Shown here one piece after another: positions 1 through 36,084 of a DNA stretch of 36,084 nt (positions within the stretch are counted from its first letter, which is position 1; every line of letters starts with the position of its first letter). The translations under genes and the position numbers were made by a program. Source of the DNA: a bacterium (GTDB lineage Bacteria > Patescibacteriota > Minisyncoccia > JAUYLV01); assembly GCA_030649025.1 (NCBI GenBank), contig JAUSGO010000039.1, positions 1 to 36,084 of the forward strand. The letters are read 5' to 3'. Below the pieces are notes generated by a model, which saw nothing but the letters and a program-made list of their open reading frames with translations, ran no database searches and was not told where the DNA came from.

Positions 1-176
1 GCTTGCACAGTCCCGGCGGTGCGCTTATTGAGATTGTGTTCCTTTGGCTCGCCATCCTTGCCACGATCATCGCTTTTGCAAAAATCTCCAAACCGGCCGC
101 GCGGCTTCTGGTGCCCTACATTCTTTGGGTCAGTTTTGCCGCATACTTGAACTATGCCATTTGGGCGTTAAATTGA
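1..176 (+). CDS. TspO/MBR family protein, C-terminal fragment
   Basis: The reading frame is open from base 3 to the TGA at 174-176 and gives 57 residues; the start lies outside the window. The fragment has two hydrophobic helices and ends with WVSFAAYLNYAIWALN, the typical C-terminus of TspO/MBR (tryptophan-rich sensory/benzodiazepine-receptor-like) membrane proteins. LLVPYILWVSFAAYLN is the family's fifth transmembrane segment. Family members bind porphyrins and related ligands in the membrane; the role here is not known. A terminator-like hairpin follows about 105 bases downstream. Confidence 0.87.
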   Translation, partial: LHSPGGALIEIVFLWLAILATIIAFAKISKPAARLLVPYILWVSFAAYLNYAIWALN

Positions 177-282
177 CACGTGGCCGCAAGGAGTCCGTTT
201 CGGTTAAGCAAAAAAACTCCTGCGTCTGAGTCTTTTTGTTTTCTTTCGCGGGCGGCATCCCTGCTTTCAATGACTGGAATCC

Positions 283-336
283 GCCCGGGAGACCGAGGGG
301 GCCAGCCATCTTAATCCCCCTCCCCGGGGCTTTTTT
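283..336 (+). terminator. Rho-independent terminator after the TspO gene
   Basis: GAGGGGG (294-300) pairs with CCCCCTC around a 14-base loop. An outer GCCCGGG / CCCGGGGC pairing extends the stem, and six T follow at 331-336. The T tract is also the first six bases of a 31-bp repeat. Confidence 0.6.
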
Positions 337-361
337 GTTTCCCATCCGCAAAATCCGTTGT
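331..361 (+). repeat. 31-bp direct repeat, copy 1
   Basis: Identical over 31 bases to 1795-1825. It starts with the T tract of a terminator and continues with GTTTCCCATCCGC. The two copies bracket the gene at 515-1747, and each directly follows a terminator stem. Confidence 0.8.
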
Positions 362-388
362 TCAAGCGTGGCCGGGGGTTTACGAATT

Positions 389-485
389 GGAGTCAGGTAC
401 CATTTCTCGAGAGCTAAAATCTTTCTAAAATAGTTCTAAAGTAATTCTCAAGACTCCCTCGCGGGCTGTTTTAGTTTCTGCTATA
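389..485 (+). repeat. Diverged ~95-bp intergenic element, copy A
   Basis: Aligns along its whole length with 2820-2915. Shared blocks in order are GTCAGGTAC, GAGAG, AAAATAGTTCTAA, ATTCT, CGGG and TTTCT-TAT. The 3' end of this copy contains the probable -10 box of the downstream gene. No ORF spans it. It may be a non-autonomous mobile element or a conserved regulatory/RNA unit; the class is not known. Confidence 0.6.
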
Positions 486-487
486 CT
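479..487 (+). promoter_or_regulatory. Extended -10 promoter for the gene at 515
   Basis: TGC followed by TATACT (482-487) fits an extended -10 box. There is no good -35 hexamer 16-18 bases upstream, as is usual for extended -10 promoters. The predicted transcription start near 494 leaves about 20 bases of leader, which includes AAAAGGA before the ATG. Confidence 0.5.
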
Positions 488-514
488 TGGAACAAGTAAA
501 AAGGAATAGTTCAT

Positions 515-1747
515 ATGAAAAAAATTCTTTTGTCGGTAGGCATTCTTTTAGCCGTTGCGGCGGTTCTTTGGTTGTTATTTTCCCGCTTCAATGACGGCGG
601 TTTGAGCATTGCATCCGCGGACGGATCGGCAACGCTCTACTTGCCGGAAGGCGCGCTGCCTGAAGACGTCTCGCCTGCGGATGTCTCGATCGCCAAGGAG
701 GAAGTTGAAAATTTCTTTGTGAGCGGGAATGGCATGCCGCAAAAAGTGACTGCCTATAAGCTGTCACCGGACGGCCTTGAATTGAAGAAGCCGGCCACGA
801 TCACGCTGCTTTCGCGAAGTCTGCAGCAGGCAAAGGGAGCCTTCGCGGTTCCGCTGATGTTCCATAAATCGAAGGACGCAGTCGAGGTCGTAGCGGATAC
901 ATCGGTCGCTCTAAAAGAGGACGGGACGCTCGCCCTTTCTGGCCGCATATCACATTTCAGCTGGATTCTCGATTCCGGCGGGCAATATCCTGTTTTCTAC
1001 GCGAGTCTGGAACCGTATTCGGTGGACGTGGCCGTCGGTGAGACTGTTCGCGTGAAAGTGACGGTTTCGCACCTCGTTAAGGACAATTTTGGCAATAACG
1101 GCTCGCCCGTGTTCAATGTCGCGCCGGGCACAACCTGGCGGGTTAATTCGGACGGCAAAGAGCATTATCTCACCGAGATCAGCAATTCCTTTCGGCCGAG
1201 CCGGATGGATATTCCTGCGGGGGAATTTCCTCAGACGCAGACGGAATACGTTCTTGAGCAGGATATGACCTGCGCAAAGCAGGCGCATACCACGCTCATC
1301 GGACGCGGCGGTTTCCTCATTGAATATACGCCGCAGCGGACTATCCCGTATTTCTACCAGGATCCGGACGGGACGCGCCGGGATCTGGTGGAAGTCCTGC
1401 CGCGTGCGCGGGTGAACCTTAGCGACGTGTTCCAGTCTTATCTTTATGATTGCGGACGGATTCCGCCGGTGGCTACGGTCACGCCGACGCCGACTCCGCG
1501 CCGGGACGTTTCTTCGGGCAGTAAAATCGACGTGGTCGAATACCAGGGCAAGCAGCTGCTCGAGTATAGTTTGACTTCGATGGCTGCACATCCCGGATGC
1601 GATGAGAGTCATTGGCACGCAAACGATATTGGAGCGGCAAAGACCATTGCGGGCGAAGCGGTTCCGGATACGGATGTGAATGGTTGCGGCTTCGGTACGA
1701 TGTCGTCCCATCCCATGATTCGGGTTCCGGATACCCGGCCGCGTTGA
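515..1747 (+). CDS. Membrane-anchored exported protein of unknown function
   Basis: 410 residues. An N-terminal hydrophobic segment (about residues 4-22) is followed by an extracytoplasmic beta-rich region. Residues 31-55 (SADGSATLYLPEGALP) resemble the start of ZU5-like or cell-surface beta domains. A TPTPTP linker lies near residue 327. The C-terminal ~55 residues form a Cys/His-rich module with HPGCDESHWHA and then NGCGFG, which could bind a metal. The ATG start is supported by AAAAGGA 8 bases upstream and the extended -10 box. A strong terminator follows, so the gene is monocistronic. I do not recognise a characterised family. Confidence 0.85.
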   Translation: MKKILLSVGILLAVAAVLWLLFSRFNDGGLSIASADGSATLYLPEGALPEDVSPADVSIAKEEVENFFVSGNGMPQKVTAYKLSPDGLELKKPATITLLSRSLQQAKGAFAVPLMFHKSKDAVEVVADTSVALKEDGTLALSGRISHFSWILDSGGQYPVFYASLEPYSVDVAVGETVRVKVTVSHLVKDNFGNNGSPVFNVAPGTTWRVNSDGKEHYLTEISNSFRPSRMDIPAGEFPQTQTEYVLEQDMTCAKQAHTTLIGRGGFLIEYTPQRTIPYFYQDPDGTRRDLVEVLPRARVNLSDVFQSYLYDCGRIPPVATVTPTPTPRRDVSSGSKIDVVEYQGKQLLEYSLTSMAAHPGCDESHWHANDIGAAKTIAGEAVPDTDVNGCGFGTMSSHPMIRVPDTRPR

Positions 1748-1756
1748 GCGGTCTCC

Positions 1757-1800
1757 AAAAAATACCCGCATCCAAAAAATGCCCGCAAAGGGTATTTTTT
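1757..1800 (+). terminator. Rho-independent terminator of the gene at 515
   Basis: AAAAAATACCC (1757-1767) is fully complementary to GGGTATTTTTT (1790-1800), with a 22-base loop and a terminal T6. It begins 9 bases after the stop codon. Confidence 0.85.
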
Positions 1801-1825
1801 GTTTCCCATCCGCAAAATCCGTTGT
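1795..1825 (+). repeat. 31-bp direct repeat, copy 2
   Basis: Identical to 331-361 and again placed at the T tract of a terminator. Between here and the next gene (1826-2069) I see no credible gene, only the hairpin at 1895-1924. Confidence 0.8.
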
Positions 1826-1894
1826 CCGGACAGGAGCAGAGGGGGGTAGAGTATGGGGAACGGACACCAACCCCAACCCCCTCCCCACCAAACA

Positions 1895-1924
1895 CATCCT
1901 TACAAACTGGAGTTTGTAAGGATG
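1895..1924. repeat. Perfect 30-nt hairpin (REP-like palindrome)
   Basis: CATCCTTACAAACT (1895-1908) is followed by GG and then its exact reverse complement (1911-1924). There is no T tract, so it is not an ordinary terminator. The short loop and long perfect stem resemble repetitive extragenic palindromes mobilised by Y1 (REP-associated) transposases. No second copy was found in this window. Confidence 0.6.
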
Positions 1925-2069
1925 ACAACCTCAAGTCTCAAGACATCAACAGCAAGCAAAAGGAACAGGGGAAGCCCGATGGGCCGCAGAAGGAGCAAGC
2001 TGGCGCGCCGACCCCCGCAGTTCCGCAGGAGCAACCCGCATCCGGCCCGGGAGAATGTGGATAACCCCC

Positions 2070-2123
2070 TTGCGCTAATTCGGGGAATGTAATATATTTA
2101 TTACGTAAGAAATATATTACATT
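2070..2123 (+). promoter_or_regulatory. Promoter inside a 38-bp palindromic operator
   Basis: The -35 box TTGCGC (2070-2075) and the -10 box TATATT (2093-2098) have the ideal 17-base spacing. The -10 lies in the left arm of a perfect inverted repeat: AATGTAATATATT (2086-2098) and AATATATTACATT (2111-2123). A smaller palindrome TTACGTAA sits between the arms. The site covers -10 and the start point, a place where a dimeric repressor would block transcription. The XRE protein at 2569-2763 is the obvious candidate for autoregulation. Confidence 0.7.
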
Positions 2124-2137
2124 TAATCACCCTTTCT

Positions 2138-2566
2138 ATGCTTGGCAAACCCGAATGGTTCAAAATGCGCAAATACGGCGGCTGGGGCATAATGCCCCGG
2201 ACGTGGCAGGGCTGGGTGTATATCCTGGGCATGCTGGCGCCATTGTTCATTATTAACAATCTTCCGTTCCTCGACGACCGGACGCAGCTAGCGGCCTTTG
2301 CCGTCTGGGCGGCCGTATTTGCAGCCGACGCGTTCGACATCATGATACGTATGCCGAAAGACGAACGGGAACGGCAGCATGAAGCGTTCGCGGAGCGGAA
2401 CGCCATGTGGGCCATGGTCATCGTCCTTACCGCTGGCGTCGCCTTCCGTGTCGCCCAAGGGATTGCGATGCACCAATTTGCCGTCGACCCCATCATCCTT
2501 ATCGCGCTTTTTTGCGGACTTGCGGCAAAAGCGATAACCAACATCTACCTGGACAGGCATAACTAG
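2138..2566 (+). CDS. Small membrane protein paired with an XRE regulator
   Basis: 142 residues. A short charged N-terminus ([14 protein letters not shown]) is followed by about four hydrophobic helices: roughly 25-42, 50-68, 87-106 and 118-133. The gene stops 2 bases before the ATG of the XRE gene, so the two are probably translationally coupled. Such small membrane protein/XRE pairs recur in CPR and Firmicutes genomes; the function is unknown. The ATG at 2138 has no clear Shine-Dalgarno; ATG 2162 is an alternative. Confidence 0.8.
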
Positions 2567-2568
2567 AT

Positions 2569-2763
2569 ATGAAAACGCACATTGAACAGTTCAGAAAAAA
2601 ACTCGGGCTTACCCAGGAGGAACTTGCGCGCCGCGTCGGCGTAGCCAGACAAACGATCATCGCGCTTGAGCAGGGAAAATATAATCCTTCGCTTGGACTC
2701 GCGCATGCCCTGACGCGGACCCTTAAGCAACGGTATATCGAGGATGTATTTGTTCCCGATTGA
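2569..2763 (+). CDS. XRE-family helix-turn-helix regulator
   Basis: 64 residues, nearly all one HTH_3 domain. [20 protein letters not shown] holds the HTH: helix 2 is QEELARRVG and recognition helix 3 is [27 protein letters not shown] completes the fold and a short tail (VFVPD) follows. This is the YgzD-like short XRE type usually cotranscribed with a small membrane protein, as here. It probably binds the palindrome at 2086-2123 and represses its own operon. Confidence 0.92.
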
Positions 2764-2819
2764 ATATACCGGCGCCTTTTCCATTTCATCCGGATATTTT
2801 CCGGAGCAACGGCGGAAAC

Positions 2820-2915
2820 GGCGTCAGGTACGCTTTTTTTGAGAGATGAAAATTTTTTAAAATAGTTCTAAGATTCTTTCCAATACTCTCTTTGCCGGGG
2901 GATTTTTATTTCTAT
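2820..2915 (+). repeat. Diverged ~95-bp intergenic element, copy B
   Basis: Partner of 389-485: GTCAGGTAC, GAGAG, AAAATAGTTCTAA and TTTCTAT are conserved in order. Unlike copy A it does not end in a good -10 box. It lies between the XRE gene and the structured region before 3050. Confidence 0.6.
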
Positions 2916-2958
2916 CGCCAGAAGATCCCCAAAAACCTTTACGGGGGCTGACCGGAGT

Positions 2959-3075
2959 GGTTGCTGGCCCGTAACGGCCAGCCACCTAGGGCAGCGACCG
3001 AGACGGGTCAATGCCACGAAAAAAATCGCCTAGTCAAGGCGATTTTTTTGTTGCGGTTCGAACCCAAGACCCGTC
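2959..3075 (+). ncRNA. Candidate structured RNA region, unidentified
   Basis: GGTTGCTGGCC (2959-2969) and GGCCAGCCACC (2976-2986) form a hairpin with 10 of 11 pairs around a 6-base loop. An outer helix GACGGGTC (3002-3009) / GACCCGTC (3068-3075) encloses a terminator hairpin (3019-3049) and the palindrome GGTTCGAACC (3055-3064). No credible ORF covers it. It could be a small RNA or decayed sequence. I tested it as a tRNA T-arm and it fails. Confidence 0.3.
3019..3049 (+). terminator. Rho-independent terminator
   Basis: AAAAAATCGCCT and AAGGCGATTTTTT pair around AGTC, with seven T at the 3' end. It can work on both strands. On the plus strand it would end transcription from the XRE operon or from an upstream small RNA. 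Confidence 0.75.
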
Positions 3076-3199
3076 AATAAAAACGGCCTAACCGCAATTG
3101 TTTTATCCGTGGCATATCGGTCTGATCTCCTGTAAGATGCATATACACTATTAAATCAAAGGTCGGGTCCAGCATATCATAACTAATCACCATATCTCC

Positions 3200-3505
3200 G
3201 TGAAAAATAAACTTATCATAGTAATCGCCGCGGTTGTCATTCTTGCCGTATTCATTGCTGTTCGACAGAACGGGAATCGGGCGCCGCAAACCGCCGAGGC
3301 TCCTGTTGCAACACAGACGCCGTCGGTTGCGCCGTCCACAGCACTGGCTTCGGGCAATGTTAATGACATCACCAACGAGCTGCTGCAAAATTCTACCGCA
3401 GAAGCTGACAACTTTAATACGGAAATCGGCGACAAGACAACACTTAGTGCGGACGCTCAGGAGATTGGGAACGTAGGCCAAACCTATGATGAAAATTCAC
3501 TTTAA
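3200..3505 (+). CDS. Small single-pass membrane-anchored protein
   Basis: 101 residues from a GTG start at 3200; no ATG is available in frame. KNKL is followed by one hydrophobic helix (about residues 5-21), then a low-complexity Ala/Pro/Thr/Gln stretch (22-50) and a polar tail ending DENSL. The topology suggests an N-terminal anchor with an outside domain. Its last 20 bases overlap the next gene, implying coupled expression. A weak promoter (TTAAAT, 17 bases, TATCAT at 3175-3180) lies upstream. No family recognised. An ORF on the opposite strand covers most of it but has poor composition. Confidence 0.65.
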   Translation: MKNKLIIVIAAVVILAVFIAVRQNGNRAPQTAEAPVATQTPSVAPSTALASGNVNDITNELLQNSTAEADNFNTEIGDKTTLSADAQEIGNVGQTYDENSL

Positions 3506-4268
3506 GAATGCCGCCAAAGGACTTATAGCCTCGGCGATGCTGCCCGGCCTTCTCTACCCCGTCGCAATGTTCGCGCAGGGTCAGGCTGCGGCACAGAAAG
3601 GATTTTGTGCCGTGCTTCCCAATTTCACTTCGCAGACCGAAGGAAATTTTGTCGATCGCATGGCAAAACTGGAAGCGAAACGCGCCGAGCGCGAGCAGAA
3701 TCTTGCGACCCAAAGAAGCGAACGCGACACGCGGCTTAGCGAGAATCGCGCTGCGTGGGAGACCCGCTTCCAGGAGCACTACGCGAAACTTGAGGCGAAC
3801 GCCAAGGACGATGCCCAGAAGCAGGCGATTATCGTCTTCCAGCGGGCAGTGAATGCGGCCGTACGCGCAAGACAGGCTGCATTCGATGCGGCCAAAGACG
3901 CTTTCCGCCAGGCATTAGACCAGGCAATCGCCACTCGCAAAACCGGCATAGATGCGGCGGTAACCGCTTTTAAGAACGCACGAACGGTCGCGTTGGCCAA
4001 GGCGACGGCCGATTGCGCAAGCAATGTGGCTCCGCAGACGGTACGCCAGAACTTGCAAGCGGCCTTAAAAGCTGCGCGCGAGAAATTCCAAACCGACCGG
4101 CAGGCCGTGGAGAAGAAGGGAGAAGCTCTCGAGTCCCTGATCGATGCCAGGAAAGCAGCGGTAAAAAAGGCCCAGGACGATTTCAAGACCGCCATTGAAA
4201 AAGCCCGAGATGCGCTAAAAGTCGTACTTGGCGCGTCGACTTCCCCGCAACCATCCCCGTCCGAATAA
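3486..4268 (+). CDS. Exported Ala-rich coiled-coil protein
   Basis: 260 residues. Residues 1-37 form a signal peptide (basic MMKIHFKNAAKG, hydrophobic core, AMFAQGQAAA). From about residue 55 to 250 the protein is almost all charged, Ala-rich helix (for example KLEAKRAEREQN, RAVNAAVRARQAAFDAAKDA), predicted as long coiled coil. It ends in a short Ser/Pro tail. Such proteins are common in CPR genomes, and the partial gene at 35664 has the same design. It overlaps the previous gene by 20 bases. A strong terminator follows. The function is unknown; an envelope-spacer role is a guess. Confidence 0.85.
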   Translation: MMKIHFKNAAKGLIASAMLPGLLYPVAMFAQGQAAAQKGFCAVLPNFTSQTEGNFVDRMAKLEAKRAEREQNLATQRSERDTRLSENRAAWETRFQEHYAKLEANAKDDAQKQAIIVFQRAVNAAVRARQAAFDAAKDAFRQALDQAIATRKTGIDAAVTAFKNARTVALAKATADCASNVAPQTVRQNLQAALKAAREKFQTDRQAVEKKGEALESLIDARKAAVKKAQDDFKTAIEKARDALKVVLGASTSPQPSPSE

Positions 4269-4286
4269 GCTTTTCTGATCACGAAC

Positions 4287-4316
4287 AAAATACCCGCCTA
4301 TCTAGGCGGGTATTTT
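4287..4316. terminator. Rho-independent terminator (bidirectional)
   Basis: AAAATACCCGCCTA and TAGGCGGGTATTTT pair over 14 bases around a 2-base centre, with T-rich ends on both strands. It ends the 3200-4268 operon and could also stop minus-strand transcription through 4333-4569. Confidence 0.88.
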
Positions 4317-4332
4317 GTCGAGAGATATAAAT

Positions 4333-4569
4333 TTATCGGATCTTCCGATGCCGCGTTGTTCTGCTCTGGCCGATGCGTTCCACTTTCTTGAGACGCATCC
4401 AAGTAGGATGAACATCAGCAAGAGCTGGTGTTTTTCCTTTTATAACGCGGTTATTTTTAAGTTCTAGCCTTCGATTATCGGCGCAAACAGTGGCAAGAGC
4501 ACTTTTTATGATGAGGTACGGTTCGTACGCCTGAATGTTGAGTTTTTGGTCGGTCGGGAGGACATAATG
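4333..4569 (-). pseudogene. Start-less minus-strand ORF, probable gene remnant
   Basis: Read on the minus strand, 78 codons are open between a TGA (4570-4572) and the TAA at 4333-4335. The product contains QKLNIQAYEPYLIIKSALAT and KGKTPALADVHPTWMRLKKV and ends with a basic tail. The composition is protein-like, but no ATG, GTG or TTG lies near its beginning. ATGs exist just upstream only in another frame. This fits a truncated or frameshifted gene. I do not recognise the family. Confidence 0.4.
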
Positions 4570-4599
4570 TCACTACCCACAAATAACGATAAATACATA

Positions 4600-4646
4600 T
4601 TGACAAACGATAAACCATAGATTAAGCTGTTGGTATTACTAACCAA
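4600..4646 (+). promoter_or_regulatory. Promoter and possible operator of the DUF2975 gene
   Basis: A perfect -35 consensus TTGACA lies at 4600-4605, but the position 17 bases on (TAAGCT) is a poor -10. An extended -10 TGGTATTAC (4631-4639) is the alternative; it sits in an inverted repeat TTGGT (4630-4634) / ACCAA (4642-4646). The leader would then be about 10 bases. Confidence 0.4.
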
Positions 4647-4655
4647 GAATCACCT

Positions 4656-5135
4656 ATGAAAAAAAGCTCACCAATATTTCTACAGGTGGTCATTGTGCTC
4701 ATCGGAATGGTGGCGCTTGCGGTCATGATCCGGTTTCCCTTGACCGAGGGAAGGGCCGTAAACTTAGACCTGTTCAGTATTTACTCCGATCCGTTCATCG
4801 TGTATGGGTACCTCGCGTCCATCCCATTTTTTATTGCGCTGTATCAAGCGTTTAAATTACTCGGATACATCGGGCAAAATGAAGTATTCTCATTAAGCTC
4901 CGTGAAAGCTTTAAGGACTATCAAATATTGCGCGATCATATTAAGCGCCTCAATTATAATGGCGGTACTGTACATAATGACATCTCATAATAAAGACGAC
5001 GATCCGGCGGGCTTTATTGCCATGGGCATTGTGACTACTTTTATTTCTATCGTAATCGCCACCGCGGCGGCTGTTTTCGAAAAACTTTTACAAAACGCGG
5101 TAAACATAAAATCAGAAAATGATCTGACGGTTTAA
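4656..5135 (+). CDS. DUF2975 family membrane protein (copy 1)
   Basis: 159 residues with four hydrophobic helices: about 8-25, 47-68, 89-108 and 119-143. The DUF2975 hallmark is IPFFIALYQAFKLLGYI followed by VFSLSSVKALRTIKYC; the C-terminus is KLLQNAVNIKSENDLTV. DUF2975 proteins are usually encoded next to a short XRE regulator, here at 5921. The second copy (5427-5909) is clearly paralogous (shared IPFFIALYQAFKLL, SVKALR-IKYC, ENDL-V end). The molecular function of the family is not established. Confidence 0.9.
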   Translation: MKKSSPIFLQVVIVLIGMVALAVMIRFPLTEGRAVNLDLFSIYSDPFIVYGYLASIPFFIALYQAFKLLGYIGQNEVFSLSSVKALRTIKYCAIILSASIIMAVLYIMTSHNKDDDPAGFIAMGIVTTFISIVIATAAAVFEKLLQNAVNIKSENDLTV

Positions 5136-5168
5136 CCCCGTCAAATAATTTTAAATCAACAAAATAAT

Positions 5169-5422
5169 ATGTATTTTGTATACATTTTACAGTCTGAAAA
5201 AGATAAAAACTCTATACCGGTTACACAAAAGATTTAAAATTAAGATTTGAGCAGCATCAAAAAGGACTAGTCGAGTCCACAAAAAACAGAAGACCGTTAA
5301 AGCTAATTTACTATGAAGCCTGTCTTAACCAGCAAGATGCAACGCATAGAGAGAAATATTTAAAACGAGCTTACGGGAAAAAGTTTTTAAAAAGTAGGCT
5401 CAAATCTTATTTGATGGGGTAA
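5169..5422 (+). pseudogene. Frameshifted GIY-YIG nuclease gene
   Basis: ATG 5169 opens MYFVYILQSEKDKNS, the N-terminus of single-domain GIY-YIG proteins (UPF0213/YhbQ-like). At 5211-5213 the frame breaks. One base further back in register, from 5213, it continues YTGYTKDLKLRFEQHQKG and reaches the TAA at 5420-5422 (KSRLKSYLMG). Loss of one base in a Ser codon after AAC explains the break; unrepaired, the frame hits TAA about 7 codons later. The intact protein would be about 84 residues. It ends 4 bases before the second DUF2975 gene. A sequencing error is possible. Confidence 0.82.
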
Positions 5423-5426
5423 ATTT

Positions 5427-5909
5427 ATGAAACAAGCATCAACATTATTTTTGAAGATAATCCTGATCGTAGCGGGTTGTAGCGTACTGGCTTTTTGCAT
5501 TTTTGCGATACCTGCAATAAGTAAGGGGGTGGGAGCAGAATGGCCGGAGCTATCTTATTTGAAATATCCTATCTTAATCCTCGGGTATATGACGGCGATT
5601 CCGTTTTTCATTGCGCTTTATCAGGCTTTTAAGCTTTTAACCTATATCGATAAAAATACAGCTTTCTCGGCAGTTTCGGTAAAAGCTCTTAGGTACATAA
5701 AATATTGCGGAGTTACAATGAGTATTTTGTATCTGGCCAGTATGCCGATCTTATTTCAAATCGCGGATGCGGATGACGCTCCGGGTGTCGTAGGATTCGG
5801 AATGCTTTTTGCCGTGGCTCCGCTTGTAGTCTCTGTCTTTGCCGCCGTGCTCCAAAAGCTTCTTCAGAATGCAATTGACATAAAATTAGAAAATGATCTG
5901 GTAGTTTAA
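5427..5909 (+). CDS. DUF2975 family membrane protein (copy 2)
   Basis: 160 residues, four helices in the same positions as copy 1 and the same signature (IPFFIALYQAFKLLTYI, SVKALRYIKYC, KLLQNAIDIKLENDLVV). It lies 4 bases after the GIY-YIG remnant and 11 bases before the XRE gene, so it is the natural operon partner of that regulator. Tandem duplication of DUF2975 with a nuclease gene between the copies is unusual. Confidence 0.9.
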   Translation: MKQASTLFLKIILIVAGCSVLAFCIFAIPAISKGVGAEWPELSYLKYPILILGYMTAIPFFIALYQAFKLLTYIDKNTAFSAVSVKALRYIKYCGVTMSILYLASMPILFQIADADDAPGVVGFGMLFAVAPLVVSVFAAVLQKLLQNAIDIKLENDLVV

Positions 5910-5920
5910 AAAGAACTTAT

Positions 5921-6124
5921 ATGAGTATAATAATCAACATTGATGTAATGCTGGCCAAGAGAAAAATGAGCGTTACCGAGCTTGCCGAGAAAGTCGGCAT
6001 CACGATGGCGAATATTTCTATCTTGAAGAATGGAAAGGCAAAAGCGATCAGGCTATCAACGCTGGAGGCGATTTGTAAAGCGTTGGAATGTCAGCCGGGA
6101 GATATTTTGGAATATAAAAAATAA
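5921..6124 (+). CDS. XRE/Cro-CI family regulator (YozG-like)
   Basis: 67 residues. Pattern of the HTH_26 Cro/C1 type: INIDVMLAKRKMSVTELAEK, then VGITMANISILKNGKAKAIR with the recognition helix, and LSTLEAICKALECQPGDILE, which closes the domain. This is the standard partner of DUF2975 membrane proteins. It probably regulates the 4656-6124 cluster. Confidence 0.92.
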   Translation: MSIIINIDVMLAKRKMSVTELAEKVGITMANISILKNGKAKAIRLSTLEAICKALECQPGDILEYKK

Positions 6125-6163
6125 TAAACAAATCAACATTGAAAACGTGTGTAATATAGTTAT

Positions 6164-6499
6164 ATGAGCATTTCAAGGACAAAATTTGTTATCTTCTTCC
6201 TTATTTCTGGGTTCGCCTTTCTTTTTATTACTACTTCACTTTTGGGTTCCACTGGCCCCCGAGGATTCCCTAAACACCCAGACTCTTTTCTGGGAACGGC
6301 GTCGCCAATAGCCTGGAAGAATGCCGTATCAACAATTATATTACCTATAAAAATTGTTTTAATAGGACCTTTGTTGCTTTCTACCGATTTTTTGCGGGAT
6401 GATCCGCCACCCCCGTTTATTGGTATCTATCTCCTTTTCTACTGGACGATTCTTGCTTCAATCATTCATTATCTCCTCGGCAAATTTAAACACTCTTAA
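6164..6499 (+). CDS. Small membrane protein, unknown
   Basis: 111 residues with about three hydrophobic segments: near 8-27, 55-73 and 86-103. A Pro/Gly-rich outside loop (STGPRGFPKHPDS) follows the first, and DDPPPPF precedes the last. It starts 39 bases after the XRE gene, near a weak AT-rich promoter (TATAGTTATATG). Base composition is more AT-rich than most of the window, as in the DUF2975 genes. No family recognised. Confidence 0.65.
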   Translation: MSISRTKFVIFFLISGFAFLFITTSLLGSTGPRGFPKHPDSFLGTASPIAWKNAVSTIILPIKIVLIGPLLLSTDFLRDDPPPPFIGIYLLFYWTILASIIHYLLGKFKHS

Positions 6500-6847
6500 C
6501 TCATTATTGAATGCTCTTTGGCCCACTCGATAATATAAGTTCGTACAGCCAATAATCCTCGGAGCAAACACGTGCCAAGTTTGGCGTCAGGGGTGCTTGC
6601 GGCACCCGGGCGATCGAGACACCCCGGGCACTTATGCTAAGTCAGGTGACCGGGTGCCGTTTGAATCCTTTTGCGGCAAATCTCCGAGCTCGGAAAGGAC
6701 TATGCTAATTCGCACGAAACAAACAGAGAAACTGGTCGGATACATGCCCTCGCAGGCTATTTTTGTTTATACGAGAACATAGTTAAAGGCATACATATAA
6801 CATATGAAATATCCGCAGCCCATCTGTTGTAGTATACTAGTGTCGCC
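6500..6847. other. Intergenic region with GC-rich structured core
   Basis: No convincing gene in about 350 bases. A GC-rich core (about 6575-6690) holds several small inverted repeats: GCCAA/TTGGC, GGGTGC/GCACCC, CCCGGG twice, and CCGAGCTCGG. All three plus frames are partly open there, including one of about 80 codons ending at 6782, but none has a recognisable domain. TATACT at 6833-6838, 9 bases before the sigma-factor ATG, is a probable -10 box and implies a nearly leaderless mRNA. Confidence 0.4.
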
Positions 6848-7417
6848 ATGACCGAAGACCTGGGCATACGGGATGAGGATATAGCTCTACGGGTACAAAG
6901 GGGCGACATTGAGTCGTTCGGGCTTTTGGTGTCGCGGTACGAAGTAAAAATGACCAAATATGCCCGAAAATTCCTTTTCAACGCGAACGACGCCAAGGAC
7001 TTGGTCCAGGAAGTGTTTTTAAAAACATATATCAACATTCAAAGCTTTGACCCGTCGAGGAAATTCTCTTCCTGGTTATACCGCATCGCGCACAACGAAT
7101 ATATAAATGCAGTAAAAAAGCGCGGCAAAGAACCAGTTTTCTTTTTCGATCTTGATGTTTTTCTGCCGCATGCCGCCTCGCCACACACGACGGAAAGCGA
7201 AGCGATGAGACAGGAACTTAAACGAAGCCTCGAGGAGCACCTGGGAGCGCTTGGTCTCAAGTATCGCGAAGTGCTGGTGCTCTATTACCTGGAAGACATG
7301 GATTACCGGGAAATTTCAGAAATTCTCCAAATTCCGGTCTCCACCGTTGGCGTGCGGCTCGCCCGGGGCAAAGACCTGTTGAGAAAATCGATAACTAAAG
7401 CGGATTCACGCGTATGA
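6848..7417 (+). CDS. ECF-type RNA polymerase sigma factor (sigma-70 family)
   Basis: 189 residues. Region 2 spans about 14-90: FGLLVSRYEVKMTKYARKFL, then DAKDLVQEVFLKTY and FSSWLYRIAHNEYINAVKK, the core-binding and -10 recognition helices. Region 4 spans about 130-182 and includes YREVLVLYYLEDMDYREISE and then IPVSTVGVRLARGKDLLR, the -35-binding HTH. There is no region 1.1 or 3, as expected for ECF sigmas. Its TGA overlaps the ATG of the next gene (ATGA), the normal layout of a sigma/anti-sigma pair. It probably controls the downstream MacAB-like genes and its own operon. Confidence 0.95.
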   Translation: MTEDLGIRDEDIALRVQRGDIESFGLLVSRYEVKMTKYARKFLFNANDAKDLVQEVFLKTYINIQSFDPSRKFSSWLYRIAHNEYINAVKKRGKEPVFFFDLDVFLPHAASPHTTESEAMRQELKRSLEEHLGALGLKYREVLVLYYLEDMDYREISEILQIPVSTVGVRLARGKDLLRKSITKADSRV

Positions 7418-8178
7418 ACGAAGAAAATAAAAAACCCATTCAAGAAGAGGTGCTGGCGGCCATTAAAAGCGGCCTGGTTCATATGCGCCCACGATGGCAT
7501 TTTGCGCTCCGCGCCGCGCTCGGCGCTCTTGGCGGCGTTATTTTGTTTCTGGCGCTTTTATACTTGATAAGTTTTATTTTCTTTGCGTTGCGGCAGACCG
7601 GCGCATGGTTTGTGCCGGTGTTCGGGTTCAGGGCTCTCTATGCCGCGCTCCGCGCCATACCCTGGCTTTTGGTCCTGCTTTCTTTGGGCTTTATTGCGGT
7701 GCTTGAAATACTGGTGCGGCGTTATGCTTTCGCCTACCGCCGGCCGCTGCTCTATTCACTTGCGGTAATCTCGGCCGTGGTTATTTTCGGCGGAGTAGTG
7801 GTGGCGGAAACCTCGGTGCATCACCGACTGTTTAGGCGCTCGGCAGAGAACCGGTTTCCGGTCGGAAGTAAATTTTACCGCATGTACGGTACGCCGCGTT
7901 TGCAAAATATCCACGAAGGCACGATCGCGGAAATTACGCCGGAGGGTTTCGGATTAAAAACCCAACGGGGCGAGAGTTTGCGGATATTGGTTACGCCCCA
8001 AACCCGCTTTCCCCTGGGTACGGACTTTGCGGAAGATGATACGGTGGTGGTATTTGGCGAAAGACAGGATGGCGCAGTTATGGCCAAGGGGATACGTAAA
8101 ATAGACGATACGTTCGAACATTCGCGCCGTCCCGGTCCGCGCATGCATTTTCGCGTGCCGCTTCCGGATACGAGATAA
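7414..8178 (+). CDS. Putative membrane anti-sigma protein with DUF5666-like domain
   Basis: 254 residues. The N-terminal ~30 residues are cytoplasmic and amphipathic (EEVLAAIKSGLVHMRPRWHF). Four hydrophobic segments follow, near 33-58, 63-77, 80-100 and 112-132. The C-terminal half (from about 165) is a small beta domain with GTIAEITPEGFGLKTQRGES and VTPQTRFP, resembling DUF5666 OB-like domains. The ATGA overlap with the sigma gene and the membrane topology suggest an anti-sigma or signal-sensing role. No zinc-binding anti-sigma motif (HxxxCxxC) is present, so the role rests on context. Confidence 0.75.
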   Translation: MNEENKKPIQEEVLAAIKSGLVHMRPRWHFALRAALGALGGVILFLALLYLISFIFFALRQTGAWFVPVFGFRALYAALRAIPWLLVLLSLGFIAVLEILVRRYAFAYRRPLLYSLAVISAVVIFGGVVVAETSVHHRLFRRSAENRFPVGSKFYRMYGTPRLQNIHEGTIAEITPEGFGLKTQRGESLRILVTPQTRFPLGTDFAEDDTVVVFGERQDGAVMAKGIRKIDDTFEHSRRPGPRMHFRVPLPDTR

Positions 8179-8219
8179 ATAATCGGTCTTGGTTTACGCT
8201 TATTAACGTATTATTCGCT

Positions 8220-9998
8220 ATGTTCAACTCCATAAAATTATTCGCGGTCGGGCATAAATTGATCTCCGGCCTGGTTATTTTGGGACTTGTGGGCGGGGGC
8301 TGGTGGGCCTACGCCAAATTCGGCGGTGAGACGGCACAGACGCGTTATGTGCTCGCGGCCGCGACCAAGAGCACTATAATTTCGGCCATTTCGGGGACCG
8401 GCCAGGTTGCCTCGAACGACCAGACGGATCTTAAATCGAAGGCGTCGGGCGAAATAGTATCGCTCCGCATGGCCAACGGGCAAGCGGTAAAAGCGGGCGA
8501 CCTCTTGGCGCAAATAGATACGAAGGATGCCTTAAAGGCGGTGCGGGATGCGGAGACCTCTCTTGAGACGGCGCGTCTTTCGCTCGAAAAGCTTTTGGAG
8601 CCGCCGGATGCGCTCGCGCTTCTGCAATCGCGGAATTCGCTGGCGCAGGCGAAGGAAGCGAAAAAAAGCCACGAGGACGATCTGAAAAAATCGTATGACG
8701 ACGGCTTCACCGATGTAGCGAACGCCTTTCTCAACCTGCCTGCCACGATGACGGGGCTGGAGAGCATACTTTTTGGATACGTCATTAACGGCTACCAGTG
8801 GAACGTGGACGCGTATGCGGATCTGGTAAAACAGTATGATGAGCGCATCATTATCTATCGCAATGACGCGATGGCCGCGCAGGAGGCTGCGCGCGCCGCA
8901 TTCGATAAAAACATGGCGTCGTATAAGGCATCCGGCCGCGACTCGAGCACGACGGAGATAGAGGCGCTGCTGGCGGAAACATATGCAACCTCGAAAGCGT
9001 TGGCGGAGGCGGTAAAGGATGCATCGAACCTGGTGGATTTTGTAAACGATATTTTAACCACTCGCAATCTCAAAGTGCCGACGACTCTTGCCGTGCACAG
9101 ATCGAGTCTCTCGGGTTATACCGGAACATTGAACGGCAATCTCTCCACGCTTCTCGGCCAAATTGCGGCCATTGCCGACGCCAAGAGCGCGTTGGTGAAC
9201 GACGATCGCTCGATAGAAGAAAAAACGCAATCGCTTGCGAAACTGGAAAAAGGCCCGGATGCGCTCGATATCCGTTCGCAGCAAATAACCGTACAGCAAA
9301 GGCAAAATACGCTGACGGATGCACGCCTGGCCCTTGCGGACTATGCCATCCGCGCGCCGTTCGACGGCATTATCGCCTCGGTGAAAGCGAAGAAGGGAGA
9401 CTCGGCAAGCCCCGGCACGATTCTCGCAACGCTTCTTGGCAACGGGCAGATGGCCGAAATTACGTTGAACGAAGTGGACGTGGCGAATATCAAGACGGAA
9501 CAGAAGGCCACGCTCACCTTCGATGCTATCGAGGATATTTCGCTTACGGGCCGGGTAGCGGATATCGATACGCTGGGCACCGTGAGCCAGGGCGTGGTCA
9601 ATTACACGGTCAAGATCGTGTTCGATACTAAAAATGACCGCATCAAATCGGGCATGTCGGTTTCGGCCGCGATCGTGACGGGTGCCAAGCCCGACGTGTT
9701 GGCAGTACCGAATGCCGCAGTCAAAACCCAGAACGGCCAAAGCTACGTGGAAATTTTGGATACGCCCATCCGTTCGACCGGCAATTCGTTCACTTCTGCG
9801 GCTTCGCCCACGCGCGTAAACGTGGGGACGGGCATGGCTTCGGATACGCTGACGGAAATAACCGAGGGACTTAACGAGGGTGACATGATAATTACGCAAA
9901 CCATAGCGGCTTCGGCTTCCGGGGCCGCGGCGGCACAGACGGGACTTCGCATTCCGGGATTTGGCGGCGGAAGCGGAGGAGGAGCATTTCGGAGGTAA
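8220..9998 (+). CDS. HlyD/MacA-like membrane fusion (adaptor) protein
   Basis: 592 residues. One N-terminal membrane segment (about 14-31), then a barrel-sandwich (lipoyl-like) half around 70-105 with VASNDQTDLKSKASGEIVSL. An unusually long helical hairpin/coiled coil follows (about 105-375). The second lipoyl half is ADYAIRAPFDGIIASVKAKK. Then come the beta-barrel (AEITLNEVDVANIKTEQKAT) and a membrane-proximal domain. The C-terminus is Gly-rich. MacA is normally about 370-390 residues; the hairpin is longer here. It should link the MacB-like pair at 10132-12026 to the exterior. A single-membrane cell would have no TolC, so the partner is unclear. Confidence 0.9.
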   Translation: MFNSIKLFAVGHKLISGLVILGLVGGGWWAYAKFGGETAQTRYVLAAATKSTIISAISGTGQVASNDQTDLKSKASGEIVSLRMANGQAVKAGDLLAQIDTKDALKAVRDAETSLETARLSLEKLLEPPDALALLQSRNSLAQAKEAKKSHEDDLKKSYDDGFTDVANAFLNLPATMTGLESILFGYVINGYQWNVDAYADLVKQYDERIIIYRNDAMAAQEAARAAFDKNMASYKASGRDSSTTEIEALLAETYATSKALAEAVKDASNLVDFVNDILTTRNLKVPTTLAVHRSSLSGYTGTLNGNLSTLLGQIAAIADAKSALVNDDRSIEEKTQSLAKLEKGPDALDIRSQQITVQQRQNTLTDARLALADYAIRAPFDGIIASVKAKKGDSASPGTILATLLGNGQMAEITLNEVDVANIKTEQKATLTFDAIEDISLTGRVADIDTLGTVSQGVVNYTVKIVFDTKNDRIKSGMSVSAAIVTGAKPDVLAVPNAAVKTQNGQSYVEILDTPIRSTGNSFTSAASPTRVNVGTGMASDTLTEITEGLNEGDMIITQTIAASASGAAAAQTGLRIPGFGGGSGGGAFRR

Positions 9999-10017
9999 CA
10001 TCGGCTAGGTATATATA

Positions 10018-10101
10018 ATGAAAACGGTTTTATTCGCCATAGCGTTCATTGCGGTCGCCGGAACGATTACGGTGGGGGCGTTTCAGGGCCGGAACTTTTA
10101 A
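10018..10101 (+). CDS. 27-residue hydrophobic peptide between macA- and macB-like genes
   Basis: ATG 10018 to TAA 10099-10101. A Lys at residue 2 is followed by one hydrophobic helix (TVLFAIAFIAVAGTITVGAF) and the tail QGRNF. It sits alone in the 133-base gap between adaptor and ATPase genes on the same strand, so a small membrane subunit is plausible. AT-rich TATATAAT just before the ATG may be a promoter instead. Short length makes chance possible. Confidence 0.4.
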   Translation: MKTVLFAIAFIAVAGTITVGAFQGRNF

Positions 10102-10131
10102 ATTTTTGGAAATCGTTTTGCCATCATCCAC

Positions 10132-10800
10132 ATGATCGAGATCAACAACATTTTTAAAACGTATAAGAGCGGGAATGCGGAAGTGAACGCCCTCCAAGAT
10201 GTTTCTTTTACCATCCGCGACGGGGAATTTGTAGCGATCATGGGGCCTTCGGGGTCGGGCAAATCGACCCTGATGCATATTTTGGGCTGCCTCGATACGC
10301 CTACTTCCGGGCGCTACTTACTCGACGGCAAAGATGTATCGAAATTTTCGGAAGATGAACTGGCTGCGATACGCAAAAATAAAATTGGCTTCGTGTTTCA
10401 GGCGTTCAACCTTTTGCCGCGGGCCACGGTACTCCGTAACGTGTCTTTGCCGCTGACGTATGCGGGTATTTCGCGCAAGGAACGCAGGGTGCGCGCTATC
10501 TCGGCTCTCGCGGCAGCCGGCATGGACAAGGACCACTACAGCCATCTTTCGAACCAGCTCTCGGGAGGACAGATGCAGCGCGTGGCTATTGCGCGCGCTT
10601 TGGTAAATAACCCTTCGCTTATTTTGGCGGACGAACCCACGGGCAACCTCGACACGAAAACCGGCGAAATCGTGCTCGGCACGTTTAAAAAACTTAACGA
10701 TGAGGGGCACACGGTGATTCTTATCACCCACGAGGCCGAGGTGGCGCACCACGCCAAGCGCATCCTGCACATACGGGACGGCGCGATCGCCAAGGCATAA
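10132..10800 (+). CDS. ABC transporter ATP-binding protein, MacB/LolD type
   Basis: 222 residues, the normal length for the family. Walker A GPSGSGKST at 38-46, Q-loop in FVFQAFNLLPRATVLRNVSL, signature LSGGQMQR from 143, Walker B LILADEPTGNLD with D167/E168, and H-loop His200 (ITHE). AFNLLPRATVLRNVSLPL is typical of the LolD/MacB/FtsE branch (MacB ATPase encoded separately from its permease). The gene ends 2 bases before the permease ATG. Confidence 0.96.
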   Translation: MIEINNIFKTYKSGNAEVNALQDVSFTIRDGEFVAIMGPSGSGKSTLMHILGCLDTPTSGRYLLDGKDVSKFSEDELAAIRKNKIGFVFQAFNLLPRATVLRNVSLPLTYAGISRKERRVRAISALAAAGMDKDHYSHLSNQLSGGQMQRVAIARALVNNPSLILADEPTGNLDTKTGEIVLGTFKKLNDEGHTVILITHEAEVAHHAKRILHIRDGAIAKA

Positions 10801-10802
10801 TT

Positions 10803-12026
10803 ATGCTGATTCAAGATCTGTTCGAAGAAATATATTGGTCGCTGTCCGGCAACAAAGTCCGTTCGTTTTTGACTATACTGGGCATTGTTATCGGCATTGG
10901 CTCGGTAGTGGCGCTAAACGCCATCGGCAAGGGTGCTGAGGCAGGTATTCAGGCGTCCATTCAGTCATCCGGATCGAACCTTATTTTGGTCACGCCCGGC
11001 GCGGCGCGGGGCGTGGGTACGCAGGTAAACGCGGGGCGCGGCTCGGCGCAAACACTCACCCAAAAAGACGCGGACGAAATTGCGGCCCAAATTTCTTTAG
11101 CGAAGGCGGTGGCGCCCGAAAACTCCCGGCGGTACCAAGTTACGGCCAAGGGTTTGAATACCAATACCCAAGTTATCGGCACGGTCCCCGCGTATCCGGG
11201 CGTGCGCAAAGTGGAAATTGGTCTGGGTACGTTTATTTCCGACCAGGACGTGGCTAAATACAACAAGGTGGCCGTGCTCGGCCCCACCGCGCGGGACGAC
11301 CTTTTCGGCGTGGACGGTGAAGCGATCGGCCAGACCATCCGCATCAATAAAATAACGTTCAAAGTGATCGGCATTACCCAAGCAAAGGGCGGCTCGGGCT
11401 TTAACAATCCGGATACGAATATTTTCATTCCTCTCTCGACCGCACAGCGGTTTTTGGCAGGCGATGCGTTTGTAACCACCATCAGCGTGGAAGCCGTCGA
11501 CCAAAGCGCCATGACCCAGGTGCAGCAGGATATTACGGCTTTGCTTTTGGAGCGACATAAAATTTCCGACCCGGCCTTGGCGGATTTCAGCGTGCTCAAC
11601 CAACAGGACATTGTCGCGGCGGCTTCTACCATCACCAACACCTTTACCACGTTGCTTGCCGCCATTGCGGGCATTTCGCTTCTCGTCGGCGGTATCGGCA
11701 TTATGAATATGATGCTGACCACCGTTACCGAGCGCACGCGCGAGATCGGTTTGCGCAAAGCCATTGGGGCCTCTCGCGGCGACATCAATTCCCAGTTTTT
11801 GCTCGAAGCGATCGTACTGACCTTTGCGGGCGGGCTCATTGGCATCGCCTTCGGCTGGATATTGGGGTTGGTGGCTACGTATACGGTAGGCATCGCGGCG
11901 CAAGTTTCGGCCGGCTCCATACTTCTGGCATTCGGCGTCTCCGCTTCCATTGGCATTATTTTCGGATATTATCCGGCGCGACGCGCGTCATTATTAAATC
12001 CCATAGAAGCATTGCGCTATGAATGA
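10803..12026 (+). CDS. ABC transporter permease, MacB/FtsX family
   Basis: 407 residues. MacB_PCD domain: first membrane helix about 20-42 (NKVRSFLTILGIVIGIGSVV). A large extracytoplasmic domain follows to about residue 270, starting with SIQSSGSNLILVTPG. The C-terminal FtsX core has three helices (about 278-300, 335-360, 368-392). IMNMMLTTVTERTREIGLRK and GASRGDI form the coupling region, and YPARRASLLNPIEALRYE is the classic C-terminus. With 10132-10800 and 8220-9998 it forms a mechanotransmission-type ABC system; the substrate is not known. Confidence 0.96.
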   Translation: MLIQDLFEEIYWSLSGNKVRSFLTILGIVIGIGSVVALNAIGKGAEAGIQASIQSSGSNLILVTPGAARGVGTQVNAGRGSAQTLTQKDADEIAAQISLAKAVAPENSRRYQVTAKGLNTNTQVIGTVPAYPGVRKVEIGLGTFISDQDVAKYNKVAVLGPTARDDLFGVDGEAIGQTIRINKITFKVIGITQAKGGSGFNNPDTNIFIPLSTAQRFLAGDAFVTTISVEAVDQSAMTQVQQDITALLLERHKISDPALADFSVLNQQDIVAAASTITNTFTTLLAAIAGISLLVGGIGIMNMMLTTVTERTREIGLRKAIGASRGDINSQFLLEAIVLTFAGGLIGIAFGWILGLVATYTVGIAAQVSAGSILLAFGVSASIGIIFGYYPARRASLLNPIEALRYE

Positions 12027-12050
12027 GGTTTATCAATTAAATAGATTTTT

Positions 12051-12512
12051 ATGAAAAATCTAATTATTGCGGTTGTGGCGGCAGCGGCGATCTCGGGCGC
12101 GGCTTCGTTCTTCGGCGGCATGAAGTATGCGCAAAGTAAAAATTCCGGCGGGTTTGACCGGGCGGCATTCCAAAATATGTCGGCGGAAGAGAGGCAGCAG
12201 ATGTTTGCGCAGCGCGGCGGCGGCACCAGCGGCGGGCGGCTGCGCGGCACGGGACAAAATGGCGGCGGATTTATGGGCGGAGAAATCCTTTCCCGAGACG
12301 ATAAAAGCCTTACGATAAAATTGCGGGATGGCGAATCGAAGATCGTATTTTACTCCGACTCGTCCGAGATAAGCCAATTTGTAAGCGGAGACAGCGCGGA
12401 CCTGGAAGTAGGCAAAACCGTCACGATAAACGGCACGCCGAACGCCGACGGCAGCATTACCGCCCAGTCCATTCAAATACGGCCGCAACCATCGCCAAAT
12501 CCAAGTCCGTAA
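12051..12512 (+). CDS. Secreted DUF5666-like protein
   Basis: 153 residues. Signal peptide or anchor 1-20 (Ala-rich, ISGAASFFGG), then a Gly-rich/Gln-rich linker (about 30-78). A beta domain from about 80 has GGEILSRDDKSLTIKLRDGE, VFYSDSSEISQFVSGD and VGKTVTINGTPNADGSITAQ, the DUF5666-like OB pattern. It ends in a PSPNPSP tail. It lies 24 bases after the permease gene and is probably in the same operon. Its domain resembles the C-terminal domain of the putative anti-sigma protein at 7414. Confidence 0.82.
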   Translation: MKNLIIAVVAAAAISGAASFFGGMKYAQSKNSGGFDRAAFQNMSAEERQQMFAQRGGGTSGGRLRGTGQNGGGFMGGEILSRDDKSLTIKLRDGESKIVFYSDSSEISQFVSGDSADLEVGKTVTINGTPNADGSITAQSIQIRPQPSPNPSP

Positions 12513-12857
12513 ACACGAGCATCTGAAAATAGGGGTATCTCTTTTTACGAAAGCAGAACATGGTCACAGCACACTACGAACCCGCTCGGAAATCCATAAT
12601 AAAACACGGGCCAAACATCCCGACACGGAAGAATTGGGGACGGGTCCGGAGCGACCGAGGAGGACACCGAGCATCAAGTATGTGAATATCTGAAAATGAG
12701 TGATCCTTTGCGGGTTCCGGCGACAGGTAGTTATGGGGACTGGGTCTGGATTAAAAATGAGCCCAAAACGGCCAAAAGAGCTTAGTATTCCTGGTAGTCC
12801 CGCGCGCATGACAAAGGATATCTTTGTATGTAGTGCGATAAAAAGGACTCCGAATTT
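12513..12857. other. Intergenic region, no clear gene
   Basis: About 345 bases between the MacAB operon and the convergent gene. It holds only two short plus-strand ORFs: 12560-12685 (41 residues, basic) and 12696-12785 (29 residues, containing GSYGDWVWIKNEPKTAKRA). Neither is strong enough to call. ACAAAG/CTTTGT arms at 12811-12827 form a minor inverted repeat. No clear terminator was found for either neighbour. Confidence 0.5.
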
Positions 12858-14543
12858 TCATTGTTCAACAACTCTGCACTCGCAAGGCGAACCGGCGGAC
12901 AGATCGCTGCCGGTAGGCTGACAAGAAACAATTTCAACCTTGGCGCTTTTAGAGATCAAGCTGTCCAGCAGCATGACATCATTGCCGTATTTTGGGTCTT
13001 GATATCCGAGCCTGACGGTAACCCCCAGGGATGATATGGGAAAGCTTTCAGGGCTTCTCGCACTGGTTCCCGCAGGCAAAGCGAATTTCCATTCCGACGG
13101 ATCGCCAGAAACCCGTTGATATACGGAACAAGAAGTTCCGGCGGTCCAGCACGGAAGCGATTTGGTCCATGCGCGGGGCCTGCTCGGGAACCCGCTACCG
13201 GTCAAATTAAGCACCGAGTCAATCGGCCCGCTGACCGTAACCGCAAACTCGATATCGATGGGAACGCCAAGAAATATGCCTCCTCCTCCGGAGGAGGATT
13301 TCGGGGGCCAAGCATAGCCCGGCTCCACGGAACATCTTGCCGAATCGAAAGTTATGTTTTGCCGGTCTCCCGGCGGAGCGCTGGATTGTTGCGGCGTATC
13401 CGCCGGAAGTGTTGAGCGTATAAGGCGCAACTTCGTTCCTAACGGAACGCCTACCAACGCGCTGACTTTAGAATCGTTTACGGTAAATATCAGTGCGCCA
13501 TTTTCCATGGCCCAGCCCGAAGGACCGCTGTCATCGGTGAACACATAGCTATCGGCGGTGAACGAAGAGCAATGAGGCCCCGAGATTCTCGCGCCGTTCT
13601 CGAATACGTAACTACAGGATTGACTGCCCTGGATGACGTTGTAATTTTCGGTGCTCGCCGGCGTACTCCGTATGTCGTATTGATTGGTCGATTGGTCCCA
13701 TATCGCAATCTGTACCAGTTTCCAAGTGCCTTGTAATTCGGCCGGATTACCCGCGGATTGTGTGGACGGAACCGGTTCCCGGGTAATGACAATGGTCGGT
13801 TCCTGGGCAACAGAAATTTTTTGCGGAGGAGCTGTTGTGCGGGGAGTCGAGGGAGCCGCCGCCATCTGCGTTTCCGAAAGGACGGTTTTGCTGACGTAAC
13901 CGGACACGTCCTTCCCGGTATCGGTATCGGTGTAAGAGATCTGCATCCACTCCGGAACTTCTTCCAAAGAACCGTAGTAAGAGCTGATAGTTGAATTTTG
14001 ACCCAATGTTCCGACCACGGCACAGGACGTTGACTCGCAAGAACGGACGTTGGCGGCGCTGAATTTTACATAAAAGACCTTCTGAACTTCCTCCCGGTCT
14101 CCCGGCTCCCATTCCGGTTCCGGTTCAAATTCACCGGATGTATTTTTTCCCGGCTCCCGGTTTATAAAAGACGCCGCTGCCGAAAGGACGAGAGAACCCG
14201 CTATGAAATAGATGAAGAACTTGAGGTAGTTGTGGCCGGATTTCGGACCCTGCGTCTGCGCAACCTTCTCCTCAATCTCTTTTATTTCTGCCTTTGCTGA
14301 ACGATGCCGCCGCCACGCTCCCAGGGCGAAAAGGAAAACTATTCCCACGAGCGCGCCCAGAAGCACGATAAAAAGGTGCGCCTTTATTCGCGATACTCCC
14401 CAGGAATAATCACCGCTCTCCAGGAAAAAGACGAAGACGGGAACCCAAATGAACCTCTGCAATATAACGAATGCCAGGACCGAGACAACAATCCCGTACA
14501 CCGCATCTTTTTTTGGGAACCGGAGCCATCTCATTGCCTCCAT
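12858..14543 (-). CDS. Membrane protein with SH3-like and lipocalin-like outside domains
   Basis: 561 residues from ATG 14543. A TTG at 14570 would add 9 residues but lies at the predicted transcription start set by TAGAAT (14574-14579), so ATG is preferred. Three membrane segments follow (about 15-37, 54-75, 108-126). A bacterial SH3 (SH3_3) domain comes next: VKFSAANVRSCESTSCAVVG to VSGYVSKTVLSE. After a Pro/Thr linker come a lipocalin-like segment starting LQGTWKLVQI and a C-terminal beta region with a GGGG loop and several Cys. SH3_3 domains often bind cell-wall peptides. Function unknown; the single minus-strand gene among plus-strand neighbours. Confidence 0.8.
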   Translation of the reverse strand: MEAMRWLRFPKKDAVYGIVVSVLAFVILQRFIWVPVFVFFLESGDYSWGVSRIKAHLFIVLLGALVGIVFLFALGAWRRHRSAKAEIKEIEEKVAQTQGPKSGHNYLKFFIYFIAGSLVLSAAASFINREPGKNTSGEFEPEPEWEPGDREEVQKVFYVKFSAANVRSCESTSCAVVGTLGQNSTISSYYGSLEEVPEWMQISYTDTDTGKDVSGYVSKTVLSETQMAAAPSTPRTTAPPQKISVAQEPTIVITREPVPSTQSAGNPAELQGTWKLVQIAIWDQSTNQYDIRSTPASTENYNVIQGSQSCSYVFENGARISGPHCSSFTADSYVFTDDSGPSGWAMENGALIFTVNDSKVSALVGVPLGTKLRLIRSTLPADTPQQSSAPPGDRQNITFDSARCSVEPGYAWPPKSSSGGGGIFLGVPIDIEFAVTVSGPIDSVLNLTGSGFPSRPRAWTKSLPCWTAGTSCSVYQRVSGDPSEWKFALPAGTSARSPESFPISSLGVTVRLGYQDPKYGNDVMLLDSLISKSAKVEIVSCQPTGSDLSAGSPCECRVVEQ

Positions 14544-14696
14544 GATACCAAAACCCGAAAGATGGTACAATTATTCTAGGAGCGGATCTGGAAGAGTTGG
14601 GTGTTTTTTGGCAAGCGGTTATGCTTTTTCTTGCTCTCCGCAAAGCGGTATTATGAAGTAGGGAGAAGCGTGTAAGACAATCCCCATTCGTAGATT

Positions 14697-15251
14697 ATGA
14701 AAAAAGCCTTTGTCATTATCAGCGTTTCGGTTGTTCTGCTCCTTGCCGGCTACTTGCTGTACCGTTATTTCTTCTACACCTGTTGCGCTCTGCCGCCCAG
14801 ATCTTCGCCGACTGTTTCAGACGAGCAAAGCGGTGATCCGATGTTGGATGACCCGGATTTGTTATATGCCAAGCGCGCTCTCATCGGCCTTTGCCGCACC
14901 AAGTCGGGGAACGGAGGCAGTTGCCACTTCAACACGTATTTGTACAAGTCGGGCAAATTAGTTACAGAATCGGGCGAGTTGGCTATGTTGGAGGAGGGCG
15001 GCGAAAAAGCAACCGCCTACCCCACTGTCCAAAAGGAACTGGATAAAGATCTGATGGATAGAATCACCAAGCAAATCCGAGACTCCGGAATTATGGAAAA
15101 ATCATGCCAAGCCGAGATGGTCACGGACTATTATGTGCATTACCTTATTAACCTGGACGGCGTAAAAAAAGAAGTTACATTTCCCGGCTGTGAATCAGAA
15201 TTCAGAGAAATAGACGCGCTGATCGACGCGGCCGCGGACGCACAACCATAA
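14697..15251 (+). CDS. Membrane-anchored exported protein, unknown
   Basis: 184 residues. KK-start, one hydrophobic helix (about 4-24), then FFYTCCALPP. The TCC pair just after the helix could be a lipidation or disulfide site, though no good lipobox precedes it. The outside domain has CRTKSGNGGSCHFNTYLYKS and a C-terminal half with two Cys (KSCQAEMV, FPGCESEF), suggesting two disulfides. Its TAA overlaps the start of the small ORF at 15248. No family recognised. Confidence 0.78.
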   Translation: MKKAFVIISVSVVLLLAGYLLYRYFFYTCCALPPRSSPTVSDEQSGDPMLDDPDLLYAKRALIGLCRTKSGNGGSCHFNTYLYKSGKLVTESGELAMLEEGGEKATAYPTVQKELDKDLMDRITKQIRDSGIMEKSCQAEMVTDYYVHYLINLDGVKKEVTFPGCESEFREIDALIDAAADAQP

Positions 15252-15367
15252 AAAAACTTCATCCCATTTTAAAAATCCTGCTCATTTTGGCGATTTTGAT
15301 CGCATTGGCCTATATAGTGACTCCCGGAGACAGCGAGATTATTTTGAAAAGGCCGTGGTTTAAGTGA
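15248..15367 (+). CDS. Small membrane protein with apparent ATA start
   Basis: About 39 residues: KKLHPILK, one strong hydrophobic helix (ILLILAILIALAYIV) and the tail TPGDSEIILKRPWFK, ending at TGA 15365-15367. No ATG, GTG or TTG precedes the helix in frame. The first plausible codon is ATA at 15248, overlapping the previous stop as ATAA, much like ATGA coupling. The basic N-terminus, helix and tail look like a real single-pass protein. Alternatives: start at a near-cognate codon by coupling, or fusion to the upstream protein by frameshifting at the A-run. The helix supports coding; the start is unsure. Confidence 0.5.
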   Translation: MKKLHPILKILLILAILIALAYIVTPGDSEIILKRPWFK

Positions 15368-15385
15368 GGGACATAGCATAAAAAT

Positions 15386-16852
15386 ATGAGGGCCAATGAA
15401 ATAAAAATACACATCGTCGGCTTGTCGGCCATCGTTGCGATTTTTTCCGCGGCCGGCTTTGCGTATGCCCAAGCGCCGCCCATTATCGGCGTATGCCGTT
15501 ACGGCTGTGAAGAGCCTTCCTGCCCGGCAGACAAATACTATAGTAACGGGAAATGCTATTGCAACGGCGGTTACTGGGACCTTAACGGTTCGTGCGTGCC
15601 TCCCGACCAATGGTGCCGCGCAACCTATGGAGAAAATTTTGTCGAAGTGGACGGAGGGTGCAATTGTATCGCCGGTTATTGGAAACTTGACGGTTCGTGC
15701 GTGACCCCCGACCAATGGTGCCGCTCGAAATACGGCAGCAATATTCACGCGGAAAACGATAAATGTTCTTGTGATGCCGGCTACACGTTCATCAACAACG
15801 CCTGTGTAAACAAAGATTGGGCATGCCGCTTGAAATACGGCAATAATTCCTACGAAGAGGGCGGAAGATGCTATTGCGGAACCGGCTATACAATGCTCAA
15901 CGAAACCTGCGTAACGAACGATCAGGCGTGCCGTTCGAAATATGGCGGCGCATACGCGGCCAACGACGGCAAATGTTACTGTTTATCCGGGTACGTTTTC
16001 AACGCAAACAAGTTCTGCGTGCCATCCTCAATACAAACAACCGCGCTCCCTTCCGCAAAACCCACCTCATTGCCCCGAATAACTCCGGGACCCCTGCCGA
16101 CGAAAACCGCCAAACCGTCGGAGGAGCCAAAACTGCAGTTATCCCGCGAAGAACTGCGGGCGCTTATCGGCATACGGAAATGGGTGAATGAGGCAGAAAA
16201 TAATTGGACGGAATTGGAAGAAATGACCTATTGGGCTTCGGCAAGGATCGGGAAGTCAACCTTAAGCGATCTGCTGCGCAGAGCCGGGACCAAGCGCGAC
16301 AAAGCCGACAGCGCGTTTTCTAAAGCCGCAAAAGAGAAAAAGTTACAAGACCCGGAAGTACTCGAAGAAATACGGAACATGTACCTCGATTCCTGGCTCG
16401 ACAACCCGCAGGATAAAAAAACGGCCATGATGCTGGCGATGCTTGAGCGGGAAAAAGGCAACACGGACTCGGCGGACGCATACGAGAAGATGGCATATTG
16501 GAACTTGAGAAAACAGGAACGCCTCGCGTTTGAAGAGCTGGTAGACAAGGAGAGGAATACAGAGCCCCTTCGGGACCGGCTCTTGAAGACAGAAGCGGAT
16601 CGGACGCTATGGGAGAAACAGCTACAGGAGTCGTCTGTTGCCAGTCAGGTCCGGAGAAATGTTGACGATGCCATGGAGCAGGCGAAAGAGACGGCCAAGA
16701 ACGCCTGCCGGAAAATTGACATGTGCGATTGGGCGTGGATGAAGAAGGTGGAAACCACGATGATGGCGGAAAAATATTCCACGCGAGTCGGAGAGATCCT
16801 GCATAATCCCATTAAAACCGTTATCGGGGTTGATAAGGGAGCCTTTAAATAA
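15386..16852 (+). CDS. Secreted protein with five EGF-like Cys repeats
   Basis: 488 residues. Signal peptide 1-29 (FSAAGFAYAQA). Residues about 37-215 hold five ~34-residue units, most with the pattern CRxKYG-x(n)-CxCxxGY-x(n)-CVxxDQ. Six-Cys spacing is EGF-like, with adjacent units nearly identical at DNA level (around 15588 and 15692), suggesting recent duplication. A Pro/Thr linker (about 215-250) leads to a helical domain (250-488) with charged coiled-coil segments (LAMLEREKGNTDSADAYEKM resembles a TPR) and a CRKIDMCDW pair. Repeated EGF-like units suggest surface adhesion; that is inference. EGF-like arrays are uncommon in bacteria. Confidence 0.85.
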   Translation: MRANEIKIHIVGLSAIVAIFSAAGFAYAQAPPIIGVCRYGCEEPSCPADKYYSNGKCYCNGGYWDLNGSCVPPDQWCRATYGENFVEVDGGCNCIAGYWKLDGSCVTPDQWCRSKYGSNIHAENDKCSCDAGYTFINNACVNKDWACRLKYGNNSYEEGGRCYCGTGYTMLNETCVTNDQACRSKYGGAYAANDGKCYCLSGYVFNANKFCVPSSIQTTALPSAKPTSLPRITPGPLPTKTAKPSEEPKLQLSREELRALIGIRKWVNEAENNWTELEEMTYWASARIGKSTLSDLLRRAGTKRDKADSAFSKAAKEKKLQDPEVLEEIRNMYLDSWLDNPQDKKTAMMLAMLEREKGNTDSADAYEKMAYWNLRKQERLAFEELVDKERNTEPLRDRLLKTEADRTLWEKQLQESSVASQVRRNVDDAMEQAKETAKNACRKIDMCDWAWMKKVETTMMAEKYSTRVGEILHNPIKTVIGVDKGAFK

Positions 16853-16859
16853 GCGGCCC

Positions 16860-17570
16860 ATGGAGGACAAGATACAACAAATTAAAAAGCGCGCGCGAAG
16901 ATGCGCGCTCGCCGGTCTGGTTTCGCTTGCCACGATCCTGCTTTTCGCCGGAGGAGACCTTCGAATTCCCCAAGATTCGCCCACGTGGGCCACGCTGGTC
17001 CTTAGCGTGCTTTTGGGGCTGACCCTTGGCTTTAGTTTTGCGGCTGTCATACTATTTTTCTCCCAGCTCGTGATGCGGTTTCGTGCGCGGAAAGGGGGTA
17101 TTGCGGAGTTGAAGCCATTGGAAGCGATTACCGGCGCTCCGGCAGGCGGCAAGCGGTGGAAAAAAATCCTCATCCGTATTGTCATCGGCTGGTTCGCGCT
17201 CGGCGCGGCGGTATCCATCGGTTCCTCCATTTACACCGCATACGTCCCCAAGAGCTGCGAAACCGCAGAATGTTTTATCGAGGCCGCCAATCGCTGCCGA
17301 TGGGTTGAGTATGACCACCTCGACAAGGGATTCACGTTTTGGCGTTATAGCGCTCCCGCGGGCTGTGGCCGTTTCGAAAAGACCGCGGCAATCATCGGCA
17401 GTGGCGAACCTGCATGGATGAAAGAATTTTTAGAAGACAAGAGCTTGTCCTGCACGTACACGCGCGGGGAGTTTAATGAACAGTGGGTCACCAGCCTGGT
17501 CTTCGGGCTGGAAGACTGCCAAGGGGAACTGAAGGAGGCAATCGGCCAGTTGTTGTTTTTGACCCAGTAA
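16860..17570 (+). CDS. Membrane protein with Cys-containing outside domain
   Basis: 236 residues from ATG 16860; a TTG at 16830 would overlap the previous gene by 23 bases and is less likely. Basic N-terminus (KIQQIKKRARRC), then two hydrophobic segments (about 14-32 and 38-62), a basic loop, and a third segment (about 99-118). The outside domain starts SCETAECFIEAANRCRWVEY and contains GSGEPAWMKEFLEDKSLSC and ends DDCQGELKEAIGQLLF-like (here EDCQGELKEAIGQLLFLTQ). Conserved-looking hypothetical protein; function unknown. It probably shares an operon with 15386-16852, 7 bases upstream. Confidence 0.78.
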   Translation: MEDKIQQIKKRARRCALAGLVSLATILLFAGGDLRIPQDSPTWATLVLSVLLGLTLGFSFAAVILFFSQLVMRFRARKGGIAELKPLEAITGAPAGGKRWKKILIRIVIGWFALGAAVSIGSSIYTAYVPKSCETAECFIEAANRCRWVEYDHLDKGFTFWRYSAPAGCGRFEKTAAIIGSGEPAWMKEFLEDKSLSCTYTRGEFNEQWVTSLVFGLEDCQGELKEAIGQLLFLTQ

Positions 17571-17860
17571 ACCCGTAAACGGTTTGGCGTATGGACGATA
17601 ACGGCAAGGAACATGAGCAGGGAAGGCCGGATGCGTTGCTGAAAGAGCAAGCTGGCGAGTCAAACTAGATATATAGAGGCCAAGCAACCTTATCCACATT
17701 CGGAGAATTTTCTTCGGATGTTTTGATTTGTAATTGCCGCACGAATGGCATCCCGCGTTTCCAGGCGGCGTAGACGAGATGGATCAACTTGCGCTCCAAA
17801 GACCCTGAGCTTCTCCGGCGGAGAATTTACCTGGCAATAAACCCCTCATCCGGCTTACGA
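17571..17860. other. Intergenic region, no gene seen
   Basis: About 290 bases without a credible ORF on either strand. It includes a perfect DnaA-box match TTATCCACA (17690-17698) and a small hairpin TTCTCC/GGAGAA (around 17811-17826). One isolated box does not make an origin. Confidence 0.5.
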
Positions 17861-17890
17861 AAACATAACCCGTTTATGCGGGTTATGTTT
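17861..17890. terminator. Perfect 12-bp hairpin, probable bidirectional terminator
   Basis: AAACATAACCCG (17861-17872) and CGGGTTATGTTT (17879-17890) pair perfectly around a 6-base loop. T tracts are short: three T on the plus strand and four on the minus. It probably ends the 15386-17570 unit, the minus-strand RNA from 17920-18140, or both. Confidence 0.5.
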
Positions 17891-17919
17891 GTAGTGGCGG
17901 AGCACTCTCTGAACCCGAC

Positions 17920-18140
17920 AAAAAACCGCGAAGGATATCGCGGCATGTTACCCCGCACTTAAAGTTGCTGTGCGGAGCGCTTTCCTGCATACGCTGGATA
18001 TAGAACTTGTCAAAACAAGTATTCCGACAGATAATCTTCTCCGAGGATCTAAGCGACTTTAAGTGCGGGGTTTCGTTTTGTTGCTCCGACAAGGCCATCG
18101 GAGACAAAACTTCATTCTTCAGGCGGGGCTCCGCTTTTTT
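17920..18140. ncRNA. Candidate structured non-coding RNA locus
   Basis: Four nested or consecutive helices lie in 220 bases without a recognisable gene. CCCCGCACTTAAAGT (17951-17965) is the exact complement of ACTTTAAGTGCGGGG (18056-18070) and closes a ~90-base interior with ACTTGT-CAAA-ACAAGT inside (18005-18020). GTTTTGT/ACAAAAC plus CTCCGA/TCGGAG form a 13-bp stem (18075-18110). CCGCGA/TCGCGG next to A6 (17920-17943) is a perfect intrinsic terminator on the minus strand. AGGCGG/CCGCTT plus T6 (18121-18140) is one on the plus strand. A long closing helix with an open interior recalls 6S RNA, but no identity is claimed and the strand is undecided. Confidence 0.5.
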
Positions 18141-18251
18141 CATTCGGAAAATAGGTGCGTTTTATACATACCAGATATTCGCAGGCTCATGTAAACTAAA
18201 AAGCATGCCAATGCTCGTTCTGCGAGAGGGCGGGATGAAATAATTCCAATT

Positions 18252-18734
18252 ATGTATTATCTACTCTTAATAACAATCGGCCTATGCCTTGTATATGTGT
18301 TATTTTATTTTTTGTTTCCCCTATTTTTTAAAAATACCGCAGTATCTTTAAATCGCAGGTCCCTGCATTCGATCATTTACATAATTATATGCAGCTTTCT
18401 GGTATACGCCGCCAGCATCAGGATCGCAGATCAGGAATTGAGCAACCGGATCCTCCACGTCTTCGGAGGGGGATTTCTGTCGTTCTTGATCTGCTTTTTT
18501 GCCGTCAAAGACAGCAAATTGTCTATCGGCAGGTTCCAGTTTTTTCTGTTTAGTTTTCTTGTAGTAATCTCCCTCGGCGTGGTTAATGAGATTCTGGAGT
18601 TTTTCTTGCAGAATTATATGCACTTTACTTTTGCTCCAAACATCAACGATACCTGGCTGGACCTCATGAGCAATGCGGTCGGTGCCCTGCTGGCCGCCGC
18701 ATGTTTGACGCCCTTTATCAAAAGAATGGTTTAG
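18252..18734 (+). CDS. VanZ-like membrane protein
   Basis: 160 residues with five hydrophobic segments: about 2-23, 37-53, 68-86, 95-112 and 140-155. The VanZ-like pattern is visible: RILHVFGGGFLSFLICFFAV, then VVNEILEFFLQN, then NDTWLDLMSNAVGALLAA. His, the two Glu and the Asp/Asn in these helices are the family's polar core. VanZ relatives affect envelope or antibiotic tolerance in some bacteria; the reaction is not known. A terminator follows 30 bases after the stop. Confidence 0.82.
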   Translation: MYYLLLITIGLCLVYVLFYFLFPLFFKNTAVSLNRRSLHSIIYIIICSFLVYAASIRIADQELSNRILHVFGGGFLSFLICFFAVKDSKLSIGRFQFFLFSFLVVISLGVVNEILEFFLQNYMHFTFAPNINDTWLDLMSNAVGALLAAACLTPFIKRMV

Positions 18735-18764
18735 TATTGTTTGTTTCAAAATTAATCATCCACC

Positions 18765-18792
18765 AAAAGTCCTGCGCCAGCGGGACTTTTTT
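18765..18792 (+). terminator. Rho-independent terminator of the VanZ-like gene
   Basis: AAAAGTCC (18765-18772) and GGACTTTT (18783-18790) pair around a 10-base loop, followed by further T. Confidence 0.82.
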
Positions 18793-18836
18793 GTTTTGGC
18801 ACTTGCGTTTGAGGGAAATCTTATCCACCGTCCCCA

Positions 18837-18865
18837 TTGTTTAAGGGTATAAAATATGGTATTAT
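18837..18865 (+). promoter_or_regulatory. Promoter with -35, 17-bp spacer and extended -10
   Basis: TTGTTT (18837-18842), 17 bases, then TATTAT (18860-18865) preceded by TGG. This predicts a transcript starting near 18872. It rules out the TTG at 18837 as a translation start for the gene at 18966. Confidence 0.7.
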
Positions 18866-18915
18866 ATGTATACGTGAAGAAGAATTTTGTTATTGCGTTT
18901 CCGGCAAGCCTAAGC

Positions 18916-18945
18916 CCCTGTTCTTGAGACAACAGGGTGTTTTTT
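18916..18945 (+). terminator. Leader terminator between promoter and gene
   Basis: CCCTGTT (18916-18922) and AACAGGG (18931-18937) pair around an 8-base loop, and after TG a T6 tract runs 18940-18945. It lies about 45 bases after the predicted start of transcription and 20 bases before the GTG at 18966. It could be an attenuator, or the end of a ~75-base RNA. Confidence 0.6.
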
Positions 18946-18965
18946 CGCATCTAATTATTGCGTTT

Positions 18966-19400
18966 GTGAAAAAAGCAAAGGTAATAAAATTAATTATCAT
19001 ACTAGGCGGCATATTGCTGGTCGCGGCCGCTTTCTTGCTCTGGGGAGCGTACTTATATCTGAACGAGGCGCAGGACAGGTTTAAGGACAATGACAAAATT
19101 GTGGAAATGGAGCGAAGGAACGCGGAGCTGAAAGAACAGGAGGAGAAAGCGGCATGCGCACAAAAGGGCGGAGAATGGACGCGGGTAGATCTGGCGGGCG
19201 ACAAAATTTGTAATATGCCGACCACTGATGGCGGCAAGGCCTGTACCGATCGTTCCGAGTGCCAGGGCGCGTGCGTAGGAGAGCACGCTTCCGGCGACAC
19301 TTCCGGCGACACTTCCGGCAAGTGCAGCGGTTATATATGGGTGAATTGCGTCAATCAAATTATCAAGGGAAAATCGCAAGGCCTGCTGTGCGCTGACTAA
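18966..19400 (+). CDS. Membrane-anchored Cys-rich protein
   Basis: 144 residues from GTG 18966 (KKAKVIKLIII). The promoter and leader terminator upstream exclude a longer N-terminus. One membrane helix (about 6-30), a charged coiled segment (NDKIVEMERRNAELKEQEEK), then a Cys-rich module. It begins CAQKGGEWTR and continues CNMPTTDGGKACTDRSECQG, ACVGE, GKCSGY and GLLCAD. The same module closes the minus-strand protein at 23187-24152, there with an intact order of Cys. A Ser-Gly-Asp-Thr tandem repeat is inserted in this copy. The Cys pairs suggest disulfides outside the cell; function unknown. Confidence 0.78.
   Translation: MKKAKVIKLIIILGGILLVAAAFLLWGAYLYLNEAQDRFKDNDKIVEMERRNAELKEQEEKAACAQKGGEWTRVDLAGDKICNMPTTDGGKACTDRSECQGACVGEHASGDTSGDTSGKCSGYIWVNCVNQIIKGKSQGLLCAD
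19288..19320 (+). repeat. 12-bp tandem repeat inside the Cys-rich gene
   Basis: CTTCCGGCGACA is repeated 2.75 times in frame, giving SGD-TSGD-TSGK. It falls in the loop between GACVGE and GKCSGY of the Cys module, so length changes would be tolerated. Confidence 0.85.
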
Positions 19401-19436
19401 AAGTTTTTTGGCAAAATTATTAGTAATCAAAACAGT

Positions 19437-20408
19437 ATGGATATCTCAAAAATGAAAAAGATAGCCCTGTATCTGCTTTTGGGGGTCGGAGCGATAGTGT
19501 TCGTCTTTGTGGGAAATTTCTACGCAACGCCGAAATACGAATCGCCTGGAAGCTCAAGCAATCTGGGAATTGACGATAGCGTTTTCGGGGGATCGTATGC
19601 GACTCCTTCATTCGAGCGGGGAGATTTTGCGCCTGCACCCATGATGAACGCGGGGTCTTCGGCCAAGAGCGGGGCAAGTCAGACGGCAAACCCATCCGCT
19701 CTGGCGGATAGGAAAGTGGTGAAAGTGGGCGCGCTTGCGGTTCTGGTGAAAAAGACGGAAGAGGCGGCGGAGAAGGTCAAATCTATTGCCGGGGCGCTCG
19801 GCGGATTCGTGGATGGCGCGAACATTTATAACGTCTCGGAAACCTCCAAGGAGGGGACCGTTACCATTCGGGTCCCGGCCGACAAGTTTGACGATGCGAT
19901 GCAAAAGCTTAAGGAGATAGCGATAAAGGTGGACAAAGAAGAAATAGGCGCCGCCGATGTCACCGAACAGTTTGTGGATATGGAAGCGCGGCTCAAAAAT
20001 CTTAAGGCCGAAGAAGCGCAGTATTTGAAAGTGTTGAGCGAGGCCCGCAAGGTAGAGGATATCTTGAGCGTTTCGGAGCGTTTATTCGCTACGCGCGGCA
20101 ACATTGAGCGCCTTGAAGGACAACTGAAGTATCTGTCCAGCCAAATAGCCATGTCCTCCATTACCGTTTCGCTTACCGAAGAAGCGGATGTGCAGTTGTT
20201 CGGCATCCGCTGGCGGCCGCTGTTTGCGCTTAAGCAGGGATTCCGGAACATGTTGAGCGGCCTTACCGGCTACATTGACGCGATGATAGCTTTCCTATTC
20301 GTACTGCCGGAGCTTGTGTTGTGGCTTATGACGTTCGTCGCGGGGGTGTGGGTGGCATGGAGGGCGTTCCGCTTCGTGAAGAGGAAATTCTTTACTCCCG
20401 CCGTCTAG
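19437..20408 (+). CDS. DUF4349 domain membrane protein
   Basis: 323 residues; ATG 19437 is used, though ATG 19452 (MKKIALYLL) is equally plausible. N-terminal anchor about 8-28 and a Ser/Gly-rich linker. The DUF4349 domain spans about 95-290: VVKVGALAVLVKKTEEAAEK, GGFVDGANIY, GTVTIRVPADKFDDAMQKLK, VTEQFVDMEARLKNLKAEEA, VSERLFATRGNIERLEGQLK and SSITVSLTE. A C-terminal membrane helix (about 284-309) and a basic end follow. The domain has a coiled coil and is common in lipoproteins of several phyla; its role is not defined. Confidence 0.92.
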   Translation: MDISKMKKIALYLLLGVGAIVFVFVGNFYATPKYESPGSSSNLGIDDSVFGGSYATPSFERGDFAPAPMMNAGSSAKSGASQTANPSALADRKVVKVGALAVLVKKTEEAAEKVKSIAGALGGFVDGANIYNVSETSKEGTVTIRVPADKFDDAMQKLKEIAIKVDKEEIGAADVTEQFVDMEARLKNLKAEEAQYLKVLSEARKVEDILSVSERLFATRGNIERLEGQLKYLSSQIAMSSITVSLTEEADVQLFGIRWRPLFALKQGFRNMLSGLTGYIDAMIAFLFVLPELVLWLMTFVAGVWVAWRAFRFVKRKFFTPAV

Positions 20409-20432
20409 CCGTTCTAAAAGATACAAAAATCT

Positions 20433-21872
20433 ATGAAGAAAATTTTTCCTATCATTCTCGCTCTGGGCGTTCTCGCCGCGTTCCATATTGGCCTGGCTCA
20501 AGCGGCAACAGTTGAAATCAAAGCTAACGGCGCCATGAGTGCGATTACTGTGCCGTATTATAGTAACGTTACTCTTTCTTGGAGTGCCTCCAACTTATTA
20601 GGTACTGCTATAGGGCCATCCGGCGAGCCGGGTTGCGCAGGCGATTGGGGTGAGCGTATTCCAAATGTTTGGTATCCACCCGGCCCAATCTGGATCAGCA
20701 AAGAAAACAGTGGCCAACAACTTTTCGAAGGCATGACAGCGACGAAAACATTTACTATCATGTGTCCCAGTGATGGGAGCTCGGTACAAAGCTCCGTAAC
20801 AGTTACCGTTCAACCCGACCCCAACCCCCTCAAAGTAGACCTTACGATAAACGGCAATGACGTAAAGCCAGGATACACCTACACTCTGCCCTGGAATGGG
20901 GGTCCAGAGATCGGACAGTTTGAAGACCTGAAGTTTGTCTGGGAAGCGAATAATCCTGACGCGACATGTAGTCTTGGCGGCGCCGGATACCCCGATCTTT
21001 CCAGATTCGGTTTTCCTGGCACAGCGAGCGGAGAATGGTCTATTTCCTCACTCAAACTTGTCCGGGACGGACATAGTACTGATCGGTCATCGCAAAAAAT
21101 CGTGGGGGGAACTTGGATCATCACGTGCACCGGTCGCGGCGAAACGGCGACGGACCAAATCAGGGTTGTGACCGCTCTCCCGCCAAAAGTCATTCGGAGC
21201 ATTGAACTAAAAGCGAACGGCCAGAGCGGGACGGTGACTGTGCCGCGCGGCACCGATGTCCTCCTCACATGGACCGCCACCAATCTTTTCTCGGATACGC
21301 GATGCCTCGCGAGCGGCGATTGGTCGGGATACAAGACCAGCCACGGAAGCAGTGGGCAAGAATTCACGCACCCGCTGTATGCGAACAAGGTCTATACAAT
21401 TAAATGCGACGTCTCCTCCAATACATTTAGCGATGTGAAGAACGCGGATACCGTCACCATTTATGTGGCCACGGATTGGGACGCACTACTGACCAAATAT
21501 TCTTCCGGTTGGGATGCGCAAGGTTCCACTTGGGGCTATATCACCGACAGCGGCGTGACGCAGTGGTATAGAAAAGAGGGGTCGCAATGGGTGAAAAAAT
21601 CGAGTGCAGCAGAAGCAAAAACCCCATATACAGAGCCATCCCCCGCGGCAAAAGCCGTCTGCGACGACATCGCCCAATCCATCGTGAATGCCGCCGGCGG
21701 ATGCAGTAACGTTGACAAAGCCGCATATCAGAATGTCTATAGCGCTTGCTGTGCGGTGATAACCAAGACAACTCTTTTGCAGTTGCTCAACAATGCTCTT
21801 GCTGACGGCAAATTGGACAAGTCGGAAAAATCGTCCTTACTGGATGCGTTAAATACCTATCTATCCAAATAA
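20433..21872 (+). CDS. Secreted protein with Ig-like repeats and a GGC-CC module
   Basis: 479 residues with signal peptide 1-24 (AAFHIGLAQA). Three Ig-like beta units follow. Unit 1 starts VEIKANGAMSAITVPYYSNV and ends before about residue 128. Unit 2 starts VDLTINGNDVKP, and unit 3 starts IELKANGQSGTVTVPRGTDV. LSWSASNL and LTWTATNL mark the conserved strand of units 1 and 3. A WDALLTKYSSGWDAQG stretch precedes a helical C-terminal module, VCDDIAQSIVNAAGGCSNVD to YSACCAV. The same module recurs in the next gene. Probable surface protein; no catalytic motif seen. Confidence 0.82.
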   Translation: MKKIFPIILALGVLAAFHIGLAQAATVEIKANGAMSAITVPYYSNVTLSWSASNLLGTAIGPSGEPGCAGDWGERIPNVWYPPGPIWISKENSGQQLFEGMTATKTFTIMCPSDGSSVQSSVTVTVQPDPNPLKVDLTINGNDVKPGYTYTLPWNGGPEIGQFEDLKFVWEANNPDATCSLGGAGYPDLSRFGFPGTASGEWSISSLKLVRDGHSTDRSSQKIVGGTWIITCTGRGETATDQIRVVTALPPKVIRSIELKANGQSGTVTVPRGTDVLLTWTATNLFSDTRCLASGDWSGYKTSHGSSGQEFTHPLYANKVYTIKCDVSSNTFSDVKNADTVTIYVATDWDALLTKYSSGWDAQGSTWGYITDSGVTQWYRKEGSQWVKKSSAAEAKTPYTEPSPAAKAVCDDIAQSIVNAAGGCSNVDKAAYQNVYSACCAVITKTTLLQLLNNALADGKLDKSEKSSLLDALNTYLSK

Positions 21873-21878
21873 TTATTT

Positions 21879-22241
21879 ATGACATACTCACGTATATCGC
21901 TGTTTGCATCGTGCTTACTGGTTTTCTTGTCCCCACCTGTTGTTGCCGCAACATACCCCGATACGTGCCCCAAAGAAGGGCAGGCCATTGTTGAGGCCGT
22001 TGGCGGATGCGCGGCTATCAGTTGTAGCGAATTCGAGGCCATTTGCGCCGAATGCTGTACTGCCGGGGATGCTACGTCTTCTCCTTCGCCATCCGTCACT
22101 TTTATTCTCGCGACATCAATATTATTTTGGGGAGGAATCGGTTATCTCATCTACAGATTGATAAAACGGATAAAAAGGAAAAAAGCGGAAAAGATAGCGG
22201 GAACGCCGACCGAGAGTAAAGACATTAAGAAGCCAGAGTAA
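21879..22241 (+). CDS. Small exported protein with GGC-CC module and membrane helix
   Basis: 120 residues. Signal peptide 1-23 (LLVFLSPPVVAA), then TCPKEGQAIVEAVGGCAAIS and FEAICAECC, a Cys module matching the C-terminus of the preceding protein. A Ser/Pro linker, one membrane helix (about 70-90) and a basic tail (KRIKRKKAEK) follow, so the Cys module faces outside. It begins 6 bases after the previous stop, so the pair is one operon and may interact. Confidence 0.8.
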   Translation: MTYSRISLFASCLLVFLSPPVVAATYPDTCPKEGQAIVEAVGGCAAISCSEFEAICAECCTAGDATSSPSPSVTFILATSILFWGGIGYLIYRLIKRIKRKKAEKIAGTPTESKDIKKPE

Positions 22242-22250
22242 CATTCTCTA

Positions 22251-22286
22251 AAAACCACCCCGCCAAGGCGGGGTGGTTTTGTTTTT
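22251..22286. terminator. Strong bidirectional terminator between convergent operons
   Basis: AAAACCACCCCGCC and GGCGGGGTGGTTTT pair perfectly over 14 bp around AA, with T-rich ends on both strands. It separates the plus-strand genes up to 22241 from the minus-strand operon ending at 22311. Confidence 0.92.
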
Positions 22287-22310
22287 CTCTGTTCACAGAA
22301 ATTGCTTTGC

Positions 22311-22469
22311 CTATTGTTGTGCATTTCTTAAAAGGTTGCGCTCTATCATGTCGTTGTCCTTCGGGGTTTCCATTGTAAAATAGAGGAGGAGCCGAAAGGC
22401 CCCGATAGCCAGCAAAATAATCGCTATGACCGTACACGCTATCCACAAAATCACTTTTTTTACGTTCAT
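22311..22469 (-). CDS. 52-residue membrane protein
   Basis: ATG at 22467-22469, stop TAG at 22311-22313. MNVKKVILWIACTVIAIILL begins a single helix; a charged tail (METPKDNDMIERNLLRNAQQ) follows. Its first codons and leader are identical to those of the gene starting at 24152 (MNVKKVIL), showing that the 5' end was duplicated. It is the last gene of a minus-strand trio (24152, 23180, 22469) before a terminator. Confidence 0.72.
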   Translation of the reverse strand: MNVKKVILWIACTVIAIILLAIGAFRLLLYFTMETPKDNDMIERNLLRNAQQ

Positions 22470-22492
22470 ATGCTTACTAAGTTAGTTGTTCC
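22447..22492 (-). repeat. 46-bp duplicated gene leader, copy 1
   Basis: Identical to 24130-24175. Read on the minus strand it covers GGAACAACTAACTTAG, the leader up to the ATG, and the first 7-8 codons. This copy also supplies the end of the preceding gene (its TAA lies inside). Confidence 0.92.
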
Positions 22493-23180
22493 CCTCCCGG
22501 ATAAGTAACCGTATGCTGCCGTTCCCGCCCGTGATGTCGAATACTTTGATCTGATATTTGTCGATGGTAACCGTCTCTGACGCATGCACCGTCACCACTT
22601 TGTCTTCTTCGCTTTTTCCGCGGACAAAGAGCCATAATCTCGCCGTTCCGTCCTTCGGGTTGCTCTCCATGCCGATCCCCAAGTCCTTATATTCCACCCG
22701 GCACCCTCCACAAACAGTATACGCTCTGGCAGTATCGTATATTGTAAAGTACAAATACAATGGGACAAATAAAATAGGAAAGCCGATCAAAATAATCTTC
22801 CACACGAGCCATTTTTTATTCTTGGGTATATTTCTTCTCCAGACATACAGCGCGCTCGAAATGAAGACAATAAGAGCTGATATTTGGCTGATACTGATCG
22901 GGCCTTCCTTGCGGAACGTAGGACGGGCCATGGCATCCGGAATGGGGCCGCAATCATTTGTTTTCCGGTTGTAGTATGTATCGGCGCCTACGCAATTTTC
23001 AGGAAGCGAGGGAGCGGGAAAATTTTCGCACCAATCCGTTTCAGGGCTTTGCCCCGGCTGGCACACTGTCCGCGCCGGCGTTAAGGCAAAAGCCGCCCGA
23101 GCAAAAAAAGCGGTTATGAGAATAAAAGCGAGCGTCAGCATCATTCCCTCTATCCAAAAAATTATTTTTTTCTTAGCCAT
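22482..23180 (-). CDS. Exported membrane protein, unknown
   Basis: 232 residues. Signal/anchor 1-33 (KKKIIFWIEG, AFFARAAFALTPA). A short outside stretch has four Cys (TVCQPGQSPETDWCENF, ENCVGADTYYN, NDCGPIP). Two membrane helices (about 97-113 and 126-146) and a C-terminal beta domain follow, starting TVCGGCRVEYKDLGIGMESN. It begins 6 bases after the stop of 23187-24152. The N-terminal end (FALTPA) matches that of its neighbour, so the two share ancestry at least there. No family recognised. Confidence 0.75.
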   Translation of the reverse strand: MAKKKIIFWIEGMMLTLAFILITAFFARAAFALTPARTVCQPGQSPETDWCENFPAPSLPENCVGADTYYNRKTNDCGPIPDAMARPTFRKEGPISISQISALIVFISSALYVWRRNIPKNKKWLVWKIILIGFPILFVPLYLYFTIYDTARAYTVCGGCRVEYKDLGIGMESNPKDGTARLWLFVRGKSEEDKVVTVHASETVTIDKYQIKVFDITGGNGSIRLLIREGNN

Positions 23181-23186
23181 ATATTT

Positions 23187-24152
23187 TCAGTCTATACAAA
23201 CACTTCCCGGCTTTCCATTGTGAAAGAAGGCATGACATCCCGAAGCGATCCTCCACTCGCTGCATTTGCCGGAAGTCAGATTAATCCCCTGATATTCCCC
23301 GATACACGGGCCTTGGCATTGAGAAGAATCGGTACATGTCTTTCCGGCATCCGATGTCTGCATATTGCAATATTCTTTCTGGTGGATAGGGGTCATCCTT
23401 CCCCATACCCCGCCAGCTTCCAGGCACGCTTCTTGAGTTTCGGGAAGTTTTGGTAAGCCGGTTTTGGCGTCGGGCGTAACCGGTTTCTCTGTGATTGTCG
23501 GATCATCAGCAAGCTTCCAGGTAGCGTCTTCTAGCAAAAACACGTCGAACTCTATTCGTTCATCACCCGCAAATCCCAGAACGTGTTCTTTGAACAGCAA
23601 TTTACCGGTTGCAATTACTTTTTTTCCCAGTAAATCATCCGGCCAGGATTTTAGGTTATTAACAAAAATGGTATTGCCGTCTACAGAGATTACGGCACCA
23701 GTAGGAGCATTATCTGCAATACCCATCCATTGTGAAACTTTTCCGATCGAACTTTCTAAATCCCGCAAAGTTGTATCATGCGCCCATCTCATGATCGTCT
23801 CATGACTGATATCTACTCCCGGTTGTTCTTCGCTGTCCGCCGTTCCTTTAAAAAGCGTAACCAAAACTACGGTCAATATAATAAGAGCAATTATCGCGAC
23901 AACTACAGTAAATATTCTTATGTTCTTTAGTATAAATTCAATGGGCCGGAAATACATTTGTAGAGATTTTCTTGGCCTGGCCAGAAAATAGATGAATAAT
24001 CCAAGAATAAGGAATGCAACAGCGCTAATGGCAAAGCGCGCGATGTCATCAGCTGCTACCGCCGGTGTAAGGGCAAAAGCTGGTGGAGCAAGAAGGGCGG
24101 TTATGAGAATGGCGCCGGGGACCGCCAGTAAAATCACTTTTTTTACGTTCAT
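23187..24152 (-). CDS. Exported membrane protein with C-terminal Cys-rich module
   Basis: 321 residues. Signal peptide 1-28 (NVKKVILLAV, PPAFALTPA). Two membrane helices lie near 40-60 and 78-101. A middle domain runs about 130-230 with IADNAPTGAVISVDGNTIFV and VIATGKLLFKEH, an OB-like strand pattern. The C-terminal module is CLEAGGVWGR, YCNMQTSDAGKTCTDSSQCQ, GPCIGE, SGKCSEW, GCHAFFHNG and SVCID. The same Cys module occurs in 18966-19400. First gene of the minus-strand trio, with its own promoter at 24183-24212. Confidence 0.8.
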   Translation of the reverse strand: MNVKKVILLAVPGAILITALLAPPAFALTPAVAADDIARFAISAVAFLILGLFIYFLARPRKSLQMYFRPIEFILKNIRIFTVVVAIIALIILTVVLVTLFKGTADSEEQPGVDISHETIMRWAHDTTLRDLESSIGKVSQWMGIADNAPTGAVISVDGNTIFVNNLKSWPDDLLGKKVIATGKLLFKEHVLGFAGDERIEFDVFLLEDATWKLADDPTITEKPVTPDAKTGLPKLPETQEACLEAGGVWGRMTPIHQKEYCNMQTSDAGKTCTDSSQCQGPCIGEYQGINLTSGKCSEWRIASGCHAFFHNGKPGSVCID

Positions 24153-24175
24153 ATGCTTACTAAGTTAGTTGTTCC
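24130..24175 (-). repeat. 46-bp duplicated gene leader, copy 2
   Basis: Identical to 22447-22492. On the minus strand it runs from about the predicted transcription start to codon 7-8 of the gene at 24152. Confidence 0.92.
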
Positions 24176-24182
24176 TCTTTAA

Positions 24183-24212
24183 ATTATACTACGCCCGGAG
24201 CTTCCCGCCTAA
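24183..24212 (-). promoter_or_regulatory. Promoter of the minus-strand trio
   Basis: A perfect -10 box TATAAT is read on the minus strand at 24188-24183. A weak -35 TTAGGC lies 18 bases upstream (24212-24207). Transcription should start near 24176, giving a leader of about 24 bases. Confidence 0.6.
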
Positions 24213-24290
24213 TGCGCAGTACATTCCTTTGTACTGGTAAATATAGTATATTGCAGTCATGACACGGTACCTATTATTGATATTCAGCTT

Positions 24291-25364
24291 ATGACCGCAT
24301 CAATAATCCCGATACTCCTAGCGCTTCTTGCTTTTGTTATCGGCATACTCAATCTGGTTAGGCCCGATCTATTTTTGAGTTTTCAGACGTGGTCTCAAAA
24401 GGCTCTGTGGGATTCGAAGTATGAACCGGGCCTGCCTGCCTACAGAATGGTTCGGGTTTTCGGCGCATTTTTTGTGATCATAGGGCTGGTCTTTTCTTCA
24501 ATGATTTTTACTAACGGGGAACCGGGTCTGAGGGAGCAGTTATTTAATTATGACCAGGACCTGGATAAGCTTCCGCTTGTTCGGGTAGTCGTGAAACTCG
24601 ACAGCATCTGGGAGCGGGCAGGCGGAAGGCCCGACTTGGGGTTGAACGAACAGCGCGATTTCGATTTTTATCTGGAGCGGCCCGACTTGGGGTTGAAACA
24701 GCAGGACTTTAAAGATGCCCAGGGCGCGGTCTACACGAGCGACCTGCCTGCGGCACTACAGCCGAAGATGCTTTACGCAAGCGACGTTTCCGATGAGGCA
24801 AGGAACGGCGGCAACTCCTGCGACTTCGGCGGCTTTCCGCACACCTGCACGCTTAACTTATACACCGGTGAAGACGCCAAGCCAAAAACCGTTCTGCTTA
24901 AGATTGTCTTTGCCGATAACACCTATGCCCAGCAAGAAGTAGCCATACCGTATGCAGGCATGTTGGATACACCTGCCATTCTGGAGCCGAAGTCTGCCCC
25001 AAAAAATGGCGGCCGGTTTGGCCTAAAGTTCAGAGACGTTGGCGCAGATCGTTATAAAATCTCGGTGAGCATTTGCCATCCTTACGCAAATAACGGCATC
25101 AATCCCTGCCTGAACGTGAATAATTTTGAATATATTTTCGCAAGACAAGGCGGGAGGTTGGTTGAAGAAGGCCGCGATAGCTATTCCCCCGTCATCACTG
25201 CCGCCGATAACATTGTTGAAATATGGACAGGCCGTTCGTTCAATTTTTCCCAAGATGATACGAGTGCCGTCTACTCCATTCAAGCCGAGGCAGGGGGTGT
25301 GACCCAAGATGGCGTCAAAACCCACAGAAAATCCTATGCCGAAGCTACATACGACCTTCGCTAG
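24291..25364 (+). CDS. Membrane-anchored exported protein, unknown
   Basis: 357 residues. Two N-terminal membrane helices (about 3-22 and 54-72), joined by a short basic loop (SQKALWDSKYEPGLPAYRMV). A large outside part follows with a duplicated RPDLGL motif, 48 bases apart, whose DNA copies are nearly identical. Later segments look beta-rich: CDFGGFPHTCTLNLYTGEDA, KISVSICHPYANNGINPCLN, and a C-terminal VYSIQAEAGG strand. Four Cys suggest disulfides. Divergent from the minus-strand trio. No family recognised. Confidence 0.78.
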   Translation: MTASIIPILLALLAFVIGILNLVRPDLFLSFQTWSQKALWDSKYEPGLPAYRMVRVFGAFFVIIGLVFSSMIFTNGEPGLREQLFNYDQDLDKLPLVRVVVKLDSIWERAGGRPDLGLNEQRDFDFYLERPDLGLKQQDFKDAQGAVYTSDLPAALQPKMLYASDVSDEARNGGNSCDFGGFPHTCTLNLYTGEDAKPKTVLLKIVFADNTYAQQEVAIPYAGMLDTPAILEPKSAPKNGGRFGLKFRDVGADRYKISVSICHPYANNGINPCLNVNNFEYIFARQGGRLVEEGRDSYSPVITAADNIVEIWTGRSFNFSQDDTSAVYSIQAEAGGVTQDGVKTHRKSYAEATYDLR

Positions 25365-25400
25365 CACTGTTTTTGGCGTCATGACGGCTCCGGTGCGACC

Positions 25401-25432
25401 GAGGGGTTATGGAGCTTGAGCACCCCTCTTTT
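25401..25432 (+). terminator. Probable rho-independent terminator
   Basis: GAGGGGT (25401-25407) and ACCCCTC (25422-25428) pair around a 14-base loop, followed by only four T. The rest of the gap (25433-25547) shows nothing else. Confidence 0.5.
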
Positions 25433-25547
25433 CCCGAGAGAATCTTCAAAAACGCCTTGTGTTTTGAACGAAAAATCCGAGTCCTAGTCCCGCGCAGCCA
25501 AGTCGTGATAGGTTCTTCCGCTCAAGGGGGATAGATTCAAATAAATT

Positions 25548-26225
25548 ATGAGAACAGTAATTATAACCGGAGCAAGCAGCGGCATTGGCCTCGCAACTGC
25601 CAAGAAGTTTTTGGCTGAAGGATGGCGAGTTGTCGGCACATATTTAAACACGCCAATTAACATAGAGAATCCAAATTTAATTGCCATACAATATGACCAA
25701 GGCGACCCGAGAAGCATCGCAAAAGCCGCTGCTCAAATTACTGCCAGCGTATCTCATGTAGATGCTCTGATTAACAATGCCGGTATTCTTATCGATGCGG
25801 AAGATAAAGTTGCTGATTATGTCAAAGTAGAAAAAACTTTGGAAGTTAATGTAGTCGGAGTCGTTAATGTGACGGAACGATTATTACCTCTATTTCAGAA
25901 AGATGGCCATATTGTAAATATGGATTCCGGATATGGGGCCATGTCGGTTCCTATAGACGACGAGACGTCCGGCGGATACCGCATTTCAAAAGCGGCATTA
26001 AATATGTACACCCGCCATTTGGCATTTCGTTTGCGATCCCAAGGTATTATTGTTTCATCATTGGCTCCGGGATGGGTGGATACTGCCATGGGTAATACTA
26101 TTGCATCAAGAACTGAAAAACCCGACCGTACTCCGGAACAAGCGGCAGACGAGATTTACCAACTCGTCACAACGGTTAAAGAATCGGGACAATTCTGGGA
26201 ATACGGCAAAAAAATTCCTTGGTAG
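25548..26225 (+). CDS. Short-chain dehydrogenase/reductase (SDR)
   Basis: 225 residues, within the classical SDR range. The Rossmann dinucleotide motif TGASSGIG is at 7-14, NNAG at 76-79, catalytic Ser127 (VNMDSGYG), Tyr144 and Lys148 (GGYRISKAALN), and then PGWVDTAMG. The lack of a clear acidic residue after strand 2 (YLNTPI) hints at NADP(H) rather than NAD(H). The substrate cannot be read from the sequence. The Ser-Tyr spacing (17) is slightly longer than usual. No operon partner. Confidence 0.95.
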   Translation: MRTVIITGASSGIGLATAKKFLAEGWRVVGTYLNTPINIENPNLIAIQYDQGDPRSIAKAAAQITASVSHVDALINNAGILIDAEDKVADYVKVEKTLEVNVVGVVNVTERLLPLFQKDGHIVNMDSGYGAMSVPIDDETSGGYRISKAALNMYTRHLAFRLRSQGIIVSSLAPGWVDTAMGNTIASRTEKPDRTPEQAADEIYQLVTTVKESGQFWEYGKKIPW

Positions 26226-26280
26226 TCCGCTTAAGACCGATAATATAAGACGCCGCCTGAACGGTATCTTCTCGAAAGAG

Positions 26281-26309
26281 TTGCAAAATTTTCAGGGATG
26301 TGGTATATT
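26281..26309 (+). promoter_or_regulatory. Promoter of the gene at 26356
   Basis: TTGCAA (26281-26286), 17 bases, TATATT (26304-26309) with TGG before the -10 (extended -10). The leader of about 40 bases ends with AAGGAAG, a good ribosome-binding site, before ATG 26356. Confidence 0.75.
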
Positions 26310-26355
26310 TAGTTGCTCTTTAAAATCCAAAGGAACATCGGAAAGGAAGCCCAAC

Positions 26356-27222
26356 ATGAGGTTTTGCGGGAGGCTTTTTGTTTTGCTTTTTTGTTTTTTC
26401 TCGATGTATGGGACGCAGGCGGCCGCGGCACAAAATTTCTCCCAAGACTCCGAATCCGAATTCCGCCGGCTCGTCGCAGAGGGCCGGTATGCGTACTTTA
26501 ATGAAGAATACGAAAAAGCCAAAACGCTGTTACGCGCCGCCCGAGAACTGGACCCCGACAATCCCGAGACCCATGAGCATTTGAGCCTCGTCATTCTTTT
26601 TGAACTTAAAAAGGAGCTCGGTATCGAGGGGGACGGAACGCTCAATGATGTAAAAAGGCTCAAGCCATATGCCGACAATGTTACCCAGTTCGAATCGGAG
26701 ATACGGACAGGAGAGGAGCTGGCGGACGCGATACTTGATAAACACCCCGAGGATCAGCGTGCGCTTTTCGTGCGGGAGAGATTGCGCCTCAACCTCATTA
26801 TGTTCCGCCGCCAAATACAAGACACGCTTGGCGGCCTCCTTGGCGAATATCGGAAAGCAAAACCCGTCATAGACCAGATCGTTCTGCGAAATCCCAACGA
26901 TTGCCGGGCATTGGTCACGCAATCCCGCATTAATTATGAGATTGGCAGCCGTCCCTGGTACGAGAAGTTGGGACTTCGCGCGATAGGAGTACGCGGCGAT
27001 AAGGAAATGGGCATACAAGGAACGGCAAAAGCCGCATCCATGGTATGTCCCGACCACTTCGATTCGGTCGAGGCCCGCTTCAGCTTCCTTTCCATTCTTG
27101 CCAAGGAAAAAAAATGGCACGCGGCCTCTGCCATGGCCCTTGAGCTGAGCCTGGAATTTCCGAAGAACACCAAAATAAAGTACTATTTGGACCTTGCAAG
27201 GTCCAAAACAAAAATACCCTGA
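26356..27222 (+). CDS. Secreted TPR-like protein
   Basis: 288 residues from ATG 26356, supported by AAGGAAG and by the promoter at 26281-26309. The in-frame open stretch upstream to 26050 overlaps the SDR gene and is not coding. Signal peptide 1-25 (LLFCFFSMYGTQAAAA). A TPR-like pair follows (RLVAEGRYAYFNEEYEKAKT, LLRAARELDPDNPETHEHLS). Helical repeats continue to the end (VIDQIVLRNPNDCRALVTQS, KKWHAASAMALELSLEFPKN). Such solenoids mediate protein contacts in the envelope. A perfect 20-bp palindrome overlaps the last codons (27187-27206). Confidence 0.85.
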   Translation: MRFCGRLFVLLFCFFSMYGTQAAAAQNFSQDSESEFRRLVAEGRYAYFNEEYEKAKTLLRAARELDPDNPETHEHLSLVILFELKKELGIEGDGTLNDVKRLKPYADNVTQFESEIRTGEELADAILDKHPEDQRALFVRERLRLNLIMFRRQIQDTLGGLLGEYRKAKPVIDQIVLRNPNDCRALVTQSRINYEIGSRPWYEKLGLRAIGVRGDKEMGIQGTAKAASMVCPDHFDSVEARFSFLSILAKEKKWHAASAMALELSLEFPKNTKIKYYLDLARSKTKIP

Positions 27223-27250
27223 CCGGGCTTCCGGCCAGGGCTTTCTTTTC
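27217..27250 (+). terminator. Rho-independent terminator of the TPR-like gene
   Basis: CCCTG-CCGG and CCGG-CAGGG pair with one internal mismatch around GCTT, followed by a T-rich tract (CTTTCTTTT). It overlaps the stop codon region and lies just before the glgA promoter. Confidence 0.75.
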
Positions 27251-27267
27251 CAAAAGTAATTGAAAAG

Positions 27268-27276
27268 TGGTATAAT
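27268..27276 (+). promoter_or_regulatory. Extended -10 promoter of the alpha-glucan operon
   Basis: TGGTATAAT: a consensus -10 preceded by TGG. TTCCAA at 27248-27253 is a poor -35 at 17 bases. Transcription should start near 27283, giving a leader of only about 10 bases before ATG 27293. Confidence 0.65.
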
Positions 27277-27292
27277 CGCATCATAAGCAACT

Positions 27293-28822
27293 ATGCATGA
27301 TTTCGTTATGGCAAATCTTCTTGATTTCATCTCCCGCAAAAAAACGGCCCCCTCAAAGCTCAAGGTGCTTTTTGTCGCCTCCGAAGCCGCTCCTTTCGCA
27401 AAAGTAGGAGGGCTTGGCGAGGTGATGTTCGCCTTGCCCAGAGCCTTGCGCTCTCTTGGCCACGATGCGCGTGTCATGATACCGCGCTATGCCTCCGTAG
27501 ACCGCGAACGCTATGCGCTCAAAATGATAGTGGAGGGACTTTTGGTGCCGACCGGCGGAGATCCCGCCAATCTTGTTTGTAATGCTTTGATGCACGAGGG
27601 CGGCGATACGGCGCCAACATACTTCCTGGAAAACCAGGAATACTACGAAAAACGCGCCAATGTCTACGGGTACGCGGATGACCCCATCCGTTGGGCGCTT
27701 TTGTCGCGGGGCGTGCTCGAATTCCTAAAACAAAGCGATTGGGTGCCGGATGTTATTGTGGCAAACGACTGGCAAACGGGGTTTATTCCAAACCTCATAC
27801 ACAAAGAGTATGAACACGATACGGTCATTGATACCATCGCAACCGTGTTTGTGATACATAACCTGTACCATCAGGGCTTGTTCGATCATCGCTTTGTCTC
27901 GGAAATGAACTTTGACGCGGGACAAGCCTCCATTGGCGACATATTTGCCCCAAGACTTTTGCACTTGAATGCGGTACGCCGCGGCATCATGTACGCCGAC
28001 CTCGTGGTCACCGTCTCGCCCACATACGCCAAAGAGATACTCACCAAGGAATACGGCGAGGGGCTTGAGGAGCTTTTGGGCGAGCGGCGCATGCAACTCT
28101 CCGGAATCATTAATGGCATTGACTATGAGCGCCTTAATCCAAAAACCGATCCGTACATCACCGCGAAATTCGATGAAAAAACTACGCATCGCCGCAGACG
28201 CAACAAGCGCGCACTTCAGGACCGCTTCGGCCTGAAGCAAGATGATAACGCGTTTCTTGTCAGCATCGTCTCGCGCATGGACCATCAAAAAGGGTTTGAT
28301 CTCATTATGGATATTGCGAATCCGCTTTTCCGAGAAACGGATATTCAGCTGGTGGTACTGGGGAACGGCGACAACAAGTATCGCCTCTTTTTCAAAGAAC
28401 TTATCGAGAAACACCCAGGGCGCGTAGGAGGGCATTTCGACTTCGACCCTGTACTTCCGCACCTCATCTTCGCCGGAGCCGACGCCATGCTCATTCCATC
28501 GGCGTTCGAGCCGTCGGGCCTTACGCAAATGGAGGCAATGCGCTACGGGTGCATTCCCATCGCGCGGCGTACCGGAGGACTTGCCGATACCATCACAGAC
28601 TATGACGGCGCAGATGCCGGGGATGGTTTTCTTTTTGAAGCGTTTGATTCCTGGGCGTTATTTGCCGCAATCGTCCGTGCGCGGGAAACGCATCGGCATC
28701 AGGAGATTTGGCAAGAGCTTATCACGCGGGCCATGGAAAGGGATTTTTCCTGGACGGTGTCGGCTCTGGAATACGAACGTAAACTTGTTGCGGCGATCGA
28801 ATATCATAAGCGTCTTAAATAG
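27293..28822 (+). CDS. glgA: Glycogen/starch synthase (GT5)
   Basis: 509 residues, typical of GlgA (about 480-520). N-terminal GT5 domain: LKVLFVASEAAPFAKVGGLG with the substrate Lys37 in KVGGL. Then VIVANDWQTGFIPNLI and VFVIHNLYHQG. C-terminal GT1-type domain: SIVSRMDHQKGFDLIM and ADAMLIPSAFEPSGLTQMEA with Glu406, then YGCIPIARRTGGLADTI. It transfers glucose from ADP- or UDP-glucose to alpha-1,4-glucan ends. ATG 27293 is used; ATG 27308 (MANLL) is an alternative. First gene of an operon with the GH57 gene 6 bases downstream. GlgC and GlgP are not in this window. Confidence 0.96.
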   Translation: MHDFVMANLLDFISRKKTAPSKLKVLFVASEAAPFAKVGGLGEVMFALPRALRSLGHDARVMIPRYASVDRERYALKMIVEGLLVPTGGDPANLVCNALMHEGGDTAPTYFLENQEYYEKRANVYGYADDPIRWALLSRGVLEFLKQSDWVPDVIVANDWQTGFIPNLIHKEYEHDTVIDTIATVFVIHNLYHQGLFDHRFVSEMNFDAGQASIGDIFAPRLLHLNAVRRGIMYADLVVTVSPTYAKEILTKEYGEGLEELLGERRMQLSGIINGIDYERLNPKTDPYITAKFDEKTTHRRRRNKRALQDRFGLKQDDNAFLVSIVSRMDHQKGFDLIMDIANPLFRETDIQLVVLGNGDNKYRLFFKELIEKHPGRVGGHFDFDPVLPHLIFAGADAMLIPSAFEPSGLTQMEAMRYGCIPIARRTGGLADTITDYDGADAGDGFLFEAFDSWALFAAIVRARETHRHQEIWQELITRAMERDFSWTVSALEYERKLVAAIEYHKRLK

Positions 28823-28828
28823 GCGGGT

Positions 28829-30310
28829 ATGCACTGGGCGAATTTCATCCATATCTACCAGCCCGCGGACCAGTCACGTGCGATCCTCGACGCGGTGGTA
28901 AACCAAAGCTACCGGCGGATATTTTCGGGACTCGAGAAAATTCCGTCGTTCAAGCTCACACTTAACATCAATGGAGCTCTTACCGAACTTTTGGCGCGGA
29001 ATGGCTACGGCGATGTCGTGGATCTTATACGGAAACTTGCCGAGTCCGGCAGGTTGGAATTCACCGAAAGCGCCATGTATCACGCATTCCTCCCGTTTTT
29101 GGAGGAACGCGAAATAGAACGGCAGATCCGGAAAAATCATGCAGTGAACCACAAGTACTTCGGAGCGGCATACGCCCCTACGTGCTTTTTCCCGCCGGAG
29201 ATGGCCTACAGCGCAAAAGTTGCGCGTGTTGTTTCTCAACTTGGGTATCAGACGCTTATCCTCGACGAGATATCAAGCCCCATCAGGAACGGAAGCGCCA
29301 AACTATTCAAAAAAACTTTCCACATCAGCGGCGCGGGAAACATCGCCGCGGTATTCCGCGAGCGCCGGATATCGAATCTGATTATGAGCTCCATTGCACG
29401 CGACCAAAAATCTCTGCAAGAGGTACTGGGCGCGGAGCAGGAAAACGATCGCTATATGCTCACCGCCATGGATGGGGAAACCTTCGGGCATCATCGGCCG
29501 GGCCTCGAAGAGCTGTTGTTTTCGGTGATGTCCTCGCAAAAACCCGAGCAGATATTCGTCTCGGAAATCGCCGAGAAGTACCCCGTGTCAGAAACTCCCC
29601 TGGCGCCCCGGGAAGCCACATGGGCTTCGGCTGAAAAAGACCTGGAGCGGGGCGTGCAGTTTTTTTCATGGAAGGACCCAAAAAACCCCGTCCACGCCCT
29701 GCAGTGGAAGTTTTTCAATTTTCTGCGCAGGAAACTTTCCCGTTCCGATGCGAAGCGCGCTCTTGATGCCTTTGACCGCGCTTCGGCCTCCGACCAGTTT
29801 TTCTGGGCCTCGGCCGAGCCCTGGTGGAGCATCGAGATGATAGAAAAAGGCGCCTGGAACATGCTTGAGGCCCTGCGTAAGATCCCGGGGATAGGAAGGG
29901 AGGGCCGCAGAGAAGGCAAGGAACTGTACCACGCGATCCTTGAGGAGGCGTTCAGACTACAAAGAAAGGGGGTCATCGAAGCGCTTGCCGGCGCGTACCG
30001 CAGTTCCGTGCGTATACCGTTCAAAGACCGCACCAAGGGAGCGGGCAAGCCGGAAGTGTATGATGCGGTCGTTGAAATGATCGGGCGCAAAATGAAGGAA
30101 GCGGCAGATGCGCGAAGTTACGAGAAAGCCATCCTGTGGCGCGATGCGCTATGGAAGCTGGAAACCCGAAACGATATATACGATGCCGTCCACGCGGTCG
30201 ACCTTCTGCGCCAGGAAGTTCCCGAAGGAGAGTTGGAAAGGCTCATGGATACATATAAAGAGGCCTACGAAAAAATTCTTCCCGGCCAGCCGGAACCGCG
30301 CGGGCATTAA
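28829..30310 (+). CDS. Glycoside hydrolase family 57 enzyme
   Basis: 493 residues. GH57 motifs: N-terminal HWANFIHIYQPADQ, INGALTELLARNG, the nucleophile in CFFPPEMAYS (Glu124) and the acid/base Asp215 in MDGETFGHHRPG. The region from about 265 on is helical and closes the (beta/alpha)7 barrel. GH57 includes alpha-amylases, 4-alpha-glucanotransferases and branching enzymes; the exact type cannot be chosen from motifs alone. Placed 6 bases after glgA, it probably remodels or degrades the glucan made by GlgA. It lies 14 bases before the next gene. Confidence 0.92.
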   Translation: MHWANFIHIYQPADQSRAILDAVVNQSYRRIFSGLEKIPSFKLTLNINGALTELLARNGYGDVVDLIRKLAESGRLEFTESAMYHAFLPFLEEREIERQIRKNHAVNHKYFGAAYAPTCFFPPEMAYSAKVARVVSQLGYQTLILDEISSPIRNGSAKLFKKTFHISGAGNIAAVFRERRISNLIMSSIARDQKSLQEVLGAEQENDRYMLTAMDGETFGHHRPGLEELLFSVMSSQKPEQIFVSEIAEKYPVSETPLAPREATWASAEKDLERGVQFFSWKDPKNPVHALQWKFFNFLRRKLSRSDAKRALDAFDRASASDQFFWASAEPWWSIEMIEKGAWNMLEALRKIPGIGREGRREGKELYHAILEEAFRLQRKGVIEALAGAYRSSVRIPFKDRTKGAGKPEVYDAVVEMIGRKMKEAADARSYEKAILWRDALWKLETRNDIYDAVHAVDLLRQEVPEGELERLMDTYKEAYEKILPGQPEPRGH

Positions 30311-30324
30311 GGAGTTGTTGCCAC

Positions 30325-31596
30325 ATGAAACAGGATGCGTGGTGGAAACACACCGTCATATACGAGGCATACGTCGACAAATTCGCCGGCAGTTTCACCG
30401 GCTTTCGGGAAAAAATTGATTACCTTGAGAATCTCGGCATCGGCTGCATCCACGTGCTGCCGTTTTTTCCTTCCGGAGGCGTTGACGGCGGCTATGACGT
30501 CACGGATTACACGGCCGTTGACCCGAGGCTCGGAACGCTCGAAGATGCCGAGGCGTTCATTGTCAAGGCTTCAAAGCACGGCATCCGCGTTATCATCGAC
30601 CTCGTACTCAACCACACGTCCGTTGAGCATCCGTGGTTCAAGGAAGCCCGCCTATCGAGGCAAAATCCCAAACGAGATTACTATCTCTGGAGCAAGAACG
30701 GCAAAGAGTATACACAAGCCCCCAATGCCTTCCCGAACATCAAGTCATCGAACTGGATTCTCAATCCAGCAACCGGAGATTTTTATTTTGCTACTTTTTA
30801 CCCAGAGCAGGCAGATCTTAACTGGAAAAATCCGGCCGTTGAAGAAGAAATAATGCGCATCATGGACTTCTGGCTTGGACTGGGTGTGAGCGGATTCCGG
30901 CTAGACGCAGCGGGGCATCTCGCCAAACGCAAGGACACCTCTTGCAAAAGTCTTCCTGAAACTCACGAAATTCTCAAGCGGCTTCGCGCGTATCTCGAAA
31001 CGAAGAACGCACATGCGGTCTTGCTGGCAGAGGTTCACGATACGCTCCCGCGCATGAGGGAATATTTTGGCAACGGCGATGAGTGCCACCTGGTGTATCA
31101 CTTCCCGCTCGCGGAAGAAATATTCAGAGCTCTTGCAGAAAATAATATGCGAGGAGTCCCGGAAATGACCGCCGCGGCATCTTCCATCCCCGCAAACTGC
31201 GCGTGGGCTGTTTTTTTACGGAATCACGATGAGCTATCGCTTGCAACGCTTAAGGAAGATGTCCGCGACAGAGTCCTTGAGCGTTTTGACCCAGAAAGAA
31301 AACATCGGTTCGGCACCGGGCTTGCGATGCGCCTTGCAAGCTTGCTGGACGGAGATCACAAAAAAATCCTTGCGGCATTTCGCTTATTGCTCGATTGCCC
31401 CGGTTCTCCGGTTATCTATTATGGAGACGAAATTGGCATGCTCAATGCGGGTGTTTCAGGAAAAATCCCCGATACGAGAGCCTATGTCCGAGGAGCGTTC
31501 GACTGGCATGAGGCCGTTCTGCAGGAAAAGAACCCCGATGCCCTCTCCGCCGCTATCGCGCGCATGATTCGGATACGTCGCTCAACTTTCTCTTAA
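30325..31596 (+). CDS. GH13 enzyme, trehalose synthase (TreS)-like, short form
   Basis: 423 residues. TreS/GH13_16-type order of motifs: YEAYVDKFAGS, DLVLNHTS (D92-H97), NPKRDYYLWS, GFRLDAA with nucleophile Asp194, CKSLPETHEILKRLRAYLET, acid Glu236 (LLAEVHD), YFGNGDECHLVYHFPLAEEI and FLRNHDE with Asp302. TreS interconverts maltose and trehalose; related enzymes hydrolyse alpha-glucans. It ends right after the catalytic barrel (ARMIRIRRSTFS), without the C-terminal beta domain that normally follows (TreS about 550-600). The truncation looks clean. AAGGAG lies just before the start (ATG 30325). Confidence 0.9.
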   Translation: MKQDAWWKHTVIYEAYVDKFAGSFTGFREKIDYLENLGIGCIHVLPFFPSGGVDGGYDVTDYTAVDPRLGTLEDAEAFIVKASKHGIRVIIDLVLNHTSVEHPWFKEARLSRQNPKRDYYLWSKNGKEYTQAPNAFPNIKSSNWILNPATGDFYFATFYPEQADLNWKNPAVEEEIMRIMDFWLGLGVSGFRLDAAGHLAKRKDTSCKSLPETHEILKRLRAYLETKNAHAVLLAEVHDTLPRMREYFGNGDECHLVYHFPLAEEIFRALAENNMRGVPEMTAAASSIPANCAWAVFLRNHDELSLATLKEDVRDRVLERFDPERKHRFGTGLAMRLASLLDGDHKKILAAFRLLLDCPGSPVIYYGDEIGMLNAGVSGKIPDTRAYVRGAFDWHEAVLQEKNPDALSAAIARMIRIRRSTFS

Positions 31597-31648
31597 AATA
31601 GCCCGGACGCAGGATTTGAAACTCACTACGACAGTCCGTTGATTCTCA

Positions 31649-31657
31649 TGGTATACT
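31649..31657 (+). promoter_or_regulatory. Extended -10 promoter before the gene at 31668
   Basis: TGGTATACT fits an extended -10. Transcription would start near 31664, so the mRNA would be leaderless or nearly so. An alternative TTGATT-17-TATTAT pair would start inside the gene and is rejected. The 71-base gap after 31596 supports a separate promoter. Confidence 0.5.
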
Positions 31658-31667
31658 TCTTTATTAT

Positions 31668-32942
31668 ATGGTGCATATTGTAAAATTTTTTGAGCATATT
31701 GCGGAACGTCTATCGTTCTTCGGCAGGCGCAAGAAGCGTTCGGCTCGCTTTAAGGCCACGGTCATTTTCGACCCCGAAGAACTTGATGAGCCCGCGCTTC
31801 TGCCGCCCGAGTTCCGGTTCATTCTGAATCGCGAAGACATCAAGAGGGATCTTAAAGAGGTTCTTGGAAAAAAGGGAGGGGATAAGGGTATCGCGATACG
31901 GACCAAATCAAAAACTCCGGAACATGTTCTGCGCGCCATTGACCATATCGCAGTACTCACCCAGCATCGCTGTATCACCAGCTGGCTGCCACCGCTTCTG
32001 AAATTCGGAAAGCGCCCCGTATTTACGCCTTCGGATCACGCAAGGGCCAAAGAGCGCGGCATAGATCTCTATCAAGAACTTGCTTATATCGTCCAGGACG
32101 CCTCGCAGTTCAAACGTTTCATGATATTGGACGAGGAAAATATAGGCATCAACAAGGAAGAATGCGAGGTTCTTGATCGCATGAATGGGCTCTTGGTGCC
32201 GTTCAGAGCGGAGTACGCCGTAAACCGCATGGTGTTCGACAACGCGCATGAGCGCACGCATGTTGCCCAAGCCATTATTAAAGTCATGTTCGTTGTCGGC
32301 CCCATCACGCATGTTTTAGAAAAGTTTTCGCGGGGTATCGGCAAGGTATTTGCCGCTTCGGTTGACGATGTCATGTCCGAAACCGCGGAACTCATGGCTT
32401 TGCGGGGTTCCGGCTTTACATGGAAAGAGCTTGCGCGGCGAGGAAAAATTCTCATTCCGGTTTTCATACTTGCCACCTACGGAGCATTCAAGGTGGAAAC
32501 GCTTATTGAACACGGATGGCTGCATCTTGCGGGAGCCGTTTTTGGCCTCTCGGCGGTTGCGCTCTCGCTCACCACGGCACTCCAGTCCATTCGCATGTAT
32601 AAAGACGCGGTGCGTATGCTTGTTGCGGAAGGAAAGCTTGAGTTTGCAGAAAAAAAACCTAAAGCTCAAAAACGGGCGATTTTCTGGGAGGCAGTGAGGC
32701 AAGATTTCACCAACCCCGCGCGTCTTGGCCTGTTCCTGGGAGCATGCGCATCGCCCATCGTTTCCATGACCGTCTTTTCACTGATCCCCGGATTTGTGCA
32801 TAATGGCTGGATCCTCGCCTTTCTGGGCGCTACCGAAACCATTGTTGCGGGAATCACCGTGTATCTTTCCGGGTTCATTAATGAGCGGATGTTCCGCAGA
32901 AACATTCTCAAAACCATCGCGCGTCTTCCGCGCCGCGCGTAG
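31668..32942 (+). CDS. Membrane protein with HExxH motif, unknown
   Basis: 424 residues. A soluble N-terminal half (1-250) and a membrane half with helices near 265-282, 290-312, 355-378 and 385-405. NAHERTHVAQ places HERTH at 194-198, an HExxH zinc-peptidase-type motif, with acidic residues at 238 and 241 (SETAEL) as possible third ligands. Other gluzincin landmarks are not seen, so a metallopeptidase role is only possible. No characterised family is recognised. It lies 12 bases before the P-type ATPase gene. Confidence 0.75.
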   Translation: MVHIVKFFEHIAERLSFFGRRKKRSARFKATVIFDPEELDEPALLPPEFRFILNREDIKRDLKEVLGKKGGDKGIAIRTKSKTPEHVLRAIDHIAVLTQHRCITSWLPPLLKFGKRPVFTPSDHARAKERGIDLYQELAYIVQDASQFKRFMILDEENIGINKEECEVLDRMNGLLVPFRAEYAVNRMVFDNAHERTHVAQAIIKVMFVVGPITHVLEKFSRGIGKVFAASVDDVMSETAELMALRGSGFTWKELARRGKILIPVFILATYGAFKVETLIEHGWLHLAGAVFGLSAVALSLTTALQSIRMYKDAVRMLVAEGKLEFAEKKPKAQKRAIFWEAVRQDFTNPARLGLFLGACASPIVSMTVFSLIPGFVHNGWILAFLGATETIVAGITVYLSGFINERMFRRNILKTIARLPRRA

Positions 32943-32954
32943 TACCACCAAAGT

Positions 32955-35558
32955 ATGGCCATCACACGCCAAATAACCAAAGAACTTTTTTGGACAATGG
33001 GCGCGGACCGGGCGCTTGAAGTTTTAGCAACTTCCCCCGGCGGACTTACCGATGCGGAAGTTGAGGTGCGCAGAGTGGTATTCGGCTCCAATGAAATAAA
33101 AGAGCAAAGCCGCCTCTCCCGCGCGCAAATCATCTTTGGCCAGTTCACGAGTCCCCTCATCCTGATTCTTGTCGCAACGGGGCTCATTACGACATTTCTT
33201 CGGGAGTGGGTGGAAACCGGCGTTATCTTTGCGGCGGTACTCATCAACGCATTCCTTGGTTTTTGGCAAGAGAACAAGGCCGAGACGGTTCTGGAGCTTC
33301 TTAAATCCTATGTGCGAACCCGCGCGCGGGTGCGAAGAGGGGGGCTGGAACGCGAAGTGGATGCTGGCGAACTTATGCCCGGAGACCTTATCCGAGTTAC
33401 GCAGGGAGACCGGGTTCCGGCAGACGCACGATGCATATTCGTCAACGATCTTGAGATAGATGAATCCGTACTTACCGGGGAATCCATGCCCGAAAAGAAA
33501 ACAGTCGATGTTTGTCCGCAACATACGCCTCTGGCCGACAGAACATCCATGCTTTATGGCGGAACGCTTGCCGTGCAGGGTTTTGCGGACGCCGTAGTTA
33601 CCGCAACGGGAAGCGAAACGGAATTTGGCAAAATCGCTTCGCTTGTTGCGCTCGCCAAAAAGGAAGCAACTCCCCTCCAGCGCGCCACCCAGCGCTTTGC
33701 AACATACGCGGGCGGGGCTTTGGGAATATTGACGGTGGTGCTTTTTGGCTTCGGAATTTATTTTGGCAAAAGCGTCTATGACATGTTCCTGGTTGCCGTG
33801 GCAGTCGGCGTCTCGGCCGTGCCCGAAGGCCTCCCGATCGCGCTTACCGTGATACTAGCCGTGGGTGTACAGCGTCTTGCGGGGCAGGGTGGCATCGTGC
33901 GCAAACTTCTTGCGGCAGAAACCCTCGGCTCCACAAGCCTTATTCTCACGGATAAGACCGGCACGCTCACCCAGGCGCGAATGGAACTTGTCGCCGTGCT
34001 TCCTTATGGCGCGGATACCGAAGAAGAAAAAACAAAACTCCTTTCCGACGCCCTGCTTAATACCGATATTGTCATAGAAAATCCTCATGACGCGCCCGCA
34101 ACATGGCGCACGTTCGGCCCGGCCCTTGAAGTTGCGCTGACAAAATACGCCGCGCGGCAAGGAGTGCTTCTGCCGAAAATCCTGGAGACGACCAAGGTTT
34201 TGGACAGAGTCCCGTTCAACTCCAAGGACAAATTCTCGGCAACAGCCTTCCGGGCAGGTTCACATGTCCGCCTCGTTCTCCTAGGAGCTCCTGATATCCT
34301 GCTTCGTTTCACGCACGCATCTCCGGAAGAGCGGGAGCGCGTACTTGAGCAAATCAACGAGCGCGCTTCAACGGGTGAGCGGCTTTTGGGCGTTATCTCG
34401 CAGGAAGCGGTTTCGCACGACAAAGAAATGTTGCATCATCGGGCATTTCACAATTTTACGTTCCGCGGTCTCTTGGCTTTTCGTGACCCACTGCGCCCAC
34501 ACGCACGTGAGGCCATACACGAGATTGCCATGGCAGGAGTAAAAACAATCATTGTAACGGGAGACCATCAGGGAACTGCCATGGCGGTTGCCCGGGAACT
34601 TGGAATACTTAAAGAGGGCGAGACGGCTATAACCGGAGATGAATTGAAGCATATTTCCGCAGAAGATCTTGCCGCTCGCGCTCAAACAATCCGGGTGTAC
34701 GCCCGCGTGACGCCCGAACAGAAGGTGTTCATTGCAAAGACCTATAAAGCACAAGGAGAAATAGTTGCCATGACGGGAGACGGCGTGAACGACGCGCCGG
34801 CTCTTCAAGTCGCCGATATCGGCGTGGCGGTAGGCTCCGGAAGCGACGTGGCGAAGGGGGTTGCGGACTTGGTCATACTCAATGATAATTTTGAGACTAT
34901 TGTGAGCGCCATTAAAGAAGGACGGAGAATTTTGGAGAATATCCGCAAGGTTATTATATATCTCCTATCGAACGCCTTTGATGAATTATTGCTTATCGGG
35001 GGGTCGCTCGCCGTGGGAGTGGCGCTTCCCCTCAATGCGCTACAGATCCTTTTCGTGAACATTTTTTCGGACAGCTTCCCCGCAATTGCGCTTGCCTTTG
35101 AAGAAGGCATTGATGACATCGGGAAAAAGCCGAAACAACTCGACAAAAACCTCTTCGACAAACAGATGCGTTTTTTTATCCTGGTCATAGGAGTTTCTAC
35201 AAGCGTGTTTCTGCTCGCCCTTTATCTTTTCCTCCTGCGGGCGGGATTTGCCCAGGCTCTCGTGCGAACTTTTATTTTCGCGTCTTTCGCAAGCTACACG
35301 CTTCTTTTATCCTTCTCTCTCCGGAGCCTTGAGAAAAGCATCGTACGCTACAATCCTCTCTCGAACATTCATCTTACCGCCGGCGTAGGCATTGGCCTCG
35401 GACTGACCTTCGCGGCAGTATACATTCCGTGGCTACAACGCGCTCTGGACACAGTCCCCCTTCCCCTGTCATGGCTTTTGGGAGTACTTTGTTTCGGCAT
35501 AGCGAACGTCGGCATTATTGAGTTTGGCAAGTGGCTTTTCCGGAAGAAACTGCTTTAA
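32955..35558 (+). CDS. Type IIA P-type ATPase, probable Ca2+ pump
   Basis: 867 residues. Actuator motif TGES (174-177), M4 PEGLP (290-294), phosphorylation Asp333 in DKTGTLTQ, nucleotide-domain FNSKDKFSA, and hinge GDGVNDAP (608-615). The cation site matches SERCA: Glu291 in M4, NAFDE in M5 (Asn and Glu of site I), and NIFSD in M6 (Asn, Ser for Thr, Asp). The N-terminal cation_ATPase_N domain is present (TKELFWTMGADRALEVLATS). About ten membrane helices. It expels Ca2+ or a similar cation at the cost of ATP. Probably coexpressed with the HExxH protein. Confidence 0.95.
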   Translation: MAITRQITKELFWTMGADRALEVLATSPGGLTDAEVEVRRVVFGSNEIKEQSRLSRAQIIFGQFTSPLILILVATGLITTFLREWVETGVIFAAVLINAFLGFWQENKAETVLELLKSYVRTRARVRRGGLEREVDAGELMPGDLIRVTQGDRVPADARCIFVNDLEIDESVLTGESMPEKKTVDVCPQHTPLADRTSMLYGGTLAVQGFADAVVTATGSETEFGKIASLVALAKKEATPLQRATQRFATYAGGALGILTVVLFGFGIYFGKSVYDMFLVAVAVGVSAVPEGLPIALTVILAVGVQRLAGQGGIVRKLLAAETLGSTSLILTDKTGTLTQARMELVAVLPYGADTEEEKTKLLSDALLNTDIVIENPHDAPATWRTFGPALEVALTKYAARQGVLLPKILETTKVLDRVPFNSKDKFSATAFRAGSHVRLVLLGAPDILLRFTHASPEERERVLEQINERASTGERLLGVISQEAVSHDKEMLHHRAFHNFTFRGLLAFRDPLRPHAREAIHEIAMAGVKTIIVTGDHQGTAMAVARELGILKEGETAITGDELKHISAEDLAARAQTIRVYARVTPEQKVFIAKTYKAQGEIVAMTGDGVNDAPALQVADIGVAVGSGSDVAKGVADLVILNDNFETIVSAIKEGRRILENIRKVIIYLLSNAFDELLLIGGSLAVGVALPLNALQILFVNIFSDSFPAIALAFEEGIDDIGKKPKQLDKNLFDKQMRFFILVIGVSTSVFLLALYLFLLRAGFAQALVRTFIFASFASYTLLLSFSLRSLEKSIVRYNPLSNIHLTAGVGIGLGLTFAAVYIPWLQRALDTVPLPLSWLLGVLCFGIANVGIIEFGKWLFRKKLL

Positions 35559-35663
35559 AGAACGCTTTATTCCGAAATACGGCCGCGGGCGCGTAAGTCC
35601 ACGGCTTTTCTATCGTCATATATGCTTGTTCAGGGTTTTTCTATAATTAACTAATTTTTTTGT
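35559..35663 (+). promoter_or_regulatory. Intergenic region with -10 box for the last gene
   Basis: TATAAT at 35642-35647 is a consensus -10, 17 bases before ATG 35664. TTGTTC (35626-35631) is only 10 bases upstream and cannot be its -35. No clear terminator was seen for the ATPase gene. Confidence 0.5.
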
Positions 35664-36084
35664 ATGAATAAGAGATATTTTTCGGTTCTTGGCAAGGGTG
35701 GAGCAGGGATTATCGTGGGCGTACTTGCGCTCTCGTCGATTGCTTTTGCGCAAAGCGTATCGCCTACCCCCACGACATCTCCTTCTCCTTCCGTTTCACC
35801 AAGCCCATCACCAAGCCCATCTCCCTCACCCAGCGCCTCACCCATACCCGGACAGGGCCGCGGCCAGGAGAAGCGCGAGGAAAAACGTGAACAGCGTGAA
35901 GAAAAACGCGAGAATCAAATAGAAAAGAAAGAAGAAAGGGCCGAGAAGCTCGATGCCCGCAGAAAGGAGAACATCCGGAAGCAGTTCAGGCAGATGAAGC
36001 ATCGCTTCGAGGTGCTTATCAAGAGGCTTGAGAATCTTGCCGATCGCATAGGAGAGCGTCTTGCCAAGATGGAGGCAGCCGGTA
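35664..36084 (+). CDS. Exported charged coiled-coil protein, 5' part
   Basis: 140 residues are visible and the gene runs off the window. Signal peptide about 1-31 (GIIVGVLALSSIAFAQS). A Ser/Pro linker follows (SPSPSPSPSPSPSASPIPG). Then a very charged region (EKREEKREQREEKRENQIEK) and a heptad-like helix (FEVLIKRLENLADRIGERLA). Design matches the protein at 3486-4268 (signal, Pro/Ser or none, then long helix), though sequence is different. Function unknown. Confidence 0.78.
   Translation, partial: MNKRYFSVLGKGGAGIIVGVLALSSIAFAQSVSPTPTTSPSPSVSPSPSPSPSPSPSASPIPGQGRGQEKREEKREQREEKRENQIEKKEERAEKLDARRKENIRKQFRQMKHRFEVLIKRLENLADRIGERLAKMEAAG

Follow-up and report, generated by a model that had tools for sequence, protein, structure and literature searches.

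Dispersed, hairpin-bounded elements with covarying arms in a reduced bacterial genome, probably a family of mobile extragenic palindromes

The window, that is, the whole stretch of 36,084 nucleotides analysed here, is contig C39 of a 1.23 Mb genome (G000). The locus of interest within it contains a long-range hairpin (HP1), the interior enclosed by its arms, and a second, bulged hairpin (HP2) located immediately to the right, with further hairpins on both sides. The positions of these features are as follows (R1 and R3 being models described below):

17861–17890, no strand assigned: hairpin of 12–13 bp, upstream of the element and separate from it, with no counterpart upstream of other copies
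17925–17944, minus strand: intrinsic-terminator-like hairpin from the terminator scan, outside the element
17950–17965, no strand assigned: left arm of HP1 (terminal inverted repeat), ACCCCGCACTTAAAGT, perfect complement of 18056–18071, with compensatory changes across copies
17966–18055, no strand assigned: interior of the window copy, divergent, with a 6-bp hairpin (ACTTGT/ACAAGT); the match to R3 comes almost only from the arms
18056–18071, no strand assigned: right arm of HP1, ACTTTAAGTGCGGGGT, pairing with 17950–17965
18072–18110, plus strand: 3' module with HP2, matched by R1 with 69 bits and E 1e-14 (the window copy being in the training set), fold z of −3.6
from 18072, plus strand: linker TTC between the right arm of HP1 and the stem of HP2
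18075–18081 and 18104–18110, plus strand: lower stem of HP2, GTTTTGT/ACAAAAC
18082–18083, plus strand: 2-nt bulge of HP2, TG
18084–18089 and 18098–18103, plus strand: upper stem of HP2, CTCCGA/TCGGAG
18121–18136, plus strand: intrinsic-terminator-like hairpin from the terminator scan, outside the element

The two arms of HP1 form a perfect 16-bp inverted repeat around exactly 90 nt; the earlier note had described a perfect 15-bp helix closing an interior of about 90 bases, and both helix and interior are real, the former being one base pair longer than claimed. Perfect inverted repeats of at least 16 bp within 250 bp were found twice in the window, and any at all in 3 of 200 dinucleotide shuffles. 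The other one, at 4285–4318, is unrelated to the element by model search. The segment 17950–18071 folds far better than its shuffles on both strands (z = −6.2 on the plus and −5.5 on the minus strand). The hairpin attributed to the interior is present as the 6-bp stem listed above, although shuffled sequences fold just as well as the interior taken by itself (z = −0.74 and −0.01 for the two strands). A flanking 13-bp hairpin and terminators on opposite strands had also been claimed, and they are found, the first at 17861–17872/17879–17890 with 12 Watson-Crick pairs and one T.G, the second as terminator-like sites at 17944–17925 (minus) and 18121–18136 (plus), with three such sites detected versus 0.7 expected in shuffles. 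All of these flanking features are outside the conserved unit. The best-conserved part of the element is HP2 (18075–18110), right after the long helix, which had been overlooked.

A BLAST search of the region against its own genome revealed matches on several other contigs, and the pattern AAGTGCGGGGTTTCGT, searched with mismatches, showed 6 + 2 occurrences versus 1 + 0 for the reversed control. A covariance model of the 3' module (R1) detected 18 places in this genome at E < 0.02, and a second one covering arms and interior (R2) about 22 distinct places, with the element being present in about 25 copies (about 22–26 places). For nearly every 3' module, a 5' arm that pairs with it lies some 100 nt upstream; the letters differ between copies yet remain complementary, as in the arm pairs ACCCCGCCCTCT/AGAGGGCGGGG, CCCCCTCACTCATCC/GGATGAGTGAGGGGG, and ACCCCGCACCAAAGCC/GGCTTGGTACGGGGT. 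In the general anatomy of the family, terminal inverted-repeat arms (ACCCCGCACYAA...TTRGTGCGGGGT) form HP1 around an interior of about 80–100 nt, and HP2 adjoins it with the form TTTTGT-NN-C...G-ACAAAA and a 2-nt bulge at its foot, giving a whole length of about 120–160 bp. The stem sequences of HP2 vary in concert between copies, and the bulge recurs. At three loci (L017, L032, L040), the left side also bears a bulged hairpin (HP3) that mirrors HP2, resulting in a quasi-symmetric unit.

Since the 3' module and its matching 5' arm recur about 25 times in the genome with compensatory changes, the feature is beyond chance. Alignment A4 showed two-sided changes in 9 of 15 pairs, which none of 500 shuffles reached, and 20 two-sided cells, compared with 5.1 in the shuffles; its covariation score was 0.231 versus 0.094 (again 0 of 500), and slid controls gave far lower values than the real alignment. 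Covariation was similar in the G000-centred alignment A2. Both helices covary strongly, and the conservation of the long helix, on which the proposal of a structured feature hinged, was borne out by the compensatory changes in A2 and A4.

Beyond the source genome, R2 matched 102 of the 384 sampled genomes of the class at E ≤ 1e-3 (about a quarter; genome sizes across the sample of 0.4–1.5 Mb), with up to at least nine matches per genome, nine being scored in each. Outside the class, only 5 genomes of a 380-genome sample of the phylum matched at E ≤ 1e-5. As the training sets of R1 and R2 had included the window copy, a third model (R3) was built from 20 copies of other genomes, with no sequence from G000. 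R3 recovered 13 copies in G000 with E from 5e-15 to 1e-7, and the window copy with a modest 21.7 bits (E 0.0096) through its arms; therefore, the ends of this copy are canonical and its interior is diverged. In other copies the interior shows a conserved, strand-asymmetric small hairpin, CGGWANCGCC-TNC-GGCTTA, whose central pair varies among C-G, G-C, and T-A. Exact patterns of the 3' module of G000 gave no match in the public genome and viral collections scanned.

Comparison of related genomes revealed that the element moves. Between G091 and G023, which belong to the same genus, bases 1–670 and 821–1643 of the query were contiguous in G023, where the empty site reads ...TTAGAAAAATGAC|ATGAATAT..., while G091 reads ...TTAGAAAAATGAC (about 150 bp) ATGAAAGT.... 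The G091 element is located precisely at the boundary of two genes, after the stop of the first and before the start of the second, and this one base-exact empty site showed no target duplication. In addition, the rpmI-rplT spacer contains an element in G222 and none in G196, of the same genus, nor in G126 or G011, whereas that of G349 holds a decayed copy. Within G000, an identical copy was found at the ends of contigs C10, C40, and C32, with downstream flanks that differ between C10 and C40.

From these comparisons, the window element probably belongs to a family of palindromic extragenic elements that are mobile, non-autonomous, and hitherto undescribed, and that are REP/MITE-like in behaviour. 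Mobile extragenic palindromes are a known kind; the architecture, the clade, and the covarying long-range arms are not described in the literature searched. The open literature searched for repeats, MITEs, REPs, and integrons in CPR contained no such description, the window had no Rfam match at the gathering threshold, and the loci of other copies had no credible one at permissive thresholds. The claim of an undescribed feature without a match to a known Rfam family thus stands as far as searched. A single sub-threshold match to the DUF3800-III RNA model appeared at L052 (26.8 versus 43.8 bits), because of which PF12686 (DUF3800) was searched for in G000 and not found; a DUF3800-linked RNA was discarded on both counts.

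By this reading of a mobile family, the hairpins would be recognised as folded DNA, either single-stranded or cruciform, by a putative recombinase or transposase acting in trans, which would excise the unit and paste it at gene boundaries. The window copy, its ends intact and its interior diverged, sits between two terminator-like sites. By analogy, the most similar known logic may be the single-strand transposition of IS200/IS605-type elements (HUH Y1) and their REP derivatives, a likeness suggested by insertion without target duplication, by end hairpins that carry a bulge, and by GTAG being frequent at the foot of HP2.

Miniature elements derived from IS200/IS605 share with this family the bulged end hairpins and insertion without target-site duplication, as found at one site (G091/G023). 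They differ in that no fixed target of 4–5 nt was seen by eye in the left flanks here, and in that HP1 is long-range, around 80–100 nt. Classical MITEs (DDE transposase, terminal inverted repeats, and target-site duplication) are likewise intergenic units of 100–200 bp with terminal inverted repeats; however, the exact empty site shows no duplication of the target, and the arms covary copy by copy, which argues that arm-arm pairing is maintained and not a fixed terminal sequence. Integron attC sites are also folded single-strand recombination sites with extrahelical bases next to genes, but the present copies are dispersed singly with no cassette arrays, and the attC core RYYYAAC/GTTRRRY was not seen by eye in the aligned ends. 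Both attC sites and group I/II introns, which terminator adjacency and copies inside tRNA genes had suggested, were rejected, as no core motifs were seen and Rfam gave no intron match.

A closer rival is that the element is a plain GTAG-type REP moved by a REP-associated Y1 transposase (RAYT), a known class, which we consider possible but unlikely. As in REP, BIME, and REPIN sequences, the copies are short, palindromic, extragenic, numerous, and non-autonomous, they lie near gene ends, and the absence of target duplication fits too. Among the roughly 15 copies in which the 2-nt bulge is clear, 5 show GTAG at the foot of HP2, and by eye it is present in further copies. However, GTAG is occasional, not invariant, this tetranucleotide being otherwise GTTG, GTAA, GTTC, and others, and the copies number tens instead of hundreds. 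In a published account (PMC3733652), REPs are palindromes of 20–40 bp, and the GTAG families described come from Proteobacteria, Cyanobacteria, Chloroflexi, and PVC; the present unit measures about 120–160 bp and combines two hairpins with a conserved interior.

The search for a mobilising enzyme bears on the same question. REPs are accompanied in the genome by a RAYT flanked by the repeats, and a Pfam search of G000 detected no Y1 transposase (PF01797). Across the class, Y1 genes are present in 232 of the 384 genomes, and the two checked against the REP-transposase model match it with scores under its cut-off, in favour of a RAYT. On the other hand, 12 of the 45 element-rich genomes lack Y1, and the association is weak (70 of 102 element-bearing genomes versus 162 of 282 others, p = 0.058). 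In element-bearing genomes, almost every Y1 gene examined is flanked by palindromes other than those of the element, with a weak exception at L184, and the RAYT-like loci have their own, different palindromes. For these reasons (none in G000, weak association, other flanking palindromes), Y1 was rejected as the partner. In G091, the ends of an IS200-like Y1 element form hairpins, GGAAACCCCGCAC-AGA-GTGCGGGG, similar to the HP1 arms (E 0.0076, arms alone), which we take as a lead only. At L184 (about 1970–2545), an IS200-like element of G091 shows hairpin ends GGAAACCCCG...CGGGG beside TTAC, and a similar hairpin, GGAAACCCCGGAC...GTCCGGGGAGGATGTCATT, is present upstream of the element at L028 in G000, though this genome has no Y1 gene.

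The other reading to be weighed is that the family is a dispersed, conserved structured RNA, a cis-regulatory leader or sRNA, in which HP2 would mask the downstream start codon and HP1 with the interior would act as a sensor. In other genomes the outer strand of HP2 does run across the start codon of diverse plus-strand genes, encoding (names from translations) L11, L3, L20, L33, PolA, a HypA-like protein, a glycosyltransferase, and a nucleotidyltransferase, so that the ATG of rplK, rplC, rplT, rpmG, and others is overlapped in several genomes. The interior motif and its mini-hairpin, conserved and strand-asymmetric, also favour an RNA, and they count against a pure-DNA reading, as pure DNA ends would not need such a motif. 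Against it, the genes downstream have no relation to one another and frequently lie on the opposite strand, the gene to the right of the element being on the plus or minus strand in about equal numbers, and most copies in G000 adjoin the end (stop codon) or the terminator of a minus-strand gene. In addition, the site is empty in close relatives within the same operon. A structure under selection as RNA would accept wobble pairs on just one strand, and usually more of them. Among the arm pairs of 44 aligned copies there were 635 Watson-Crick pairs, 9 that would be G-U in a plus-strand RNA, 18 that would be G-U in a minus-strand RNA, and 4 others, i.e., 95% Watson-Crick pairing with a strand bias that is not significant.

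This nearly pure Watson-Crick pairing without significant strand bias, together with the mixed orientation, fits a structure selected as DNA, as does the occurrence of copies in both orientations over unrelated start codons and gene ends. A dispersed structured RNA is therefore distinctly unlikely, although copies of the element may have an RNA role once transcribed. Regarding the structured RNA proposed in the earlier note, the structured feature with conserved, covarying helices is real, and its RNA part was not supported. A more speculative version of the mobile family, which we hold to be improbable, is a new kind of element in which the inner strand of HP2, partly complementary to the right flank, would guide the unit to its flanking target (start codon or gene end), the interior being an RNA or single-stranded DNA co-factor of the mobilising enzyme.

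The 6S-type RNA gene, or another single-copy housekeeping RNA, that the long hairpin, its large interior loop, and the flanking terminator-like sites recall is scarcely credible, contradicted by the multi-copy state, the mobility, the wobble without strand bias, the mixed gene orientation, the lack of an Rfam match, and an interior that is not conserved in the window copy. Similarly negligible are explanations by chance, by unrelated inverted repeats, or by simple terminators acting in both directions, to which the T-rich stretch after the right arm of HP1 could point, given the sequence-specific recurrence and covariation in many genomes, a stem that encloses 90 nt (far beyond terminator loops), and the insertion as a unit revealed by the empty sites.

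Several variants were also observed. A related architecture encloses whole tRNA genes, in either orientation, at L066 (G047:C7), L047 (G009:C34), L059 (G051:C2), and L033 (G000:C28), with arms and a bulged HP2 whose lower stem is GCGATTTGT/ACAAATCG-like; at two of these loci, L066 and L047, a further tRNA-Val gene apparently has its anticodon loop split by the unit. A copy without HP2 is located inside the apparent T-arm of a tRNA-like gene at L097 (G209:C18, 977–1088). A subtype without HP2, in which the right arm is followed by CARG (GGGG-CAAG/CAGG), was found at L106, L110, L112, L114, L120, L130, L132, L133, L135, and L136. Four loci of this subtype share further flanks, GRAAATTGT ... CARGCATCGGTGCGG, which suggests composite mosaics. 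Finally, two other short A/T-rich repeats at L101 (G091:C4, offsets about 971–1009 and 1221–1252) recur many times in G091, G113, G068, and G023.

In conclusion, the literature searched for what are probably Patescibacteria/CPR contains no dispersed repeat of such a kind. The hosts have gene-poor, highly reduced genomes, which would need to withstand a mobile palindrome in such abundance. The mobiliser, the precision of insertion without target duplication, and the effect of placing a hairpin over the start codons of ribosomal-protein genes are directly testable. For structured-RNA screens, the family is a caution that helices which covary in this clade can be mobile DNA.
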